A DNA stretch of 64,000 bases from the NCBI RefSeq assembly GCF_002127585.1, contig NZ_NEGZ01000017.1, positions 1 through 64,000 of the forward strand. The letters run 5' to 3'. The position numbers were made by a program, and so were the translations under genes. The stretch comes from Janthinobacterium sp. GW458P. GTDB lineage: Bacteria; Pseudomonadota; Gammaproteobacteria; Burkholderiales; Burkholderiaceae_D. The notes under the pieces were generated by a model. It was not told the DNA's origin and searched no databases. It worked only from the letters and a program-made list of their open reading frames with translations. Positions 1 to 64,000 of the stretch are shown in pieces (the first letter of the stretch is position 1; each line of letters begins with the position of its first letter).

Positions 1-124
1 GGCGCTGCTGCCGCTGGTCAACACCGGCCCCGGCAACGACAGCGAATGCACCGCGCTGCTGGCCCGCGCGCGCGCGCAGCCGGTGGCGCCGAAACCGGGC
101 AAGACGCCGCGCAAAAGCCGCTGA
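1..124 (+). CDS. C-terminal end of an unidentified protein (partial)
   Basis: An open frame runs in from the left edge, in frame from base 2, and stops at TGA 122-124, giving about 40 residues. The tail is Ala/Arg-rich and ends in a basic Lys-Pro-Arg stretch. I do not recognise the family. Base use is high GC and codon-like, so this is probably the true 3' end of a gene whose body lies outside the window. Confidence 0.5.
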   Translation, partial: ALLPLVNTGPGNDSECTALLARARAQPVAPKPGKTPRKSR

Positions 125-166
125 TGGGTGCGGCAGCTGGGCGCTTTTACAATTGTTACACCCCTA

Positions 167-184
167 TGTGCGTTGCCGAACAGA
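167..184 (+). promoter_or_regulatory. Shared palindromic motif, copy 1
   Basis: TGTGCGTTGCCGAACAGA. It is the first of four copies of TGTNCGKYRSCGNACRGA in the first 3 kb, each upstream of an envelope gene; this one lies 123 bp before the start of the small glycine-zipper lipoprotein gene. The outer pentamers form an imperfect inverted repeat (TGTNC, 6-bp spacer, GNACA), as expected for a dimeric regulator. The Crp/Fnr-type protein encoded nearby is the obvious candidate, by inference only. Confidence 0.55.
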
Positions 185-307
185 CCCTGCCTTGCCACAA
201 TTCTATTCTGTGATCGTGCCTGAAACACCCGAGACGTGGCGATACGAACGACCTTCCCGCGCATACCATGCCGGCGCCACGAGGTCCGAATTCATAGGAG
301 ATTTATC

Positions 308-526
308 ATGCAAACCATCAAAAAACTCGCCGCCACCGCTTCCGTCGCCACCTTGCTGCTGAGCCTGACCGCCTGCGCCAACATGTCCAACCAGGATAAA
401 AACACGGCCATCGGCGCCGGTGTCGGCGCCGTTGCCGGCTCCGTGCTGACGGGCGGCAGCGCCGTCGGCGCAGTCGGCGGCGCCGCCGTCGGCGGCGTGA
501 TCGGCAACCAGGTCAAGCCGAAGTAA
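308..526 (+). CDS. Small glycine-zipper lipoprotein (OsmB-like)
   Basis: The product is 72 aa. It starts with a lipoprotein signal peptide with lipobox Leu-Thr-Ala-Cys near residues 19-22, so it should be acylated and held in the envelope. Residues 34-68 are an uninterrupted Gly/Ala zipper ending in GNQV, as in OsmB and 17-kDa antigen-type proteins. I chose the ATG at 308 because AGGAG sits just upstream; the in-frame ATG at 236 lacks a site and would bury the signal peptide. It has its own upstream motif and a strong terminator, so it is probably monocistronic and stress-controlled. Exact function is unknown. Confidence 0.85.
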   Translation: MQTIKKLAATASVATLLLSLTACANMSNQDKNTAIGAGVGAVAGSVLTGGSAVGAVGGAAVGGVIGNQVKPK

Positions 527-537
527 CCGGCCGGCGG

Positions 538-577
538 AAAAGCGGGGCGGGCGCGCAGGCGCCTGCCCCGCTTTTTT
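538..577 (+). terminator. Rho-independent terminator
   Basis: A long GC-rich hairpin (arms built on AAGCGGGGC and GCCCCGCTT) is followed by a run of T. It begins 12 bp after the stop of the 72-aa lipoprotein gene. Confidence 0.9.
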
Positions 578-622
578 GCGTCCGGCTGCCGTTGCCGCTA
601 TTGAAAAATTACTCTCAAGAAA

Positions 623-1420
623 TTAGACGAAGACGTTGGCCATGCCGATGGGGCCGGCATCCTTGACCAGTTCGTAGCAGCGGCAGGACACGGCTTCCAG
701 GCCCGCCGAATCGAGGATCTCGATGTTGCCGCGACTGTAGCTGATGAGTTTTTGCTGTTGCAGCGCACTGGCCGCCTTGGTCACGCCGACCCGCCGCACG
801 CCCAGCGTATGGGCGAGGAATTCGTGGGTCAGGTGGAATTTTTCCGACTGCAGGCGGTCGCGCGTGATCAGCAGCGAACGGGCCAGGCGCGCTTCGAGCA
901 CGTGAAAGCGGCTGCACACGGCAATCTGGATGGCTTGCGCCAGCAGGGTGTCGGTGTAGCGGTACAGCAGGCGCTGCAGGGAATCGAGGCGGACGAATTC
1001 GGCGCAGAAGTCGGCCCGCGCGATGCGGCTGGCCGTGCCGGAACGTTGCACCACGGCACGCACTTGCGCCAGGTCATGCCCGAGCGCGACGGAGGCGCCC
1101 AGCACGCCTTCGCGGCCGACGGAACCCACCTCGAGCGTCATGCGGCCTTCCGCCACGGCCAGCAGCGAAATCAGGCAGTCGCCGGGAAAATAGATGTAGT
1201 CGATGGCCTGGCCAGGTTCGTACAGCACGTCGCCCACCTCGACCGTGACGGTGTGGAACAGCGCCGACAGGTGCCGCAGGTCAGGCTCGGGCAGGCTGGC
1301 CAGCAAGCGGTTGCTGGCGGCAGGCGTGCTCAAGCCGGTACGGCCCGTGTCGCGGGACAGGTTCAAGCTGGCGGTCATTGATGGCATTGCCTTTTCCTGG
1401 TCGTCGTTACAACTCGACAT
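623..1420 (-). CDS. Crp/Fnr-family transcriptional regulator
   Basis: The product is 265 aa, or 254 aa from the in-frame ATG at 1387, which has AGGAAAAGG just upstream; both starts have a plausible ribosome site. Residues about 40-160 form a cyclic-nucleotide-binding-type beta-barrel. Residues about 175-255 form a winged helix with the recognition segment around RRVGVTKAASAL. No Fnr-type cysteine cluster is present, so it is not an Fe-S oxygen sensor; the ligand is unknown. It is read away from the forward-strand envelope genes that share a palindromic motif and is the best candidate for their regulator (inference). Confidence 0.88.
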   Translation of the reverse strand: MSSCNDDQEKAMPSMTASLNLSRDTGRTGLSTPAASNRLLASLPEPDLRHLSALFHTVTVEVGDVLYEPGQAIDYIYFPGDCLISLLAVAEGRMTLEVGSVGREGVLGASVALGHDLAQVRAVVQRSGTASRIARADFCAEFVRLDSLQRLLYRYTDTLLAQAIQIAVCSRFHVLEARLARSLLITRDRLQSEKFHLTHEFLAHTLGVRRVGVTKAASALQQQKLISYSRGNIEILDSAGLEAVSCRCYELVKDAGPIGMANVFV

Positions 1421-1458
1421 AATTTTTACCTAGCGTACGGCGCGGCACCGGTCCTGTA

Positions 1459-1476
1459 TGTACGGTGACGCACGGA
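1459..1476 (+). promoter_or_regulatory. Shared palindromic motif, copy 2
   Basis: TGTACGGTGACGCACGGA, the most diverged of the four copies in its right half. It lies 39 bp upstream of the Crp/Fnr gene's first start codon and 111 bp before the 220-aa glycine-zipper gene, so it could serve both directions, including autoregulation. Confidence 0.45.
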
Positions 1477-1587
1477 AGCGCGGGACGCGGCGCAGCACAC
1501 TGACTGCACCGGCTTGCGATACCGGCCTGGCCAGCCCGAACACACGCAGTACCGGATTCATTATTTTAAAAAACCAAGGAGCATTCC

Positions 1588-2250
1588 ATGACTACCACCA
1601 CCAAATCCCTCCACCCGCTGGTCCTGGCCGCCGCCGTCGCCGTCCTGCTGTTCTGCGGCGTCGGCACGGCCGCCCTGATGGGCTGGCTGCCCGCCTCGCA
1701 GGGCGACACGCAGCCGCTGCCGGCGAGCACCTCGGCCGAACAGATGGCCAGCCTGCAGGCGAACCAGCCGAACCAGGCGGCCGCCATGCAGCCGCTGGCG
1801 GCCCTGCCGCAGCAGGCGCAGCAGCCACAGCCCATGCAGCAGCCCGCTCCCGCGCGCCAGCCACAGCCACAGCCACAGCCACAGCAATATGCTGCCGCGC
1901 CGGCGCCGCAGGTGTGCAGCAACTGCGGCGTGATCGAAGCCATCCATGAAGTCAATACGCGCGCCGAAGGCAGCGGCGTCGGCGCGGCCGGCGGGGCCGT
2001 CGTCGGCGGCTTGCTGGGCAACCAGGTCGGCGGCGGCCACGGCAGGCAGCTGGCCACCGTGCTGGGCGCCGTTGGCGGCGCCGTGGCCGGCAACCAGATC
2101 GAGGGCAGCGTGCGCGCCACGCGCAGCTACAACATCGTCGTGCGCCTCGATAACGGCAAGACGCGCACCGTGCACCAGAGCGCCGCGCCGAACTGGCGCC
2201 AGGGCGACCGCGTGCGCGTCGTCAACGGCGGCTTGCGCGCGCTCGGTTAA
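1588..2250 (+). CDS. Glycine-zipper 2TM-domain envelope protein (SlyB/17-kDa antigen type)
   Basis: The product is 220 aa. An N-terminal hydrophobic segment (about 10-34) acts as membrane anchor or uncleaved signal. A Gln/Pro/Ala-rich linker follows (about 40-105), including a Pro-Gln repeat. The cysteine pair in CSNCG starts the folded part, then come two glycine-zipper stretches (about 130-170) and a small beta domain near the C-terminus. This matches the 17-kDa surface antigen/SlyB family, which sits in the outer membrane or periplasm and buffers envelope stress. AAGGAG lies just before the ATG, and a terminator follows about 50 bp after the stop. Confidence 0.85.
   Translation: MTTTTKSLHPLVLAAAVAVLLFCGVGTAALMGWLPASQGDTQPLPASTSAEQMASLQANQPNQAAAMQPLAALPQQAQQPQPMQQPAPARQPQPQPQPQQYAAAPAPQVCSNCGVIEAIHEVNTRAEGSGVGAAGGAVVGGLLGNQVGGGHGRQLATVLGAVGGAVAGNQIEGSVRATRSYNIVVRLDNGKTRTVHQSAAPNWRQGDRVRVVNGGLRALG
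1858..1884 (+). repeat. Hexanucleotide repeat coding for Pro-Gln
   Basis: CAGCCA is repeated four times plus CAG inside the linker of the glycine-zipper gene. Unit length is a multiple of three, so copy changes would lengthen or shorten the linker without a frameshift. Confidence 0.85.
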
Positions 2251-2298
2251 GCGTGGCACGGCGGCCTTGCCGCCAGCGCAAGTTGCAAAACAAACACA

Positions 2299-2327
2299 CG
2301 CCCGGCCCGTCCGGGCGTTTTCTTTTT
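2299..2327 (+). terminator. Rho-independent terminator
   Basis: A perfect 7-bp stem (CGCCCGG / CCGGGCG, 5-nt loop) is followed directly by TTTTCTTTTT, about 50 bp after the stop of the 220-aa gene. It separates that gene from the next motif-bearing promoter. Confidence 0.9.
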
Positions 2328-2332
2328 GACAA

Positions 2333-2350
2333 TGTTCGTTGGCGTACAGA
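2333..2350 (+). promoter_or_regulatory. Shared palindromic motif, copy 3
   Basis: TGTTCGTTGGCGTACAGA. It lies just after the preceding terminator and 67 bp before the start of the 90-aa membrane protein, where a promoter element is expected. It shares GTTGSCGNACAGA with copy 1. Confidence 0.6.
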
Positions 2351-2417
2351 TGAGTTGCCCATGACGCGAGATGATGCACTCAGGAAATCTCAACCGTGCT
2401 CACTTCAAGGAGATGCG

Positions 2418-2690
2418 ATGAATCACGACAAGACAGGCAGCAACAGGATCTGGCTGGGTTTTATCGGCGGCGGCATGCTCGCTACCGCGCTGGGCTTTTG
2501 CGCGCTGGACCTGGCGCCCGCGGCCGGCAGCGCGCCCGTGTTCGGCGTCATGCTGCTGCTCACCGGCGGCATGCTCAGCTGCCTGGCGGGCGCCGTCGGC
2601 ATGGCCGGCATGCTGGCCTGGCTGCCGGGCATGGATGCCGGCCCGGCGCTGGCGCGCGACAGCGGCGCGGCAAATAAGCTGGCTAAATAA
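2418..2690 (+). CDS. Small two-helix inner-membrane protein, unknown function
   Basis: The product is 90 aa. Two strongly hydrophobic segments (about 12-32 and 42-68), rich in Gly, Leu and Met, indicate a hairpin-like membrane protein with short polar ends. AAGGAGATGCG precedes the ATG at 2418; the longer in-frame extension from 2253 would run through the upstream terminator and is rejected. I recognise no family. It sits between two copies of the shared motif and probably belongs to the same envelope response as its neighbours. Confidence 0.75.
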   Translation: MNHDKTGSNRIWLGFIGGGMLATALGFCALDLAPAAGSAPVFGVMLLLTGGMLSCLAGAVGMAGMLAWLPGMDAGPALARDSGAANKLAK

Positions 2691-2696
2691 GGCTTG

Positions 2697-2714
2697 TGTA
2701 CGGCAGCGTACAGA
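2697..2714 (+). promoter_or_regulatory. Shared palindromic motif, copy 4
   Basis: TGTACGGCAGCGTACAGA contains a perfect inverted repeat, TGTAC-N6-GTACA. It starts 6 bp after the stop of the 90-aa membrane protein and precedes the lmo0937-type gene by 163 bp. Confidence 0.6.
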
Positions 2715-2877
2715 TAGTTTCAGAAACAAAGTAGACAATAAGTCATGGCATCAACGTTGCGCGATATGCAGGGCAACGCGAATGACAAAACAACGATGGC
2801 AGCGCCGCCCGCTACCTGCTTGCAAGCCGGAAACAGGCCCGCGCCGCCATCCACACACTACTCACGGAGGACACATC

Positions 2878-3024
2878 ATGCTCTACACAATCGCAGTAGT
2901 ACTCATCATTCTTTGGCTGCTGGGCCTGGTAACATCCTATACCATCGGCGGCTTCATTCACATCCTGCTCGTCGTGGCCGTGATCATGATCCTGTTGCGC
3001 CTGATTAGCGGACGCGGGCTCTAG
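2878..3024 (+). CDS. lmo0937-family small membrane peptide
   Basis: The product is 48 aa and almost entirely hydrophobic: two transmembrane segments (about 3-20 and 24-42) separated by the family's conserved SYTIGGFIH turn, with a short basic tail. Length and turn match the lmo0937 family, found in many bacteria as a stress-associated membrane peptide of unknown role. GGAGGACACATC precedes the ATG; the longer ORF upstream of it is not supported. Confidence 0.88.
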   Translation: MLYTIAVVLIILWLLGLVTSYTIGGFIHILLVVAVIMILLRLISGRGL

Positions 3025-3166
3025 CCCGCAAGCGTCAGCACAGGCCGGGCGGTGCACGTGCAAACGGGCGCCGCCTTTTTGCGTGCGCTGGCAAGCCGGC
3101 CCATTTTGCAGTAACGTGTGCGGGTAGTTCTGGGTAGGTCCCAATAACAAAACAAGGAGAAAATCC

Positions 3167-3847
3167 ATGAAAGCATTCAAAAACGGCGCTGGCGCCAAAT
3201 CCCTGATCGGCATGCTGGTCCTCGCGCTGGCCGCCACCGGCTGCGCGGATATGTCCGCAACGCAACGCGGCACGGCCACGGGCGCGGGCATCGGCGCGGG
3301 CCTGGGCGCCCTGATCGGCGGCACCACCGGCGGCGGCAGCAGCGGCCGCACGGCCGGCGGCGCCCTGCTGGGCGCGGCCGCGGGTGCCGTGGTCGGCAAT
3401 ATCTGGTCGAACCGCATGGAAAACCAGAAGCGCGCGATGGAGCAAGCCACGCAAGGCACGGGCGTGCAAGTGTCGCAAACGGCCGACAACCGCCTGAAAA
3501 TGGAAATCCCCAGCGATATTTCCTTCGACACCAACCGCGCCGACATCAAGGGCAACTTCCGCCCCATCCTCGACCGCTTTGCCGCCACCCTGAATGAAAA
3601 CCCGAACACCACGGTCAGCATCATCGGCCACACGGACAGCACGGGCAGCGATTCCATCAATGAACCGCTGTCGGTGGAACGCGCGGCCCACACGCGCGAC
3701 TACCTGTCCATGCGCGGCGTCTCGCCCACCCGCGTCGTCACGGAAGGCCGCGGCGCCCGCGAGCCGATCGCCTCGAACGCGGATGCATCGGGACGCGCAC
3801 GCAATCGCCGCGTGGAAATCTATGTAGCGGAATTGGCGCCACGCTAA
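3167..3847 (+). CDS. OmpA-domain lipoprotein with glycine zipper (YiaD-like)
   Basis: The product is 226 aa. The lipobox near residue 25 (Ala-Thr-Gly-Cys) marks an outer-membrane lipoprotein. Residues about 35-85 are a glycine zipper. Residues about 110-220 are an OmpA C-terminal peptidoglycan-binding domain with the expected FDTNRADIKGNF, GHTDSTGS and RNRRVEI motifs. The protein should tether the outer membrane to the cell wall, as YiaD does in Escherichia coli. CAAGGAGAAAATCC is a strong ribosome site. I found no clear copy of the shared 18-bp motif upstream, only a half site near 3117. Confidence 0.9.
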   Translation: MKAFKNGAGAKSLIGMLVLALAATGCADMSATQRGTATGAGIGAGLGALIGGTTGGGSSGRTAGGALLGAAAGAVVGNIWSNRMENQKRAMEQATQGTGVQVSQTADNRLKMEIPSDISFDTNRADIKGNFRPILDRFAATLNENPNTTVSIIGHTDSTGSDSINEPLSVERAAHTRDYLSMRGVSPTRVVTEGRGAREPIASNADASGRARNRRVEIYVAELAPR

Positions 3848-3882
3848 ACTTCCGCCAAGATGAACTGACACCATGCGGTTCA

Positions 3883-3924
3883 GGGCCGGGCTCTGTATCC
3901 GACAGAACCCGGCCCTTGTCATTT
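3883..3924 (+). terminator. Probable terminator hairpin
   Basis: A 14-bp stem with one mismatch (GGGCCGGG arm facing CCCGGCCC) around a short loop is followed by TTGTCATTT. The T run is weak. It lies 36 bp after the OmpA-domain gene. Confidence 0.7.
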
Positions 3925-4013
3925 GGGCGTGACGCCGCCTTGATGCGCGGGACATGGACGCCTGCGGAGGCGGAGAAGTCCCGTCCGGGCCCGGCGCCCG
4001 TCTGGCCGGCAGT

Positions 4014-4556
4014 TTACCTGCAGCGGGCGTACAGCAGGCATTGTCTGGGTTCCTCGGCAAGATTTGGCAGGACCAAGTGTCGCGCAAGCTTTCCTTCAAG
4101 CACAAACCCGGCCTTTTCCAGGGTGCGCGCCGAGGCACGATTTTCTGTATCACAGCTTGCCTGGACGCGAAAACAGTGCGGCAGCGCCAGCGCGGCCTCG
4201 CTCACGGCATGGACGGCCTCGGACATGAAACCGGCGCCCCAATCCTTGCGTTGCAAAACGTATCCGATATCGATCATGTGATCATGCAAGCTGGCTTCCA
4301 GCATGCCGATAGCCTGGTCCTCCTTGCCCTGACGGGCCAGGACGTAGGGACGGCTACGCCCGCTATCCCATTCCTGTATGCAATATGCAATAAAGGCTTC
4401 CGTGTCGGCGATGGCGCGGTGCGGCCGCCAGACCATATAGCGGACGACGTCAGTATCTTGAGCATACGCATCAAAAATAACGGCGCTGTCGGATGTGCGC
4501 GGCTTGCGCAAGGTGAGCCTTGGCGTGCGCAATACCTCTGGCAGAGACAGTAACAT
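4014..4556 (-). CDS. GNAT-family N-acetyltransferase (RimJ/RimL-like)
   Basis: The product is 180 aa. The fold shows an N-terminal LRTPRLTLRKP strand, a central IGYVLQRKDWGAGFMSEA stretch (acetyl-CoA loop, glycine-poor as in RimJ/RimL relatives) and a C-terminal SARTLEKAGF motif. It transfers acetyl groups from acetyl-CoA; the acceptor is unknown, ribosomal-protein-type or small-molecule. I chose the ATG at 4556 because GAGGATTGTCA lies just upstream; an ATG at 4604 would add 16 residues without homology. It converges with the OmpA-domain gene. Confidence 0.85.
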   Translation of the reverse strand: MLLSLPEVLRTPRLTLRKPRTSDSAVIFDAYAQDTDVVRYMVWRPHRAIADTEAFIAYCIQEWDSGRSRPYVLARQGKEDQAIGMLEASLHDHMIDIGYVLQRKDWGAGFMSEAVHAVSEAALALPHCFRVQASCDTENRASARTLEKAGFVLEGKLARHLVLPNLAEEPRQCLLYARCR

Positions 4557-4940
4557 TGACAATCCTCGGTACGGTTCAGTAATTTGTAAAAAAATCAACA
4601 GCATGGATGTGCGTCAGCCGTGGGGCACAGCGCCTGCGGGGCCGCGGCCAGTTCTGCGGGCGATCGCCGCGAGGCGATCACTGCGCGCATTTTTTGCCGG
4701 GAGGTGCGTTTGGCAAGCTTATCCGCCATGTATTGACAGCGCGCGGATGCAGGACCATGCAGGGAGATCATTTCGCCTCCGCGGCGTGGCGTTCCAGGGA
4801 GGCCACCAGGACAGTCTTCGACGAAGCCTGCCCTCTCGCCATCGACAGCGGCCGGCCCGTGCTGGCATTGCCCCCGGCAAGCTGGCGTCCAGCTTGCCGG
4901 GGGCATGCGGAGTGCCGGCTATTTCTTCATGCGCGGCGCT
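4557..4940. other. 384-bp stretch without a supported gene
   Basis: Short frames exist on both strands, but none has a ribosome site and a recognisable product. The only clear structure is the perfect hairpin at 4870-4904. The rest presumably holds the promoter of the reverse-strand acetyltransferase gene. Confidence 0.5.
4870..4904 (-). terminator. Perfect 16-bp hairpin downstream of the M16 peptidase gene
   Basis: GCCCCCGGCAAGCTGG and its exact reverse complement are separated by 3 bases. It lies 37 bp past the stop of the reverse-strand peptidase gene. No T run follows on either strand, so it may protect the transcript 3' end or aid Rho-type termination rather than be a classic terminator. 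Confidence 0.55.
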
Positions 4941-7769
4941 TTACCTGGCCGTGCCCGCCTTGGCGCCGCCTTCCTTGGCCACCTTGGCAAAATCGCCCGC
5001 CGTCACCACCGACACGGCCGCTGGCTTCAGGTGCTCGCGCAAGGCCTGGTTCACTTGCGCCAGGGTCAGGGCGGATACCTTCGCTTCCAGGTCCTTGTCA
5101 TAGGCCATGGTGCGCTCTTCGGCAAGGTAGCCGGCCAGTTCGCGCGCCAGGCCGCTGTCCTGCGTGCGGCCCACTTCCTGCGATTGCAGCCAGCCCTTCT
5201 TCGCTTCGGCCAGTTCCTCCTGCGTGAAGCCGTCGGCCAGCGCCTTGGCGATTTCCTCGCGCAGGGCCGCTTCCACCTTGACGGTGTTTTGCGGCGCGCT
5301 GATGGCGTAGGCCATCCAGTAGCCGGCCGGCTCGCGCGACGGCACGGACACTTGCGAGCCGACGCCGTACGACAGGCCTTCCTTCTGGCGGATGCGGTCG
5401 GCCAGGCGGCTGCGCAAGGCGCCGCCGCCGAGCATGTGGTTGGCCATCAGCAAGGCCGGATAGCTGGCGGCGTCATCCTTGAGGGGAATCGGCTGGATGG
5501 CGAACAGCACGCTGTTGGCCTTGTCCGGTGTTTCCAGCGTGACTTTCTCGCCACTGACGGGCTTGACGGCGTCGGGAATGCGCACATACGGCTGCTGCGC
5601 CTTCCAGCTGCCGTACAGGCTGGCCACTTGCGCCTTCAGCGCGGCCGGGTCGAAGTCGCCCACGGCGGCAAAGGTGGCGTTCGACGCGCCATAGTAGGCG
5701 CCATGGAAGGCTTTCACATCGGAAACCTTGATGGCTTTCCATTGCGCCAGCTCGGCCGGCAGGGTGGCCACGTGGCGCACATGGCCTTCCGGCGTGGCGT
5801 CGAGCAGGCGGCGGAAGGCGTTCACGGCCAGCGGCTGCGGCTCAGGCAATTCCTGCTCGGCGCGGCCCACGCGCTCGCGCTGCAATTCCAGGAATTCCGT
5901 CTCGTTCAGGGCCGGCTTTTGCAGCACTTGCGCCAGCAGGTCCATGGCGGCCGGCAAGTTCTCGCGCTTGCCCGTCAGCATGGCGGTCACGCCTTCGGCG
6001 CCGCCCGAGATGGCCACTTGCATGCCCAGCTGGTCGAACTTGTCCTTCACTTCCTGGCGCGACAGTTTATCCGTGCCGCGCGACAGCAGATTGGCCGTGT
6101 AGCTGCCCACTTGCCCCTTGCCGCGCAGACTGTCTTCGCTGCCGATCTGCAATTTCAACACGACGCTGACGTTGCCGCCCTTGGTTTTCTTCGGCAGCAA
6201 GGCGCCTTTCAAGCCGTTCGGCAAGGTGAAGCGCTGGGTGCGCGCCTCGATATTGTCCGGGCTCGGGTCGAACGCTTCGCCCTGCGCCACGACGGCGCGG
6301 CCCGTGTAGCCGGCCAGCTGCGGCGCCACGTCGGCGTAGGCCGGCACGACGGTGCGGTCCGGCGCATCGGTGGGGATGAAACGGCCCAGGGTGCGGTTCG
6401 AGCTCTTCAGGTATTTCTCGGCCGCCGCCTGCACCTGCGCCGTCGTCAGCTTGTCGAGCTGGTCGCGCTGCAGGAAGAACAGGCGCCAGTCGCCGGCCGC
6501 CAGCGACTCCGTCAGGGCGATCGTCATGCGCGCCGTGTTCGAGGTGATCAGTTCCACCTGCTTGTTCAGCTGTTGCTTGACGCGCGCCACTTCCGCATCC
6601 GTGATCGGCTGCGATTTCAGCTCTTCCAGCACTTTCAGCATGGCCGCTTGCGCCGCGTCCAGGTTGCCATCGACGGGCACGAGCGCGCCGAACAGGTTGT
6701 AGCCCGGTTCCAGGTTGCTCACCGAGTTGTATTCGATCTTGCTGGCCAGCTTGGTTTCCACCAGCGCCTTGTGCAGGCGGCCGGCGGGCGCGTCCGTCAG
6801 CACATGGCCGAGCACCTCGATGGCGACGGCGTCCGGGTTGCCGGACGGCGCCACGTGGTAGCCGGCGCCGACGAACTGCGTGCCGCCGCTGCGGCGCACC
6901 GTCACGGCGCGTTCGCCATCCTGCACGGGTTCAGCCGTATAAGTCGGTTCGATCACGCGCGTCGGTTTCGGGATCTTGCCGAACAAATCATTGATCTGCT
7001 TCAAGACCTTGGCTTCATCGAAGCGGCCCGCCACCATCAGCACGGCATTATCAGGCTGATAATATTTATGATAAAACGCGCGCAGGCGGGGAATGTTGAC
7101 CTGCTCGATGTCGGAACGGGCGCCGATGGTCGACTTGCCGTAGTTGTGCCAGTCATAGGCGATGGCCTGGATGCGTTCGCTGGTTACGCCGATCGGGTCG
7201 CTCTCGCCCATCTCGAACTCGTTGCGCACGACCGTCATCTCGCCCTTCTGCGTCTTCGGGTTCCACAGGTCGTTCTGGTCGATGGCCGCGTTGACCATGC
7301 GGTCCGCTTCCATCGCCAGCATCTGGCGCAGGTTGTCGTCGTTGGCGGGGAAGGTGGCGTAGTAATTGGTGCGGTCGTACCAGGTGGTGCCGTTGAACTG
7401 CGCGCCCGTCGAGTTCAGGATCTCGACCGGGGTTTTCGTGCCCTTCCTGACGCCGAAGTTGGCGCTGGGCTTGAACAGCAGGTGCTCGAGCAAGTGGGCC
7501 ATGCCCGTTTCGCCATAGTTTTCATGGCGCGAGCCGACCAGGTAGACGATGTTGGTGGTGAGCGTAGGCTTGCTGGCGTCCGGGAACAGCAGCACGCGCA
7601 AGCCGTTGGCCAGCCGGTATTCGGTAATGCCTTCGACGGAGGTGACTTTGACGGCGGCGGCGAGCTTGCCGGTTTTCTGGGTCGGGGCCGCTTCCACGGG
7701 GGTGGCGGCGAATGCCAGCGAAGGCGACAGGATGCCGGCGGCAAGCAGGAGGGCAGTAATTGGTTTCAA
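4941..7769 (-). CDS. Periplasmic M16 (pitrilysin/insulinase) zinc metallopeptidase
   Basis: The product is 942 aa with a signal peptide (about 1-21). The inverted zinc motif HLLEH lies at residues 92-96, with the distal glutamate expected in the NEFEMGE segment about 75 residues later. The length fits two fused M16 modules: an active N-terminal half and a C-terminal half that lacks HxxEH but keeps the M16C-type fold. Members degrade peptides or unfolded proteins in the periplasm. It is transcribed alone, diverging from the small secreted protein gene to its right. Confidence 0.92.
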   Translation of the reverse strand: MKPITALLLAAGILSPSLAFAATPVEAAPTQKTGKLAAAVKVTSVEGITEYRLANGLRVLLFPDASKPTLTTNIVYLVGSRHENYGETGMAHLLEHLLFKPSANFGVRKGTKTPVEILNSTGAQFNGTTWYDRTNYYATFPANDDNLRQMLAMEADRMVNAAIDQNDLWNPKTQKGEMTVVRNEFEMGESDPIGVTSERIQAIAYDWHNYGKSTIGARSDIEQVNIPRLRAFYHKYYQPDNAVLMVAGRFDEAKVLKQINDLFGKIPKPTRVIEPTYTAEPVQDGERAVTVRRSGGTQFVGAGYHVAPSGNPDAVAIEVLGHVLTDAPAGRLHKALVETKLASKIEYNSVSNLEPGYNLFGALVPVDGNLDAAQAAMLKVLEELKSQPITDAEVARVKQQLNKQVELITSNTARMTIALTESLAAGDWRLFFLQRDQLDKLTTAQVQAAAEKYLKSSNRTLGRFIPTDAPDRTVVPAYADVAPQLAGYTGRAVVAQGEAFDPSPDNIEARTQRFTLPNGLKGALLPKKTKGGNVSVVLKLQIGSEDSLRGKGQVGSYTANLLSRGTDKLSRQEVKDKFDQLGMQVAISGGAEGVTAMLTGKRENLPAAMDLLAQVLQKPALNETEFLELQRERVGRAEQELPEPQPLAVNAFRRLLDATPEGHVRHVATLPAELAQWKAIKVSDVKAFHGAYYGASNATFAAVGDFDPAALKAQVASLYGSWKAQQPYVRIPDAVKPVSGEKVTLETPDKANSVLFAIQPIPLKDDAASYPALLMANHMLGGGALRSRLADRIRQKEGLSYGVGSQVSVPSREPAGYWMAYAISAPQNTVKVEAALREEIAKALADGFTQEELAEAKKGWLQSQEVGRTQDSGLARELAGYLAEERTMAYDKDLEAKVSALTLAQVNQALREHLKPAAVSVVTAGDFAKVAKEGGAKAGTAR

Positions 7770-7980
7770 GGCGGATTCCTGGTAACACTACGTTTAAAGA
7801 TGCGCAAGCGCAATACGATACGGGCGCAAAAATTGCCATGGACCCGCGCTGCGTCTTCGCCGCCCAGGGAAATGATTGCTCTCGCAATTTACGGCATACT
7901 TATCAGTTACGCAAGTACCTGTCATGGAGCGGTTATATGCGCGTGTTATACTCCACGGTTCCAGAACTATCTGCCTGTAT

Positions 7981-8325
7981 ATGAGACGAGCTCTCGTCCT
8001 GCTCTGCCTTTTTGTTTTCATCGCTTTGCCCCAGGCGTTTGCCAGCATGGCCTACGCCAGCCCTTCCCCATTCCAGCAAGCAATTGCGGCCGGCGTCTTC
8101 GCCACGCCCGCCTCCGACATGCATGGCCACGACGCCAGCGCCCATGCGGGCCTGCCCGGCGACAGCTGCGCCTTGGAAGAGTGCGACAACGACCCCGTCA
8201 CGCCGTACCCGAACCCGCGCCTGGAGGCGCCGTTTTGCGCCATCATTTGGCAAGCGGGACCGGGTGCACTTGCCGAAGCGGACGTGCGGACGGCCACCCG
8301 GCCGCCGCGCGTCCGCCACGGATAG
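7981..8325 (+). CDS. Small secreted protein, unknown function
   Basis: The product is 114 aa. A typical signal peptide covers about 1-26. The mature part has a His/Asp-rich stretch (HGHDASAH) and three cysteines, two in CALEEC, which could bind metal or form a disulfide. I do not recognise the family; short His/Cys-rich secreted proteins of this type often accompany metal homeostasis genes, and a TerC-domain gene follows 82 bp later. I see no strong ribosome site before the ATG, so the start is uncertain. Confidence 0.55.
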   Translation: MRRALVLLCLFVFIALPQAFASMAYASPSPFQQAIAAGVFATPASDMHGHDASAHAGLPGDSCALEECDNDPVTPYPNPRLEAPFCAIIWQAGPGALAEADVRTATRPPRVRHG

Positions 8326-8407
8326 CGCCGCACGCATCGCATTCAGGCCTGGGGCAGGTTGCCTCTAGGCAAGCTTTATTTTGATTTAACTTTACAAGGT
8401 TACACAC

Positions 8408-9955
8408 ATGGAATGGTTATTTGACCCGACAATCTGGGTCGGCCTGCTGACGCTGGTCGTACTGGAAATCGTACTGGGTATCGACAACCTGATCTTCATC
8501 GCCATCCTGGCCGAAAAGCTGCCGCCGCACCAGCGCGACAAGGCGCGCGTGCTGGGCCTGACGCTGGCCCTCGTCATGCGCCTGGGCCTGTTGTCGCTGA
8601 TTTCCTGGCTGGTCACCCTGACCACGCCCTTGTTTGCCATCTGGACCTTCTCGTTCTCGGGGCGGGACCTGATCCTGCTCGTCGGCGGCCTGTTCCTGCT
8701 GTTCAAGGCCACCACCGAGCTGCACGAACGCCTCGAAGGCGTCACGCACGCCCAGACGGGCCCGAAAGTCTACGCCGGCTTCGGCCTGGTGGTGGCGCAG
8801 ATCGTCGTGCTCGACGCCGTCTTCTCGCTCGACGCCGTCATCACGGCCGTCGGCATGGTGGAAAACCTGTACGTGATGATGGCCGCCGTCGTCATTTCCA
8901 TCGTCGTCATGATGCTGGCCTCGAAAGTGCTGACGCGCTTCGTCAACGCCCACCCCACCGTCGTCGTGCTGTGCCTGAGCTTTTTACTGATGATCGGCCT
9001 GTCCCTGGTGGCCGAAGGCCTCGGCTTCCACATCCCGAAAGGTTATCTGTACGCGGCCATCGGCTTCTCCATCGTCATCGAGTTCTTCAACCAGCTGGCG
9101 CGCCGCAACATCCTCAAGCTGCAGTCGAACGCCCCGCTGCGCGACCGCACGGCGCAAGCCGTATTGAGCCTGCTGGGCGGGCGCAAGGGCCGCGAGGCGG
9201 CCGAGGAGCACGAAGTCAAGGAGCTGCCCGACGTCTCCGCCTTCGGCGTGGAAGAGCGCAACATGGTCAGCGGCGTGCTGACCCTGGCCGAACGCTCGAT
9301 CCGCTCCGTCATGACGCCGCGCGGCGACGTCTCGTGGGTGAACCTGAACGACAGCAGCGAAAAGATGCTCAAATTGCTGCGCGATACGCCGCACAGCATG
9401 ATTCCTGTGTGCAATGACGACCTCGACAACGTGGTCGGCATCGCCCGCAGCAAGGACCTGATCGAGGATCTCGTCTCGCACGGCAAAATCGACCCGGCCA
9501 GCATGCGCGAAGCCATCGTCGTGCCGGAAGCGGCCGGCGTGCTGAAAGCCATGGAAACCCTGAAACGCTCGCGCGGCCAGCTGGTCCTGGTGGTCGACGA
9601 GTTCGGCACGGTGCAGGGCGTGCTCACGCCGATCGACATCCTCGAAGCCATCGCCGGCGAATTCCCCGACGAGGACGAGCAGCCCGACGTGGAAGTGCTG
9701 GGCCCCGGCCACTGGCGCATCGACGGCGCCACGGACCTGCATTACCTGGAGCAGGTGTTCGAGACGGCATCGCTCGTCAGCGAAGACGGCGAGTACAACT
9801 CGCTGGCCGGCTTCCTGCTGGCGCACTTTGAAAACATGCCGGCCGTGGGCGAAGTGCTGGAACTTGGCGATCTGCGCTATGAAATCGTCGAGGCCGACGA
9901 GCGCCGCATCGCCTGCGTGGACGTGCGCCGCATCGAGCCCGATCACAGTTTGTAA
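8408..9955 (+). CDS. TerC-domain membrane protein with CBS pair and CorC/HlyC domain (YoaE/YegH-like)
   Basis: The product is 515 aa. Residues about 1-230 are a TerC-type bundle of seven helices with the family signature EIVLGIDNL near the start and [10 protein letters not shown] in helix 4 or 5. Residues about 290-415 hold two CBS repeats that usually bind adenosine nucleotides. Residues about 425-510 are a CorC_HlyC transporter-associated domain. The order and length match Escherichia coli YoaE and YegH. TerC proteins are linked to metal, chiefly Mn, export; the CBS/CorC tail suggests gating. ACAAGG sits about 10 bp before the ATG. Confidence 0.92.
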
Positions 9956-9959
9956 CACA

Positions 9960-9984
9960 ATGGCAAGCGTGCCGCGCTTGCCAT
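9960..9984 (+). terminator. Hairpin after the TerC/CBS gene
   Basis: A perfect 10-bp stem (ATGGCAAGCG and its complement) with a 5-nt loop starts 4 bp after the stop codon. It has no T run, so attenuation or transcript protection is as likely as termination. Confidence 0.5.
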
Positions 9985-10022
9985 GCCGTATGCTGGGGTC
10001 TGCCTTTTCCGGAGACGCCAAG

Positions 10023-10601
10023 ATGAAATCACCCCTGCTACGCCTGACCCTGCTCGCTTGCGCCGCCTTGGGCGCCCAGGCCGGCGCCCAGGCCGCCACG
10101 CCGTCGACCACCATCAAGCCCGGCCTGTGGCAAGTCGACAGCAAGATGGCCTCGCCCGACGCCGCCACCGACAACGCCATGTCCATGGTGTTGCAGCAAC
10201 TGGGCAACCTTCCCCCCGATCAACGCAAGCAGCTCGAAAGCATGGCCGCCAGCCGCGGCATGGCCATGCCCAGCGTGGGCGCCGACGGCGCCGTGCGCGT
10301 GACGGCCTGCGTGACGCCGGAGATGGCCGCGCGCAAGCAGATTCCCACGGGCCAGCCCGGCGATTGCACCTCAAGGAACAAGGACATCGCCGGTGGCATG
10401 CAAGTGTCGTTCAGCTGCGCGAACCCGAAATCGAGCGGCGAAGGCAAGGTGATGTTTACGGGCGACCAGGCTTTCAGCATGCAGCTGGCGGTGACGACCA
10501 GCGCGCGCGGCGCGCCGGAACAGGTGAATGTGACGAGCAACGGCAAATGGCTGGGGGCAAGCTGCCCTGCCCCATCCGCCGCGGCCGGTCAGAAACCGTG
10601 A
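10023..10601 (+). CDS. DUF3617 periplasmic protein
   Basis: The product is 192 aa. A signal peptide (about 1-25) is followed by the DUF3617 start motif KPGLWQV, paired cysteines around VTACVTPE and GDCTSRN, and a beta-rich C-terminal half. The family is secreted and of unknown function. GGAGACGCCAAG precedes the ATG. Its 3' end overlaps the converging porin gene by 13 bp. Confidence 0.85.
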   Translation: MKSPLLRLTLLACAALGAQAGAQAATPSTTIKPGLWQVDSKMASPDAATDNAMSMVLQQLGNLPPDQRKQLESMAASRGMAMPSVGADGAVRVTACVTPEMAARKQIPTGQPGDCTSRNKDIAGGMQVSFSCANPKSSGEGKVMFTGDQAFSMQLAVTTSARGAPEQVNVTSNGKWLGASCPAPSAAAGQKP

Positions 10602-11698
10602 CGGAAGCCCAGGTTGAATGCCGCATCGCCGCGTCCGGCGTCGCTGGCGTTGCCCACCGTGTAGCGGGCGCCGTTCTTGTTGTGGATTTTCGCGTAGGAC
10701 GCATAGAAATCGCTGCGCCTTGACAGCGAATACGTGAGGCCGACGGCCACCTGCGTGGCGTCGCGGTTGGCCAGGTCGCGGTCATCCTTGTGCACCCAGG
10801 ACGCCAGCAGCTTGAAGCCGCCCGCGGGCACGGACACGCCCAGCAGGGTGTCGCGGCTGTCCGAGGACGACATCGACAGGGCCAGCGAACTGTAGGCATT
10901 GCTGGGGTCCCACGGCGAACTGCCATAGCCCTTGTTGACGCCCACGGCGGCAAAGGCGGTGGCCACTTTCAGGTCGACATTCGCCGCGATCAGGGTGTTG
11001 CGGGAAGACATGTCGATGGCGGGCAAGGTGCCGGAAGCGAGGATGAAATTGTTCTTGCGCTGGTGCGACACGCTCACGTTCACGGCGCCGGCCGAATAGC
11101 CGAGGGTGGCGCCATATGCGCGGTTGTTGGCGCTGCTGTAGGGCGACTCGCCGAAACTGTAGATGGCGCTGGCCGTCACGCCGCGCAAGGCGGGCGTCAC
11201 ATATTTGACGGTATTGTCGTAGCGTTTCACGCTGTAGCCGGCCAGGTTGCCGGCGCTGCCGGCCATGCCGCCCTTGAACGGGTCGGCCACGTCGGTAAGG
11301 GCCAGGTATTGCAGGTTGTACTGGCGGCCCAGGGTCAGCGCGCCCAGGCGGCTGTCCAGGCCCACGTAGGCCTGGCGGCCGAACAGGCGCCCGTCTTCCG
11401 ACTGGCCCGTGTCGTTCTGGATGCCCGCTTCCAGCGTAAACACGGCGGAGACGTCGTTGCCCAGCGCTTCGCGGCCCTGCACGCCCAGGCGCGAGCCAGA
11501 CGCGACGCCGCCCGAGACCCTGGTGGCGGCGCAATTGGCGGCACAGCCCCGTTCGGCCACGATGCCCGCATCGAGCACGCCATACACGGCAATGTTACTG
11601 GATGCGGCGCTGCCCGCGCCATCGGCGGCCTGGGCCGCTGCGCCCAGCGCGAGTGGCCCCATCCCTATCACAGCAAGCGCAAAATACGAGGTCTTCAT
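10589..11698 (-). CDS. Gram-negative trimeric porin
   Basis: The product is 369 aa with a signal peptide (about 1-24). The mature protein begins with the betaproteobacterial porin strand SNIAVYGVLDAGIV. It carries the RLGVQGREALG and FGRQAYVGL motifs, and ends in Phe (HGF), the C-terminal signal recognised by the BAM machinery. It forms a 16-stranded outer-membrane channel for small solutes. It is transcribed alone from the region around 11.7-11.9 kb. Confidence 0.92.
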   Translation of the reverse strand: MKTSYFALAVIGMGPLALGAAAQAADGAGSAASSNIAVYGVLDAGIVAERGCAANCAATRVSGGVASGSRLGVQGREALGNDVSAVFTLEAGIQNDTGQSEDGRLFGRQAYVGLDSRLGALTLGRQYNLQYLALTDVADPFKGGMAGSAGNLAGYSVKRYDNTVKYVTPALRGVTASAIYSFGESPYSSANNRAYGATLGYSAGAVNVSVSHQRKNNFILASGTLPAIDMSSRNTLIAANVDLKVATAFAAVGVNKGYGSSPWDPSNAYSSLALSMSSSDSRDTLLGVSVPAGGFKLLASWVHKDDRDLANRDATQVAVGLTYSLSRRSDFYASYAKIHNKNGARYTVGNASDAGRGDAAFNLGFRHGF

Positions 11699-12017
11699 GA
11701 TAAATATCTCGGTAACGTGAGTTGAAACTGCCGGGTATTGATCAGGACATGCGCTCGGTGTCTGATCTTAGTGTTACCTTATCCTCGCTTTTTGTCCAGC
11801 AATCTGTGCGTTGTACAACAGAAACTTCAGCTTAGCCCTGGGAAAAGAGTCGGATACTGACAACACGCAAGGGTGAGCATGATCCATGGCAATTGCTGCA
11901 CAATAAGGTCAAAAACAGGCCCTGCCGTGAAGCAATGTTCGGTGGCGAACGTTGCTGGATTTGACGCAGGCAGTACACTACTGGTTTTACCGACAGCGGC
12001 TCGCCCGTTTTTTCTGC
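11699..12017. promoter_or_regulatory. Divergent intergenic region, porin / Gcr-type gene
   Basis: No credible gene lies here. At 11805-11822 it holds TGTGCGTTGTACAACAGA, which matches 15 of 18 positions of copy 1 of the envelope motif, with the central bases changed. The Gcr-type frame is open back to a TTG at 11952, so part of this stretch could be coding if that start is used. Confidence 0.45.
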
Positions 12018-14129
12018 ATGCTAGCTATCCTCGAACGCATAGACCCCAACTCCAGCAATATCGACTTGCTGGTGGAATTGTTCAACTCTCTGCGTCCCAA
12101 GCGCCCCCACGACAGCGCTACCGCGATCGCCAACGTGCGCACCCTGCGCCAGCTTCTCAAAGGTAATCCCGCCCAGGCCCGCGCCCTGCACGAATACGTG
12201 CTGCGCGTGCTGGCCGCGCGCCGCCACGCCAGCCTGTACACGGACATCGGCGTGCTGTCGAACAGCGGCTTTTTCACCGAATTGAAACGCCGCATCGCCT
12301 ACCGCATGCTGCCGCCCGCCCTCGGCGACGAATACCTGAACGACGCACTCGACCAGGTGCTGTACCTGAAGACCGATTATTTGTGGATCAGCAACGTGCC
12401 CGCCACGGACTGGCTGGAGCTGTTCGACGTGCTCACCAGCGACGATATCGAACTGGCCGTCGGCGACGGTAATATCATGCTGCCCGGCATGCTCGACGCC
12501 ATCCGCACGCTGTCCTACCGCGTCTGCGCCATGGGCCTGGAGCCGGAACTGACGCGTTTCCACAGCGAAATTGAAGTATTCCAGTCGCCGTTCATGGTGC
12601 AGAACACGGAAGTAAACGCCTACCTGGACGCCTACACGAATTTGCTGCAAGGCGACATCGAGCATATCGAGGACGCGCGCCATTTGCTGGTGATGCTGGA
12701 CCAGTGCGACGCCGTCATCGCCAAGATCCGCAAGAAGGCCCTGTACCAGGGCACCAGCATTCCCCTCACCTATCTGCTGGTGGCGCTGGCGCAGAGCATC
12801 GACCGCCTGCGCAAGCTGCTGTTCCTCGTCGACACGAGCGGCGAGCTGCCGGCCTCGGGCAACGTGGACATCGACGCCATCACGGTGGACGCCACGCAGG
12901 ACTTGCTGCACCCGCAACCGGTCAGCCGCCGCCGCGCGGGCGCCGTGGGACTGGCGCTGGAACTGATACGCGCGCACAACCATAAGTACAAGGTCAGCGA
13001 CCTGTTCTCCGACAATATCAACTTGCTGGCGCGCAATGTGACGGAAAACGCCAGCCGCACGGGCGAGCACTACATCGCGGAAAACCGCCGCGAGATGGGC
13101 GCCATGTTCCTCTCGTCGGCGGGCGCGGGCATCATCATCGGCTTCATGGCCCTGTTCAAGATATTGATGTCGTATTTGCGCTCGGCGCCGCTGGTCGAAG
13201 CGTTCATGTTCAGCATGAATTACTCGATCGGCTTCATGTTCATCCATTTGCTGCACTTCACGGTGGCCACCAAGCAGCCGGCCATGACGGCCTCGCGCAT
13301 CGCCGCCGGCCTGCACAGCAAGGATGGCCGGAATATCGACCTCGACAGCATGGCCGAACTGATCAACAAGGTCTTCCGCACGCAAAACATGGCCGTGCTG
13401 GGCAACCTGGCCACGGCCATCCCCACGGCATGGCTGATCGCGCTCGGCTACAAGGCGATCACGGGGCACAACCTGGTGACGCCGGAAAAGGCCATGCACT
13501 TGCTGCACGACATAGACCCCATCGGCAGCCCCGCCATCTTTTACGCCATGATCGCCGGCGTGTGCCTGTTCGTGGCCGGCCTGATTTCCGGCTACTACGA
13601 CAACCAGGCCCTGTACACGCGCTGGGCGCAGCGCATCGCGCAATTGCGCGGCCTGGGCCGCGTCATCGGCCAGGATCGCTTGCAGCGGCTGGGCCTGTAC
13701 CTGGAAAACAACCTGGGCGGCCTGATGGGGAACTTCTATTTCGGCATCCTGCTCGGTTCCATCGGCACCCTGGGCTTTTTGATCGGCTTGCCGATTGATA
13801 TACGTCACATCACCTTCTCGGCCGCCAACTTTGCGACAGCGCTGGTGGGACTCGATCACAATATGAGCTGGCAGCTGGCCGTCAAGTCGTTGTCGGGCAT
13901 CTTCGCCATCGGCACGGCCAACCTGCTGGTCAGCTTCGGCCTGGCCCTGTGGGTGGCCCTGCGCTCGCGCCAGGTGCGCTTCAAGCACGGCATGCAATTG
14001 CTGAAGATCCTGGGCAAGCGCTTCCTGCGCTCGCCCATCGTCTTCTTCTTCGGCTCGAAAAACCCGCCGCCACTGGCACTGGCCGATGACTCGGCAAACC
14101 TGTCACCCACGACCAAGGCTCAAAAATGA
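12018..14129 (+). CDS. Gcr-type integral membrane protein (annotated as site-specific recombinase)
   Basis: The product is about 703 aa from the ATG at 12018; a TTG at 11952 would add 22 residues. It matches the SpecificRecomb family (Gcr of Neisseria) across its length. The N-terminal half is soluble and helical. From about residue 370 there are at least six hydrophobic segments (for example around SSAGAGIIIGFMALF and the GNFYFGILLGSIGTLGFL region). I see no tyrosine- or serine-recombinase catalytic motif, so the family name is probably misleading and a membrane role is more likely. Its stop overlaps the next gene by 4 bp (ATGA). Confidence 0.85.
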   Translation: MLAILERIDPNSSNIDLLVELFNSLRPKRPHDSATAIANVRTLRQLLKGNPAQARALHEYVLRVLAARRHASLYTDIGVLSNSGFFTELKRRIAYRMLPPALGDEYLNDALDQVLYLKTDYLWISNVPATDWLELFDVLTSDDIELAVGDGNIMLPGMLDAIRTLSYRVCAMGLEPELTRFHSEIEVFQSPFMVQNTEVNAYLDAYTNLLQGDIEHIEDARHLLVMLDQCDAVIAKIRKKALYQGTSIPLTYLLVALAQSIDRLRKLLFLVDTSGELPASGNVDIDAITVDATQDLLHPQPVSRRRAGAVGLALELIRAHNHKYKVSDLFSDNINLLARNVTENASRTGEHYIAENRREMGAMFLSSAGAGIIIGFMALFKILMSYLRSAPLVEAFMFSMNYSIGFMFIHLLHFTVATKQPAMTASRIAAGLHSKDGRNIDLDSMAELINKVFRTQNMAVLGNLATAIPTAWLIALGYKAITGHNLVTPEKAMHLLHDIDPIGSPAIFYAMIAGVCLFVAGLISGYYDNQALYTRWAQRIAQLRGLGRVIGQDRLQRLGLYLENNLGGLMGNFYFGILLGSIGTLGFLIGLPIDIRHITFSAANFATALVGLDHNMSWQLAVKSLSGIFAIGTANLLVSFGLALWVALRSRQVRFKHGMQLLKILGKRFLRSPIVFFFGSKNPPPLALADDSANLSPTTKAQK

Positions 14130-15517
14130 CCGCTCGGCGCTTGCAACCCTGCCTCACCGCCCTCCTGCTGTGCTGGACCCTGGCTGCATGCGCCGCGTTG
14201 CCAAACGTTAAGAATCTCAATACCACTTTGGCCCCCGTGGCCAAGCCCAAGGTGATCACGGGCAAGGGCGCCGTGCTGGACGTCAACAGCCGGGCCGCCC
14301 TGCTCAACAAGCGCTGGGCCAGGTCCGGCATGGACTTGAAGACCCAGGCCGCGCTGGAAGAGGCGGCCACGGGCGTGCCTTTGATCAAGGGCAACAAGGT
14401 GACCCTGCTGTTTGACGGCCCGCAAACCATGGCCGCCATGTTCCAGGCCATCAGCGAAGCGAAGACCAGCATCAACCTGGAAACCTATATCTTCGACCAG
14501 GACCCGCTGGGCCTGAAATTTGCCGACATGCTGATCGAAAAGCAGCAAGCGGGCGTGACGGTCAACGTCATCTACGACAGCGTGGGCACCATCGGCGTGC
14601 CGCAGGCGTTCTTCGAGCGCATGCGCGCGGCCGGCGTGCACCTGGTGGCCTTCAACCCCGTCAACCCCGCCAAGCTCAAGGGCGACGACTGGAAGATCAA
14701 CAACCGCGACCACCGCAAGGTGCTGATCGTCGACGGCAAGACGGCGTTTACGGGCGGCATTAATATCAGCGATACCTACGCGAAAAGCTCGCTGTTCCGC
14801 TCCAGGAACAAGTCCGCCGACAAGAGCGACGTAGGCTGGCGCGATACCCACGTGAAAGTGGAAGGCCCGGCCGTGGCCGCCTTCCAGTGGCTGTTCATCC
14901 GCACCTGGGCCCAGCAGGACCAGGCCGACTTGCCGGACGCCAATTATTTCCCCGTGCTGTCCGAAGTGGGCGACAAGCTGGTGCGCGTCGTGGCCAGCGA
15001 GCCGGACGGCGGCTTTGAAATCTACAAGGCCTACATCCTGGCCATCCAGGAGGCAAAAAAATCGATCCACATCACGTCCGCCTATTTCGTGCCCGACCAG
15101 CAGACGGTCGACGCGCTGGTGGCGGCCGCCAAGCGGGGCGTGGACGTGACCGTGGTGCTGCCCGGCGTATCCGACAGCGGCCTCGTGTTCCATGCGGGAC
15201 ACGCGCTGTACGACCAGCTGCTGGCCGGCGGCATCCGCATCTTTCATTTGAAACTGGCCGTGCTGCACGCCAAGACGGCAGTCATCGACGGCGCCTGGTC
15301 GACCGTGGGCTCGACCAACATCGACATGCGCAGCTTTTTGCATAACAGCGAGCTGAACGTGATCGTGCTGGGCGACAGCTTCGGGCGCGAAATGGAAAAC
15401 GCCTTCCAGGAAGACTTGCGCGATTCGCAAGAAATTACCAAGGCGAAATGGGAAACGCGGCCGATTTCCGACCGCATGAAGGAATGGGCGGCCCGTTTCA
15501 TGAATTACTGGCTGTAA
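14126..15517 (+). CDS. Phospholipase D / cardiolipin synthase-like lipoprotein
   Basis: The product is 463 aa. The lipobox is Leu-Ala-Ala-Cys with Cys22. Two HKD motifs are complete: His196-Lys198-Asp203 and His381-Lys383-Asp388, each followed by the usual small-residue stretch (TGGINI, GSTNID). The family makes or cleaves phosphodiester bonds of phospholipids, such as cardiolipin synthase. The lipid anchor places this one on the periplasmic side, unlike ClsA. It starts within the stop of the Gcr-type gene (ATGA), so the two are translationally coupled. Confidence 0.9.
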   Translation: MTARRLQPCLTALLLCWTLAACAALPNVKNLNTTLAPVAKPKVITGKGAVLDVNSRAALLNKRWARSGMDLKTQAALEEAATGVPLIKGNKVTLLFDGPQTMAAMFQAISEAKTSINLETYIFDQDPLGLKFADMLIEKQQAGVTVNVIYDSVGTIGVPQAFFERMRAAGVHLVAFNPVNPAKLKGDDWKINNRDHRKVLIVDGKTAFTGGINISDTYAKSSLFRSRNKSADKSDVGWRDTHVKVEGPAVAAFQWLFIRTWAQQDQADLPDANYFPVLSEVGDKLVRVVASEPDGGFEIYKAYILAIQEAKKSIHITSAYFVPDQQTVDALVAAAKRGVDVTVVLPGVSDSGLVFHAGHALYDQLLAGGIRIFHLKLAVLHAKTAVIDGAWSTVGSTNIDMRSFLHNSELNVIVLGDSFGREMENAFQEDLRDSQEITKAKWETRPISDRMKEWAARFMNYWL

Positions 15518-15531
15518 GCGGAGCGGTCCCG

Positions 15532-15960
15532 ATGCGTTTGCTGAAATGGCTGTGCTGCCTCTCGCTGGCGCTGGGCTTGCTGCTCGGCGCCAGCGTGGCC
15601 GTCTCGGCCTGGAGCATCATCCACCGCGCCGGCACCGCACCCGTCGTCAGTGCCTCCGGCAAGTACAAGATCGAATCGGTCTCGGCGGCCGGCATCTTCA
15701 CGCTGTTCGAGAAGGGGTATGTGCGCCTGACCGACATCGCCCACCCCGGACACGTGTACCGTTCGCCGATCGTGTTTGACGGCAGCATCGATTTTTCCCA
15801 TCTGGACGAGACGGACGATGGCCTGATCTTCATGGGGCCGTTCTTTTTCGATACCCGGAAAAAGCGCTTTGTCACGGACGATCCCGCTGTCAAGCAAGTG
15901 TGGATGAGCTTTTTCACCAGCAATGTGCCATGCGACCTGTGGTCCCAGGCACGCCCTTAG
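15532..15960 (+). CDS. Secreted or membrane-anchored protein, unknown function
   Basis: The product is 142 aa with one N-terminal hydrophobic segment (about 5-28) and a soluble remainder with several aromatic beta-like strands, ending in an FTSNVPCDLW motif. It lies 14 bp after the phospholipase-D gene and is likely the third gene of that operon. I do not recognise the family. It abuts the converging metallophosphoesterase gene with 1 bp between stops. Confidence 0.7.
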   Translation: MRLLKWLCCLSLALGLLLGASVAVSAWSIIHRAGTAPVVSASGKYKIESVSAAGIFTLFEKGYVRLTDIAHPGHVYRSPIVFDGSIDFSHLDETDDGLIFMGPFFFDTRKKRFVTDDPAVKQVWMSFFTSNVPCDLWSQARP

Positions 15961-15961
15961 C

Positions 15962-16780
15962 CTACAACGGCCGCAAGCTGGCCCACACCCCGCCCTGGCG
16001 CGCGAACGCTTCCGTGCTGACCTTTTCAAAGTCGCCCTTCCCGTCACTCCAGCTGTAGCGCTCGACCCGGATGCAGCTGTCTTCGATGCGGATGACATTG
16101 AACGAGTTCGACTCGCCCCGGCCCCGCGTGGACGTGGCCGTGCCCGCCTGCACCATCAGGGCCGCGTAGCCATCGATCTTGTAGCGCTCGGCCGTGTTGC
16201 CCGCCACGCTGGCATGCAGATGCCCGGCCAGCAATAAATCCACGCCGCATTCGGAAAACATCTGCAGCGCCAGCGGCGCGCGGTCCACCAGGTCATCCTC
16301 GTCGAAGTGCTCGGGCAAGTCAAATGGATGATGCGTGACAATGACGCGCGTCAAACCGGGCGGCAAGCGGCCCAGGCGTTCACGCAGGAAATCGATCTGC
16401 TCATGGCTGATGCGGCCATCCTTGAACGTCATCGAGCGGGCCGTATTGATGCCCAGCACGGCGATTTCCTCGTCCACGTATTCGGGCGACAAATCGTCCG
16501 TCACATGGCGCTGGTATTTCACCAGCGGCGTCAGGAAGCGGGAAAAAACGTTATACAAGGGCACGTCATGGTTGCCCGGCACGACGATCTGCGGCCCCGG
16601 CAAGCTGTCGAGGAATTGCCGCGCCTGCTGGAATTGCACGCTGCGGGCCCGCTGCGTGAGGTCGCCCGAGACCACCACCACGTCCGGCTCCAGGCGCTCG
16701 ACCAGCGCGCGCAAGGGCGCCAGCAGGGCCGCATCGACCTTGCCAAAATGCAAATCGGACAAATGCACGAGGGTACGCAT
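15962..16780 (-). CDS. Calcineurin-like metallophosphoesterase (CpdA/Icc type)
   Basis: The product is 272 aa. All family motifs are present: LSDLHFGK (residues 7-14), VSGDLTQRA, GNHDVPL, THHPFDL and GHLHASV, giving the two-metal site. It hydrolyses phosphodiesters or phosphomonoesters; the closest named relatives act on 3',5'-cAMP, but its place as the last gene after a lipid phosphatase and a lipid kinase leaves a phospholipid-related substrate open. The start is 3 bp after the stop of the lipid kinase gene. Confidence 0.88.
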   Translation of the reverse strand: MRTLVHLSDLHFGKVDAALLAPLRALVERLEPDVVVVSGDLTQRARSVQFQQARQFLDSLPGPQIVVPGNHDVPLYNVFSRFLTPLVKYQRHVTDDLSPEYVDEEIAVLGINTARSMTFKDGRISHEQIDFLRERLGRLPPGLTRVIVTHHPFDLPEHFDEDDLVDRAPLALQMFSECGVDLLLAGHLHASVAGNTAERYKIDGYAALMVQAGTATSTRGRGESNSFNVIRIEDSCIRVERYSWSDGKGDFEKVSTEAFARQGGVWASLRPL

Positions 16781-16783
16781 GGC

Positions 16784-17692
16784 CTACTCCTGGGCTGGCG
16801 CCGGCGCGGGAACGAGCACGTCCAGCGCGGCGGGACGGATGCGGTAGCGCAGCGGCGTATTCATGACGGTCACTTCGCCATCGGTGGCCACGCGCAGGCG
16901 GCGGTGGTGCGTGGCGATCTCCAGGTCGGTGGCCGTCAGCACGTCGAAGTCCTTGGCCTGCGACAACTTGCCGAACAGCGCATGCAGGGCCAGGCGCACG
17001 AGGCCCAGGCGGCCCGGACGCTGCGCCACGTACAGGCTCAGCTGGCCGCCATCGAGCCGTTCGCGCTCGCCGATATTCAAGCCTTCCATCAGGTATTCAT
17101 TATTGCCGATGAAGACGAAGGGCGTGCGCCGCGCATGCACGGCGTCGTTGAGCTTCAGCTGCACGCCGAGAAAGGGATAGCGGCGCAAGGCGGCTACCAG
17201 CGCCCAGCTGAAGGCCAGCCACTTGCCCCGTCCCAGCCGGCGCTGCTGCTTTTCGCGGTCGCGCACGATGTCGGGATACAGGCCCAGGCTGGAATTGTTC
17301 AGGAAGATGCGGCCGTTGACTTCGCCCACGTCGACCTTCACGGGCACGCCCCGCGCCACGTTGGCAATCGCCGCCTCCAGCGTGAGGGGAATATTCAGAT
17401 CCTTGGCGAAATGGTTCAAGGTACCCAGCGGCAAGACGCCAAACGCCGTGCCGCTGCCCACGACAACGGAAGCGACGGCGTTGATGGTGCCGTCGCCGCC
17501 GCCGGCCACGACGATGGGCGCGCCATCGCGCAGGGCTTGCCCGGCCGTGGCGATCATCTCGGCCCCGCTTTGCGCCAGGGTGACGGCGGCGTCGAGGCCC
17601 ACGGCCAGGAATTGCGCTTCGAGCTGCTGCGCCCAGTCCGGCGCGTAGCCGCAGCCGGCGCCCGCGTTGATGATGACGGCGATTTTGCTCAG
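16784..17692 (-). CDS. Diacylglycerol/sphingosine kinase-family lipid kinase (YegS/DgkB type)
   Basis: The product is about 302 aa. It begins SKIAVIINAGAGCG and has the DAGK catalytic motif GGGDGTINAVAS near residue 65 and PLGTLNHFAKDL near 90, so it phosphorylates a lipid hydroxyl from ATP. No ATG or GTG lies near the expected N-terminus. The best start is CTG at 17692, 7 bp after AAGGGG; ATC at 17695 is the alternative. An ATG at 17920 would lie inside the PAP2 gene and add unrelated residues. It is the middle gene of the PAP2-kinase-phosphoesterase operon. Confidence 0.85.
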   Translation of the reverse strand: MSKIAVIINAGAGCGYAPDWAQQLEAQFLAVGLDAAVTLAQSGAEMIATAGQALRDGAPIVVAGGGDGTINAVASVVVGSGTAFGVLPLGTLNHFAKDLNIPLTLEAAIANVARGVPVKVDVGEVNGRIFLNNSSLGLYPDIVRDREKQQRRLGRGKWLAFSWALVAALRRYPFLGVQLKLNDAVHARRTPFVFIGNNEYLMEGLNIGERERLDGGQLSLYVAQRPGRLGLVRLALHALFGKLSQAKDFDVLTATDLEIATHHRRLRVATDGEVTVMNTPLRYRIRPAALDVLVPAPAPAQE

Positions 17693-17703
17693 GATCGTTC
17701 CCC

Positions 17704-18456
17704 TTATGTGGTTTGCCGGATATGCCGGCGGCGGCGCAGGGTCGACACGCCCGCGATGCAGATGGCCAGCCAGCCATAGCTTTCCGCCATGGCCGCCAGC
17801 ACATCGCTCAGGTAATGCGCGCCCAGGTAGATGCGGCTGAAGCCGACGAGCGCCGCCATCAGGAATGCCCCCAGCGCGATGGCGATGCGCCGGCCCCAGG
17901 CGCCAGGTGCCGTCTGGCAAATCAGGTAGGCGGCCAGCAAGCCGTACAAGGCTGTCGACGTGGCCGTATGGCCACTGGGAAAGCTGTACGTGCTCAAGGC
18001 CGTCTGCAGGATGGGCTCGTCAAAGCTGGGCCGCGCGCGGACAAAAATGTACTTTAACAGCAGGTTCAAAAACATGACGCCCGGCATGGTGATGACCAGG
18101 GTAAACAGCCAGTAATTGGCGCCCTTGCGGTGCAGATACCAGCCCAGCAAGGTAGCCAGGGTGATGGCGCCGATCACGCCATGCAGGTGCGTAACGAGCA
18201 GCAGGCAGCTGGTAATCCACGGCACGGCGTGCCGGTTGAACCACTGCGCCACCTGCAGGTCGATCACCGTAATCCGGGCCATGCCCATCACGGCTTCGGC
18301 GATCTCGTGGAAGACCACGATGGCCACCAGCATCAGCGCCACGCCGACCGTCATATGCAGGCCCAGTTCGCCTTCGGGCGACAGGCGCGCCTCGACGAAG
18401 CGGCGCAGTTTCAGGGTCCAGCCCGTGGTCATGCCCATGTCATTTTTCTCTTGCAA
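17704..18456 (-). CDS. PAP2-family membrane phosphatase
   Basis: The product is 250 aa with about six transmembrane helices. The three catalytic motifs are clear: KYIFVRARP, PSGH and SRIYLGAHYLSD. Such enzymes dephosphorylate phosphatidate or undecaprenyl pyrophosphate on the outer face of the inner membrane. GAGGAG stands 8 bp before a TTG at 18456, the chosen start; an ATG at 18438 is possible. It heads an operon with a lipid kinase and a phosphoesterase. The LexA boxes at 18513-18551 lie 57 bp upstream and could also affect it. Confidence 0.9.
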   Translation of the reverse strand: MQEKNDMGMTTGWTLKLRRFVEARLSPEGELGLHMTVGVALMLVAIVVFHEIAEAVMGMARITVIDLQVAQWFNRHAVPWITSCLLLVTHLHGVIGAITLATLLGWYLHRKGANYWLFTLVITMPGVMFLNLLLKYIFVRARPSFDEPILQTALSTYSFPSGHTATSTALYGLLAAYLICQTAPGAWGRRIAIALGAFLMAALVGFSRIYLGAHYLSDVLAAMAESYGWLAICIAGVSTLRRRRHIRQTT

Positions 18457-18512
18457 ACTACTTGCTCCTCAAATCAGGCGTGATGATCAAAAAAACCACA
18501 CCAGTAAAAAAA

Positions 18513-18551
18513 TACTGTTTATTCATACAGTAGCTGTGTTTTCATACAGTA
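18513..18551 (+). promoter_or_regulatory. Two overlapping LexA (SOS) boxes
   Basis: TACTGTTTATTCATACAGTA at 18513-18532 and AGCTGTGTTTTCATACAGTA at 18532-18551 both fit the CTGT-N8-ACAG LexA consensus of beta- and gammaproteobacteria; the first matches the full TACTGT...ACAGTA. The two cores start 19 bp apart, about two helical turns, so two LexA dimers could bind one face. They end 51 bp before the ATG of the 74-aa gene, where they would cover its promoter. Confidence 0.8.
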
Positions 18552-18602
18552 GTTATGCTATTCTGATGACTCGTTCAACACATCTCCCTCAAAGGAATTG
18601 TC

Positions 18603-18827
18603 ATGGCAACATTGAATAGCGGTTTTGGCTCACGGTTCGGCCTGGAATACGCCCCAAGCTCTTTCCTCGTCCGCATGGGCAAGCGCGAAATCCTCGTCTG
18701 CCGCGACTTCCGCAAGCGCTACTACACCGTCAATCCCTTGATCGAGTGCGGTACGGGCATCGAGCCGGGCTATGTTGAAGTGCTGCTGATGCGCCGTTGG
18801 CTCCTCATTCTATCCAAGGCGCATTAA
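18603..18827 (+). CDS. Small protein of unknown function under apparent LexA control
   Basis: The product is 74 aa, basic and soluble, with several aromatic residues (RKRYYTVNP region), two cysteines and a hydrophobic stretch near the end (VEVLLMRRWLLIL). AAAGGAATTGTC is a good ribosome site for the ATG at 18603. I recognise no family. It has no operon partner: the neighbours on both sides are on the other strand. Placement directly behind two LexA boxes argues that it is a real, DNA-damage-induced gene. Confidence 0.75.
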   Translation: MATLNSGFGSRFGLEYAPSSFLVRMGKREILVCRDFRKRYYTVNPLIECGTGIEPGYVEVLLMRRWLLILSKAH

Positions 18828-18904
18828 GAATGCCTTTAAAGCATGGTGCTTGCACCCTGTTCTAAAGTCAGCTCTGTCCGGCCACGCCGGGAGCGCGCCA
18901 GTAC

Positions 18905-18926
18905 CGGCCAGCGGCAACGCTGGCCG
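18905..18926. terminator. Hairpin between the converging 74-aa and AI-2E genes
   Basis: A perfect 9-bp stem, CGGCCAGCG / CGCTGGCCG, with loop GCAA lies 9 bp past the stop of the AI-2E gene on the reverse strand. GNRA-type loop, no T run. It probably marks the transcript end for either converging gene. Confidence 0.45.
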
Positions 18927-18934
18927 ACCCCTCA

Positions 18935-20023
18935 TTACTGCGTGCGTTCCGGTGCGGCCGGGCTGGCAGGTGTTTTACCGTCAAACACATTCGCCTCGTA
19001 CCACAGGGTCACGAACAGCACCATCACGACGGGGCCGATGAACAGGCCCACGAGGCCCAGCGTTTCCACGCCGCCCAGAATGCCGAACAGCACGGCCAGG
19101 AAGGGCAGGCGGGTGGCGTTGCCGATCATGCCTGGCCGCACGAAATGGTCGGCCACGAACAGCACCACGGTGCCCCAGGCGGCCACGCCGATGGCGGCGC
19201 CCACATTGCCCTGGAACACCAGCAAGGCGGCCGCGCACAGGTAAGCGAGCGGCGCGCCGAACGGGATGATGGCCAAAATACCAGTGGCGAACGCCCACAG
19301 GGCCGGTGACGGCAAGCCGGCAATCGCATAGGCGATGCCGATCAGCACGCCTTCGGCCAGGCCCACCAGCACCAGGCCGTTGACTGTGGCGCGGATGGCC
19401 GTGGGGATCTTTTGCGCATAGCGTCCCCACCGCTCGGGCCGCAAAAAATGGCTGCCGATGGCCGTGATCTGGCGCGTCAGCGCTTCGCCATCCTTGTAGA
19501 AGAAAAACAGGCATAAAAAGGCCAGGCCGAAGTCGACCAGGCGGTGGAAGACGTCGGCGCCGAGGACTTTCAGCATGTCGCGGGCGGAATGAAAGCCGCC
19601 CACGGCGCTGCCCGCAAAAAAGTGGCCAAGGCCATGGGGCTGGCTCAAGGTGGCTTGCCACCAGTCGCCGATGGCGCTGCCGGCCAGGGGAATGTGCGGC
19701 ACCCAGTCCGGCACGGGCAAGCCGTCCGTATTCGCATGGACGACGAAGTTGGCCAGCACGGGCACTTCGCGCGCCGCCTGCGCCACGCCGAACAGCACGG
19801 GGATGATGAAGATGCAGGCGAACGCCAGGGTCAGCACGGCCGCCGCCACGATGGGGCGCTGGCCCAGCGCCGCGCGCACGCGCAGGTACAGGGGCCAGGT
19901 GGCCACGCACAGGATGCCGGCCCACACGAGCGGCAAAAAGAAACGCTGCATGACGAAGGCCGTCACGGCGATCAGGGCCAGGGAAAAGCCTGCGCTGACG
20001 ATGTCGCGCTGGGTATCGTTCAT
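18935..20023 (-). CDS. AI-2E family transporter (TqsA/PerM-like permease)
   Basis: The product is 362 aa with eight predicted transmembrane helices: two at the N-terminus, a long extracytoplasmic stretch (about 85-150), then the conserved C-terminal group including the IPFGAPLAYL and FIGPVVMVL motifs. The family includes TqsA (autoinducer-2 export) and Na+/H+ antiporter members, so the substrate cannot be named. It appears monocistronic. Confidence 0.9.
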   Translation of the reverse strand: MNDTQRDIVSAGFSLALIAVTAFVMQRFFLPLVWAGILCVATWPLYLRVRAALGQRPIVAAAVLTLAFACIFIIPVLFGVAQAAREVPVLANFVVHANTDGLPVPDWVPHIPLAGSAIGDWWQATLSQPHGLGHFFAGSAVGGFHSARDMLKVLGADVFHRLVDFGLAFLCLFFFYKDGEALTRQITAIGSHFLRPERWGRYAQKIPTAIRATVNGLVLVGLAEGVLIGIAYAIAGLPSPALWAFATGILAIIPFGAPLAYLCAAALLVFQGNVGAAIGVAAWGTVVLFVADHFVRPGMIGNATRLPFLAVLFGILGGVETLGLVGLFIGPVVMVLFVTLWYEANVFDGKTPASPAAPERTQ

Positions 20024-20112
20024 GCCACTCCATTCGTGCCCGGCGCCATGGGCAGCCAGTATTCGCTATGCGCCACATGCGCAGGCGTAGCGTAACACGG
20101 CGATTCGCCGAT

Positions 20113-21303
20113 TTACACGAGGCCCAGCTCCGCCGGTTTCACGCCGGCAAATACGTGGTCGAGTTGCGCCGGCGTCAAGCCGAAGGTGCGGCGCAGCAAG
20201 CCGCCCAGCACGGCCCGGTATTCGTTCAGCACGGGCATGTCGCGGTTCTGGAACAGGTTTGCCTGCGAAATCGCCACCTGCTCGCCCGCCACCTGCTTGC
20301 CCTTGATCCCGCCACCGAGCACCCAGAACACGCTGCCGTGGCCATGGTCCGTGCCGCGGTTGCCGTTTTCGCGGAAGGTGCGGCCAAATTCGCTGACGAC
20401 GACGACCACGGTATGGCGCCAGGCGCCGCCCATTTCCTGCGAAAACGCGGCCAGCCCCCGTCCCAGCTCATCGAAGCGCCCGGCAAGATAGCCGCTGGCG
20501 CCGCCCTGCCCCACGTGCGTATCCCAGCCGCCCACGTCGACGAAACCGATGTTGTATTTGTCCTGCATCAAGCGGGCGATGCGCTGCGCCTCCAGTTCAA
20601 AACCCTTGGTACTGATGGCATTGCGGTTGGCCGCCTGCATTTCTCCCGTCAGTTCCCTGGCGACATCGTCGCGCACGACGAAGCCGGCGGCCACCTGCTG
20701 CTGCAAGGGCGTGCCCTTGTACATGGCGGCGATGACCTGGCTTTGACGCGCATCAATGCCGGACTTGCCCAGCGCGCGCAGCCCCATGTTCGGCACTTGC
20801 ACGCCGCCCTGGAAGATCAGGGGCAGCTGGTCCGTGAAGGCGATGGCCGGGCTGGCCTTGCCGCTGTTTAAGGTCTGCACGAGGCGGTTCAAAAAGCCCG
20901 AGCGGAAGTCGCGCCGCCCGCCGATCTCCTGCCCCAGCTCGATGCTGTCCTGCGTCTCGAAATGGCTGCGCGTCAAATCCGTCGTGCCGGCAAACGGGAC
21001 GAAGGCCGCCTCGCCGCCGTTGAACATAGGATAAATGCTGTCGCGCAAGGCGGGATGCAGGGCCCAGTCGCTGTTGAGCGCCAGCGCGCCGTTGTCCGCG
21101 CCCGGTTTCGCGATGGCGATATTCGGCCGCGATGCATAGTAAAAATCGCTGCCGATGGGCACCAGCAGGTTGTTCGCGTCATAGCCGCCGCGCAGGAAGA
21201 CGAACAGCAGCTTCGCATCCGTGGCGGGCGCGGCCAGCAGGCTGCCCGCATGGGTGAGCAAGGGCGCGGCGGCCAGGGCTTTCAACAGGTCACGACGGTT
21301 CAT
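20113..21303 (-). CDS. DUF1501 exported protein (Tat-type signal)
   Basis: The product is 396 aa. The N-terminus has an RR motif (NRRDLLKAL) and hydrophobic core typical of the Tat path. The body carries DUF1501 features: FLRGGYDANN, RSHFETQDSIE, and GGWDTH followed by SEFGRTFREN and TDHGHGS, which resemble the metal site of the alkaline-phosphatase/sulfatase fold. It lies 20 bp after the DUF1800 gene; the two families almost always travel together in secreted, largely uncharacterised systems. Confidence 0.9.
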   Translation of the reverse strand: MNRRDLLKALAAAPLLTHAGSLLAAPATDAKLLFVFLRGGYDANNLLVPIGSDFYYASRPNIAIAKPGADNGALALNSDWALHPALRDSIYPMFNGGEAAFVPFAGTTDLTRSHFETQDSIELGQEIGGRRDFRSGFLNRLVQTLNSGKASPAIAFTDQLPLIFQGGVQVPNMGLRALGKSGIDARQSQVIAAMYKGTPLQQQVAAGFVVRDDVARELTGEMQAANRNAISTKGFELEAQRIARLMQDKYNIGFVDVGGWDTHVGQGGASGYLAGRFDELGRGLAAFSQEMGGAWRHTVVVVVSEFGRTFRENGNRGTDHGHGSVFWVLGGGIKGKQVAGEQVAISQANLFQNRDMPVLNEYRAVLGGLLRRTFGLTPAQLDHVFAGVKPAELGLV

Positions 21304-21323
21304 GGCTATCCTCCGGTTTCAAC

Positions 21324-22868
21324 TTAGCGGTGCATCATTTCTGGCGAAGACAGCAAAAAGGTGTTCCACTCCTGCGGCGAGCCAGCCTGCTCCAGGGCCT
21401 GGCGCGTGGCGGGACTCAACGTTGGCTGCAGCGACTGGTAATACAGGGCGCTGGCCAGCTGGGGGAACGCCGCTTTTTCCTGCGGCTGCGGGCCCTCCGT
21501 CCTGAACAGGCCGGCGCTGCCCGAGGCGATGGTGCGGGCGATATCGAAGCGCGTCGTCATCTGGCCGGGGCTGGCCCAGGAAGCGTCCGTCAGCGGATAG
21601 CCATCGGGCGTCTGGCGCCCGTACAGGGGCTGGCCCATGCGCGCGAGCCAGCTCAGCATGGGACCGGCGTTGAGGATGGGTTTGTCGTCGTAGCTGAGGC
21701 GCACGGCCGACACCACGTAATGCATGGGGTCCTTGAATTTCTTGCCCAGCGACTGCCTGAACTCGGGACTGCTGAACATGGTCTGCAGCACATCGGCGAT
21801 CATGCCGTCGCTTTGCCGGAAGGTGGCCGCCATGCGCGCCACCAGCGCTTCGGGCGGATTGTCGCCGACGAAGTACTGGGCCAGCTTGCCGCTGATAAAG
21901 TGCGCGGTGGCGGGACTGCGGCTCAGGCGATCCAGCGCTTCATCGAGCTCGGCCAGGCCCCTGCCCTTCACGGTTTGCCCGAGGAATTGCTTGTCGCCGT
22001 AGTCGTGGCGGTTCGGATTGAACTCGAACAAGCCCCGGCGCACGTATTGCGATTGCAGCGCCGGCTTCACTTTCGGCGTGTCCGGCCCCAGGTTCACGCC
22101 TACGCCCGTCAGGATGCGCGCCAGTTCCTGCACGTCCTTCTGGCTGTAGCCGCCGTTCACGCCCAGGGTGTGCAATTCCATCAGCTCGCGCGCATAGTTT
22201 TCATTGATGCGGTTGGCCGCGTTGGCTTCATTGTCCAGGTAGCGCAGCATGGCCGGGTGGTGGACCGTGGCGCCCAGCAAGTCGCGAAATTTCCCCAAAA
22301 CATGCGGGGCGATGGCGTTCGCCTCGTAATCGCCGACCATGGCGCGCAAGTTGTGCTTGCCCTGGTGCACGCTGAAATGGTTGAGCCAGAACCAGCTCAG
22401 TTGCTGCTGCAGCTGGTTCGGCGCATACACGTCGAGCAGCAGCGAGCGCGTGGCCGCCTCGCGCGCCAGGCGGTTCAGTTCCTGCTGATACTCCTTTTGC
22501 GCCTGCTGCTTCACCATGTCGTCCATCACGCCGGCCGACGCCTTGCGCTTTTGCTCCACGGACATGACGAGCTGGTCGAGCGGCACCTGGCTGATGGTCA
22601 TGGCGTCGATCTGCGCCTGCACGGCGGGCGGCAAGGCTGATTTTCTTGGATGCAACTGCGCCTGCAGCCAGGCGTTCCAGCCTTGCGCCTGCAGCTGGCG
22701 CACGCTGCCCGCGTTCACGCCCCAGCTGACCCGTGCCAGCATGGCAATGTCCTGCGCGGAACTGGCCGGCACGCGATGATCGGCCTGTACGGCGGGTTCC
22801 GTCGCGGCGCAGCCGGCCAGCAACAGCAGGGAAATCAGGGTGGTCGGCAATAATCGGTTGGGGGGCAT
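21324..22868 (-). CDS. DUF1800 lipoprotein
   Basis: The product is 514 aa. The signal ends in a lipobox (Leu-Ala-Gly-Cys, Cys about 19), so it is an envelope lipoprotein. The family pattern is clear: RVSWGVNAGSVRQL near the start, WFWLNHFSVH, NYARELMELHTLGVNGGYSQKDVQELAR in the middle, and a long C-terminal helical part. Function is not established. It is the first gene of a pair with the DUF1501 gene. Confidence 0.9.
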   Translation of the reverse strand: MPPNRLLPTTLISLLLLAGCAATEPAVQADHRVPASSAQDIAMLARVSWGVNAGSVRQLQAQGWNAWLQAQLHPRKSALPPAVQAQIDAMTISQVPLDQLVMSVEQKRKASAGVMDDMVKQQAQKEYQQELNRLAREAATRSLLLDVYAPNQLQQQLSWFWLNHFSVHQGKHNLRAMVGDYEANAIAPHVLGKFRDLLGATVHHPAMLRYLDNEANAANRINENYARELMELHTLGVNGGYSQKDVQELARILTGVGVNLGPDTPKVKPALQSQYVRRGLFEFNPNRHDYGDKQFLGQTVKGRGLAELDEALDRLSRSPATAHFISGKLAQYFVGDNPPEALVARMAATFRQSDGMIADVLQTMFSSPEFRQSLGKKFKDPMHYVVSAVRLSYDDKPILNAGPMLSWLARMGQPLYGRQTPDGYPLTDASWASPGQMTTRFDIARTIASGSAGLFRTEGPQPQEKAAFPQLASALYYQSLQPTLSPATRQALEQAGSPQEWNTFLLSSPEMMHR

Positions 22869-22967
22869 GGCGATCCTTCAGGCGGTTTCAACCAGAATGC
22901 ATGAGAGTACGCCCTCGTTGACCCGCGCATGATTGCCATTTGCAACGAGTTGTAAAGAAACATTACC

Positions 22968-23870
22968 TTATAGCAACTCCGCACACTTGTCGCGCAGGAA
23001 ATCGCGCAGCTGCAGCACCAGCGGCGTCACCTGCGCCCGGTGCATGCACACGAGGTGCAAGGGCGTGGCCTCGCCCGCCACTTCGGGCAGCAAGGCCAGC
23101 AAGCGCCCGGCGGCCACGTCGCCGGCCACGTCGAGCCGCGATTTGTAGGCGATGCCCAGGCCGGCCACGGCCCAGCGCCGCACGAGGTCGGCGTCGTCGG
23201 CGCTGCGGTTGCCGCTGACGGAAATCGTCACCTGCTCGCGCTGGGGCAGGCGGTAAAAAGTCCAGCGGTCGTGCAAGCCGTCTTCCAGCGCGAAGCGCAG
23301 GCAATTGTGCTGCGGCAAGTCCCCCAGCGCCAGCAAGGTCCCATGCTCGTGCAGGTAGGCGGGCGAAGCCACCAGCACGCGGTCATTGGCGGGCGCGATC
23401 GGCATGGCGATCATGCTCGAATCATCCTGCAGGCCATAGCGGATGGCCACGTCGACTTGCTGGCGCACCATGTCGGCCACCCGGTCGCTGACGCTGAGCT
23501 GGTAATGCAGCTTCGGGTGGCGCGCCTGGAATTCGTCCAGCCAGCCCAGCATCAGGTTGCGGCCCAGGTCGGAGGGCATGGCAATTTTCAAGGTTCCGCC
23601 GAAACTGTCCTTGCCCGCCAGCAGTGCGTCGTGGCCCGCGCGCAGCAGGCGCAAGGCTTCGCGCGCGTGTTCCAGGTACTGCGCGCCTTCCGCCGTCAGG
23701 CTCAGCGAACGGGTCGTGCGGGCCAGCAGGCGCAAGCCCAGCTCCCCTTCCAGGCGCTTGACGGCGGCGCTGGCCAGCGCGGGCGAGATGCCGATCTCGC
23801 GCGCGGCCGCCGACAAACTGCCCCGGTCGGCCGTGCGCACAAACACCTGCAAGTCATCGAGTCGCAGCAA
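22968..23870 (-). CDS. LysR-family transcriptional regulator
   Basis: The product is 300 aa with a winged helix at residues about 1-60 (LQVFVRTADRGSLSAAAREIGISPALASAAVKRLE) and a LysR substrate-binding domain from about 90 to 295. It is divergent from the zinc-type oxidoreductase gene with 95 bp between starts, the classic arrangement for a LysR regulator and its target. The effector is unknown. Confidence 0.92.
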   Translation of the reverse strand: MLRLDDLQVFVRTADRGSLSAAAREIGISPALASAAVKRLEGELGLRLLARTTRSLSLTAEGAQYLEHAREALRLLRAGHDALLAGKDSFGGTLKIAMPSDLGRNLMLGWLDEFQARHPKLHYQLSVSDRVADMVRQQVDVAIRYGLQDDSSMIAMPIAPANDRVLVASPAYLHEHGTLLALGDLPQHNCLRFALEDGLHDRWTFYRLPQREQVTISVSGNRSADDADLVRRWAVAGLGIAYKSRLDVAGDVAAGRLLALLPEVAGEATPLHLVCMHRAQVTPLVLQLRDFLRDKCAELL

Positions 23871-23965
23871 TTTTCAACATTCCTTTGAAAGTGTTTCGGT
23901 ACGCGCCCCCTTTTTCCAGGGCGACAATACGACCATCATACGGTATCCACTCAACGAGGAAGCAC

Positions 23966-24982
23966 ATGAAAGCCATCGCCTACCGCCACAGCCTGCCCAT
24001 CACGGATGCCGACGCCCTGCTCGACATCGCTCTGCCCGTGCCCGTCGCCACGGGACGCGACCTGCTCGTCGCCGTCAAGGCCATCTCCGTCAACCCCGTC
24101 GACGCCAAGGTGCGCAGGAACCGCGCGCCGAAGGACGGCCAGCCCGAAGTGCTGGGCTGGGATGCGGCCGGCGTCGTCACCGCCGTCGGTCCCGACGTCA
24201 CCCTGTTCCAGGTGGGAGACAAGGTCTGGTACGCGGGCGCCATCAACCGCCCCGGCAGCAACAGCGAATTTCAATTGGTCGACGAGCGCATCGTCGGCCA
24301 CATGCCGGCCAGCCTGGACTTCGCCGCGGCCGCCGCCCTGCCGCTCACGGCGATCACGGCCTGGGAATTGCTGTTCGACCGCCTGCAGCTCAGCCGCGAC
24401 AAGAGCCTGAGCGGCAAGTCGCTGCTGGTGATCGGCGCGGCCGGCGGCGTCGGTTCCGTGCTGGTGCAGCTGGCCCGGCAATTGACGGGCGTCACCATCA
24501 TCGGCACGGCCTCGCGTCCCGAGACGGCGGCCTGGGTGCAGGAACTGGGCGCCCACCACGTGATCGACCACAGCCTGCCGCTGGCCGCCGAAATCACGCG
24601 CCTGGGCTTGCCGCCCGTCGATTACGTCATCAGCCTGAACCAGACCGACAGGCATTTCGAGCAAATCGTCGAACTGATCGCGCCGCAGGGGAAATTTGCC
24701 CTGATCGACGATCCCGAGCACATCGACGTGCGCAAGTTCAAGGGCAAGAGCGTGTCCCTGCACTGGGAACTGATGTTTACCCGTTCGCTGTTCCAGACGG
24801 CGGACATGATCCAGCAGCACGCCTTGCTGGAGGAACTGGCGCAGCTGGTGGACGCGGGCGTCATCAGGAGCACCGTGGCCGAGCGCTTCGGCACGATCAA
24901 TGCGGCGAATTTGAAACGCGCGCATGCCCTGCTGGAGAGCAATACGGCGAAGGGAAAAATCGTCCTGGAAGGTTTTAACTGA
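23966..24982 (+). CDS. Zinc-type alcohol dehydrogenase-like NAD(P)H oxidoreductase (quinone reductase group)
   Basis: The product is 338 aa. It has a GroES-like N-terminal domain (VKAISVNPVDAKVR, LGWDAAGVV) and a Rossmann domain with GAAGGVGSVLVQLA near residue 160. The catalytic-zinc cysteine pattern of true alcohol dehydrogenases is absent, as in quinone oxidoreductases. CGAGGAAGCAC precedes the ATG at 23966. It is closely similar to the gene at 29180-30193, down to the shared KGKSVSLHWE and RAHALLES stretches. Stop codons abut those of the converging kinase gene. Confidence 0.9.
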   Translation: MKAIAYRHSLPITDADALLDIALPVPVATGRDLLVAVKAISVNPVDAKVRRNRAPKDGQPEVLGWDAAGVVTAVGPDVTLFQVGDKVWYAGAINRPGSNSEFQLVDERIVGHMPASLDFAAAAALPLTAITAWELLFDRLQLSRDKSLSGKSLLVIGAAGGVGSVLVQLARQLTGVTIIGTASRPETAAWVQELGAHHVIDHSLPLAAEITRLGLPPVDYVISLNQTDRHFEQIVELIAPQGKFALIDDPEHIDVRKFKGKSVSLHWELMFTRSLFQTADMIQQHALLEELAQLVDAGVIRSTVAERFGTINAANLKRAHALLESNTAKGKIVLEGFN

Positions 24983-26251
24983 TCAGGTAATCAAAATGGC
25001 CCGGAAATCATTGACATTCGTCAATGTCGGGCCCGTGATCACGGCGTCTCCCAGCGCCTGGAAGAAGCCGTGGCCATCGTTGTTGTCGAGGCTGTCGCGG
25101 GGCTTGATGCCCAGCGCCCAGGCGCGTTGCAGGGTGTCGGGCGCCAGAAGCGCGCCGGCGATCTCTTCCTGGCCGTCGACGCCATCCGTGTCGCCGGCCA
25201 GCGCATGGATGCCCGCTTGCCCGTCCAGCGCGATGCCCAGCGCCAGCAAAAATTCCACGTTGCGCCCGCCGCGGCCGTTGCCGCGCACGGTGACCGTCGT
25301 TTCGCCGCCCGACAGCAGCACGCACGGGGCGGGAAACGGCTGGCCCCGCATGGCCGCTTGCAGCGCGATGCCGGCCATGACCTTGCCCACGTCGCGCGCC
25401 TCGCCTTCCAGGCTGTCGCCCAATATATACGGCGTGACGCCGGCCGCGCGCGCCACGGCGGCGGCCGCTTCCAGGGCCATCTGCGGCGTGGCGACCAGGG
25501 TCGTGCGCGTGCGCGCCAGGCGCGGGTCATCGGCTTTCACGGATTCGCCGCGCCCGCTTTCCAGCGTTGCTCTTATGCTCTCCGGCAAGTCCATGCCATA
25601 GCGGCGCACGATGGCCAGCGCGTCCTCGCACGTCGTCGCGTCGCCCACCGTGGGGCCGGAGGCGATATCGCCCAGCTTGTCGCCGGGCACGTCGGAAATC
25701 GCCAAGGTCACCACTTGCGCCGGATGGCAGGCGGCCGCCAGCCGGCCGCCCTTGATGGCGGACAAATGGCGGCGCACGCAATTCATTTCGCCGATGGTGG
25801 CGCCGGACGCCAGCAGCGCCCGGTTCAAGGCTTGCTTGTCTTCCAGGGTGATGCCGTCCAGGGGCAAGGCCAGCAGCGAGGAGCCGCCGCCGGAGATCAG
25901 GCACAGCACCGTGTCGTCCGCCTGCAAGTTGCCAACTAATTCCAGCATGCGCCGCGCCGCCTGCATGCCGGCCGCATCCGGCACGGGGTGCGACGCTTCC
26001 GCGATCTCGATGCGTGCGCAGGGCACGGCATAGCCGTAGCGCGTGACGACGAGGCCGGACAGCGGCCCCGGCCAGTGCTGTTCGACGGCCTGCGCCATGG
26101 CGGCCGAGGCCTTGCCGGCGCCGATGACGATCAAGCGTCCCTTGGGCGCGGGCGGCAGATGGGGCGGCACGCAGTGCGACGGCTGGGCCGCTGCGATGGC
26201 GGCGTGAAACATGGCTTGCAGCAAGGCGCGCGGCGCTGGGGTCGTCGTCAT
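24983..26251 (-). CDS. Glycerate 2-kinase (MOFRL family, GckA/TtuD type)
   Basis: The product is 422 aa. N-terminal DUF4147 domain: IGAGKASAAMAQAVE, a Gly-rich CLISGGGSSLLALP loop and NCVRRHLSAIKGGRLA. C-terminal MOFRL domain: LLSGGETTVTVRGNGRGGRNVE and LAGDTDGVDG. It phosphorylates D-glycerate at position 2 in glyoxylate, serine or tartrate use; older records call this family hydroxypyruvate reductase. No pathway partner lies next to it. Confidence 0.92.
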   Translation of the reverse strand: MTTTPAPRALLQAMFHAAIAAAQPSHCVPPHLPPAPKGRLIVIGAGKASAAMAQAVEQHWPGPLSGLVVTRYGYAVPCARIEIAEASHPVPDAAGMQAARRMLELVGNLQADDTVLCLISGGGSSLLALPLDGITLEDKQALNRALLASGATIGEMNCVRRHLSAIKGGRLAAACHPAQVVTLAISDVPGDKLGDIASGPTVGDATTCEDALAIVRRYGMDLPESIRATLESGRGESVKADDPRLARTRTTLVATPQMALEAAAAVARAAGVTPYILGDSLEGEARDVGKVMAGIALQAAMRGQPFPAPCVLLSGGETTVTVRGNGRGGRNVEFLLALGIALDGQAGIHALAGDTDGVDGQEEIAGALLAPDTLQRAWALGIKPRDSLDNNDGHGFFQALGDAVITGPTLTNVNDFRAILIT

Positions 26252-26341
26252 GGTGTGTCCTCCGGTATCCGAACCCGATCATAGCAGGGACGGCGCCGCC
26301 CGGCGGCTAGAATGGCGTCTTCACCACATCACAGGAACACC

Positions 26342-26695
26342 ATGAGCGACGCCATCGAATGGACCAGTCTTGCCCGCACCTTCGGGCTGTTTACCGTCAC
26401 GGCCGTGGCCGAACTGCTGGGCTGCTACCTGCCCATGCTGTGGCTGAGCAACAAGGGCGGCGCCTGGCTGCTGTTGCCGGCCGCTGTCAGCCTGCTGGTC
26501 TTCGTGTGGCTGCTGACCCTGCATCCGGCCGCCAGCGGACGGGTCTACGCCACGTATGGCGCCATCTACATCGCCACGGCGCTGGGCTGGCTGTGGCTGG
26601 TGGACGGCGTCACGCCTGCCTGGACCGACATCGCCGGCGTGGGCATGGCCCTGGCCGGCGCCGCCGTCATTGCCATGGGGCACAAGGCAGCGTAA
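26342..26695 (+). CDS. YnfA-family (UPF0060) small membrane protein
   Basis: The product is 117 aa with four transmembrane helices. Family motifs are present: [13 protein letters not shown] in helix 1 and [19 protein letters not shown] in helix 3. YnfA resembles small multidrug-resistance exporters in fold; its role is debated. The ATG at 26342 is followed directly by the expected N-terminus. It ends next to the converging TerB-like gene with no space between stops. Confidence 0.9.
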
Positions 26696-27097
26696 TTACG
26701 CCGCGTGCTGGCGGAAGTTCGTTTCCGCCGACCATGCCGTGCCGGCGCGGGCCAGCAGCACGGCTTCGCCATCGGCCAGCCAGTCGTCCGCGTCGGCAAT
26801 CTTCCACATCGCTTGCAGCAGCTTGCGGCGCAGGTCCGGGTCCGTGATTTCATCGAGCAGGCTGTCGATCACGCCATGGGCCAGCTGCACGGCGCCATGC
26901 ACGGTCGAGGTCAGCATGTCGTCGCACAGGTCTTGCAGCAGCCGTTGAAAAGCGGCGGGCGGCAAGTCGATATGTTCGAGGATCTTGCTGCCGTGCAAGG
27001 CCTGCAGTTCGGAGCTGTCCAGGTTGCCATCGACGATCATCATCAGGGCCAGGATACGGCCCGCTGCCTGGGGACTATTGATTTCATAAGTACGCAT
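26696..27097 (-). CDS. TerB-like helical protein
   Basis: The product is 133 aa, all alpha and acidic, with the TerB-type MMIVDGNLDSSELQAL segment near residue 20 and a matching IADADDWLADGEAVLL segment near 105, both resembling acidic metal-binding loops of the TerB/DjlA-N fold. AAGGAATGATC precedes the ATG at 27097; the ORF opens 5 codons earlier without a site. It follows an Alx/TerC gene by 63 bp on the same strand, with a terminator between. The pairing with TerC suggests a metal or tellurite-stress link (inference). Confidence 0.72.
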   Translation of the reverse strand: MRTYEINSPQAAGRILALMMIVDGNLDSSELQALHGSKILEHIDLPPAAFQRLLQDLCDDMLTSTVHGAVQLAHGVIDSLLDEITDPDLRRKLLQAMWKIADADDWLADGEAVLLARAGTAWSAETNFRQHAA

Positions 27098-27120
27098 GAT
27101 CATTCCTTCCATTGTTATTC

Positions 27121-27152
27121 AAGAAACGCGCCCCCGCCGTGGCGGGGCGCGC
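27121..27152 (-). terminator. Terminator after the Alx/TerC gene
   Basis: Read on the reverse strand, a GC-rich hairpin (CGCGCCCCGCC arm, complement with one bulged base) is followed by TTTCTT. It starts just past the terC stop and precedes the TerB-like gene, whose expression would then need read-through or its own promoter. Confidence 0.7.
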
Positions 27153-27160
27153 GGTACCGC

Positions 27161-28120
27161 TTACTTTTTGCCGCGGGTGGCAAACACGCTGGCCAGGCAG
27201 CTTGCCGCGATCAGCACGAACACCACCAGCAGCGACGCTTCGACCGGCACGTGGAACCACGGCATGACCAGCATCTTTGCGCCGATGAACACGAGCACCA
27301 TCGCCAGGCCATACTTGAGCAGATGGAAGCGGTCAGCCACGTCCACCAGCAGGAAGTACAAGGCGCGCAAGCCCATGATGGCGAACAGGTTCGACGTGAA
27401 GACGATGAACGGGTCCGTCGTGATGGCGAAGATCGCCGGGATCGAGTCGACCGCGAACACCAGGTCCGTCACCTCGATCAGGATCAGCACCAGGAACAGC
27501 GGCGTGACATAGCGCAAACCGCCCTTGTTCACGAAGAAACGTTCGCCGTGGTCGCCGTCGGCCACCCGCAGGTGGCGGCGGGCAAAACGCAGCACCGGGT
27601 TGTTCGCCACGTCCGGCTCGGCGTCGGCCGCCACCAGCATGCGGAAGCCCGTCACCAGCAGGAAGGCGCCAAACAGGTACAGCACCCAGCTGAACTCGCT
27701 CACCACCCAGGCGCCGGCCATGATCATCACGGCGCGCATGATGATCGCGCCCAGCACGCCGTAAATCAGCACGCGGCGCTGGTACTGCATCGGTACCTGG
27801 AAGGCGCCGAAGATCAGCAGGAACACGAACACGTTATCGACCGACAGCGCTTTCTCGATCAGGTAGCCGGAGAAAAACTCCAGCGCCTTCTGGCTGGCGA
27901 TCTCGGGTCCGGCCGTGCCGTTCAGGTACCACCACAGGCCGCCGTTGAACAGCAGGGCCAGGCTGACCCACACGAGCGACCATGTCGCCGCTTCCTTGAC
28001 GCTGACCTTGTGCGCCTTGTTGCCGCCGAAGACGAACAAATCGAGCGCCAGCATCAGCAATACAAAAGCGATGAAGCCGGCCCACATGGGCGCCGTTGCA
28101 ATGCTCTCCAGGCCGTTCAT
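27161..28120 (-). CDS. TerC-family membrane protein (Alx-like)
   Basis: The product is 319 aa with about nine transmembrane segments. It has the Alx hallmarks: WSLVWVSLALLFN, YLIEKALSVDNVFVF with acidic residues inside the membrane, and EVTDLVFAVDSIPAIFAI in the second half. Escherichia coli Alx is an alkaline-pH-induced protein linked to manganese export. GCGGAGGCCGCC gives a ribosome site. The ATG overlaps the stop of a 14-codon upstream ORF (ATGA). The gene is divergent from an NhaR-type regulator. Confidence 0.92.
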   Translation of the reverse strand: MNGLESIATAPMWAGFIAFVLLMLALDLFVFGGNKAHKVSVKEAATWSLVWVSLALLFNGGLWWYLNGTAGPEIASQKALEFFSGYLIEKALSVDNVFVFLLIFGAFQVPMQYQRRVLIYGVLGAIIMRAVMIMAGAWVVSEFSWVLYLFGAFLLVTGFRMLVAADAEPDVANNPVLRFARRHLRVADGDHGERFFVNKGGLRYVTPLFLVLILIEVTDLVFAVDSIPAIFAITTDPFIVFTSNLFAIMGLRALYFLLVDVADRFHLLKYGLAMVLVFIGAKMLVMPWFHVPVEASLLVVFVLIAASCLASVFATRGKK

Positions 28121-28161
28121 CGGCGGCCTCCGCTACTGCCTCTATCTCTACGCCAGCACAT
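28117..28161 (-). CDS. 14-codon leader ORF coupled to terC/alx
   Basis: The reverse strand reads MCWRRDRGSSGGRR and stop. AAGGAG stands 7 bp before its ATG, a better ribosome site than that of most genes here. Its stop overlaps the terC start (ATGA), so terC translation should depend on ribosomes finishing the leader. Five of 14 residues are Arg. It is too short for family assignment; a regulatory leader role is inferred from the layout. Confidence 0.55.
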   Translation of the reverse strand: MCWRRDRGSSGGRR

Positions 28162-28210
28162 GATGTCTCTCCTTGCATGAATGAGCAGTCATCATAGGCG
28201 CAATTGAAAC

Positions 28211-28256
28211 ATCGAACAAATCGAATATAATGAAGAAATACATCGAAAAACTCGAT
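28211..28256 (+). promoter_or_regulatory. Paired LysR-type operator between nhaR and terC/alx
   Basis: Two related sites, ATCGAACAAATCGAA (28211-28225) and ATCGAAAAACTCGAT (28242-28256), both fit T-N11-A within an inverted repeat; the second is perfect (CATCGA-N5-TCGATG). Their centres are 31 bp apart, about three helical turns. This is the usual layout of a LysR recognition site and activation site, 20 bp before the NhaR-type gene. Confidence 0.65.
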
Positions 28257-28276
28257 GCAACAACCAAGGATCGACG

Positions 28277-29176
28277 ATGTCCACGCTCAACTTCAAGCAC
28301 TTGCGCTATTTCTGGATGGTGGCCAAGACGGGCAGCATCGCCCGCGCGGCCGAGCAGCTGCACCTGACGCCGCAATCGATTTCCGGCCAGCTCAGCGACT
28401 TTGCCGACACCCTGGGCGTGGAACTGTTCCGCCGCAGCGGGCGCAAGCTGGAATTGACGGAGACGGGCAGGCGCATCCTCAGCCATGCGGAAGAGATCTT
28501 CAGCACGGGCGACGAATTGCTGGAAATCGTGCGCGACCAGTCGCGCACGGCGACGACCACGTTTCGCGTCGGCTGCGCCGATTCCGTATCGAAGCTGATC
28601 GCCTGCCGCCTCGTCGAACCGGCGCTGGGCCTGGCCGAGCCGCTGCGCATGATCTGCCGCGAAGGCCGGCTGGCCAGCCTGCTGGCGGACCTGGCCGTGC
28701 ACCGGCTGGACCTGATCATCGCCGACCGCCCCATGCCGTCCCATTTGAGCGTGCGCGGCTACAACCACCTGCTGGGCGAAAGCGGCATGACCCTGTTCGG
28801 CACGCCGGCGCTGGCCGCCACGCTGGAAGGCGGCTTTCCCCGCTGCCTGGACGGCGCGCCGCTGCTGCTGCCGGGCGAGGATTTCGCCATCTACGGCCGC
28901 CTGCTGCAGTGGCTGGGCGAGCACAATCTGCACCCGCGCATCGTCGGCGAGTTCGACGACAGCGCCATGATGCAGGCCTTCGGCCAGTCCGGCGCCGGCC
29001 TGTTCTTCGCCCCCACCGTGATCGCGCCCCAGGTGTGCGAACAGCATGGCGTGGTGGCGCTGGGCCGGGTCGACAGCCTCGTCGAGCAGGTGTATGCGAT
29101 CACCACGGAGCGCCGCCTGAGCCACCCGGCCACCATCGCCATCAGCCAGAGCGCGCGCCACGAGCTGTTCGTCTAG
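28277..29176 (+). CDS. nhaR: NhaR-type LysR regulator
   Basis: The product is 299 aa. Its N-terminus (LNFKHLRYFWMVAKTGSIARAAEQLHLTPQ stretch, residues about 4-34) is typical of NhaR rather than of LysR proteins in general, and the binding domain follows to the C-terminus. NhaR activates nhaA in response to Na+ and alkaline pH. No antiporter gene is nearby; the divergent gene is an Alx-type TerC protein, itself an alkaline-pH gene in Escherichia coli, so that is the likely target. Ends 3 bp from the converging oxidoreductase. Confidence 0.82.
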   Translation: MSTLNFKHLRYFWMVAKTGSIARAAEQLHLTPQSISGQLSDFADTLGVELFRRSGRKLELTETGRRILSHAEEIFSTGDELLEIVRDQSRTATTTFRVGCADSVSKLIACRLVEPALGLAEPLRMICREGRLASLLADLAVHRLDLIIADRPMPSHLSVRGYNHLLGESGMTLFGTPALAATLEGGFPRCLDGAPLLLPGEDFAIYGRLLQWLGEHNLHPRIVGEFDDSAMMQAFGQSGAGLFFAPTVIAPQVCEQHGVVALGRVDSLVEQVYAITTERRLSHPATIAISQSARHELFV

Positions 29177-29179
29177 GCG

Positions 29180-30193
29180 CTACGCGGCGCCGACGACGAT
29201 CTTGCCCGGCTGCCCGCCACTCTCCAGCAGCGCATGCGCGCGCCGCATGGTGGCCGCGTCCATCGGCGACAAACGCTGCCGCAGGGCAGAGCGCAGCACG
29301 CCCTGGTCCAGCAGCGCCGCCACGCGTTGCAGGATGCGGTGCTGTTCCTGCATGTCGGCGGTGGCGTACAGGGGCCGCGTAAACACCATTTCCCAGTGCA
29401 GCGACACGCTCTTGCCCTTCAGCGGCGCCGCATCGAAAACAGCGTGGTCGTCGATGACGGCCAGCTTGCCGTGCGGCGCGATGATCTGCGTCAAGGCCGC
29501 AACATGGCGCGCCGTGTGCGACAGGGCGGCAATGTGCGTGACGGGGGCGACGTGCAATGCCGCCACCTGCTCCGGCATGGGCCGCGCATGGTCGATCACA
29601 TGGTGGGCGCCCATGGCGCGGCACCAGTCCGCGCTGTCGTCGCGCGAAGCCGTGGCGATCACGGTAAAACCCGTCAGCCGGCGCGCCAGCTGGGTCAGCA
29701 TCGATCCGACGCCGCCCGCGCCGCCCAGCACCAGCAGGCTGCCCCGCTCCCGCCTGTCGCCGGGCGCAATGGCAAAACGCTCGAACAGCAGCTGCCACGC
29801 CGTCAGCGCCGCCAGCGGCACGGCCGCCGCCTGCGCAAAATCGAGCGTAGCCGGCATGCGCGCGGCGATGCGCTCGTCGACCAGGTGGTATTCGGCGCTG
29901 GCACCCGCGCGGTCGAACGAGCCCGCGTAATACACGGCCTGCCCCGGCGCGAACAGGGTCACGGCGCTGCCCACCGCGTGCACGACGCCGGCCGCATCCC
30001 AGCCCAGGGTGGCGACGGCTTGCGGCACGGCGACCAGCCCGGCCCGCACCTTGGTGTCGAGCGGATTGACGCCCACGGCGCGCACGCGCACCAGCACGTC
30101 GCGGGGGCCGGGCACGGGCATCTCGCCCTGCGTATCGAACAGGCCGTCCTGTTCGTCCACGCTGCTGCCCTTGTTGAAACCGATCATCTTCAT
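29180..30193 (-). CDS. Zinc-type alcohol dehydrogenase-like oxidoreductase, paralogue of the gene at 23966-24982
   Basis: The product is 337 aa from the ATG at 30193, which has GGGAG 6 bp before it; the track of open codons extends to 30283 without homology. It has a GroES-like domain (VNPLDTKVR, LGWDAAGVV) and a Rossmann loop (GGAGGVGSMLTQLA). The substrate is unknown. It is divergent from a LysR gene with 95 bp between starts, the same arrangement and spacing as its paralogue. Confidence 0.9.
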   Translation of the reverse strand: MKMIGFNKGSSVDEQDGLFDTQGEMPVPGPRDVLVRVRAVGVNPLDTKVRAGLVAVPQAVATLGWDAAGVVHAVGSAVTLFAPGQAVYYAGSFDRAGASAEYHLVDERIAARMPATLDFAQAAAVPLAALTAWQLLFERFAIAPGDRRERGSLLVLGGAGGVGSMLTQLARRLTGFTVIATASRDDSADWCRAMGAHHVIDHARPMPEQVAALHVAPVTHIAALSHTARHVAALTQIIAPHGKLAVIDDHAVFDAAPLKGKSVSLHWEMVFTRPLYATADMQEQHRILQRVAALLDQGVLRSALRQRLSPMDAATMRRAHALLESGGQPGKIVVGAA

Positions 30194-30288
30194 TGCATGC
30201 TCCCAGCTAAATCTGCATGGTAGGCAGCCCCACGGGAAAGAAAAATATGCTTCAATGCGTTTCACTACTGACCAAACTGTCATGAATC

Positions 30289-31215
30289 ATGCAAGATATC
30301 GATAATCTCTCGGGCGTGGCCCTGTTCGTGCAACTGGCCAAAGCGGGCAGCTTTGTCGCGGCCGCGCGCCAGGCCGGCATTTCGCCATCGGCCGTCAGCA
30401 AAAGCCTGGCGCGGCTCGAGCAGCGGCTGGGGGCGCGCCTGTTCCAGCGCAGCACGCGCCAGCTGAGCCTGACGGCGGAAGGCAAGCTTTTCCTGGCGCG
30501 CAGCGAACGCATCCTGGCGGAAATGCAGGCGGCGCAGGAGGAACTGGCGGGCCAGCGCGCGCCACAGGGACGGCTGCGGCTGGGCTTGCCGGAACTGGGC
30601 GGCCTGTTCCTGCCCGCCCTGGCCGCATTTTCCCAACTGCACCCCGCCATCGCGCTGGACCTCGATTTTTCCGACGCGCTGGCCGACGTCGTCGGCGACG
30701 GCTTCGACGCCGTCATCCGCATCGGCGCGCCGCGCGACTCGCGCCTGGCCGCCCGCAAGCTGGGCCAGTTCCGCTCCTGCCTCGTGGCCTCGCCCGCCTA
30801 CCTGGCGCGCCATGGCACGCCGCAACACCCCCTTGATCTGCAACAACACGCCTGCCTGCACTACCGCTTCCGCCACAGCGGCAGGGTCGAAGCGTGGCAG
30901 CTGCGCCAGGACGACGGCGCGGTGCCCCTGGACTTGCCCCTGTCGATGGTGTGCAACAACGTGGAAGCGCGGCTGCACTTCGCCCGGCAAGGCCGGGGCA
31001 TCGCCTGGCTGCCCGAGTGTACGGTGCAGGCGGCGCTGGCCGACGGCAGCCTGGTCGAAGTGCTGAGAGACTACGCGCTCGACGGCCATCCGGCCCACGG
31101 CTGCTGGCTGCTGTGGCCGTCCGGGCCGCACCTGGCGCCGAAGGTGCGGGCCCTCGTCGATTTCCTGGCCGGAACAGACCTTTTGTTGCCGGCTGCCCAC
31201 GGATCAGGCACATAA
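30289..31215 (+). CDS. LysR-family transcriptional regulator
   Basis: The product is 308 aa. The winged helix is at about 5-65 (VALFVQLAKAGSFVAAARQAGISPSAVSKSLARLE), followed by the substrate-binding domain with the ARKLGQFRSCLVASPAYL segment common to the large LysR subgroup that controls oxidoreductases. It probably controls the divergent oxidoreductase gene. Confidence 0.92.
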   Translation: MQDIDNLSGVALFVQLAKAGSFVAAARQAGISPSAVSKSLARLEQRLGARLFQRSTRQLSLTAEGKLFLARSERILAEMQAAQEELAGQRAPQGRLRLGLPELGGLFLPALAAFSQLHPAIALDLDFSDALADVVGDGFDAVIRIGAPRDSRLAARKLGQFRSCLVASPAYLARHGTPQHPLDLQQHACLHYRFRHSGRVEAWQLRQDDGAVPLDLPLSMVCNNVEARLHFARQGRGIAWLPECTVQAALADGSLVEVLRDYALDGHPAHGCWLLWPSGPHLAPKVRALVDFLAGTDLLLPAAHGSGT

Positions 31216-31292
31216 AATACATTTGGACAAATATAGCCTTATAATGGCAAGCCTCCCCGACGCCTTGCGCGCCCCTTCCTGGACTTGCCGCA

Positions 31293-32615
31293 ATGAAGCA
31301 CTTGCACGACATCCCCTCTGCCTTCAAGCATGAATTTGCCAACCCGCGCCTGTGGTGGTCGCGCGCCGTCGTCGTCGGCATGGCCGCCGTCGCGGGCCTC
31401 GTCGTCGTGGGCTTTACGTGGCTGGCGGAAACAGCGCTCGATTGTTTTCTCTTTTTTAACGGCAATGCCTGGTGGTTCGCCCTGCTGTGGACGCCCGCTT
31501 GCGCCGCCCTGCTCGTCTGGCTGACGCGCCGCTACGCCATGGGCGCGGCCGGCTCCGGCATCCCGCAAGTGATGGCCACGCTGGACCCGGCCGTGGCGCC
31601 CGAGCAGCGCTCCTTGTTCGTCTCCCTGAAACTCAGCGCCGCGAAAATCGTCCTGACGGCGGGCGGCTTGCTGGGCGGACTCTCGCTGGGGCGCGAAGGG
31701 CCATCCGTGCAGATCGCCGCCGGCGTGATGCTGGCCGCGCGCCGCTGGCTGCCCCGTCACTCGCAGGTGAGCGCCCATTCGCTGCTGGTGGCCGGTGGCG
31801 CGGCCGGCATCGCGGCCGCCTTCAACACGCCGCTGGCGGGCGTCATGTTCGCCATCGAAGAACTGTCGCGCTCGCCCGAGCAACGCAACAGCGGCTTGAT
31901 TGTCGCCGGCATCGTGCTGGCAGGCATGATGGCCGTCTCCATCCACGGCAACGCCACCCACTTCGGCATCATCCATCCCGGCCCCATCGGCCTGGCGCTG
32001 GCCCTGCCAGGCTTGCTGGTGACCCTGGTGGCGGGCGTGGCCGGCGGCCTGTTCGCGCGCCTGCTATTGGCCTCCGCCCGGGGCAATCCGCTGGGAAAAT
32101 TATCGGCGTGGAGAAAGCACCGGCCCGTGCTGTTCGCCGCCGCCTGCGGTTTGCTGGTGGCGGCCATCGGCATCGCCAGCCACGGCGCCACCTTCGGCAG
32201 CGGCACCGTGGCCACGCGCGCCATGCTCGAAGGTTCCAGCGATGCGGCGCCGGCCTTTGTCGCCTTCAAATACGTGGCGACGTGGCTGACCGTGTGGTCG
32301 GGCGTGCCGGCCGGCATCTTCGCGCCGTCGCTGGCCATCGGCGCCGGCATCGGGCATGACATTGCGCAATTGCTGCACTATCCGCATGCACCGGCCCTGA
32401 TCGCGCTGGGCATGGTGGGTTTCCTGGCCGCCGCCACGCAGGCGCCGCTGACGGCGTTCATCATTGTCATGGAAATGGTCGACGGCCACGGCATGGTGCT
32501 CAGCCTGATGGCTTGCGCCGTGGTGGCCAGCACCGTCTCGCGCGTGCTCAGCGAACCGCTGTACGGGGCGCTGGCGCAGCTGCAGCTGCAGCGGCTGCCG
32601 GCGCCGCCGAACTAG
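31293..32615 (+). CDS. ClC-family chloride channel or Cl-/H+ antiporter
   Basis: The product is 440 aa with 10 or more membrane helices. The three selectivity motifs are present: GSGIP (87-91), GREGP (133-137, gating Glu135) and GIFAP near residue 345. The gating glutamate allows antiport. Bacterial members serve acid resistance or anion balance. The C-terminus overlaps the converging YwqK-like gene by 4 bp. It has no cytoplasmic CBS domains. Confidence 0.92.
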   Translation: MKHLHDIPSAFKHEFANPRLWWSRAVVVGMAAVAGLVVVGFTWLAETALDCFLFFNGNAWWFALLWTPACAALLVWLTRRYAMGAAGSGIPQVMATLDPAVAPEQRSLFVSLKLSAAKIVLTAGGLLGGLSLGREGPSVQIAAGVMLAARRWLPRHSQVSAHSLLVAGGAAGIAAAFNTPLAGVMFAIEELSRSPEQRNSGLIVAGIVLAGMMAVSIHGNATHFGIIHPGPIGLALALPGLLVTLVAGVAGGLFARLLLASARGNPLGKLSAWRKHRPVLFAAACGLLVAAIGIASHGATFGSGTVATRAMLEGSSDAAPAFVAFKYVATWLTVWSGVPAGIFAPSLAIGAGIGHDIAQLLHYPHAPALIALGMVGFLAAATQAPLTAFIIVMEMVDGHGMVLSLMACAVVASTVSRVLSEPLYGALAQLQLQRLPAPPN

Positions 32616-33436
32616 AAATGGCTGCAGGGGCGCAGCAAGCGGCCGTCCTGCCATGCGCAAACGGTGCGCGTGCCATCCTCGGCCCAGCTGCGCTCCAGGC
32701 CGTGCTTTTCCCCATGCACGTAATGGAGGTGCGATTTTTCGCGGCCGTCCGGCCACCAGGCCTGGTGCAGGCCGGTGCGCCGCCCGTCCAGATACGTCCC
32801 CCGCTCGGCCAGCCGGCCATTCGGATGAAACGCCTCCGCCTCGCCCGACAGCACGCCATCGGCAAAATGGGCGCGGTTGCTGACCTGGCCTTGCTCGTCA
32901 AAGCTCAGGTACTCGCCATCGGCGGGCTGGCCCGCCTGGTAGCGCAATTCACGGCTCAGTTGGCCATTTGCATGGTAGTGGCTATGCAAGCCCTCGTACT
33001 CGCCGTCGCGGTAAGCCTTGCGGCTTTTTAGCGTGCCATCCGCGTACCAGGCGACGTTGACGCCGTCGAAATCGCCCTCGCCATTGCGCTCTTCGAGCAG
33101 GCCCAGCTGGCCATCGGCGAAATACACGCTGCGCTGATGAACATAGTTGAGCCGCGTCGTATCCGCGTCGCGCAGCCAGGCATCCATGTGCAGCTTGCCT
33201 GGCGGCTGCGCGAAATGCAGCTGCCAATGCCAGGCCTGGCGGGCCGCATCGTGGCGCAGCGGCGCGCGCTGCTCGTAGATGGCGGCGGCACGTTCGACGG
33301 CTTGGTAGTCGGCGTCGAAATACAGGATGGCCGGCGACGGCTCGGCAGGCAAGGCCGGGGAGGCCAAGGCATAGACCATGGAAACAGGTGAACCGGCCAG
33401 GACGGCGGCCAGCAGAACGGAATTGAGTATCTTCAA
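32612..33436 (-). CDS. Secreted YwqK/MORN-like repeat protein
   Basis: The product is 274 aa with a signal peptide (about 1-23). From about residue 105 onward there are repeated units of the type YADGTLKSRKAYRDGEYEG, the pattern of the toxin-antitoxin YwqK antitoxin/MORN-variant family. The last unit carries the shared HYVHGEKHGLERSW stretch and the chain ends with two cysteines. In Bacillus YwqK is a cytoplasmic immunity protein; a signal peptide makes that role unlikely here. Two longer relatives lie at 34.1-36.1 kb. Confidence 0.8.
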   Translation of the reverse strand: MKILNSVLLAAVLAGSPVSMVYALASPALPAEPSPAILYFDADYQAVERAAAIYEQRAPLRHDAARQAWHWQLHFAQPPGKLHMDAWLRDADTTRLNYVHQRSVYFADGQLGLLEERNGEGDFDGVNVAWYADGTLKSRKAYRDGEYEGLHSHYHANGQLSRELRYQAGQPADGEYLSFDEQGQVSNRAHFADGVLSGEAEAFHPNGRLAERGTYLDGRRTGLHQAWWPDGREKSHLHYVHGEKHGLERSWAEDGTRTVCAWQDGRLLRPCSHF

Positions 33437-33508
33437 TGCATGCTTTCATCAACGCTGCGATAGCGCCGATGATAAGGGCTAACAGTGTGGTCCAGCCACA
33501 CGCTAGCC

Positions 33509-34000
33509 CTACATGGTGAAAGGAAACGGCTGCAGCCCCGCCTTGCGGTCATCGGGGGCGACGACGGCCAGCAAGGCCCTCAAGCCCCGGTTCAGATGCG
33601 CCAGGCTGTCGGCATCGAGCTGGCCCAGGGCGCTGGGCAGCAAGCCGCGTGCCGGCTGGGGCGCGCCGGCGATGACGGCCTGGCCTTCGGCCGTCAGGGT
33701 CAGCGTGACCACGCGCTGGTCGGGCTGGTCGCGCGCCTTGCGCACATAGCTTTTTTTCACCAGCGCATCGACCAGGTTGCTGGCCGTCGTCTGGTGGATG
33801 GACATCCGGGCAGCCAGTTCGCCCATGCGCAGCCCCGGCAGCTCCAGCAATTCCTGCATCACCCACAATTGCGCGCCCGACACGCCGCACTGCTTCTCGA
33901 TCTGCGCCGAGTGCCGCTGCGCCGCGCGCATGACGACACGCATGTTTTGCAAGGCCAGGCTTTGCGCCTTGACCATCGCCGATACTTCCGCTTCCACCAC
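33509..34000 (-). CDS. MarR-family transcriptional regulator
   Basis: The product is 163 aa with the MarR winged-helix pattern: LGMRMGELAARMSIHQTTASNLVDALVKKSYVRK-like core around residues 60-95, followed by the wing residues RDQPDQRVVTLTLTAEG. It sits between the secreted YwqK-like genes on the same strand. Its ligand and target are unknown; self and the flanking YwqK genes are candidates. Confidence 0.88.
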   Translation of the reverse strand: MVEAEVSAMVKAQSLALQNMRVVMRAAQRHSAQIEKQCGVSGAQLWVMQELLELPGLRMGELAARMSIHQTTASNLVDALVKKSYVRKARDQPDQRVVTLTLTAEGQAVIAGAPQPARGLLPSALGQLDADSLAHLNRGLRALLAVVAPDDRKAGLQPFPFTM

Positions 34001-34083
34001 CGTTGCCTCCAGTTATCAGATCCGGCATCGCGCCTGCTGGCGGACCGGAATCCCTGCATGATACCTGCAAAGGCGGGCGGCTC

Positions 34084-34911
34084 CTAGCGCATGGACACTG
34101 GCTCTCCGGCTTGCCACGCCTGTTCCAGCACCAGCTTGCCGGACGGGTCCCACTGGCGCTCGACGCCGTGCTTCTTGCCGTGCACATACGGCACGAGCTG
34201 CTGCAGGCTGCCGTCGGCGTACCAGCTTTGCAGCAAGCCGTGACGCTGGCCGTCGCGCATGGGCGTGACCTGGGCGCGCACGCCGTCGTCATGCCACTGC
34301 GTCAGGTCGCCCTGCTCGCGCCCCTGCGCATCCTGTTGCCAGGCAATGGCCGGCTGGCCGTTGGCGCCCCACTTCTGCATGCGCAGCAGCTTGCCCTTGC
34401 GGTACAGCGCCTTCTGCGCCAATTGACCATTGTCATGGCTTTCAAACGACCAGCCGTCGGGCTCGCCATTGCGCCACATCATGCTGGCGAGTACCTTGCC
34501 ATCGGGCGCCAGGGTGACGGCCTCGCCATCCTGCTGGTCATGGATGAAATGACTGCGCTGGAACAGCTTGCCGTCGGCGTAAAACAATTGCTGCAGCCCA
34601 TGCATCCTGCCGCCCTTCAGGAAGGCGCGGCTGCTCACCTTGCCATTCGGGCCATACGACACATACTCGCCATCGGCCATCTGCTGGCCGTGGTAGCGGA
34701 TGCGGTTCATCAGCTGGCCATTCTCATGGTAGGTCTCGGCAATGCGGTCGCGCCCGTTCGGCAGCAGGGTCACTTTTTGCTTGAGCCGGCCGCTGTCATA
34801 GAACGATGTGCCGCCAGCCGGCGCTTGCGCCTGCGCCGCCAGCGGCAGCACCGTCAGGAGCGCCGCCAGCAGCGCCAGGCGCAGGGTCCGTATGGTCAGT
34901 CGATATGGCAT
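34084..34911 (-). CDS. Secreted YwqK/MORN-like repeat protein
   Basis: The product is 275 aa from the ATG at 34911; a longer frame to 35208 overlaps the upstream gene. A signal peptide covers about 1-29 (ending AQAQA). About nine repeat units follow, each near 22 residues with the G-x-x-YH-x-NGQL pattern. It shares near-identical blocks with the next gene, such as NGRDRIAETYHENGQLM versus NGRDSISETYHKNGQLM and VPYVHGKKHGVERQWD versus VPYEHGKKHGVERQWD, so they are recent tandem duplicates. It lies 8 bp after that gene. Confidence 0.82.
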   Translation of the reverse strand: MPYRLTIRTLRLALLAALLTVLPLAAQAQAPAGGTSFYDSGRLKQKVTLLPNGRDRIAETYHENGQLMNRIRYHGQQMADGEYVSYGPNGKVSSRAFLKGGRMHGLQQLFYADGKLFQRSHFIHDQQDGEAVTLAPDGKVLASMMWRNGEPDGWSFESHDNGQLAQKALYRKGKLLRMQKWGANGQPAIAWQQDAQGREQGDLTQWHDDGVRAQVTPMRDGQRHGLLQSWYADGSLQQLVPYVHGKKHGVERQWDPSGKLVLEQAWQAGEPVSMR

Positions 34912-34919
34912 GCGGCCCC

Positions 34920-36053
34920 CTACTGCGCCGCCACCGGCTGGCCATCGTGCCAGGCCTGCTCCAGCACCAGCTTGCCCGTCTTGTCCCATTGGCGCTCGAC
35001 GCCGTGCTTCTTGCCGTGTTCGTAAGGCACGATCTGCCGCAGGCTGCCGTCGCTGTACCAGGTCTGCAGCAAGCCGTGGCGCCGGCCCTCGACAAACGGC
35101 GTCACGCTGGCGCGCACGCCGTTGGCATGCCAGTCCGTCGTGTCGCCGTGGTCGCGCCCCTGCTCGTCTTTCTGCCACGCAAAAATGGGCCGGCCATTCG
35201 GGCCCCACGTTTGCAAGCTGAGCACGGCACCTTTCCGGTACAGCGTCCTGTTCGACACGACGCCATTGCCATGGCTTTCAAACGACCAGCCGTCGGGCTG
35301 GCCGTGCACCCACACGGTCCGGGCCAGCACGCTGCCGTCCTCGGCATACATGACAAACTCGCCCTCGCGCTTGCCATCGACGTGCCGTCCCCTTCGGAAC
35401 AGCTTGCCATCGGCATAAAACGATTCCTCCAGGCCATCCATCTGGCCATTGCGCCGGTACGAGCGGTTGCTGACGGCGCCATTCGCGCCATACGACACGT
35501 GCTCGCCATCGGCCATCTCGTCGCCGTGATACAGCGTGCGGCTCATCAGCTGGCCGTTCTTGTGATACGTTTCCGAGATGCTGTCGCGCCCGTTCGGCAG
35601 CGCCGTCACCTTCTGCTGGATCTGGCCATTCTCGAAGTACACGCAGCCGCCCAGCAGCTCCTCGCCCTGGGCATTGAAGTAGGTTTCGCGCAGCAACTGG
35701 CCATTTTCGTAGTAATACTTGCGAAAACGCACGAACTTGATCTGGCTCAAATCCAGGTCCGTGGCATAGGTTTCAAAGGCCAGCACGCCCGGCGTGTCGG
35801 GAAATTCGAGCCGCACATGCCAGGCGCCCAGCGCCTCGTCGCGCACGGGCGGCGTGCGCAGCGCATACGCGGCGCGGCGCTGATTGCTGGGCATGAAATT
35901 TTCATCCAGATACATGGTGTGGTCTTCCTCCTGCAAGGTTGGCGTTGGCGCTGGCGACTGCGCCGCCGGCTGTTCCTGTGCCGCCAGCGGCAAGGCCAGG
36001 GCCATGCCCAACAGTGCGGCCAGTGCCGCGCGCGTCGTCTGTGGTGTGTGCAT
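34920..36053 (-). CDS. Secreted YwqK/MORN-like repeat protein, long form
   Basis: The product is 377 aa from the ATG at 36053 with a signal peptide ending near residue 25 (PLAAQ). A Gln/Pro-rich linker and about 75 residues of non-repeat domain (LRTPPVRDEALGAWHVRLEF) precede about 11 repeat units. The non-repeat part corresponds in position to the N-terminal half of the protein at 32612-33436. It is the first gene of a two-gene operon with the shorter duplicate. Confidence 0.82.
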   Translation of the reverse strand: MHTPQTTRAALAALLGMALALPLAAQEQPAAQSPAPTPTLQEEDHTMYLDENFMPSNQRRAAYALRTPPVRDEALGAWHVRLEFPDTPGVLAFETYATDLDLSQIKFVRFRKYYYENGQLLRETYFNAQGEELLGGCVYFENGQIQQKVTALPNGRDSISETYHKNGQLMSRTLYHGDEMADGEHVSYGANGAVSNRSYRRNGQMDGLEESFYADGKLFRRGRHVDGKREGEFVMYAEDGSVLARTVWVHGQPDGWSFESHGNGVVSNRTLYRKGAVLSLQTWGPNGRPIFAWQKDEQGRDHGDTTDWHANGVRASVTPFVEGRRHGLLQTWYSDGSLRQIVPYEHGKKHGVERQWDKTGKLVLEQAWHDGQPVAAQ

Positions 36054-36130
36054 TGTGTTCCGTTGCAATGATATTGTGCGGCTGCCATCATAATGGAAAG
36101 CAACGTTTTCCCCCGTCACGAAAGAAAGCC

Positions 36131-36526
36131 ATGCACTTGCCAGCCGCCCCGAGCGACACCCAGATACTGGACATCATCGATGCCTGGATCGCCGACCTCG
36201 CGCGCGGCGATTACGCGTGCGCCCATGCGCGCACGGCGCACGACGCGTATTACGGCTGGACGCCGGCGCTGCTGCGCGCTGTGATCGAAGGCTATGGTTC
36301 GCCGCAGCCGTATGCGGATGGCCGGGTCTACCGGGTCACCCCGGCGGCGCTGGCCAGCGGCACGCCGCACGAGCGCTGCGTCGAACGCCCGGACGGCCAG
36401 GATGGCGGCATGGTGATCGCCGAAGCGCGCCATTCCCTGCCCCTGAACGGCGTTTGGTCGGATCTGACTGCCACCTTTCGCGTGGAGGGCGCCAGGCTGG
36501 TATTACAGGAAATTCACGTGTTCTAA
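36131..36526 (+). CDS. Conserved-looking cytoplasmic protein, unknown function
   Basis: The product is 131 aa, acidic, with no signal or membrane segment. The N-terminal helix (ILDIIDAWIADLARGDYACAHA) is followed by a mixed alpha/beta region ending in three strands (VWSDLTATFRVEGARLVLQEIHVF), the look of a small NTF2- or SMI1-like fold. I do not recognise it. It is divergent from the long YwqK-like gene (77 bp between starts). Confidence 0.65.
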   Translation: MHLPAAPSDTQILDIIDAWIADLARGDYACAHARTAHDAYYGWTPALLRAVIEGYGSPQPYADGRVYRVTPAALASGTPHERCVERPDGQDGGMVIAEARHSLPLNGVWSDLTATFRVEGARLVLQEIHVF

Positions 36527-36530
36527 GGGT

Positions 36531-38366
36531 CTAGGCCGCGCCATCCTTGACGGGCGACAACTGGCTCGCATGCAACCGCGCATACGCGCCGCCCTGCCGC
36601 AGCAGGTCGGCATGGCTGCCCGACTCGACCAGGCGGCCGCCCTGCATGACGACGATGCGGTCGGCGCTTTCGATGGTGGACAGCCTGTGGGCGATGACGA
36701 TGGTGGTGCGGTTGCGCATCAGCACTTCCAGCGCCGCCTGCACGGAACGCTCCGATTCCGTGTCCAGCGCGCTGGTCGCTTCGTCCAGCAGCAGGATCGG
36801 CGCATCCTTGTACAGGGCGCGCGCGATGGCCAGGCGCTGGCGTTGCCCGCCCGACAGGCGCGAACCGTTCTGGCCCGCCTGGGTTTCGTAGCCTTGCGGC
36901 AACTGCATGATGAAGTCGTGGGCGTAGGCGGCGCGCGCCGACGCTTCGATTCTGTCCTGGTCCGGGGCCGGGTCGCCGTAGGCGATATTGGCCGCCATCG
37001 TGTCGTTGAACAAAATCACATCCTGGCTGACGAGGGCGAACTGGCGCCGCAGGGCCAGCAGCGCGTAGTCGCGCAAGTCTACGCCGTCGAGCAAAATCCG
37101 GCCGCCGCTGACGTCATAGAAGCGCGGCAGCAGGCCCAGCAAGGTCGTCTTGCCGCCGCCCGAGCCGCCCACCAGGGCCACCGTTTCGCCGGCGCGGATG
37201 TCGAGCGTGATATCGCTCAAGGCCGTGGGCGCATCGGGATCGTCGCTGTTGTAGCGGAAGTGCACGTTCTGCAGGGACAGATTGCCCTGCACGGCCGCCG
37301 GGGCGATGCTGCCCGGGTCCGGCTCCAGCGGCGTGTCGATCAGGCCGAAGACGGACTCGGCCGCCGCCAGGCCCCGCTGCAGCGGCTCATTGATTTTCGT
37401 CAAATTCTTGATCGGCGACTGCATCGCCATCAGCGCGCCCATGAAGGCAACAAAAGCGCCCGGCGTGATGGCGCCGCTTTGCGCGCGCAGCATGGCGAAG
37501 TAGATCACGGACGACAGGGTAATGCCGACGAGCATCATGATGAAGCCGGAATTCATGGCCGAGGTGGCAGCATGCTTGACGGCCAGTTGGCGGTTGCGCT
37601 TGACGACGTCGACGAAGCGCGCCTGCTCGTAATCCTGGCCGCCGAAGATTTTCACCACGCGCTGGCCGCCTATGCTTTCGTCGAGCACGGAAGTGAGTTC
37701 GCCCACGGCTTGCTGCGAACTCTTGCTCAGGTGGCGCATGCGGCGCCCCGCCAGGGTCACGACGACGGCCACGATGGGCATCGACGCCATGCAGAACACG
37801 GCCAGTTTCACGTCGATGCTGAACAATAAAATCAGGTAGCCGATGGTGGCGACGGAATCGCGCACCATCACATTGAGCACGTTCAAGCCCGCCTGCGACA
37901 CCTGGCTGGCGTCGAAGGCCACGCGCGACTGCGTCAGGCTGGTGGTGGTGGTGTCGAAAAAACGGCTGGGCAGGCGCATGATGGTGGCGAACATCTTTTC
38001 GCGCAAATCGGCCTGCACGCGGCTCGATAGCCAGACGGAACCGTAGTCGCCGGCAAAACTGGACACCATGCGCAGCACGGCCAGGCCCAGGATGGTGGCG
38101 GGGATCACCCAGATATCCACCTGCCCCGCCTGCGCCGGCAGAAAACGGTCGACCCAGCCCTGCAGCATGCCCATCACGCCGGATACGGGCGCGACCTGCG
38201 TGCTAGCCGTCGTGCGCATGGCGTCGACGACGTTTTGCAACTGGCGGATCAGCAATACATCGGTGGCGGACGCGACGCCCACGGCCAGCAAGGTGGCGGC
38301 AACGATGGCGCCGTAGCGGCGAAACTGACTGGCCAGGCGGAAAAACAGAAGGCGGCTTTGCTGCAT
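36531..38366 (-). CDS. msbA: Lipid A flippase MsbA (ABC exporter, fused permease-ATPase)
   Basis: The product is 611 aa. Residues about 1-330 form a six-helix exporter domain. Residues about 360-600 are the ATPase, with Walker A GGSGGGKTT (about 400-408), signature LSGGQRQR, Walker B ILLLDEATSALD and the H-loop IVIAHRLST. Length and motif order match MsbA, which moves lipid A-core across the inner membrane. Related half-size exporters with drug substrates cannot be fully excluded from motifs alone. Confidence 0.88.
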   Translation of the reverse strand: MQQSRLLFFRLASQFRRYGAIVAATLLAVGVASATDVLLIRQLQNVVDAMRTTASTQVAPVSGVMGMLQGWVDRFLPAQAGQVDIWVIPATILGLAVLRMVSSFAGDYGSVWLSSRVQADLREKMFATIMRLPSRFFDTTTTSLTQSRVAFDASQVSQAGLNVLNVMVRDSVATIGYLILLFSIDVKLAVFCMASMPIVAVVVTLAGRRMRHLSKSSQQAVGELTSVLDESIGGQRVVKIFGGQDYEQARFVDVVKRNRQLAVKHAATSAMNSGFIMMLVGITLSSVIYFAMLRAQSGAITPGAFVAFMGALMAMQSPIKNLTKINEPLQRGLAAAESVFGLIDTPLEPDPGSIAPAAVQGNLSLQNVHFRYNSDDPDAPTALSDITLDIRAGETVALVGGSGGGKTTLLGLLPRFYDVSGGRILLDGVDLRDYALLALRRQFALVSQDVILFNDTMAANIAYGDPAPDQDRIEASARAAYAHDFIMQLPQGYETQAGQNGSRLSGGQRQRLAIARALYKDAPILLLDEATSALDTESERSVQAALEVLMRNRTTIVIAHRLSTIESADRIVVMQGGRLVESGSHADLLRQGGAYARLHASQLSPVKDGAA

Positions 38367-38474
38367 GCAGGTGACAAAAGTGAGGGTAAAGCGTGATTCT
38401 AACCGCTGCCAGACTTAGCTATGAGAAAGTCGTCGCCTTGCCGGCGCAGGACCGGCAAGGAAAGGCACGGGCGA

Positions 38475-38858
38475 TCAGCTCTTCGCCACTTTCCAGGCGG
38501 CAGTGCCGGCCTGGCACACTTTCAGCTTCAGGGTCTGTTCCTGGCCCTTGGCGCTCAAGCCTACCTGCACCTTGCGGCACGTTTGCGCGTCCGTCTTTTG
38601 CGTGTCGCTGGCCGTGATCTCGGCGGCGATGCGCACGGAATTGCGCAAGCCTTCATTGCTCCATTGCACCGTTTCGCCATCCTTTTTCTCGTTCAGGACG
38701 TCAGTGACGGCTTTCACGAAGACGGGCTTGTCATTCTTGTTCAGGTAAGCCATCGGCGTATCGGCCAGGAAACCCAGGCCGACGGCCGAAGCGGAGGCGC
38801 ACAGGACGGCGCTGCCGAGGATCAGGGCGGAAAACAGTGGTTTGGTAGGGATACGCAT
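38475..38858 (-). CDS. Exported RT0821/Lpp0805-like surface antigen protein
   Basis: The product is 127 aa from the ATG at 38858, which has AGGAG 7 bp before it. A signal peptide covers about 1-25. The rest shows the VQWSNEGLRNSVRIAAEI and TCRKVQVGL pattern that recalls the C-terminal part of RT0821/Lpp0805 17-kDa-type surface proteins, with a cysteine pair that could form a disulfide. The glycine zipper of that family is missing. The frame extends upstream to 39215 without support. Confidence 0.7.
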   Translation of the reverse strand: MRIPTKPLFSALILGSAVLCASASAVGLGFLADTPMAYLNKNDKPVFVKAVTDVLNEKKDGETVQWSNEGLRNSVRIAAEITASDTQKTDAQTCRKVQVGLSAKGQEQTLKLKVCQAGTAAWKVAKS

Positions 38859-39340
38859 CGGAAGACTCCTGGTAAGAAAGTAAATAAGGGGCAATTGTAC
38901 GGGCAAGCGGGCCTGGCCAGGGTCCGCAGGCGAAATGTCCATTTTCTGCAAGGCGTCGAGACTGGGCAGGAAACAGATCGCCGACGACAGCGCCGTGGAA
39001 AAATCGGGCGGCCTGTGCGTACTGGCAACGCCGTCCTCGCCCACGCCAGACATTTGCCGCAGCATGCCCATGGTCACCGCGATGTCGCGGCCGAACTGCT
39101 GGCGGCCCGCATGCGCTGCGCAATAGCCGTCGCGTCTTTGCTCTTGCGTCTTCACCGTGATCTTAAACCAGCTCTGCCCGAATGGCTCTTTCATTTCAAC
39201 AACAAAGGCATGCAAGCTTATTCAAAGCACCACTTTCCATACCAATAGTGATAAATTGCAACAAACCAGGGGCGCGCCCGCATGAATTAAACGATAATGC
39301 AATGACGTAGAGCAAGATCTGAACCACTGGACAACATCGC
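38859..39340. other. 482-bp stretch without a supported gene
   Basis: Frames on both strands up to about 120 codons exist here, but none has a ribosome site and recognisable product. GC falls towards 39.2-39.3 kb, in front of the MocR gene. The AT-rich segment near 39240-39300 probably holds the MocR promoter. Confidence 0.5.
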
Positions 39341-40762
39341 ATGAAACTGTATGAAAAGCTCGTCGGCGACATCGAGCAACTGGTCGCCCAAGGCGTGCTC
39401 TTGCCCGGCGAACGCATCCCCTCGGTGCGCCAGACCAGCCAGCAGCACAAGCTGAGCATCACCACGGTGCTGCGCGCCTACGTCAAGCTGGAAAGCATGG
39501 GCGTGATCGAAAGCCGGCCCCAGTCCGGCTACTTCGTGCGGCCCCGCGCCGGCGACGGCGAAGCTGCCGGCCTGTGCATGCAGGCCTCGCAGCCGAGCAC
39601 CGTGCCGGCCGAAGTGCACGTGAGCCGCCTGGTGCTGTCGACGCTGCGCTCGATCGGCTTGCACGAGGCGATACCGCTGGGCTCGCCCTACCCCGATCCT
39701 TCGCTGTTCCCGTGGGAACGCATCAACCAGTACGCGAGCGCCGTGGCGCGCCGCAACCGCGACTGGAGCGTGACGGACGACCTGCCGCCGGGCAACCCGC
39801 AACTGATACGCGAAATCGCCCGCCGCTACCTGGAAAACGGCCTGGCCGTCGATCCCGACGAAATCATCGTCACCGTGGGCGCCACGGAAGCGATCAACCT
39901 GTGCCTGCAAGCCGTGGCCAGGCCGGGCGACACCATCGCCGTCGAATCGCCCACCTTCTACGCCATGCTGCTGGCCGTCGAGCGGCTGGGCATGAAGGTG
40001 GTGGAGGTGTCCACCGATCCGTATGACGGCATCTGCATCGAAGCGCTGGCCGACATCATGGCCCGGCAAGCGATCGCCGCCGTCATGGTGATGCCGAACT
40101 TCCAGAATCCGCTGGGTTTCCAGATGTCGGACCAGCGCAAGCGGGCCCTGGTCCAGCTGCTGGAGCAGCACGACGTGCCCGCCATCGAAAACGGCGTCTA
40201 CAACGAACTGTATTACGGCGACGCCCACCCGTCCTCGCTCAAATCGTTCGACCGCAAGGGCCTGGTGCTGCACTGTTCCTCGTTTTCCAAGAGCCTCAGC
40301 GCCGCGCAGCGCGTGGGCTGGGCCCTGGCCGGACGCTACCGCGGCAAGGTGGAGGAACTCAAATTCCTCAACACGCTCACCACCTCCTCGTTCCCGCAGC
40401 TGGCCATCGCCGAATACCTGCAGAACGACGGCTACGAACAGCATCTGCGCCGCATCCGCAAGGCCTATGCCCAGCAGGCGCGCATCATGGCCGCCGCCGT
40501 GCAGCGCTTCTTTCCTGCCGGCACCAAAGTCTCGCAACCGCAGGGCGGCTATGTGCTGTGGGTGGAGTTGCCGGGCAAGGTCGACGCCATGCAGCTGTAC
40601 CGGCGCGCGCTGGAATGCAAGATCACCGTGGGACCGGGACGCATGTTTTCCGTCAGCCAGGCCTACAGGCATTGCATCCGCCTCAACTACAGCTATCCGT
40701 GGAACGCGGGCGTGGAACAGGCCATTATTCTGCTCGGTAAACTGATCACCGAGTTTTTATAA
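39341..40762 (+). CDS. MocR-type GntR/aminotransferase fusion regulator
   Basis: The product is 473 aa. Residues about 1-70 form a GntR winged helix (GERIPSVRQTSQQHKLSITTVLRAY). Residues about 100-470 form a type-I aminotransferase fold with the PNFQNPLG and SSFSKSLSAAQRVGW motifs; the lysine of SFSKS is the PLP ligand. Such proteins sense an amino compound or PLP through the aminotransferase domain. Its target is unknown; the converging moaA is 5 bp away and not an obvious partner. Confidence 0.92.
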   Translation: MKLYEKLVGDIEQLVAQGVLLPGERIPSVRQTSQQHKLSITTVLRAYVKLESMGVIESRPQSGYFVRPRAGDGEAAGLCMQASQPSTVPAEVHVSRLVLSTLRSIGLHEAIPLGSPYPDPSLFPWERINQYASAVARRNRDWSVTDDLPPGNPQLIREIARRYLENGLAVDPDEIIVTVGATEAINLCLQAVARPGDTIAVESPTFYAMLLAVERLGMKVVEVSTDPYDGICIEALADIMARQAIAAVMVMPNFQNPLGFQMSDQRKRALVQLLEQHDVPAIENGVYNELYYGDAHPSSLKSFDRKGLVLHCSSFSKSLSAAQRVGWALAGRYRGKVEELKFLNTLTTSSFPQLAIAEYLQNDGYEQHLRRIRKAYAQQARIMAAAVQRFFPAGTKVSQPQGGYVLWVELPGKVDAMQLYRRALECKITVGPGRMFSVSQAYRHCIRLNYSYPWNAGVEQAIILLGKLITEFL

Positions 40763-40767
40763 ACCCA

Positions 40768-41865
40768 TCATCCGCCCACCAGCGACATGCGCACGGTGCG
40801 ATACTGCTTGCGCTGGCCGCCGCCGGCCTGGGCCAGTGCGCCGCGCACTTCCGAGTAGCGGTCGCCACGGCGCTGCCAGTGCCGGCGCAACAGCGCTTCC
40901 AGCCCGCCCGGGCCTTGCGCAGGATCAAGGTGGGGCCGCAGGGCCAGGCCGTCCTGGGCGAACAGGCAGGTAAACAGCTTGCCGTCCGACGAGACGCGCA
41001 CGCGGCTGCAGTCGCCGCAGAACGGCTGCGACACGCTGGAAATGAAGCCCACTTCGCCGCCGCCGTCGAGATAACTGTAGCGGCTGGCCGTCTCGTGCGA
41101 GATCGGCTTGCCTTCGCCCAGCGCCACAAGGGGAAATGCTGCCGCGATCAGCGCGCGCGCTTCATCCGACGGGACGACATGCGTGCGCGACCAGGCGCCG
41201 ATGCCGCCCACGTCCATGAATTCGATCAGGCGCAGGATCACGCCCGTGTGGCGGAAATGGCGCGCCAGCGGCACGATCTGGCTGTCGTTGACGCCTTTCT
41301 GCACGACCATGTTGACCTTCACGGGGTGCAAACCCACGGCTTGCGCCACCGCTATGCCGTGCAGCACTTTCTCGACAGGAAAATCGACGCCGTTCATGCG
41401 CTGGAAAATGCCGTTGTCCAGGCTGTCGAGGCTGACCGTGACCCGCTCCAGGCCAGCCTCCTTCAGCGAGCGCGCCTTGGCCGCCAGCAAGCTGCCATTC
41501 GTCGTCAGCGCGATGCTCACGGCGCGCCCGTCCGGCGTGGCGAGCCGCGCCAGGCGCTCGATCAGCTGTTCCAGGTTCTTGCGCAGCAGCGGCTCGCCGC
41601 CCGTGATGCGGATTTTATCGACGCCCAGGCGCACGAAGGCGCGCGCCATCGTTTCGATCTGCTCGAAAGACAAGCGCTCGCTCGAAGGCAGGAACGGGTA
41701 ATCGCCGGGGTACAGTTCGGCCGGCATGCAATACGTGCAGCGGAAGTTGCACTGGTCGATGACGGAAATGCGCAAGTCCGTCAGGGGGCGGCCCAGCATG
41801 TCCACGCACGGTTCAATATGGTCTGGCTGCCGGAGCGCCGGCTGCGGATACAGGATGGTGTTCAT
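40768..41865 (-). CDS. moaA: GTP 3',8-cyclase MoaA, molybdenum cofactor synthesis
   Basis: The product is 365 aa from the ATG at 41865 (GAGGGG upstream). Radical-SAM cluster C39-x3-C43-x2-C46 (CNFRCTYC), the TGGEPLLRK SAM-binding loop, and a C-terminal second cluster around FCGDCSRVR and CLF. It converts GTP to 3',8-cyclo-GTP, the first step of molybdopterin synthesis. The C-terminus ends in a Gly-Gly, as MoaA proteins do. It lies near a molybdoenzyme and FdhD, so this may be the copy dedicated to that module. Confidence 0.95.
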   Translation of the reverse strand: MNTILYPQPALRQPDHIEPCVDMLGRPLTDLRISVIDQCNFRCTYCMPAELYPGDYPFLPSSERLSFEQIETMARAFVRLGVDKIRITGGEPLLRKNLEQLIERLARLATPDGRAVSIALTTNGSLLAAKARSLKEAGLERVTVSLDSLDNGIFQRMNGVDFPVEKVLHGIAVAQAVGLHPVKVNMVVQKGVNDSQIVPLARHFRHTGVILRLIEFMDVGGIGAWSRTHVVPSDEARALIAAAFPLVALGEGKPISHETASRYSYLDGGGEVGFISSVSQPFCGDCSRVRVSSDGKLFTCLFAQDGLALRPHLDPAQGPGGLEALLRRHWQRRGDRYSEVRGALAQAGGGQRKQYRTVRMSLVGG

Positions 41866-41967
41866 GGTGCTTCCCCTCGATAGGCATACGTCAGGACGTA
41901 GCATAGGGCGAATGGGGGCAGGCCAGGAGGTACAGTCCGGCGCCGGGCGATAGAGTACAGACGCGAT

Positions 41968-42243
41968 CTAATCCGCTGACGGTGCAGCAAAGACGCTGGC
42001 GCACAGCTCGGCGCCCGCCGCGCTCAAGGATGCGCTGCCGCCGCCGCTCTCCGCCGTGGCGAGTGTCACCAGTCCCGCGCTGGACAGCGCATTGAGCTGG
42101 CGCAACAAAGTGCTCATCTGTACCCCTGCCCGCTTGGCCAGCTTGGCCAGCGACCACGGTTTCCCGGGCGCTTCCTGGCGCGCCTGCCACAGCAGCGCCA
42201 GCAACGCTATCAGCGCCGCGTCGATTCCGTCTTCTTGCTCCAT
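41968..42243 (-). CDS. Small winged-helix transcriptional regulator
   Basis: The product is 91 aa, only a winged-helix domain: WSLAKLAKRAGVQMSTLLRQLNALSSAGLVTL is the helix-turn-helix core (about 30-61), followed by a wing and short helix. It resembles MarR/ArsR-type DNA-binding folds without a sensory domain. It is divergent from the molybdoenzyme operon (197 bp between starts) and is the most likely local regulator of it. Confidence 0.75.
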   Translation of the reverse strand: MEQEDGIDAALIALLALLWQARQEAPGKPWSLAKLAKRAGVQMSTLLRQLNALSSAGLVTLATAESGGGSASLSAAGAELCASVFAAPSAD

Positions 42244-42380
42244 GTTCTACCCCGTTCACGATCCGGCATGCACGCTGCACTGCCCTCGTTTGCATCATAA
42301 ATCAGGGACCTTGCCGGCGCGACGCAAATCGCCCGCGCCCCATCTGTACTCTGTTTTTTTGTCCGGAACTGTGCGCCTAC

Positions 42381-42398
42381 GGGGCGGCCCGCCGCCCC
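42381..42398 (+). promoter_or_regulatory. GC hairpin in the leader of the molybdoenzyme operon
   Basis: GGGGCGG CCCG CCGCCCC: a perfect 7-bp stem and 4-nt loop, 42 bp before the YdeP-type start codon. It may lie in the 5' untranslated region. I see no FNR-type TTGAT-N4-ATCAA box in the 197-bp region and no full molybdenum-cofactor riboswitch pattern. Confidence 0.4.
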
Positions 42399-42440
42399 TA
42401 CCATGTGATTGTCCCATCGCATATCATCAGGAGAGTCATC

Positions 42441-44753
42441 ATGAGCAAGCCAAAGTCCGACGCGCGCATCGCGCCCTACACCCATGCCGCGGCCGGCTGG
42501 GGAGCACTCAAATACGTGGCCATCAACCTGTTCAAGGAAAAAGTCAGCGCAGGCAACTACCGTTCGCTGTTCGAGCAAAACCAGCCCGACGGCTTCGACT
42601 GCCCCGGCTGCGCCTGGCCAGACCGCGAACACGCGTCCACGTTTGAATTCTGCGAAAACGGCGTCAAGGCCGTGGCCGCCGAATCGACGAGCAAGCGCGT
42701 GCGCCCCGAGTTTTTCCAGGAACACACGGTCACCGAGCTGATGGCGCAGTCGGACTATGATCTGGAACAACATGGCCGCTTGACGGATCCCATGGTGTAC
42801 GACGCGGCCAGCGACAAATACCGGGCCATTGCCTGGGACGATGCGTATGCCCTGGTGGCGCGCCACCTGCACGCGCTGGACGACCCGGACCAGGCCGCCT
42901 TCTACACGTCTGGCCGCGCCAGCAACGAAGCGGCCTTTTTGTATCAGCTGTTCGTGCGCGCCTACGGCACGAATAATTTCCCCGACTGCTCCAACCTGTG
43001 CCACGAAGCGACGAGCCGCGGCTTGCCGGAAACGGTCGGCATCGGCAAGGGCACGGTGCTGCTGGACGATTTCGAGCATGCGGACACCCTGCTGCTGTTC
43101 GGCCAGAACCCGGCCACCAACCACCCGCGCATGCTGGGCGAATTGCGCGAAGCGTCGCGCCGCGGCGCCACCATCGTCTCCATCAACCCGCTGCACGAAC
43201 GGGGCCTGGAGCGTTTCACCAGCCCGCAGCATCCGCTGGAAATGCTGACGGGCGGCAGCACGAACATCTGTTCGCTGTTCATCTGCCCGACACTGGGCGG
43301 CGACTTTGCGCTGATCAAGGCCATGGCCAAGCGCGTCGTCGAGCTCGATGACGAAGCCATCGCCCACGGCCAGGAGCGCGTGCTCGACTGCGCCTTCATC
43401 GCCGAGCACACGCGCGGCTTCGACGCCTTCGCCGCCGACCTGCGCGCGGAAAGCTGGGACTTGCTGCTGGCCGAATCGGGCGTGGCGCGCGACAAGATCG
43501 AGGAATTGACGCAGATCTATATCAAAGGCAAGGCCGTCATCGCCACCTGGGGCATGGGCGTGACGCAGCACAAGAATTCGCTGGCCACCGTGCAGATCCT
43601 GTCGAACTTGATGATGATGCGCGGCAATATCGGCAAGCGCGGCGCGGGCCTGTGCCCCGTGCGCGGCCACTCGAACGTGCAGGGCGACCGCACCATGGGC
43701 ATCGAGGAACAGCCGAGCAAGGAATTCCTCGACCGCCTGGGCCTGGTCTTCGGTTTTGAACCGCCGCGCCACCACGGCTACGACGCCGTCGGCACCATCG
43801 AAGCCATGCTGGAGAAAAAGGTCAAAGTGTTCGTCGCCCTGGGCGGCAATTTCTCGATGGCCACGCCGGACACGCCGCGCACCTGGGACGCGCTCCGGTC
43901 GTGCGACCTGACGGTCCACATCGCCACCAAGCTCAACCGCAGCCATCTGGTGCACGGCAAGGATGCGCTGATCCTGCCGACCCTGGGCCGCACGGAAATC
44001 GACGTGCAGCAAGGCGTGGCGCAAGGCGTGACGGTGGAAGACTCGATGAGCATGGTGCACATCTCGTTCGGCATGAACCAGCCCGCCTCGCCCGATCTGC
44101 GCTCGGAAATCGCCATCGTGGCCGGCATGGCGCAGGCGACCCTGGGCAGCGAGAAGATCGACTGGCTGCGCTATGCCGGCAACTATGCGCTGATCCGCGA
44201 TTCCATCGAGCAAGTATTCGACGATTTTTTCGACTACAACTTGCGCGTGGCCAAACCGGGCGGCTTCCACCTGGAAATCGCCTCGCGCGAACGCGTGTGG
44301 AAGACGGCAAGCGGCAAGGCGCAATTCCTCGTCAACGCCGTCGAGCTCGATACGCCGATCCACCGCGCTCGCCAGCAATATGGCGAACGCCTGATGGTGC
44401 TGATGACCACGCGTTCGCACGACCAGTACAACACGACGATCTACGCCATGGATGACCGCTACCGCGGCGTGTTCGGCCAGCGCAGGGTCGTTTTCATCAA
44501 CAAGGACGACCTGGCCATGCTGGGCTTTGCGGCCGGCGACTGGGTCGACCTGATCGGCGTGTGGCATGACGGCATAGCACGCCGCGCCGACCGCTTCCTG
44601 CTGGTCGAGTACGACATTCCGCGCGGCTGCATCGGCGCCTACTACCCGGAAACCAATCCGCTGGTGCCGCTCGACAGCGTGGGCCACGGTTCGCGCACGC
44701 CGACCTTCAAATCCATCCCCGTGCTGCTGGCGCCTTCGGCCGCCCTCGGCTGA
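42441..44753 (+). CDS. FdhF/YdeP-family molybdopterin oxidoreductase
   Basis: The product is 770 aa from the ATG at 42441 (AGGAGAGTCATC before it). Cys54, Cys57 and Cys71 (CPGC and FCENG) are the visible part of an N-terminal iron-sulfur site; only three cysteines are clear. Cys187 in CSNLCHEATS aligns with the Cys/Sec Mo ligand of formate dehydrogenase, followed by His188. The C-terminal domain has VLMTTRSHDQYNTTIY, the dinucleotide-binding stretch. YdeP in Escherichia coli aids acid resistance; its substrate is unsettled. No Tat signal, so cytoplasmic. First gene of the run with cydAB. Confidence 0.9.
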   Translation: MSKPKSDARIAPYTHAAAGWGALKYVAINLFKEKVSAGNYRSLFEQNQPDGFDCPGCAWPDREHASTFEFCENGVKAVAAESTSKRVRPEFFQEHTVTELMAQSDYDLEQHGRLTDPMVYDAASDKYRAIAWDDAYALVARHLHALDDPDQAAFYTSGRASNEAAFLYQLFVRAYGTNNFPDCSNLCHEATSRGLPETVGIGKGTVLLDDFEHADTLLLFGQNPATNHPRMLGELREASRRGATIVSINPLHERGLERFTSPQHPLEMLTGGSTNICSLFICPTLGGDFALIKAMAKRVVELDDEAIAHGQERVLDCAFIAEHTRGFDAFAADLRAESWDLLLAESGVARDKIEELTQIYIKGKAVIATWGMGVTQHKNSLATVQILSNLMMMRGNIGKRGAGLCPVRGHSNVQGDRTMGIEEQPSKEFLDRLGLVFGFEPPRHHGYDAVGTIEAMLEKKVKVFVALGGNFSMATPDTPRTWDALRSCDLTVHIATKLNRSHLVHGKDALILPTLGRTEIDVQQGVAQGVTVEDSMSMVHISFGMNQPASPDLRSEIAIVAGMAQATLGSEKIDWLRYAGNYALIRDSIEQVFDDFFDYNLRVAKPGGFHLEIASRERVWKTASGKAQFLVNAVELDTPIHRARQQYGERLMVLMTTRSHDQYNTTIYAMDDRYRGVFGQRRVVFINKDDLAMLGFAAGDWVDLIGVWHDGIARRADRFLLVEYDIPRGCIGAYYPETNPLVPLDSVGHGSRTPTFKSIPVLLAPSAALG

Positions 44754-44766
44754 TCAGGAGCACCCC

Positions 44767-46146
44767 ATGTTCGGTTTCGATACCCTGGACCTGTCGCGCG
44801 CGCAATTTGCGATGACGGCCATCTTCCACATCCTGTGGCCCATCTTGACGATCAGCCTGTCGCTGTTCCTGTTCGTCGTCGAGGCGCTGTGGCTGCGCAC
44901 CAGCGACCCCGTCTACTACCGCCACGCGCGCTTCTGGAGCAAGCTGCTGGTGCTCAACTTTGCCGTCGGCGTCGTCAGCGGCATTCCCCTGGAATTCCAG
45001 TTCGGCACCAACTGGGCGCCGTTTTCCCACCATTCCGGCCAGTTCATCGGCAACATCCTCGGTTTCGAGGGCGCCATGGCCTTCATGCTGGAAGCGGGCT
45101 TCATCGGCGTCATGATGTTCGGCTGGGGCCGCGTACCGAAGGGCGTGCACCTGTTTGCCACCGGCATGGTGGCGCTGGGGTCGAGCATTTCCTCGTTCTG
45201 GATCATGGTCGCCAATTCCTGGATGCAGACGCCGGCCGGCGTGCGCGTGCTTGACGGCAAGATCATCGTCACCGATTACGTGGCCGCCATCTTCAATCCC
45301 GACATGGCCTGGGCCGTGGGCCATATGTGGGTGGCCGCCGTGGAAACGGGCTTGATCGTCATCGCGGGCATTTCCGCCTGGTATATGTTCAAGCGCCGCG
45401 AACCGGCCTTCTTCGCCCGCTCGTTCAAGCTGGCGCTGATGCTGCTGCTGGTCATCGCACCGTTGCAAGTGTGGCTGGGCGACTCGAGCGGCGTCGACGT
45501 CTTCAAGACCCAGCCCGCCAAGGGCGCGGCCATCGAAGGCCACTGGCACACGAACCGCGATGGCGAAGGGGCCGCCTGGTCCCTGCTGGCCTGGCCCAAC
45601 CAGGCGGAGCAGAAGAACGACTGGTCGCTCGAAGTGCCCGGCATGCTCAGCGTGATCGCCACGCATAGCGCCACTGGCAAGATCACGGGCCTGGCCGACA
45701 TCGCCCGCGCAGACCAGCCGCCCATGCTGCCGCTGCTGTACTACGCGTTTCGCGCCATGGCCGGCATCGGCATGTGGTTCGTGCTGCTGGCGTTCTGGAC
45801 CTTCGTGGCCTGGCGCAAGGCGGGCGCACGGGTGGACGCGTTTTTGCGCCAGCGCAAGCTGCTGCTGGCCTGGGTGCTGACGATACCGCTGCCCTACATC
45901 GCCGTCGAGTGCGGCTGGATCGTGCGCGAAGTGGGACGCCAGCCATGGGTCGTGTACGGCTTGCTGCGCACGCGCGACGCCGTCTCCGACGTGGCGGCCC
46001 ATGCCGTGGCCGGCAGCATGCTGATGTTCTATGTGTTTTACATCGTGCTGTTTGTCACCTTCTTTGTGTTTGCCAGGAAATGGCTGCAGCAAGGCCCGGA
46101 CGTGGCGCTGCCGCTGCCGGACACCGCCCATGCCGCGGGGTATTGA
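44767..46146 (+). CDS. cydA: Cytochrome bd-type quinol oxidase subunit I (cyanide-insensitive type)
   Basis: The product is 459 aa with about nine helices. Heme ligands and proton-path residues are at the expected places: His21, His186, and Glu101 and Glu109 in GFEGAMAFMLEAGF. The motif SSFWIMVANSWMQTPAG is conserved. The Q-loop region after about 250 is short, as in CIO-type oxidases, which oxidise quinol and reduce O2 without pumping. It starts 13 bp after the molybdoenzyme gene with AGGAGCACCCC, so the two are cotranscribed. Confidence 0.93.
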   Translation: MFGFDTLDLSRAQFAMTAIFHILWPILTISLSLFLFVVEALWLRTSDPVYYRHARFWSKLLVLNFAVGVVSGIPLEFQFGTNWAPFSHHSGQFIGNILGFEGAMAFMLEAGFIGVMMFGWGRVPKGVHLFATGMVALGSSISSFWIMVANSWMQTPAGVRVLDGKIIVTDYVAAIFNPDMAWAVGHMWVAAVETGLIVIAGISAWYMFKRREPAFFARSFKLALMLLLVIAPLQVWLGDSSGVDVFKTQPAKGAAIEGHWHTNRDGEGAAWSLLAWPNQAEQKNDWSLEVPGMLSVIATHSATGKITGLADIARADQPPMLPLLYYAFRAMAGIGMWFVLLAFWTFVAWRKAGARVDAFLRQRKLLLAWVLTIPLPYIAVECGWIVREVGRQPWVVYGLLRTRDAVSDVAAHAVAGSMLMFYVFYIVLFVTFFVFARKWLQQGPDVALPLPDTAHAAGY

Positions 46147-46176
46147 GATGCGCCCCCATCAATCAAGGAGTAAGTA

Positions 46177-47157
46177 ATGGATATCAATTCGCACGCCATG
46201 CTGGGCAACGCCTGGTTCGGCTTGATCGGCCTGATGCTGGTGTTTTACGTGGTCACGGACGGCTTCGACCTGGGCGTGGGCATCCTCAGCCTGTTCACGC
46301 GCCGCGAGCAGGAACGCAACCTGATCTTCCAGTCGATCGCCCACGTGTGGGACGCCAATGAAACCTGGCTGGTGGTGGTGGGCGGCGCCCTGTTCGGCGC
46401 GTTTCCCGGCGCCTACGCCACCCTGCTGGAAGGGCTGTACATCCCCATCATGCTGCTGATTGCCAGCCTGATCATGCGCGGCGCCTCGATCGAGTTCCGC
46501 CATGCCGCCGGCAACAAGCGCCTGTGGGACCTGGTCTTCGGCGCGGGCAGCCTGCTGGCCGCCGTGGCGCAGGGCGTGGTGCTGGGCAAGGTCATCACGG
46601 GCTTGCAGCCGGGCCCGCTGAGTGCGGTTTTCACGGCCTGCACGGCGCTGGGCGTGGTGGCCGGGTACTGCCTGCTGGGCAGCACTTACCTGATCAAGAA
46701 GACGGGCGGCAGGCTGGAAGCGGCTGCGCGCCGCTACGCGACCACCAGCGTGCTGGCGACGGTCGCGGCCGCCATCGTGCTGTCGGCCGGCACCATGGTC
46801 TTCAGCGCCATCGGCCACGACCGCTGGGCGCAGCCGGGCGTGTTCGGCGTGCTGCTGGCCCTGGCCGCCGTCGCCGCCAGCGCTTTTATCTACATCCTGT
46901 GGGCCGTGCATGTGAACGGCGTGCGCGGACCGTTCCGCGGCGCCATCGTGCTGTTCCTGGCCTCGTTCGCGGGCCTGGCCATCAGCTTCTTCCCCGACCT
47001 GGTGCCGGGCAAGCTGAGCATCGCGGCGGCCGCATCAGACGAGCCGACCCTGATCTTCATGCTGATCGGCATGGGTTCCATGCTGCCGATCATGGTCGGC
47101 TACAACCTGTTCCAATACTACGTCTTCGAGGGCAAAGTCGTGCCCCGCAATCATTGA
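46177..47157 (+). CDS. cydB: Cytochrome bd-type quinol oxidase subunit II
   Basis: The product is 326 aa with eight helices and the subunit II pattern YVVTDGFDLGVGIL near residue 30 and HVWDANETWLVVVGG near 60. It pairs with the CydA encoded 30 bp upstream. AAGGAGTAAGTA is a strong ribosome site. No small CydX-type ORF is evident between it and the next gene, which follows 13 bp later. Confidence 0.93.
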   Translation: MDINSHAMLGNAWFGLIGLMLVFYVVTDGFDLGVGILSLFTRREQERNLIFQSIAHVWDANETWLVVVGGALFGAFPGAYATLLEGLYIPIMLLIASLIMRGASIEFRHAAGNKRLWDLVFGAGSLLAAVAQGVVLGKVITGLQPGPLSAVFTACTALGVVAGYCLLGSTYLIKKTGGRLEAAARRYATTSVLATVAAAIVLSAGTMVFSAIGHDRWAQPGVFGVLLALAAVAASAFIYILWAVHVNGVRGPFRGAIVLFLASFAGLAISFFPDLVPGKLSIAAAASDEPTLIFMLIGMGSMLPIMVGYNLFQYYVFEGKVVPRNH

Positions 47158-47170
47158 TCGGCATCAGATC

Positions 47171-48091
47171 ATGATCATTCGGCCTACCACCAACTGGTTC
47201 CGCATGCTGTTCGTCTGGAACGGCTCGGTGCTGCAAGCCATCATCCCGCAACTGCTGCTGATGCTGGTCGTCAGTTCGCTGGCCTTGCTGACGGACGGCC
47301 GCATCTTCGGCGTCAAAATTCCGCTCGATACGGCGCCGTTTCCCATGGTCGGCATCAGCCTGGCGATCTTCCTCGGCTTTCGCAACAACGCCAGCTATGC
47401 GCGCTTCGTCGAGGCGCGGCATATCTGGGGGCAATTGCTGATCGCCGCGCGGGCCCTCGCTTCGCAGGCGCTCACGTATTTGCCGCAGGAAACAAGCGGC
47501 CTGGACCACCAGTTGCTGCTGCGCCGCCTGATCGCCTTCGTCTACGCGCTCAAGCACCAGCTGCGCCAGACGGACCCGCTGGAAGACCTGGCGCGCTACC
47601 TGCCGGCCGGCGACGTGCAGCGCTTGCAGGGCATTAACTTCAAGCCCGTCGCCGTGCTCCATTCGGTCCGGGCCATGCTGCACGAGGCCGTGCAGCGCCA
47701 GCCGGGCCAGACGCAGCTGCTGTGGATGCTCGACACCCAGCTCAACGACCTGGCCGCCACGGTGGCAGGCTGCGAGCGCATCAAGAACACGCCGATTCCG
47801 TATCCGTACGGCGTGCTGGTGCACCGCACCGTCTATATGTACTGCTTCTTGCTGCCGCTGGGCCTGGTGGACGCCATCGGCGTGGCCACGCCCCTCATTT
47901 CCGTCTTCGTTGCCTACCCCCTGTTCGCGCTGGAAGCCATCGCGCAGCAGATCGCCGAACCGTTCGGCCTGGCCCCCAGCTGCCTGGCCCTGAACGCCAT
48001 GACGCGGGAAACGGAACGCTCGCTGCTGGAATTGAACGGCGAGCCGCTGCCGCCCTCGATACGGCCCTGCCCCCGCTATCAGATCGATTAA
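47171..48091 (+). CDS. Bestrophin-family (UPF0187) anion channel
   Basis: The product is 306 aa. It opens with the family start MIIRPTTNWFRMLFVW. The motifs TAPFPMVGISLAIFLGFRNNASYARFVEAR (about 56-85) and PYPYGVLVHRTVYMY (about 216-230) are typical of bacterial bestrophins, pentameric channels for anions or small cations. Its place inside a respiratory molybdoenzyme operon is unusual; moving an anionic substrate such as formate or balancing charge are possible roles (inference). Confidence 0.9.
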   Translation: MIIRPTTNWFRMLFVWNGSVLQAIIPQLLLMLVVSSLALLTDGRIFGVKIPLDTAPFPMVGISLAIFLGFRNNASYARFVEARHIWGQLLIAARALASQALTYLPQETSGLDHQLLLRRLIAFVYALKHQLRQTDPLEDLARYLPAGDVQRLQGINFKPVAVLHSVRAMLHEAVQRQPGQTQLLWMLDTQLNDLAATVAGCERIKNTPIPYPYGVLVHRTVYMYCFLLPLGLVDAIGVATPLISVFVAYPLFALEAIAQQIAEPFGLAPSCLALNAMTRETERSLLELNGEPLPPSIRPCPRYQID

Positions 48092-48103
48092 CCGGAGAAC
48101 AGC

Positions 48104-48937
48104 ATGGACTTTGACACGACGACCATCGAACGCGACGGCTACCTGGACGTTCCCATGGTGCGCCACCAGGCGAGCGTGGCCACGGCGGGCCGCGACATGG
48201 TGGCCGAGGAGTATCCCGTGGCCCTCGTCTACAACGGCATCGCCCACGCCGTGATGATGGCCACGCCGCGCGACCTCGAGGAATTCGCCGTCGGCTTTAC
48301 CCTGACCGAAGGCATCGTCGGCAGCGTGCGCGACATCTACGACCTCGACGTGTGCTGCGGCGCGGACAGCGCGGAAGTGCGGCTGACCATCGCGCAGCCG
48401 GATTTGATCAAGCTCAAGGCCCGCCGCCGCGCGCTGACGGGGCGCACGGGCTGCGGCGTGTGCGGCATCGAAAGCCTGGCCCTGCTGGACCTGGTGCCGG
48501 AAAAGATCACGCGGCCGCTGCCGCCGCTGGTCGCCAGCAGCGCCATCCTCGGACGCGCCGCGCGCGAACTGCTGCCCTGGCAGGAGCTGATGCACAAGAC
48601 GGGCGGCGTGCACGCGGCCGCCTGGTGCACGGCCGAGGGCGCGGTGGTAAAAGTGTTCGAGAACGTGGGCCGGCATAACGGCCTCGATAAACTGATCGGC
48701 TACCTGGCGCTGCACCGCATCGCCATGCACGACGGCTTCGTCTTCCTGTCGAGCCGCGCCAGCTATGAACTGGTGCGCAAGTCGGCGCGCATGCATATCG
48801 GCCTCGTCGCCACCATCTCGGCGCCCACCTCGCTGGCCATCCGCATCGCGCGCCAGGCCGGCATGCAGCTGGCCAGCTTTTGCCGCCGCGACGGCTTTGT
48901 CGACTACACGGCCGACGCCGTGCCGCCGGCAGGATGA
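48104..48937 (+). CDS. fdhD: Formate dehydrogenase accessory sulfurtransferase FdhD
   Basis: The product is 277 aa. The sulfur-carrying pair Cys117-Gly-Val-Cys120 lies in RTGCGVCGIE, and the TEGIVGSVRDI and ENVGRHNGLDKLIG motifs are present. FdhD hands sulfur from IscS to the Mo-bis-MGD cofactor of formate dehydrogenase-like enzymes. Its presence here says that the operon's YdeP-type enzyme needs a sulfurated cofactor. CGGAGAACAGC precedes the ATG; the gap to the bestrophin gene is 12 bp. Confidence 0.95.
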   Translation: MDFDTTTIERDGYLDVPMVRHQASVATAGRDMVAEEYPVALVYNGIAHAVMMATPRDLEEFAVGFTLTEGIVGSVRDIYDLDVCCGADSAEVRLTIAQPDLIKLKARRRALTGRTGCGVCGIESLALLDLVPEKITRPLPPLVASSAILGRAARELLPWQELMHKTGGVHAAAWCTAEGAVVKVFENVGRHNGLDKLIGYLALHRIAMHDGFVFLSSRASYELVRKSARMHIGLVATISAPTSLAIRIARQAGMQLASFCRRDGFVDYTADAVPPAG

Positions 48938-48984
48938 AGCCAGCAGCATTGGCAAACGGGCAAGCCTTGCCGCATAATGCGGGC

Positions 48985-49956
48985 ATGTTCAAACTGACTT
49001 TTCTCGGCACGTCATCCGGCGTGCCCACGCGCCACCGCAACGTCACGTCGCTGGCCCTGCAAACGACGCACAACCGCGACTGGTGGATGATCGATTGCGG
49101 CGAAGCGACGCAGCACCGGCTGCAGCGCCTGCCCCTGTCCGTGCACGACCTGGTGGGCATCTGCATCAGCCACGTGCATGGCGACCACAGCTATGGCCTG
49201 CCGGGCCTGCTGGCCAGCGCTTCGATGACGGGGCGCAAGAAGCCCCTGCTGCTGATCGCCCCGGCCGCCATCAAGGCGTGGATCGACGCGACCCTGCTGC
49301 ACACGGAACTGTTCCTGACGTATCCGCTGATCCACATCGACGTGGACAGCGCGCAAGTAGTCCACCAGGAAGCGGGCTTGACCGTCTCGCGCCATGCGCT
49401 GTCGCACCGCGCGCCGAGCGTCGGTTATCGTTTCGCGCTGGAAACGAGCAGATGGAAGCTGGACAAGGCGGCACTGCAGGCGGCGGGCGTGCCGCCCGGC
49501 CCCGCCTGGGGCTTATTGCAGGCGGGCCAGGATGCGCTGCTCGACGACGGCACGGTCTTGCGCGCCGCCGCTTTCCGCCAGACGGAAACGCAACGCGCCG
49601 CCGTGGTCATCGGCGGCGACAACGACACGCCGGCGTTGCTGACGGATGCCTGCACGGACGCGCAGCTGCTCGTGCATGAAGCCACCTACACGGAAGCCAT
49701 GCTGCAAAAGGTGGGGCCCGGCCCCACGCACAGCTCCGTGCAGCGCGTGGCGCAATTCGCCGAATCCGTCCGCCTGCCGCATTTGATCCTCACCCACTTC
49801 AGCGCCCGCTATCACAATGCGGAAGGCATGGCCGAGCTGGAAGCGGAAGCCCGGCTGCATTACTCGGGCGAACTGTTCCTGGCGCGCGATTTCGACAGCT
49901 ATGAACTCGACGCGGCGGGCGTGCTGAGCAAACCCGAGACGCCGCGCAGCAAATGA
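48985..49956 (+). CDS. rnz: Ribonuclease Z, metallo-beta-lactamase fold
   Basis: The product is 323 aa of the short RNase Z type. The zinc motif is HVHGDH (residues 63-68), with DCGEATQHRL before it, SHRAPSVGYRF in the middle, and the late GPTHSS and LTHFSARY motifs. It trims tRNA 3' trailers. The ATG at 48985 fits the family N-terminus; there is no strong ribosome site, and coupling to fdhD 47 bp upstream is possible. Functionally unrelated to the respiratory genes. Confidence 0.9.
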   Translation: MFKLTFLGTSSGVPTRHRNVTSLALQTTHNRDWWMIDCGEATQHRLQRLPLSVHDLVGICISHVHGDHSYGLPGLLASASMTGRKKPLLLIAPAAIKAWIDATLLHTELFLTYPLIHIDVDSAQVVHQEAGLTVSRHALSHRAPSVGYRFALETSRWKLDKAALQAAGVPPGPAWGLLQAGQDALLDDGTVLRAAAFRQTETQRAAVVIGGDNDTPALLTDACTDAQLLVHEATYTEAMLQKVGPGPTHSSVQRVAQFAESVRLPHLILTHFSARYHNAEGMAELEAEARLHYSGELFLARDFDSYELDAAGVLSKPETPRSK

Positions 49957-49970
49957 GCGGCGCGTAGCCC

Positions 49971-49994
49971 GGACGCGGGCGCTATTCCGCGTCC
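49971..49994 (+). terminator. Hairpin at the 3' junction of rnz and the converging membrane gene
   Basis: GGACGCGG pairs with CCGCGTCC around an 8-nt loop, 14 bp after the rnz stop and overlapping the last codons of the converging gene. There is no T run. Confidence 0.4.
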
Positions 49995-50734
49995 GTCCGT
50001 TCGGCCGCTTTGCCTGCCGCCGTATTGACGGCCACCGCCGTGGCATTCACGGATGTCGTGGCGGTGGTCACGCTCTTTGTCACCATGCGCGTGTAGTCGG
50101 CCACATTCACGCCCGCTTGCGTGGTATAGCCGCTCACATGCTGGCCGACTTTCACATTCCTTGTCACCGAAAAACCCGATCTGAACATTTTGCCCAGCGA
50201 TGCGATCACGATGGCCAGCAGGGGCAGCGAGGCGAATAACAGCAGCAATTCGCTGAACGGATCGCTTTTGCGTGACAGCCACGCCGTCAGGAAAAGACAG
50301 AACACGCCATACGCGAGCGGGCTAAACAGGGGATGGTGGATTTCCGGCGCCAGCGCGGCGATAAACACGACAAGTATCAAGGCTGCCTTGAAAGCGATCG
50401 GCAGCAATACCTGCAATGCCGCCAGGACGCTGGCCAAGGCATACAGTATCAACAGGACATCGGCGATCCAGCCGACGACGGGAATGAAGGCGCACAGCAT
50501 CAATATCCCGATCAGCAGCAACGATCCCGCAATGCCTTCCAGGATGGCGATACGATTGCGGTACAAATGTGCCGCCAGCGACAGCAGGCAGGTCGCGGCC
50601 GCCGTAAGCGCGGCCAATGGCAGCCGGTCTTCCTTGCCCGCCGCGCAATACAGCAGAACATAGGGAAGCAGCAGCAGCATCAATATCGAGAACCGGAAAC
50701 CACCGCCCTCTTTCAGCACAGTCATATTATCCAT
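49982..50734 (-). CDS. Multi-spanning membrane protein, unknown function
   Basis: The product is 250 aa. Six hydrophobic segments lie between about 15 and 190, and are short and Leu/Ala/Ile-rich. The C-terminal 60 residues are soluble and Thr/Val/Ala-rich, with low complexity (TKSVTTATTSVNATAVAVNTAAG). I recognise no family. GC is slightly below its neighbours and the promoter region to the right is AT-rich, which hints at accessory origin. Confidence 0.7.
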   Translation of the reverse strand: MDNMTVLKEGGGFRFSILMLLLLPYVLLYCAAGKEDRLPLAALTAAATCLLSLAAHLYRNRIAILEGIAGSLLLIGILMLCAFIPVVGWIADVLLILYALASVLAALQVLLPIAFKAALILVVFIAALAPEIHHPLFSPLAYGVFCLFLTAWLSRKSDPFSELLLLFASLPLLAIVIASLGKMFRSGFSVTRNVKVGQHVSGYTTQAGVNVADYTRMVTKSVTTATTSVNATAVAVNTAAGKAAERTDAE

Positions 50735-50899
50735 CTTTTATATAGTGATCGGCCCGCATGCGCGACTTCGCCTTGCCGGCCTGCCCATGCCGGGCACGCC
50801 ATCGCTATATTGTAAATGTAAAAATTTCTCAGCGGAAATATTTATTGAATAATAAATGAACTGACGGGAAGTAGAATAATGCTGTGGCCACAATAGGAA

Positions 50900-51556
50900 T
50901 TAATGCGGATCGGTGCCGTACTGCGCCGCGTATTCGGCCGCCAGCAGGCGCGCCGCCTGCTGCTGTGACGGCGTGAGAATTTCCAGCAGCTGGTCGCGGT
51001 TCTTGATCGATTGCGCGCTGCCCGCCTCGGCCGGCATGGCGATCCACGCATACGCCTGCACATAATCGAGCTCCACGCCCTGCCCTTGCGCGTACAGCAA
51101 GCCGTATTCATTCTGCGCCGACAGGGAGCCGGCCTCGGCCGCCTGCTTGTACCAGAACGCCGCCTCGGCGTAGTCTTGCGTTACATCAACACCCTTGCGG
51201 TAAGCCTGCGCCAGGTTGAATTGCGACTGGCCATCGCCCGCCTCGGCCGCCTGGCGCCCGTACGCCAGCGATTGCGCCATGTCTTGCGTGACGCCATCGC
51301 CGCTCGCATACATCAGGGCCAAATTGGCCAGCGACGGCGGAAAGCCCGCCTGCGCGGCCGCCGTGAACAGTTCCACCGCTTTCGGCACGTCCTGTTCGAC
51401 GCCATGGCCCTGGTAATACAGGCTGGCCAATAAATGCTGTCCCGCGGGATCGCCGGCCGCGGCGGCGGCGTCGAATTGCCGGAATGCCTCGGCATAATGG
51501 CCATCGTTATAAGCGAGTATGCCCGCTTCATTCAAGGATGCGGTGGAAACGGTCAT
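50900..51556 (-). CDS. Sel1-like tetratricopeptide repeat protein
   Basis: The product is 218 aa with about five Sel1 repeats of 36 residues, for example GQHLLASLYYQGHGVEQDVPKAV and SQFNLAQAYRKGVDVTQDYAEA. No signal peptide or membrane helix. Such repeats form a superhelical protein-binding scaffold; partners cannot be read from sequence. It lies alone in an AT-richer segment. Confidence 0.85.
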   Translation of the reverse strand: MTVSTASLNEAGILAYNDGHYAEAFRQFDAAAAAGDPAGQHLLASLYYQGHGVEQDVPKAVELFTAAAQAGFPPSLANLALMYASGDGVTQDMAQSLAYGRQAAEAGDGQSQFNLAQAYRKGVDVTQDYAEAAFWYKQAAEAGSLSAQNEYGLLYAQGQGVELDYVQAYAWIAMPAEAGSAQSIKNRDQLLEILTPSQQQAARLLAAEYAAQYGTDPH

Positions 51557-51720
51557 AAAGATTCCTTAACTGGGGGATTTCTGGCATTGTACACAGCACT
51601 GTTCCGCACAGAATGCACGATAGGGGAACGGTGTGGCGCATTGCCCGGATCCTGCGTTATGATCATTGACTGCACGATTTAATCCCGGCATCAGAACAGT
51701 GCCAGTTCAAGTATATCTCC

Positions 51721-52380
51721 ATGAAACTGATTGCTTTGCTTTTATCCCTGCTTTCCACCTCCGCTTATGGCGGCACGCTGCATCTGGACAAAGCCGCGAC
51801 AGGAACAGTGCGGCAAGCGGCCGATATCCGCTATGTCAATCACGATGAAAAACAGACTTACCGGCTGAAAACCGGCAAGCAGTGGCTCAATGGCAGTTGC
51901 AGCAGCAGCGGCATGGGCAATTTGCACGCGCTGCTGCTGGACATGAATTTCGACGGCCATGCCGACCTGTGGGTCACCGGTTATACGGATAGCCAGGGAC
52001 GCATCCGCTGTTCCGACGTGTGGCTGTGGGATACGCAGGCAAAACAATACAGTTTCAACAAAGACTTATCCGCGATTCCGAATCTCGATATCAGCATCGC
52101 CGAGCAAAGAATCGAAGGCGGCATCGCCAATTGCGGCTGCGCGGCGCAATGCTTTTATGAAGACAGCTATGCGTGGCGGGCCGGTGGATTAATCACTATC
52201 GCCCGGCGCGCACAGGATTGCGAGCGTTATCGCGAATATGGCTTGAATGAAAAGAATGACTTGATCCTGATGAAAGACGAAATCATCGATAGCGGCAATT
52301 CCGACCAGCAGGCCATCGAACATACCAAAGCCTACGACTGGCGGCGCCATGGACAAATCATGCGCAAACCCTGGGAGTGA
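51721..52380 (+). CDS. Secreted XAC2610-like protein
   Basis: The product is 219 aa with a short signal peptide (about 1-17). The central DMNFDGHADLWVTGY segment is a calcium-loop or FG-GAP-like motif, and the DVWLWDTQAKQYSFNKDLSAIPNL stretch is typical of XAC2610-related proteins. Four cysteines in the second half suggest disulfides. Some relatives inhibit lysozyme-like toxins or are surface-exposed; the role here is unknown. Confidence 0.7.
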   Translation: MKLIALLLSLLSTSAYGGTLHLDKAATGTVRQAADIRYVNHDEKQTYRLKTGKQWLNGSCSSSGMGNLHALLLDMNFDGHADLWVTGYTDSQGRIRCSDVWLWDTQAKQYSFNKDLSAIPNLDISIAEQRIEGGIANCGCAAQCFYEDSYAWRAGGLITIARRAQDCERYREYGLNEKNDLILMKDEIIDSGNSDQQAIEHTKAYDWRRHGQIMRKPWE

Positions 52381-52429
52381 GCTTGCCCCACCTTAACTTG
52401 CCATTGATACGGCACTATAAATAAAACAC

Positions 52430-52906
52430 ATGACGACACATCCAGCCTCCATTACCTTCCATGCCGCCAGGGAAGAAGACACGCCGGCCTTCATCGCCTT
52501 GCGCGGCAAGACGCGGGAAAACGCCGTTTCCAAAGAACGCCTGGCGGAAGTGGGCATCACGGCCGATTCCTGGGCGGACATGATGCGCTCGGGCAGCCTG
52601 CCCGGCCACGTCTGCCATGACGACGGCCAGCTGGCCGGCTACTGCTTTGGCGCGCGCGACACGGGCGAAATCGTCGTCCTGGCCCTGCTGCCGCAATTTG
52701 AAGGGCAAGGCATCGGCAAGACCCTGCTGGACCGGGTCATGGCGGACCTGCGCGCCCAGGGCCACCAGCGGCTGTTCCTCGGCTGCTCCAGCGACCCGGC
52801 CTCGCGCTCGTACGGCTTTTACCGCTACCTGGGCTGGACGGCGACGGGCGAGACGGACAAGTATGGCGACGACGTGCTGGAGTTTATGTTCAACACAGAG
52901 ACATAA
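52430..52906 (+). CDS. GNAT-family N-acetyltransferase
   Basis: The product is 158 aa. The acetyl-CoA loop LLPQFEGQGIGKTLLDRVM (about 84-102) contains the canonical Q/R-x-x-G-x-G/A pattern, and SYGFYRYLGWTATGE is the C-terminal substrate-side motif. The acceptor is unknown. It lies 49 bp after the XAC2610-like gene and may be cotranscribed with it. Confidence 0.9.
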   Translation: MTTHPASITFHAAREEDTPAFIALRGKTRENAVSKERLAEVGITADSWADMMRSGSLPGHVCHDDGQLAGYCFGARDTGEIVVLALLPQFEGQGIGKTLLDRVMADLRAQGHQRLFLGCSSDPASRSYGFYRYLGWTATGETDKYGDDVLEFMFNTET

Positions 52907-52979
52907 GTGACAAGCAAGTGCGGCGCAGGCCCGGCCATGCTGCCGCAGCCTGGCTGCGCCGCCGCAGTTGGCAGTCAGA

Positions 52980-53477
52980 TCAGTCGAACATCACTTGCAC
53001 GGTGATGAACGCTTGGCCATTGCTGCTGGCCTTGCACAATCTGCCGATCTCCATTCCCATCGGACCTGGCCCAAGCAGGCCCGCAATCGTCTTGATTCTT
53101 TCCGGCGGCGAATTGGGCATCAGTCTTTGCACTTCCGCCAGCGTTGCTTCCGGGGTTTCTTTAGGGAATATGTTCTGGGCTTCGCAAACAAAGGCGATGG
53201 CCCGATTCTGGTAATTACCAGCCAATCCCACGGAAAGCTGGTCATCGATACCTTTGAGTACCGTGCTTCCATCGATTTTCAAGCTATACACATCATGCGA
53301 AAAATTACCGCCTGCAACGCATACCTGCGACTTGCTGGCCTCATCCGCGACGCATACTTCCTTGCCGGGCTTGGCCGAGATCAGATATTGCTTTTCTTCC
53401 GCCGCATACGTTGCCGATACGCCAGCGATATAAAACAAGGTTGATGCCAATACAGTTTTTTTGAATTGAGACAACAT
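52980..53477 (-). CDS. Secreted protein, unknown function
   Basis: The product is 165 aa from the ATG at 53477, which has GGAG 5 bp before it; a GTG at 53483 would add two residues. A signal peptide covers about 1-26 (ending TYA). The mature part has four cysteines and the segment AEVQRLMPNSPPERIKTIAGLLGPGPMGMEIGRLC. I do not recognise it. The upstream region is AT-rich. Confidence 0.7.
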   Translation of the reverse strand: MLSQFKKTVLASTLFYIAGVSATYAAEEKQYLISAKPGKEVCVADEASKSQVCVAGGNFSHDVYSLKIDGSTVLKGIDDQLSVGLAGNYQNRAIAFVCEAQNIFPKETPEATLAEVQRLMPNSPPERIKTIAGLLGPGPMGMEIGRLCKASSNGQAFITVQVMFD

Positions 53478-53589
53478 GGACACTCCATTAAAAGTATGTC
53501 CATATTATAATTTCAAAAATTTCCCTGTGGAAATATTTATCAATCAATGCAATAGATCATACCCGGCAAGCGTCTGATGAATCAGCCGG

Positions 53590-54207
53590 CTATTCAACAC
53601 CGCGATTGGCATCCCACACGCGCAGGATCTGCGTAATGGCGGCGTCAAACACGGCGTAACTCACGCCGTCGCGGGCCTGGATAGCCACGCCCGATAAAAA
53701 ACTGTCGAACACGGCCGCCAGCGCCGCCGCATGCGTAGCAGCGGGCAATTCGCCGCTAGCCATGCCCCGCTCGACGCAATGCACGAAGCCGGCGCGGGTG
53801 CGCGCGCGCGAAGCGGTGAGCGGTGCGGCCACGGCCGCATGTTCGGCCGTCGGCGCGCTCATGCAGCCAAGCGCCACCATGCAGCCGGGCGGGTGGCCCG
53901 GCTCGGACTGCATGCGGGCCGACTGGCGCAAGGCCTGCTCGATGGCCGCGCGCGGCGCCAGGCCGTCGTCCCACAAACACTCCGTCACGCGCGCAAAGGT
54001 GTCCAGATAGCATTGCGCCGCTTCGCGGAACAGCGCTTCCTTCGAGCCGAACGCCGCATAAAAGCTGGGCGCGGAAATGCCGCCGCCCAGGCTCGCCTTG
54101 AGCTGGCTCAAGGACGTCGATTCATACCCTTGCTGCCAGAATAAAAACATGGCCTGCTCGACGGCTGCCTGCCGGTCGAACGTGCGCGGCCGTCCCATTT
54201 GCGCCAT
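53590..54207 (-). CDS. TetR/AcrR-family repressor
   Basis: The product is 205 aa. The N-terminal TetR domain (about 8-58) reads GRPRTFDRQAAVEQAMFLFWQQGYESTSLSQLKASL and FYAAFGSKEALF; the C-terminal ligand domain is helical with two cysteines in CMVALGCM. It is divergent from an MFS efflux gene, 175 bp between starts, and is expected to repress it until a toxic compound binds. Confidence 0.92.
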   Translation of the reverse strand: MAQMGRPRTFDRQAAVEQAMFLFWQQGYESTSLSQLKASLGGGISAPSFYAAFGSKEALFREAAQCYLDTFARVTECLWDDGLAPRAAIEQALRQSARMQSEPGHPPGCMVALGCMSAPTAEHAAVAAPLTASRARTRAGFVHCVERGMASGELPAATHAAALAAVFDSFLSGVAIQARDGVSYAVFDAAITQILRVWDANRGVE

Positions 54208-54265
54208 CCTTCGCTCCTTCTCATCTCCTTATTTACCACTTACATACTACTCGATACAGAAGTCA

Positions 54266-54311
54266 TTGACAACGCGGCACGCCATCGCCTATATTTATAC
54301 CGATCGATACA
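54266..54311 (+). promoter_or_regulatory. Promoter of the MFS gene with overlapping TetR-type operator
   Basis: TTGACA (54266-54271) and TATATT (54290-54295) form a near-consensus sigma-70 promoter with 18-bp spacing. Directly after the -10 box lies TATACCGATCGATACA (54296-54311), an imperfect 16-bp palindrome (6 of 8 base pairs) around CGATCG. Binding there would block the polymerase. The ATG-free MFS start is 71 bp further on. Confidence 0.65.
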
Positions 54312-54382
54312 TATATGCCGCCACGGCGGTCAGGGGCACTCCTGCGCCCGGCTATCTCGTCACACTTCCAAGGATCGTTGCT

Positions 54383-55609
54383 TTGAATCACGCCACACTC
54401 ACCAACGGAGCCAGCCCCGCGCTGGCCGACCGCCTCCCCGTTTCGGGTTTATTAGCCCTGGCCATGACGGGTTTCATCTGCATCGTCACGGAAACCTTGC
54501 CTGCCGGCCTGCTGCCGCAGATCAGCGCGGGGCTCGGCATCAGCGCCGCGCTGGCCGGACAAATGGTCACGGCCTATGCGCTCGGTTCCCTGCTGGCGGC
54601 CATACCGCTGACCATCGCCACGCGCGGCTGGCGCCGCCGCAACGTGCTGCTGCTGACCATCATTGGCTTTCTCGTATTCAATACCGTCACGGCCCTGTCC
54701 TCGCACTACTGGCTGACCCTGGCGGCCCGCTTCTTTGCCGGCATGGCGGCCGGGCTGGCGTGGAGCTTGCTGGCTGGCTATGCGCGGCGCATGGTGGCGC
54801 CGCAGCAGCAAGGCCGCGCCCTGGCGCTGGCCATGGTGGGCGCGCCCGTCGCCCTGTCCCTGGGCGTGCCGCTGGGCACCTTGCTCGGTTCATTGGTCGG
54901 CTGGCGCGCCGCCATCTGGATCATTTCCGCCCTGACAGTCATCCTGATCGGGTGGGTGCTGGCCAAAGTGCCGGACTACCCGGGCCAGTCCGCGCATGAG
55001 CGCATGCCCCTGCGCCGCGTCTTCACGACGCCGGGCGTGCGCCCCGTGCTGGCCGTCGTCATCGCCTGGATGCTGGCGCACAACATTCTTTATACATACA
55101 TCGCCCCGTTCGTCGCGCCGGCCGGACTGGCGGCCAGAGTCGACCTGGTGCTGCTCGTCTTCGGCGCCGCAGCCATGGCCGGCATCTGGATCACGGGGAA
55201 ATTGGTCGAGCGCCACTTGCGCGCCACCGTGCTGGCCAGCCTGGCGACCTTCGCCGCCACGGCCCTGGTGCTGGGCGTCGCGTCGCACTTGCCTGCCGTC
55301 ATCTATGTCGGCATGGCCGTCTGGGGCCTGAGCTTTGGCGGCGCGGCAACGCTGTTGCAGACGGCATTGGCCGACACGGCCGGCAGCGGCGCCGACGTGG
55401 CCCTGTCGATGAACGTGGTGGCGTGGAATGGCGCGATTGCGGCCGCGGGCGTGGCCGGCGGCGCCCTGCTGGAAGCCTGGGGCGCGGACGCTTTCCCGTG
55501 GGCCATGGTGGCTTTGCTCTTGCTCGCCTTCCTGGTCGCCTGGTCGGCCCGCGCGCACGGCTTCCGGCCGGGACGGCGCAGCGGCGGCGCGCCCGTGGCC
55601 GGACACTGA
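54383..55609 (+). CDS. MFS drug:H+ antiporter family exporter
   Basis: The product is 408 aa with 12 transmembrane helices. The early ICIVTETLPAGLLP motif and the WSLLAGYARRMVAPQQQGRALALAMVGAPVALSLGVPLG region (motif C-like) put it with DHA1-type exporters related to sugar-efflux and chloramphenicol-type transporters. The start is TTG at 54383 with AAGGA 8 bp before it; longer frames run back into the TetR gene. Export of a small toxic compound is likely; substrate unknown. Confidence 0.9.
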   Translation: MNHATLTNGASPALADRLPVSGLLALAMTGFICIVTETLPAGLLPQISAGLGISAALAGQMVTAYALGSLLAAIPLTIATRGWRRRNVLLLTIIGFLVFNTVTALSSHYWLTLAARFFAGMAAGLAWSLLAGYARRMVAPQQQGRALALAMVGAPVALSLGVPLGTLLGSLVGWRAAIWIISALTVILIGWVLAKVPDYPGQSAHERMPLRRVFTTPGVRPVLAVVIAWMLAHNILYTYIAPFVAPAGLAARVDLVLLVFGAAAMAGIWITGKLVERHLRATVLASLATFAATALVLGVASHLPAVIYVGMAVWGLSFGGAATLLQTALADTAGSGADVALSMNVVAWNGAIAAAGVAGGALLEAWGADAFPWAMVALLLLAFLVAWSARAHGFRPGRRSGGAPVAGH

Positions 55610-55617
55610 AACGGCGT

Positions 55618-56112
55618 TCAGCCCGCCGCCGGCACGTCCAGAATGCGGGGTGCGTGTCCCGTGTGCGCGAGGAAACTGACCAGGGTGGCATGCGACAGCG
55701 CCACCGTGGCCGTGTTGCGTAGCGGATGGGCTTGTATATGGCCAGCATCCCACACGGCCTGGTCCAGTACCAGCTCCACCGACTGCACCTCGTCATGGAT
55801 CAGCGCAAACAGGCTGACAGAGCCGGGCGTAATGCCCAGGTGCCGCAGCAAACGCTCGGGCGAGGCCATGCTCAGCTTACTCGCTGGCAACAGCCGCCCC
55901 AGCGCCGCCAGGTCGACGCGCTTGTCGAAGGGTACGATGACAAGCACATGCCGGCGTCCCTTCTCGTCACGCACGAACAGGTTTTTTACCATCAGGCCGG
56001 GCATGGCCGGCACATGCATCAGTGCTTCATCGATGGTGTGCACGGCAGGATGCTCGACGAACTGGACTTCGCCGGCGCTGCTTGCCAGCCAGCGGGACAG
56101 GGTTTCTTGCAT
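55618..56112 (-). CDS. YbaK/ProX-type aminoacyl-tRNA editing protein (prolyl-tRNA deacylase-like)
   Basis: The product is 164 aa from the ATG at 56112 (GAGGAAATCCGC before it). The fold shows the FVEHPAVHTIDEALMHVP N-terminal segment, KNLFVRDEKGRRHVLVIVP with the central lysine, LGITPGSVSLFAL and a final HPLRNTATVALS strand. The arrangement fits ProX/PrdX proteins that hydrolyse Ala-tRNA(Pro). It converges with the MFS gene, 8 bp apart. Confidence 0.88.
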   Translation of the reverse strand: MQETLSRWLASSAGEVQFVEHPAVHTIDEALMHVPAMPGLMVKNLFVRDEKGRRHVLVIVPFDKRVDLAALGRLLPASKLSMASPERLLRHLGITPGSVSLFALIHDEVQSVELVLDQAVWDAGHIQAHPLRNTATVALSHATLVSFLAHTGHAPRILDVPAAG

Positions 56113-56183
56113 GCGGATTTCCTCGGTTCGGACGAACGTGCGATGAGGAGATTGTAGCGGCGCCCGGCGTGGTGCGCATGCCG

Positions 56184-56384
56184 TCACGGCTGGTTCTCGT
56201 CCTTGTCGGACTTCTCGGCCGCCGCCAGCCCCCAGTCATTCCAGCCCTCGCCAAACAGTTCGACGGGATGCTGGGTGCGTTCGGAACCATTGCCGCAGCG
56301 CATGGCATCCGGCGGACAATACTTGTCGCAGCCCCAGCAGATGCGCTCGGGGTTCCTGGGATTCAAGGGAAAGGGCTTGGCCAT
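56184..56384 (-). CDS. DUF3079 small cysteine-rich protein
   Basis: The product is 66 aa. CWGCDKYCPPDAMRCGNGSERTQHP carries four cysteines spaced as in a zinc finger, and the family's WGLAA-type ending is present. Function unknown; the family occurs mostly in Beta- and Gammaproteobacteria. It lies 71 bp upstream of the editing gene on the same strand. Confidence 0.8.
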   Translation of the reverse strand: MAKPFPLNPRNPERICWGCDKYCPPDAMRCGNGSERTQHPVELFGEGWNDWGLAAAEKSDKDENQP

Positions 56385-56472
56385 GGGAGGGCGATGGGGT
56401 CAGTTGAGGTCTCTTCGACGACTGTAGACCTGGCGCGGGAGGCGGTCAAATGAATTTCAGTGGGGAATTCGC

Positions 56473-56803
56473 TTAGGTCAAGCTTGCAAAGATTGCTGCG
56501 GCGGCAGCTTGCACCGCAGGTTCACCCAAGAGACCAGCGGATGTCATTCCCTGTCATACCAGGTCACCGCAGCATTGGCACCCTGATCCCCGCCTCTTTC
56601 ATTGCACGTAGAAAATCTTCCACTGCCAAACGGAAATTTCCTGACACATCCCTGGTGTTGGTGCAGCCTGGAAATCTTCGCCCCCATTTTTCACCACTGA
56701 GTTCGTCGTCCGTCTCGCCACCATCATCAAACATCCTTGATTTAATGCAAACTTGGAGGGATGGTGTTGACAGGAAACAGGAGGCTTGTGTCAGCGCTAT
56801 CAA
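56473..56803 (-). pseudogene. Decayed phage-type peptidoglycan-hydrolase-like gene
   Basis: The first frame (79 codons from 56803) contains SGEKWGRRFPGCTNTRDVSG and a following FRLAVEDFLRAMKEAGIRV segment, which resemble the N-terminus of phage and prophage cell-wall proteins. It stops at 56564. After a gap where about 40 residues of the usual domain are missing, GNDIRWSLG in that frame continues as EPAVQAAAAAIFASL after a +1 shift, again in family order, and stops at 56473. One in-frame stop, one deletion and one shift make a broken gene the best reading. Assigned from memory of the family pattern. Confidence 0.45.
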
Positions 56804-56818
56804 GTGGATATAGACGCC

Positions 56819-57298
56819 TTATCCCGCAGAAACAGACACTTCCAGCACGATCCGCGCGTAATCGACACCGCCGTCCGCCGCCGGCTGCGCCTTGAGCTCA
56901 TCCAGCGCATAAGTCATCGTCACCGTGGCGCCGGGAACGAACAGCTTGCTATCCTGCCTGCGCTGCGTGTAGATGCTTTCGTCCACTGCCGAGCCATCCG
57001 CCAGGCGCAAGGTGATGCTGTTGGCTTGATCGCCCCGCCGGCTGTCCTGGCCCGCGAAATATCTTCGTTCGACGATGCCCGTCAAGGTTTGCGTCTGGAG
57101 GCGCCCGGCCTCGATGCTTTGCCACCACGCTACGGAGGCGAACAGGCCGTGGCCGCCTTTCAGGCCCATGCGGGGCCTGGAACTGTCGAGGGTGAGGGCT
57201 TGGGTCCGGGTGACGCGGCCGGGGTCGTTTGCCAGGGCGTCGGCGAGGGTGTAGACGGTTTTCATCAGGGGCAGGATTTCCTGGCAGCACTCGCTCAA
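56819..57298 (-). CDS. Unknown cytoplasmic protein, coupled to a GNAT gene
   Basis: The product is 159 aa from a TTG at 57298 that overlaps the stop of the upstream GNAT gene (TTGA), or 148 aa from the ATG at 57265. It has no signal or membrane segment. The middle carries an FVPGATVTMTYALDELKAQP segment and several beta strands. I do not recognise it. The overlap indicates cotranscription with the GNAT gene. Confidence 0.6.
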   Translation of the reverse strand: MSECCQEILPLMKTVYTLADALANDPGRVTRTQALTLDSSRPRMGLKGGHGLFASVAWWQSIEAGRLQTQTLTGIVERRYFAGQDSRRGDQANSITLRLADGSAVDESIYTQRRQDSKLFVPGATVTMTYALDELKAQPAADGGVDYARIVLEVSVSAG

Positions 57299-57702
57299 TG
57301 TTTGCGCCGGATCACGTAGGCATTGGCGGCAGCGTCAAAACCGAGCGCCGGATAGTAGGACATGGCGTCGGGCGCGGAGAGCAGTATCAGCGACACCTCG
57401 TCGCCGATGATCGCCTGGGTGCGCCTGACCAGCTCCTTGCCGATGCCCAGGCCCTGGTATTGCTTGTCTACCGCCAGATCCGACAGATAGCAGCAATACG
57501 CATGATCGGTCAGCGAGCGGGCCAGGCCCGCAAGCTGCCCATCCACCCATGCCGACAGCAAGAGACAGGGCGCGGCGAACATGCGCGCGATTCTCGGCAG
57601 ATCGCCAGTCGGCCGCTTGATTCCAGATCGATCGAAGACGCGAACCACATCAAGCGGATCAAGGGGAAAGTCATGACGGTATTCAACGGTGATGTTTTTC
57701 AT
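57295..57702 (-). CDS. GNAT-family N-acetyltransferase
   Basis: The product is 135 aa. YLSDLAVDKQYQGLGIGKELVRRTQ (about 72-96) is the acetyl-CoA motif A with Q-x-x-G-x-G, and APDAMSYYPALGFDAAANAYV is the C-terminal motif. It resembles the small YafP/ElaA-like or tRNA-independent GNAT group; the acceptor is unknown. First gene of a two-gene operon. Confidence 0.88.
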   Translation of the reverse strand: MKNITVEYRHDFPLDPLDVVRVFDRSGIKRPTGDLPRIARMFAAPCLLLSAWVDGQLAGLARSLTDHAYCCYLSDLAVDKQYQGLGIGKELVRRTQAIIGDEVSLILLSAPDAMSYYPALGFDAAANAYVIRRKH

Positions 57703-58135
57703 TCGTTCAAAGGCGCGGGACGATCACGCATGAGGTTGCGGGTTGATGATACGGACGCGGCAGCTTCTGGCCAATCTCGCTCACATGCGTCCAGGCATTC
57801 CATCGTATTGCCATTGTGGGGGCCGGGAGCAAACTCTTTATAACAAGCAACAATGTAACAAGCAACAATGATACAGGCGGCTGCGGGCGACGCATCACGA
57901 GCAGGAATGCCGCAGCGCTCGCTACCAGCAAGCTGTGCGGATTTTAGCCGGCATCCAGGGGGGCTGCCACGGCGCCGGCCGCGTTTCCGGCGTCCGCGGC
58001 GAAACTCGCCGGACGCCGACATGGCCCCGCAAGGCAGCCAGGGCGCCGCCTCCCATCTGTTAAAATATATCCCAATTCTTACCAGATTAGCATGAACAAT
58101 CTGAGATTCTCAAATATAAGGAATGTGCTTAGCTA
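57703..58135. other. 433-bp stretch with no supported gene
   Basis: Only short frames without ribosome sites are present. It holds the tandem repeat at 57841-57870 and, near 58055-58110, an AT-rich segment that probably carries the promoter of the following low-GC gene. Confidence 0.5.
57841..57870. repeat. Perfect tandem duplication of 15 bp
   Basis: TAACAAGCAACAATG occurs twice head to tail. It lies in the divergent region between the GNAT operon and the glycosyltransferase-like gene, about 140 bp upstream of the GNAT start. A recent slippage or a doubled protein site are both possible. Confidence 0.85.
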
Positions 58136-58882
58136 ATGAAAGCCATGATATTCTGCACCAGCTTTATAAAAGATGCCCAATCGTGGGAAAGTCGCTACCA
58201 ACGGTGGCTTGACTACTACGAAAACATCCCGATCAATGCCGAAAAAAAGATAATGATCGACGATGGCTCGCCATTTCTTCCGCCTGCCGACATTATCAAT
58301 ACGATCTCGCATGACGCCCCGCTGGCCGCCAATGACGACAAAAACCTCATCATTCACTTTGATAACAACCTGGGACGACAAAGCGGGGCTGACTACCCTG
58401 GCTGGTGGCGCAGCTTTCTCCACTCCGTTCAGGTGGCAAATGAATTAGGCGTGGAGAAAATCATCCATATCGAATCGGACGCCTATATCATGACGCCCCG
58501 CCTGGTAAAATTCATCAATGAAATAGAATCAGGCTGGAACGTCCTGTGGTCTCCGCGCTATCGTTTTCCGGAAACCGCCCTGCAAGTCATCTGCCGGGAT
58601 CAATTCGCCACCTTTGAGAAATTCAAGAACGACACGCCAGGCCTGAAATTCCCGGATATTGCGGAAAGATTGCTGCCGTTTACGGCGGTACACAAGCAGT
58701 TCAAAGGCGACCGCTACAGCGATTTCACGAAAAACAGATGGATATTCCGTTCGCGAAAATTCAACGGCATTCCACTCTTCAAGCGGGAATTTTTCTGGGA
58801 AAAAATACCAGCCGATGCGGACTTCGTCACGCAAGGCATCAGCCGTCAAGAATTCGTCTACCGGCGCGATGAATTAGCTTAG
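58136..58882 (+). CDS. Low-GC glycosyltransferase-like protein
   Basis: The product is 248 aa with no signal. The KKIMIDDGSPFLPP segment (about 43-56) and VEKIIHIESDAYIMTPRLVKFI (about 106-127) look like the nucleotide-binding start and the acidic metal-binding strand of GT-A folds. AT content is clearly above the neighbours and the codon use is different, so transfer is likely. I cannot name a family with certainty. AAGGAATGTG lies about 12 bp before the ATG. Confidence 0.6.
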   Translation: MKAMIFCTSFIKDAQSWESRYQRWLDYYENIPINAEKKIMIDDGSPFLPPADIINTISHDAPLAANDDKNLIIHFDNNLGRQSGADYPGWWRSFLHSVQVANELGVEKIIHIESDAYIMTPRLVKFINEIESGWNVLWSPRYRFPETALQVICRDQFATFEKFKNDTPGLKFPDIAERLLPFTAVHKQFKGDRYSDFTKNRWIFRSRKFNGIPLFKREFFWEKIPADADFVTQGISRQEFVYRRDELA

Positions 58883-59314
58883 ACGCTGCACGGTGGGCAA
58901 TCGCCAACGCGCCTGGCCGTCAACAGCCGGGCGTTATGCGGTTTCCAGGAACTGTTTCAAAAAACCGGCCCCGCCACCAGGCCAGCCATCCACGCACCAG
59001 CGTGGCGATGCACCCGGGTCAGCTCCGGATGCGGCATAGCAATCGCTCTTGTCCGTCTGTGCGGGCGCAATCCGCTCACGCGGGCTGGCGCAGGACGGGA
59101 GCGCGCAAAGCGCTTGCGACGTGTGCCGGCGGCAACGGCACCGAGCAAAGGTGCTGGGCACCAGCCCAACCCGTAGGCGGGACGCCAGCGCCATGCGCGG
59201 CAGAGGGCAGATGGCATCCCGTCGTGCAAGCATTGCAGCGTGTCGCAAACGTTCAAGACCTGCGTCAACGCGCAAACGATACTACCTTCATCAGTTGCCT
59301 ACCGAGGGAGTTTC
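58883..59314. other. 432-bp stretch with no supported gene
   Basis: GC returns to the genome level and overlapping short frames exist on both strands, but none has a recognisable product or ribosome site. The end of the stretch provides the GAGGGAG site of the next gene. Confidence 0.45.
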
Positions 59315-59800
59315 ATGCACACAGCCGCCATGCCCGTCTTGCGCGCCATCGCCGACTTGCCGCCCCCGCCCGCCCTGCCGTTTCCCGGCAATGCGCACCA
59401 GCCAAACCCGCGCGCCATCCGCCTCGCCTTTGCTGAGCACGTCCATACGCTGCTCAAAGGCGACGACAAGCGGCAGGAAGATATCAGCGATGCAAGGGCC
59501 GGGGTGGCCCGCCTTGCGCAGATGCCCGCCCCTTGCCGGCGCTGCTTGCGGCGTCGCGCGGACCGGCGCCTGGAACGCGGCGCACGCGCCCTGCAAGGGG
59601 CCACGGACGGTTTTATCGCCCGGGCGGCCCGGGCAGCCGATCCGGCGCCGCGCGCCCAGCCTGTCAAGCTGCAGCAAGCCATGCTGCTGCTGGACGGCGA
59701 CATGGCTCGGCTTCGGCCCCGGACTGGCGCCGCGCCGCTGGCGATAATCTTGCGCCAGCGCAACAAAGGCGGAAGCGACCTCGCTCCGGAGTGCATATGA
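59315..59800 (+). CDS. Unknown protein with a cytochrome P450-like N-terminus, possibly a remnant
   Basis: The product is 161 aa. GAGGGAG stands just before the ATG, and the stop overlaps the next start (ATGA), so it appears to be translated. Residues about 8-27 (LRAIADLPPPPALPFPGNAH) resemble the proline-rich entry of bacterial P450s. The rest is Arg/Ala-rich and shows neither the ExxR nor the heme-cysteine motif. It may be a truncated P450 start fused to unrelated sequence or a true orphan. Confidence 0.45.
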   Translation: MHTAAMPVLRAIADLPPPPALPFPGNAHQPNPRAIRLAFAEHVHTLLKGDDKRQEDISDARAGVARLAQMPAPCRRCLRRRADRRLERGARALQGATDGFIARAARAADPAPRAQPVKLQQAMLLLDGDMARLRPRTGAAPLAIILRQRNKGGSDLAPECI

Positions 59801-60408
59801 GCATACGCAAGCTGCACCGCCTGTCGGCCTGTGTCCTGGCCGCCTTTATTCTGCTGCATCTTGGCAATCATCTGGCCGCCATTGCCGGCGCCCACGCGCA
59901 CGTCGCCTACATGGAGGCGATCCGGCCCCTGTATCGCAATGCCGTGGTCGAGCCGGTGCTGCTGGCGTGCGTGCTGTTTCAATGTGGCAGCGGAACATGG
60001 ATGGTGCTGCGCAACTGGAAGAAACGCGCCGGGCTGCCAGCGTGGCTGCAGGCCGGCACGGGCATCTATCTGGCCCTGTTCCTGCTGTTGCATGTCGGTG
60101 CCGTCCTGTTCGGCCGCTCCGCACTTGGGCTCGACACCAATTTTTACTACGCGGCGGCCGGTTTTGTCCTGATGCCCTATGCATGGTTCTTTGCGCCGTA
60201 TTACTTCCTCGCCATGTTCGCCCTGTTCGCGCACCTGGGTTGCGCCGCCTACTGGCAAGTCCAGGCGCGCTCGCCCCTGGTGCGCAGGCTCGCCCTGGGC
60301 GTTCCGGCGGTCGCCGGCCTGGTGTTCGCCCTGCTGATCAACCTGGCTCTGGCGGGCAAGCTCCACGCACTCGACATTCCCGCGAAATACCTGATCATTT
60401 ACCAATAA
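59797..60408 (+). CDS. Five-helix membrane protein, possibly b-type heme binding
   Basis: The product is 203 aa with five hydrophobic segments. The first begins HRLSACVLAAFILLHLGNHLAAIAG, with histidines at about 8, 21 and 25; the third holds LLLHVGAVLFG; the fourth is flanked by FAHLGCAAYW. Paired histidines within helices recall heme ligands of succinate-dehydrogenase-type cytochrome b subunits, but I cannot place the family. Its ATG overlaps the stop of the upstream ORF. A cytochrome c gene follows 235 bp later. Confidence 0.7.
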   Translation: MSIRKLHRLSACVLAAFILLHLGNHLAAIAGAHAHVAYMEAIRPLYRNAVVEPVLLACVLFQCGSGTWMVLRNWKKRAGLPAWLQAGTGIYLALFLLLHVGAVLFGRSALGLDTNFYYAAAGFVLMPYAWFFAPYYFLAMFALFAHLGCAAYWQVQARSPLVRRLALGVPAVAGLVFALLINLALAGKLHALDIPAKYLIIYQ

Positions 60409-60643
60409 ACGCAGCGGCCAGGCGCCCTGCGGCATTCGGGTGTCCGGCAAGCTTTTATTGCCGCATACCTGCATACATTATCCATGCAAAACAAATCCGG
60501 ACACGGCTGCGCGAAATACGCAGCGGCACCACGGGGAGAATCCCGGCAGATATAATGATGGAATGAGTAGCCGGGACAAATCCCCGAAAAATACATTCCG
60601 GGCGTTGTCCCCGGTTCCGACCTGACTGATACAACAAGACTGC

Positions 60644-61027
60644 ATGAAAATGAAAATATTATTCGCCGCTTCGCTGGGAATTCTGTCGCTGATGCAAACG
60701 CCATTATCCTTCGCAGAGAATATCAACGGAAAGAATCTTTATGTACAGAGATGCGCCGTATGCCATGGAACAGATATCAAAGGAACAGGAGCATTGGCAA
60801 ATAAAAGCAATCCCCCCACGCCTGACCTGACGACATCCGCTTTCAAGAAGCGCCTGAAGGATTATCCTGGCGTTATAGTGTCATCGGTAATACTCCGTCC
60901 CAATGGCGACCTGATTCCAAAAACCTTGCGGGAGAATGGCGTAAAGATACCGCCCTACGCCTGGAGGGTTCAGGATTTTCGCGACTTGAATCAATATATG
61001 AGTGGGGTGATTTTAAAGAGCCGATGA
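60644..61027 (+). CDS. Periplasmic c-type cytochrome, single heme
   Basis: The product is 127 aa with a signal peptide (about 1-24). The heme motif is CAVCH at residues 37-41 followed by GTDIKGTG; NPPTPDLTTSAF and LRPNGDLIPKTLRENGVKIPPYAW are conserved-looking blocks. The distal ligand is not obvious: the usual Met motif near the C-terminus is only MSGV. Likely a small electron carrier. GC is below average. Confidence 0.85.
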   Translation: MKMKILFAASLGILSLMQTPLSFAENINGKNLYVQRCAVCHGTDIKGTGALANKSNPPTPDLTTSAFKKRLKDYPGVIVSSVILRPNGDLIPKTLRENGVKIPPYAWRVQDFRDLNQYMSGVILKSR

Positions 61028-61100
61028 GGGGGGCAGGAAACCAGGAGCCGGAGCCTGTCATTTTGCGCCGGGATTCCAGTTCACAATCTCAAGAACGCGG

Positions 61101-61131
61101 TAAAAACCAGTCACATGACTGGCTTTTTTTA
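61101..61131. terminator. Bidirectional terminator between the cytochrome c and GFA genes
   Basis: TAAAAACCAGTC-ACAT-GACTGGCTTTTTTT: a 6-bp perfect stem with a 4-nt loop, A run to the left and T run to the right. It can stop transcripts from both converging genes; the GFA stop is directly next to it. Confidence 0.85.
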
Positions 61132-61524
61132 TTATGCCGGACTTTCCTGAAACTGTTTTGCATTATCACAAATCTCATACCATGCCGGCTTGGAAGCAAC
61201 ATGAACATGAAACTGTATTCTTGCCCCGGGGTCGTCATCCAGGCAGTTAAGGGATATGGGAAATGAATCATTCTCCGAGCCGACTTCCCCCAACGAAGTG
61301 CCGCAGTTTTTGCAAAAAGTTCTTGCATATTTAAAGGGAGGCTCAGGCTCATATCGCTGAATAAATTCCCGCCCCTCCAGCAAGGTAAATGAATTTTTCT
61401 CCACGAAGGCCAGGGCACTCGCTCCCGACTTCCGGCAACGAGAACAGTGGCACATGCCCATCATGCTTGGGGGCGATGCCAATTCAAACTTTACCGAGCC
61501 GCAGCAGCAACTGCCTTTGATCAT
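61132..61524 (-). CDS. GFA/CENP-V-family zinc protein
   Basis: The product is 130 aa. The cysteine pattern is complete: CCCG near residue 7, CHCSRCRKSGAS near 25 and FCKNCGTSLG near 74, which bind two zinc ions in the family of glutathione-dependent formaldehyde-activating-like proteins. Few members have a proven reaction. AAGGACTGATC precedes the ATG. A LexA box lies 24 bp upstream of the start codon. Confidence 0.88.
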   Translation of the reverse strand: MIKGSCCCGSVKFELASPPSMMGMCHCSRCRKSGASALAFVEKNSFTLLEGREFIQRYEPEPPFKYARTFCKNCGTSLGEVGSENDSFPISLNCLDDDPGARIQFHVHVASKPAWYEICDNAKQFQESPA

Positions 61525-61547
61525 GATCAGTCCTTTTTGAACGTTGA

Positions 61548-61567
61548 TACTGTATCTTTACACAGTA
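61548..61567 (-). promoter_or_regulatory. LexA (SOS) box upstream of the GFA gene
   Basis: The sequence TACTGTATCTTTACACAGTA fits TACTGT-N8-ACAGTA exactly. It lies 24-43 bp before the GFA start codon, so LexA would cover the promoter or the transcription start. Confidence 0.72.
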
Positions 61568-61907
61568 TTTCCAAAAAAGCAATGCGTGCATGGATAGTCT
61601 TTCAGGCCCTGATCGCAAGCACGGTGCGGGCGAAAGGGTCTGATGCGCTGGGCGTTGCGGAAGCCGGCGCAGTCGGAAAGCTGATCAGAACCACGAATGC
61701 GCGCAGCGGCAGCGGTTGGTGGATTCGCGGGGCGCGCTGGCGCCCTGCTGTGCAATGCGAATAGACAAGTCTCATGCGGCTTTAGATGCAATGCACCAGC
61801 CGCACCTGCTGAAATACCTAAGTACAAATATCGGTGAATAAATACTATGCAGAGATTGGCTTGTCGAAATCCCTGCGCGTACATTCCTATAGCGCAAGCT
61901 TAGCTCT
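61568..61907. other. 340-bp stretch with no supported gene
   Basis: A 60-codon forward frame from 61582 and a 108-codon reverse frame cross it, but neither has a ribosome site or a recognisable product. The stretch separates the SOS-box gene from the low-GC immunity-like block. Confidence 0.5.
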
Positions 61908-62519
61908 TCACAAGTGTACCCGGAGTTCAATTGGAATATTTATCAATGGCTTCACTGAATAATCTGGCTTGCGATCAAGGAAACAGGCGACGTCGGGAAC
62001 TGGGAGGGTCTGTGCAAATGTCCCCAGCTTTGTCTTGCATTCGATTTTACTGAGCAACACCGCATGCGCATGGGATAGGGCATTGACGTCCTTGCAAGCA
62101 AGATCGAGTGTCTCGTACCGCGCATAGTGATCGCCCGGCTGATTGGCCCAGTAGATACACAGCGCTGTAGCAAATTCACAATTGGGATGCGCTATGATCT
62201 GCGTGAGAAGCCATATGCCACTATCATAATTATGATGCTGGACGATGGCATGAAGCTGACATCCAGACAGTGCCGAGAGATCGTTTTCCACTTCTTTTTT
62301 GAACGCTTGCATACCTATCGCTCTCTGCCGAGCATAAAAGTGATAAAAGTCGTCCTCCTCGTTACCTTCCATAGCGCTGTCAAAAACCGACTGACTCATG
62401 TCGTGGTAATAACTGTCGCCGGCACATTTTCCTTTCAGGGCCAGGATTAAGATATCTTGTTCAGCATCCGAACCGTTCGGCTGCTTAAGTCCCAGCGCTT
62501 TGGCCAGTTTTGTTAACAT
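61908..62519 (-). CDS. DUF4274-domain protein, likely immunity protein
   Basis: The product is 203 aa from the ATG at 62519 with AAGGAG 5 bp before it; a GTG two codons earlier is possible. The segment QLHAIVQHHNYDSGIWLLTQII and the following PNCEFATALCIYWANQPGD are the DUF4274 pattern, a family often found beside secreted-toxin genes. The protein is acidic and cytoplasmic. Low GC and its place behind an immunity-type gene support an accessory toxin-resistance role (inference). Confidence 0.78.
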   Translation of the reverse strand: MLTKLAKALGLKQPNGSDAEQDILILALKGKCAGDSYYHDMSQSVFDSAMEGNEEDDFYHFYARQRAIGMQAFKKEVENDLSALSGCQLHAIVQHHNYDSGIWLLTQIIAHPNCEFATALCIYWANQPGDHYARYETLDLACKDVNALSHAHAVLLSKIECKTKLGTFAQTLPVPDVACFLDRKPDYSVKPLINIPIELRVHL

Positions 62520-62709
62520 TTGCACTCCTTGGAATATTCTATTTGACTAAGTGACAGCAAGGGCTATCCATTCCCGTGCCCAGCCAGCTTGACCGCTTCC
62601 TCGCGAAGTTGCGGCGTGTATGTTTGCTCGCTTCATCAATTCCCCCGTGGGAGAAGTTTACTAAACAGGCGCGGCCGAAAAAGTCTGGGTACCTCACCCC
62701 TCTGTTCGC

Positions 62710-63699
62710 TTATGGAGATAATTGCTCACTACTCCATTGCCAGATGGTCGCGCCATACTGTGTATCGGCGGATACCGGCATGATCTCGCCTTGTTCGAAA
62801 TGACGAAGACTGCCGGGTATAGCAGGGGTGAACCAGTACCCAGCCTGGGGACATGGGCTGCCGCCTTCAACACGCAGTTTTTCTGGCGCTGTGGACATAG
62901 GTCCAGCTTGTTTATCGAGCTTTCTGGCGTAGTCCACCAGGTCTTTTGGATACACGATATGCTCTCGGAAACTGCGATCGTCCAGCTCCAAAAGATAAGC
63001 AGCTGCTGCGGCTTCGATGGCCCAATAGCCAAAATACGCGCCGCAACCTTCTGCGCTCATGCTCAAATGACTGTCGTGCCACGGCGCCTTTTTCATGGAC
63101 TTATACCAAACCTTCAGATAGGCCTCGATGTCCTGAATGCTTTCCTCTGGCGTGTCACGATAAAAGCTATTGATGATGTCGCGATACGGCGCGTCGTGGT
63201 ACCACTCGTCGACTTCGTAACGATCCTTGAGTTCATAGGCAAACAAATCCTCATAGAGCGTGTCTTTGCCGGCAAATGCGCCGTCAAGCATCGCCGCCAG
63301 TCGTGGCAATAAGTCACGGCGATGTAGAAGATAGCAAAGGCCAATGAGTTGCATTGCGCGCTCGTAATCGTCTATTTCGGCAAAGCGTAAGGGTGGGAAA
63401 AGTGGGTCGTTTGCATATTCCTGTTCGTATTTGGCATTTCTCTCAAACGCATCAACGACTTTCGTAAGATCATTACGCAAAATATCTAGCGATTCGCCAG
63501 CCGTGTAGCTCAACAAAAAGTTTGAAAATATGTCATCGGCGAGCACAGATGAAATACGGCTTCGGTCGTTTGCGTCGTTGCTTGGTTCGGATAAAGCTTG
63601 CAAAATCCGAGGAAGTCCTTTTTCATTGAAATATTTAATTTCATTGTTGTAGGCCAGTTCATTCAGGAATTGTTGGCGACGTTTTTCATGGAATTGCAT
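62710..63699 (-). CDS. PoNi/DUF1911-type immunity protein
   Basis: The product is 329 aa, all alpha and acidic in its first 240 residues. RFAEIDDYERAMQLIGLCYLLHR is the usual N-terminal repeat-like segment, and SAEGCGAYFGYWAIEAAAAAYLL is the DUF1911 signature of immunity proteins against PoNe DNase toxins. The last 60 residues (GGSPCPQAGYWFTPAIPGSLRHF and an ATIWQW end) form a second small domain seen in some type VI secretion immunity proteins. It lies between the 3' end of a larger gene and the DUF4274 gene, all on one strand. Confidence 0.78.
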   Translation of the reverse strand: MQFHEKRRQQFLNELAYNNEIKYFNEKGLPRILQALSEPSNDANDRSRISSVLADDIFSNFLLSYTAGESLDILRNDLTKVVDAFERNAKYEQEYANDPLFPPLRFAEIDDYERAMQLIGLCYLLHRRDLLPRLAAMLDGAFAGKDTLYEDLFAYELKDRYEVDEWYHDAPYRDIINSFYRDTPEESIQDIEAYLKVWYKSMKKAPWHDSHLSMSAEGCGAYFGYWAIEAAAAAYLLELDDRSFREHIVYPKDLVDYARKLDKQAGPMSTAPEKLRVEGGSPCPQAGYWFTPAIPGSLRHFEQGEIMPVSADTQYGATIWQWSSEQLSP

Positions 63700-63754
63700 A
63701 GTTTTTACCCGATAAAACTGCGTGTTAGTTGCGTTATTACTTGAGGTCTAACAT

Positions 63755-64000
63755 TCAAGGTTCCAGCGGCAGACCGAGTTTCGCGTGTTTATGATTGACT
63801 GCGGCTTTTACTTCTCGCTCATCGTGTCGATGTGTGGATGGGATGTCGTGATCAGCATGTTTCTCATGCTTGTCTCGTTCATCCTCTAATAATGCCTTCT
63901 CATGTTCTGCGGCTGAGGGTAGGTAAAACGGTGTATAGAAAAGATGGCGCGAATAAACTTTTGTCCCATTGATTCGAATCTCTTCAACAATTTCGCGAGC
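63755..64000 (-). CDS. C-terminal end of an unidentified protein, candidate effector (partial)
   Basis: An open frame enters from the right edge and stops at TGA 63755, giving 82 residues. The end is strongly charged and His-rich (RDKHEKHADHD, THRHDE, NHKHAKLG). It lies 55 bp upstream of the immunity-type gene on the same strand, the place where the matching secreted toxin is normally encoded. I do not recognise the fragment, so the effector call rests on position only. Confidence 0.6.
   Translation of the reverse strand, partial: AREIVEEIRINGTKVYSRHLFYTPFYLPSAAEHEKALLEDERDKHEKHADHDIPSTHRHDEREVKAAVNHKHAKLGLPLEP

Follow-up and report, generated by a model that had tools for sequence, protein, structure and literature searches.

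The Na+-responsive regulator NhaR of E. coli has been singled out as the sole validated gene-control protein selective for Na+ (PMC9337991) and, according to PMC10157491, stimulates nhaA, osmC and pgaABCD. PMC6904343 names it as one of nine confirmed regulators of rsd and rmf, and deletion of nhaR is reported to raise the expression of rmf and rsd together with RMF and 100S ribosomes (PMC10003395). A full TCG-N7-CGA site, TCGTAAAAAACGA, lies 103 bp before the start codon of E. coli nhaA, and nhaR is located downstream of nhaA. This site has no good partner, the score being 2/6 at 31 bp and 4/6 at 32 bp, and thus a two-site form is not established for E. coli. Proteins of the TerC/Alx family have been assigned roles in Mn export or metalation, and these roles differ: TerC of Vibrio acts in weakly acid medium, whereas alkaline pH is the condition for E. 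coli Alx (PMC13274385). The E. coli alx gene carries the yybP-ykoY Mn riboswitch (RF00080). No paper on NhaR control of TerC was found by title or abstract among the open-licence PMC literature.

The window analyzed here is a stretch of 64,000 nucleotides (C66:1-64000) from a Janthinobacterium assembly of 6,284,785 bases rated 100% complete. In contrast to E. coli nhaAR, nhaR of the window is divergent from terC/alx, across a gap of 156 bp (Table 1), in a genome without a detected nhaA. The first-pass annotation had named an NhaR-type regulator facing an Alx-type gene, and both assignments are borne out by family models scoring above their cut-offs. The regulator is recognized by the same NCBIfam equivalog model as E. 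coli NhaR, for which E. coli alone exceeds the cut-off among 14 control genomes, and the presence of both an HTH and a substrate-binding domain makes it a LysR-type protein. Its product is 100% identical to the counterpart in Janthinobacterium sp. TND4EL3 and about 37% identical to E. coli NhaR, which forms a very long branch; the HTH stretches are alike (TPQTITGQI in E. coli, TPQSISGQL in the window). Glu134 (E134) of E. coli NhaR, which we take to have a role in the Na+ response, aligns with Ala in the window protein. This column is variable in the family, and for that reason the residue was dropped as a signal marker. The TerC/Alx protein belongs to the same subfamily as E. coli Alx, with 57% identity across 298 residues. 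From the 48-bp gap behind terC, the TerB-like gene is possibly co-transcribed with it. The same order of terC and a TerB-like gene is seen in the fetched Janthinobacterium loci and in several Massilia and Duganella loci, and at four loci (L027, L028, L029 and L036) the TerB-like gene directly faces nhaR. In one Janthinobacterium lividum record (L015), the terC reading frame is broken in two by a frameshift or sequencing error.

Table 1. Features at the divergent terC-nhaR locus, in window coordinates
Feature	Position	Strand	Evidence
TerB-like gene, 48 bp 3' of terC	26696..27112	-	PF05099 35.7 bits (cut-off 24.4)
terC/alx, TerC/Alx family metal homeostasis membrane protein, 319 aa; predicted NhaR target	27161..28120	-	TIGR03718 413 bits (cut-off 246.4); PF03741
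Putative terC promoter TTGTTC (28219-28214)-N17-TATGAT (28196-28191), -35 inside site 1	28191..28219	-	read from the sequence
nhaR promoter TTGAAA (28204-28209)-N16-TATAAT (28226-28231), overlaps site 1	28204..28231	+	11/12 sigma-70 matches
Site 1 ATCGAACAAATCGAA; activation-site position for terC, within nhaR promoter spacer	28211..28225	.	28212-28224 = 11/13 to E. coli NhaR consensus
Site 2 ATCGAAAAACTCGAT; recognition-site position for terC, just past putative nhaR start	28242..28256	.	28243-28255 = 11/13 to E. coli NhaR consensus
nhaR-family LysR-type regulator, 299 aa	28277..29176	+	NF008284 239.7 bits (cut-off 219); HTH_1 (PF00126) + LysR_substrate (PF03466)

The window also contains another TerC domain (159 bits) at 8447-9016 (+), within a 521-aa frame. 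By eye, a series of adjacent, mutually related genes whose short repeated motifs look MORN-like is found at 32612-36119 (-), and two similar quinone-oxidoreductase-like genes lie at 23885-24982 (+) and 29180-30283 (-), each with a LysR-type gene near it.

Between terC and nhaR, two related 15-bp sites start 31 bp apart, as the first-pass annotation had noticed, and they share 12 of 15 bases. Site 2 is a perfect dyad with two 5-bp arms, and the symmetry of site 1 is weaker (8/15). Both match equally well (Table 1) the E. coli NhaR consensus TCgaAAAAatCtA, which is one author's matrix as given in PMC6307784. On both strands of the 64 kb, matches of at least 11/13 to TCgaAAAAatCtA occur at four places, namely site 1, site 2, 30662 and 44221; 100 first-order Markov windows contained 0.22 such matches on average and never more than 3. 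Two or more such matches within a 156-bp gap of the same composition appeared in a fraction of 0.00025 of 20000 simulated runs. As a control, the best consensus matches at E. coli nhaA reach just 10/13, one upstream of the gene and one inside it. The T-N11-A pattern, tried as evidence on its own, has 2527 matches in the window and was dropped as uninformative. The motif ATCGAAAAANTCGAT occurs without mismatch at site 2 and nowhere else in the genome.

LysR-type regulators generally use an activation site near -35 and a recognition site near -65 of the target promoter. For the nhaR promoter, 0.2 sites of its grade are expected in the region. Site 1 occupies the stretch between its -35 and -10 elements, and site 2 comes shortly after the nhaR start, which is predicted near 28238. 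A terC promoter was not returned by the consensus promoter scan because its putative -35 (TTGTTC, 3/6) is weak. With the predicted terC start at about 28184, the centre of site 1 falls at about -34 and that of site 2 at about -65. With promoters and starts as predicted, the locus would fit the divergon layout, in which a recognition site at about -65 and an activation site at about -35 lie over the regulator promoter. As in LysR-type divergons, the two sites are about three helical turns apart; the operator sequence and the target differ from those of that class.

On this arrangement we favor, as the probable reading, a dedicated LysR-type divergon in which NhaR activates terC and represses itself, with Na+ or alkaline pH as the likeliest inducer. 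An NhaR-family oligomer would bind site 2 for recognition and site 1 for activation, and upon binding of the inducer it would rearrange at site 1 and so assist transcription initiation by RNA polymerase at terC, perhaps with the TerB-like gene included. Bound in this way, NhaR would also cover the -35/-10 spacer and the start region of nhaR and is proposed thereby to repress its own gene. The Na+/alkaline-pH signal is suggested by analogy to E. coli NhaR.

This arrangement recurs in relatives. Site 1 and the nhaR -10 are unchanged in all 17 fetched Janthinobacterium loci, which also preserve the distance between the sites and the putative terC promoter on the other strand. A contig scan found 128 relatives, of which 80 were kept. 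Two full sites at 31 bp are present in 42 of the 80, that is, in 36 of the 51 TerC-adjacent relatives and 6 of the 29 others, some of which lie on short contigs (in L025, nhaR is preceded by 328 bp). The divergent promoter pattern TTGTnn-N17-TAnnnT on site 1 is found in 58/80 (46/51 TerC-adjacent and 12/29 others), and ATATA.TT of the nhaR promoter is kept in the relatives selected for the site profiles. Among 50 NhaR genes less than 75% identical to each other, the spacing of 31 bp ranks first among 56, with a mean pair score of 9.16 of 12, followed by 22 bp with 8.56, the mean over spacings being 7.85 (sd 0.28). Thirty single-base shuffles gave at best 7.60, which is a weak control because the all-spacing mean exceeds it. 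At 80% non-redundancy, a pair score of at least 10 of 12 was obtained for 37 of 69 NhaR genes, comprising 16/23 with TerC, 12/22 with other module genes, and 9/24 with none or nhaA only. Site profiles were built only from loci with a score of at least 10 (16/23 TerC-adjacent genes and 21/46 others at this non-redundancy); conservation of their TCG/CGA columns therefore follows from the selection itself.

The first-pass annotation had proposed that NhaR was rewired here from nhaA to metal export at high pH, and had named the neighborhood in relatives as one check. Its statement that no nhaA is near can be strengthened, since a PF06965 search of the assembly, rated 100% complete, found nothing at E <= 0.001. 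The survey of relatives lends no support to a rewiring peculiar to this locus. Across 150 genomes from the order (thresholds E <= 1e-50 for NhaR, E <= 1e-80 for Alx and E <= 1e-20 for nhaA), 64 NhaR-family genes were found in 53 genomes, and Alx lies within 5 kb of 24 of the 64, always divergently (24/24). This count is a lower bound, taken on the same contig only, because contig ends hide neighbors; L145 (G221), for example, has an uncounted TerC piece beside nhaR. The divergent NhaR-Alx pair is thus a common one in the order. No nhaA was found within 10 kb of any of the 64 genes. At the genome level, NhaR co-occurs with Alx (odds ratio 9.9, p = 1.2e-9) but not with NhaA (odds ratio 1.25, p = 0.68), both values being uncorrected for kinship. 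Outside the order linkage to nhaA is frequent: in a class sample, nhaA adjoins 10 of 25 NhaR genes, 3 of those 25 genes coming from this order.

A wider set of 133 loci consists of L001-L146 minus 13 rows, namely other LysR genes (L003-L008), overlapping duplicates (L090, L093 and L094), rows without NhaR (L091 and L092) and rows with less than 200 bp upstream (L106 and L112). Near-copies included, 63 of the 133 have a divergent TerC within 3 kb, 41 have another module gene (hpf, htpX, Bax1-I, TerB-like, DUF475 or CaCA), and 29 have none or nhaA only. The other proteobacterial NhaR loci share the regulator family, and 31 bp is favored over the whole set, but their divergent genes are different: related operators with the 31-bp spacing front hpf-, htpX- and Bax1-I-type genes, which further undercuts a rewiring special to this locus. 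In L096, L098, L102 and L104, nhaR lies between nhaA on one side and hpf and Bax1-I on the other. In L048, L054 and L066, a divergent Na/Ca exchanger faces the nhaR relative, with an NfeD gene beyond and an SPFH gene following; the SPFH call was Pfam-tested in L066 and extends to L048 and L054 by membership of the same cluster. On a tree of 69 rows made by a quick method, TerC linkage changes 10 times, at least 6 of the changes being forced by starred branches; this tree counts linkage changes and does not order TerC and the other linkages in time. The NhaR-TerC link is widespread. Because its layout is common in relatives, the locus does not stand alone and represents a variant, so far little studied, of a familiar kind of switch.

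Within its own genome, NhaR looks local in its action, because the paired pattern without mismatch occurs once; weaker targets may exist. Allowing up to 2 mismatches, ATCGAAAAANTCGAT matches at 105 places and its reversed control at 14. Twenty of the 105 were fetched, and at the 19 besides the window no partner 31 bp away scores above 4 of 6; the remaining 85 are covered through the genome-wide search with the paired pattern. With up to 2 mismatches this pattern has 14 places against 6 for the control, of which the window is the sole perfect match and one other differs at a single position, and no second NhaR target is claimed from either search. A second NhaR-family gene (L002, C12:19460-20317) faces a DUF475 (TerC-like) gene, and no 31-bp pair was found upstream of it. 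For hpf, the genome has two weak matches with 30-32% identity.

Several other explanations, which overlap and are not mutually exclusive, have to be weighed against the divergon with activation of terC. Site 1 covers the putative terC -35, so that its occupancy could block polymerase, and NhaR might simply repress terC until the inducer relieves it, with no activation at all. Activation at terC is indeed not a given, as E. coli NhaR is negative on rmf, and the rise of rmf and rsd reported for the nhaR deletion (PMC10003395) points the same way. We regard pure repression as unlikely, however, because a pair of sites near -65 and -35, together with a poor -35 element, is what LysR activators usually show. 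The targets nhaA, osmC and pgaABCD, described as stimulated by E. coli NhaR (PMC10157491), also speak against it. Both sites lie on or beside the nhaR promoter, and 40 of the 64 NhaR genes of the order have no Alx gene within 5 kb on their contig, which would suit a regulator controlling only its own promoter next to a passive terC. Such passivity is improbable in view of the divergent -35/-10 phased on site 1 in nearly all TerC-adjacent relatives and of the invariable divergence of the close NhaR-Alx pairs.

The signal might be Mn2+ or another divalent metal, NhaR having turned into a metal sensor for a metal exporter, as the assigned roles of the TerC/Alx family (PMC13274385) would allow. 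Unlike E. coli alx, terC of the window has no Rfam match and a LysR regulator as its candidate control: no Rfam family reaches the gathering score in the window, indicating that no Mn riboswitch precedes terC, and the predicted terC leader is about 64 nt as compared with 177 positions of RF00080. On the other hand, the sole RF00080 riboswitch found in the genome (L168, C82:27391-27573) stands before another gene, whose product is UPF0016/MneA-like by eye, so that it is the Alx family by itself that suggests metal export. The same-spacing operators before hpf and htpX in relatives do not point to Mn either, and we consider a metal signal quite unlikely. The dyad of site 2 could in principle be a transcription terminator hairpin, since a terminator-like element was scanned on the minus strand at 28259-28239, with a mean of 0.5 in shuffles. 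This element, however, lies upstream of the predicted terC start, its A-rich centre becomes T-rich or mixed in some relatives (e.g., L035 and L076), and conservation extends to site 1, which lacks perfect dyad symmetry; on position, variable centre and conserved site 1, the terminator reading was rejected as highly improbable.

We tentatively suggest, as an idea with rather less than an even chance, that in many proteobacteria the NhaR family may be a Na+/alkaline-pH sensor that serves, through a conserved two-site operator with 31-bp spacing, a stress module comprising metal handling by TerC, the membrane protease HtpX, Bax1-I proteins and a ribosome-hibernation factor, and not, or not only, sodium pumping. 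The locus in the window would be its trimmed terC(-terB) form, with TerC answering to ion or pH stress and not to a Mn riboswitch. The effect of E. coli NhaR on rmf and 100S ribosomes described in PMC10003395 recalls the hpf neighbors, although it is negative in E. coli. If true, ion stress would be linked to ribosome hibernation. If NhaR relatives control TerC, HtpX and hibernation factors, this would offer a direct route to why TerC/Alx matters at high pH, and the label "NhaR, activator of nhaA" can mislead for genomes without nhaA.

Follow-up and report, generated by a model that had tools for sequence, protein, structure and literature searches.

In Janthinobacterium sp. GW458P, a bacterium of soil or water, a gene for a YdeP-type molybdoenzyme stands directly before those of a cytochrome bd, a bestrophin channel and FdhD, which raises the question of what such an enzyme oxidizes and how its electrons could reach oxygen. 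We examined this locus within a window of 64,000 nucleotides (positions 1-64,000 of contig NZ_NEGZ01000017.1; positions given without a locus label are those of the window), for which an earlier note, made from the letters alone, had proposed a self-contained respiratory unit, perhaps for formate. The gene set, the active-site residues of the enzyme, an operator tied to a MocR gene and the recurrence of the gene linkage are observed, and the reading that we favor, at a probability of roughly 0.6, is that of a MocR-controlled module for formate oxidation or tolerance with its own terminal oxidase.

Gene layout and transcription unit

The features of the locus are as follows.

39341-40762, + strand: gene of a MocR-type regulator with GntR and aminotransferase-like domains (PF00392 and PF00155) and the PLP-Lys motif SFSK
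40768-41904, - strand: moaA, GTP 3',8-cyclase of Moco synthesis (TIGR02666, 344.8 bits; cut-off 284)
41931-41960, - strand: operator copy before moaA, CTGTACTCTATCGCCCGGCGCCGGACTGTA, one of two genome-wide matches
41968-42243, - strand: gene of a 91-aa acidic winged-helix protein, a homologue of PDB 2OBP
42344-42373, + strand: operator before the ydeP operon, CTGTACTCTGTTTTTTTGTCCGGAACTGTG, with the fixed gap of 18
42441-44753, + strand: ydeP/fdh4A-type gene of a predicted cytoplasmic molybdenum formate dehydrogenase, FdhF/YdeP family (TIGR01701, 940 bits)
44767-46146, + strand: cydA, cytochrome bd subunit I (PF01654, 526 bits)
46177-47157, + strand: cydB, cytochrome bd subunit II (PF02322, 271 bits; TIGR00203 over its cut-off)
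47171-48091, + strand: gene of a bestrophin channel (Bestrophin_2) of KpBest type (PF25539, 322 bits)
48104-48937, + strand: fdhD, Moco sulfurtransferase for formate dehydrogenase (TIGR00129, 185 bits; cut-off 140.9)

Profile searches and the coordinates bear out the gene content, the order and the 12-30-bp spacing first described for this region: ydeP, cydA, cydB, the bestrophin gene and fdhD run head to tail, all intact, with gaps of 13, 30, 13 and 12 bp, and the divergent gene of the 91-aa DNA-binding protein and moaA adjoin them as had been said. The unit is larger than was noted, with the MocR regulator gene, which lies beyond the coordinates first given, and moaA also members. From the spacing, the one operator at the operon head and a promoter-like site found only past fdhD, we infer that ydeP to fdhD form one transcript. 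That site, the sole promoter-like match of the region, lies between fdhD and an RNase Z gene that starts at 48985 and is probably separate from the ydeP unit. MoaA, with a likely start at 41865, keeps CxxxCxxC at C52 and the C-terminal GG, and FdhD adds the CGVCG (CxxC) motif of the sulfurtransferase to its TIGR00129 score.

In many Janthinobacterium genomes fdhD (or bestrophin) is separated from RNase Z by an amidohydrolase-like gene (L039:14778-16277 and L046:11424-12917), which is absent from the window. Other members of the genus (L026-L033) carry a second YdeP paralogue, ∼73% identical and accompanied in several of them by a convergent fdhD; the genome of the window has only one YdeP.

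Active site and probable substrate of the YdeP enzyme

The TIGR01701 score of the enzyme exceeds the cut-off of 582.15 bits, which places it in the FdhF/YdeP family. When it is aligned with solved formate dehydrogenase α subunits, C187-H188 and R408 fall on the catalytic Cys-His pair and the formate-binding arginine, and all three residues are invariant in 207 of 207 YdeP homologues, in keeping with the initial choice of Cys-187 as the candidate Mo ligand. The Fe-S site reads C54-x2-C57-x3-D61-x9-C71, with D61 at the usual third-Cys position. That only three Fe-S cysteines are visible, as had been remarked, is a family-wide trait among YdeP proteins, with C54, C57 and C71 invariant, and YdeP does not have the classical N-terminal four-Cys [4Fe-4S] motif of Mo/W-bis-PGD formate dehydrogenases. 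Because the third-Cys position is Asp or Glu in 205 of the 207 homologues, a carboxylate-ligated Fe-S cluster can fairly be inferred.

Judging from characterized relatives, the substrate would be formate. Formate induces the pair of YdeP-family PP_0256 and fdhD in Pseudomonas putida, which loses its formate tolerance when the pair is deleted and regains it with a plasmid copy (PMC10308882). This pair (PP_0256-PP_0257) resembles the locus in combining a YdeP-family formate dehydrogenase with fdhD, and moaA and the bd-type cioAB also respond to formate in P. putida, cioAB being among the most significantly responsive genes (PMC10308882). The two systems differ: cioAB is encoded elsewhere in P. 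putida, and neither a bestrophin nor a MocR operator or a winged-helix gene is mentioned in the paper for PP_0256-PP_0257. In Methylobacterium, Fdh4A supports formate oxidation (PMC3720670); the M. extorquens protein is of the YdeP family, like the window enzyme, with a value of 48% against YdeP of E. coli (PMC3720670), and the small gene next to fdh4A, that of Fdh4B, is functionally coupled to it (cited in PMC10308882).

Another substrate, or a reductive reaction with chlorate, another oxyanion or an acid-stress substrate, would leave the bd oxidase and the channel to serve in acid or redox stress. Such a role would accord with the non-canonical Fe-S site, unlike that of classical formate dehydrogenases, with the acid resistance for which E. 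coli YdeP is known (cited in PMC10308882) and with a milk metagenome study in which ydeP abundance was loosely linked to chlorate reduction (PMC13094775). We nevertheless consider it quite improbable, given that the full catalytic trio of formate dehydrogenases is conserved, that FdhD is encoded in the operon, that formate-type transporters are present at sister loci and that relatives have formate phenotypes.

In the formate module that we favor, YdeP would be a cytoplasmic Fdh4A-type Mo-bis-PGD formate dehydrogenase, for which co-regulated MoaA would raise the cofactor supply and FdhD would sulfurate the cofactor. It would oxidize formate to CO2 with a net use of cytoplasmic protons, and this consumption would explain the link of YdeP to acid stress.

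The same genome also contains a 1037-aa molybdoenzyme frame with an in-frame TGA (G000:C116:7092-8108), perhaps a selenocysteine formate dehydrogenase of the FdoG type.

A MocR-associated operator and the small winged-helix protein

The operator upstream of ydeP, CTGTRYYC-N18-TGTR, is present in 77 of 81 related loci against 17 of 7525 control windows, and its gap is always 18, though 15-19 was permitted in the search. A stricter form of it, scanned with up to one mismatch through the 6.28-Mb genome, has exactly two matches, before ydeP (42344-42373) and before moaA (41931-41960, minus strand), against none for a reversed-pattern control. Across 147 loci the operator accompanies a nearby MocR gene in 81 of 83 cases and occurs in 4 of the 64 loci without one (p = 1e-33, a value that is overstated since the loci are related). 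Where the genes are split, it is distributed with them: L149 has it separately before bestrophin/mocR, moaA and ydeP-cydAB, and in the Telluria locus L084 copies lie near mocR/ydeP, near fdhD and near the genes of a formate/nitrite transporter and the winged-helix protein. Published MocR motifs are direct repeats containing TGT groups at constant spacing (PMC5320631). The operator has this form and lies, as predicted for a MocR regulon, with an adjacent MocR gene, so that MocR is the probable regulator of the ydeP unit. The main text of that comparative study makes no mention of formate, fdh or bestrophin; its supplementary tables may hold a prior mention.

The 91-aa protein matches PDB 2OBP (E = 3e-15; Foldseek 1.4e-5) and has a MarR-like DNA-binding fold, which, together with its divergent position adjacent to ydeP in Janthinobacterium, would suit a local regulator acting in place of MocR and without a role in the enzyme. 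We hold this as a tentative option, short of even odds. The operator follows the MocR gene and not the 91-aa gene: it is present in 7 of 7 loci that have MocR and lack the winged-helix gene, and absent in 5 of 5 where the reverse holds. These discordant loci span several genera. In other Burkholderiales members of the family follow ydeP closely and in the same orientation, a 376-aa ORF downstream of ydeP in L224 has a winged-helix N terminus fused to an FdhD C terminus, and the protein is acidic (pI 4.9). As an operator-binding regulator it is disfavored, and it is probably not the main regulator; by analogy with ForE of Bacillus subtilis, it may be a small partner subunit of YdeP.

Alphaproteobacteria, including MtdA-bearing methylotrophs, have another small family directly after ydeP; in two MtdA-bearing genomes this is a 101-aa ORF that follows ydeP by 15-18 bp, with no cydAB or bestrophin there. 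We claim no homology of the 91-aa protein to the 101-aa Fdh4B-like family, for which hhalign gives a probability of only 9% and a weak motif likeness. Winged-helix-like ORFs of 90-106 aa, a second family without a clear Pfam assignment and probably of Fdh4B type, stand shortly downstream of ydeP in L240, L244, L234 and L229, and also in L236, L242, L194, L227 and L248.

Recurrence, the bestrophin and a proposed route to oxygen

Conservation of the gene order had been named as a check on the original proposal, and the same genes do stand together in other genera and classes, so the arrangement is not unique to this strain. Full or partial sets are found in Janthinobacterium, Herbaspirillum, Duganella, Caballeronia and a Burkholderiales MAG, and Cupriavidus has fdhD-bestrophin divergent from ydeP. 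YdeP proteins occur in 101 of 399 sampled Pseudomonadota genomes, about a quarter, and in this phylum sample ydeP adjoins cydAB in one gammaproteobacterial locus (L199, in the order bestrophin-cydAB-ydeP) and two alphaproteobacterial ones (L232 and L238), with the L232 genes co-directional and about 30 bp or less apart. This amounts to three neighboring pairs in 56 loci against ∼0.25 expected by a rough estimate. In an enterobacterial genus (L266-L283) most of the 20 species have ydeP directly preceded by the bestrophin gene, and at three loci cydAB adjoins ydeP in place of it. Among the ydeP-linked CydA proteins, those from beta-, gamma- and alphaproteobacteria are 40-54% identical between groups and belong to three unrelated lineages, which rules out one ancestral ydeP-cydAB operon; the pairing therefore arose several times. 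Some close CydA relatives, in G155, G194 and G322, are not encoded beside ydeP, which counts against the favored reading.

A chance neighborhood of separate stress genes might be read from the variable order and from the presence or absence of single genes from locus to locus. It is made very improbable by the return of the genes, in altered order, in three classes or more, with ydeP-cydAB pairs at the excess over expectation given above, and by a shared operator unique to two sites in the genome. Partial sets assembled separately in other groups point to a common job in burning or surviving formate.

The proposal that the unit is self-contained fares less well. Two sister Janthinobacterium (L158/L046 and L159) and two Duganella (L091 and L103) have the bestrophin gene directly on ydeP and no cydAB, with overlapping stop and start codons in both junctions read. 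The two Janthinobacterium loci also miss fdhD and keep ydeP-bestrophin and both operators; the bd oxidase is thus not obligatory and the unit not fully self-contained. Outside the cluster, the genome of the window has two further cydA genes and a second fdhD (contig 75).

Alignment with E. coli bd-I and bd-II assigns the CydA of the window to the short Q-loop type and shows that heme ligands H21, H186 and M331, quinol-site residues K252 and E257 and GRQPW at 390-394 are kept, which with the PF02322 match of CydB identifies a cytochrome bd quinol oxidase. The quinol site of cytochrome bd is on the periplasmic side, and electrons must therefore go via quinone; direct transfer from YdeP, which has no export signal, to the CydA hemes is unlikely. 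We saw no Tat-type N terminus in YdeP either, and a profile search of the nine proteins encoded at the locus returned no quinone-linking subunit of the FdhB/FdhI type, so the missing step between YdeP and quinone to which the earlier note had pointed is real. FdnGHI and FdoGHI share the formate-to-quinone-to-O2 logic, but their Fe-S subunit H and cytochrome b subunit I are missing from the unit, and their Tat-type N terminus from YdeP.

A model for the missing step is ForCE of B. subtilis, a cytoplasmic formate dehydrogenase that, with a small essential partner, reduces menaquinone without a membrane subunit, ForC needing ForE for quinone reduction (PMC8808070). ForC differs in its five Fe-S clusters, its CQ-RGH motif and its partner, a DUF1641 protein, whereas YdeP has one Fe-S site and the C-H...R arrangement; its motif reads C-H...RGH, and none of the nine region proteins matches DUF1641.

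It is possible, if on balance rather unlikely, that enzyme and oxidase are co-regulated and uncoupled, with YdeP electrons passing to a soluble acceptor and cytochrome bd acting as a formate-, cyanide- or acid-insensitive bypass for other dehydrogenases. The P. putida authors assume NAD+ as the formate dehydrogenase acceptor (PMC10308882). The strong formate response of cioAB from its separate location, the operation of ydeP without linked cydAB in most genomes and an operon that encodes no quinone-linking subunit would all suit this arrangement, but a direct electron sink would account at least equally well for the tight co-directional packing of ydeP and cydAB (13 bp here and the short spacing in L232) and for the recurrent association of ydeP with unrelated cydAB.

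In the coupled formate module, YdeP electrons would enter the quinone pool, perhaps with the winged-helix protein as a small partner in the manner of ForE, and would be passed on to O2 by the short-Q-loop cytochrome bd made from the same putative transcript. Formate is an inhibitor of cytochrome c oxidase (cited in PMC5238407), a reason for formate oxidation to be served by a bd oxidase; however, the observation cited for Campylobacter that formate may inhibit both terminal oxidases (PMC5238407) weakens the argument for a formate-proof oxidase. The support for tying a formate pathway to O2 reduction, as the earlier note had ventured, comes from the catalytic trio, the formate phenotypes of relatives, the operator with its tie to MocR, the formate-type transporters beside ydeP and the recurring ydeP-cydAB linkage. 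With bd paired repeatedly to ydeP and a single operator shared by the unit, a YdeP electron route that runs from formate through quinone to bd becomes testable.

The bestrophin of the window aligns with KpBest (4wd7) at E = 3.5e-71, and its pore neck, I62/I66/F70, is identical to that of KpBest, which with its PF25539 score makes it a KpBest-type channel; this IIF neck is not the IFF neck of the eukaryotic anion-type bestrophins. Because KpBest is a Na+ channel (PMC8496536), the anion passage suggested at first is doubtful and should not be assumed. KpBest itself (Klebsiella, PDB 4WD7), of all bacterial bestrophins the one best known in structure, is of the same Bestrophin_2 family, and the window protein is a distant homologue of it from another class of bacteria. 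In the enterobacterial genus above, a protein that matches KpBest with 100% identity over 298 aa is encoded directly upstream of ydeP (L280:4123-5016), so that its own gene also lies beside ydeP. Among ydeP loci without bestrophin, three have a formate/nitrite transporter nearby and four have an MFS protein that resembles oxalate/formate antiporters (these four score under the curated cut-offs and are candidates only as to substrate), and at the ydeP loci examined neither transporter ever occurs together with bestrophin. The channel would carry an ion flux accompanying formate entry or oxidation, and the place of the KpBest gene next to ydeP, with the renewed joining of bestrophin and cydAB to ydeP in another class, suggests formate, bicarbonate or, during formate oxidation, a counter-ion as candidates.

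A more specific proposal is a compact formate:O2 chain without a membrane dehydrogenase subunit, in which Asp/Glu-ligated YdeP and its winged-helix partner would reduce quinone for cytochrome bd, accompanied by bestrophin ion flux. Taken as a whole this chain is unlikely; if true, it would give bacterial bestrophins, KpBest included, their first physiological context.

A ydeP-cydAB-bestrophin unit was not found described in the literature searched. The locus joins a probable YdeP/Fdh4A formate module to a cytochrome bd of its own and a bestrophin under a dedicated MocR switch. Among the new findings three are the strongest: an operator with two sites, the fact that ydeP has been joined to unrelated cydAB more than once, and the position of the KpBest gene beside ydeP. 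One-carbon biotechnology seeks aerobic strains that tolerate formate, and the ydeP cluster would be a natural module for this purpose. Immediately after cydB or bestrophin, the clusters of two relatives have a gene of Moco biosynthesis, moeA in one and a MoCF_biosynth gene of the moaB/mogA type in the other (L116:12932-14137 and L091:11233-11712).
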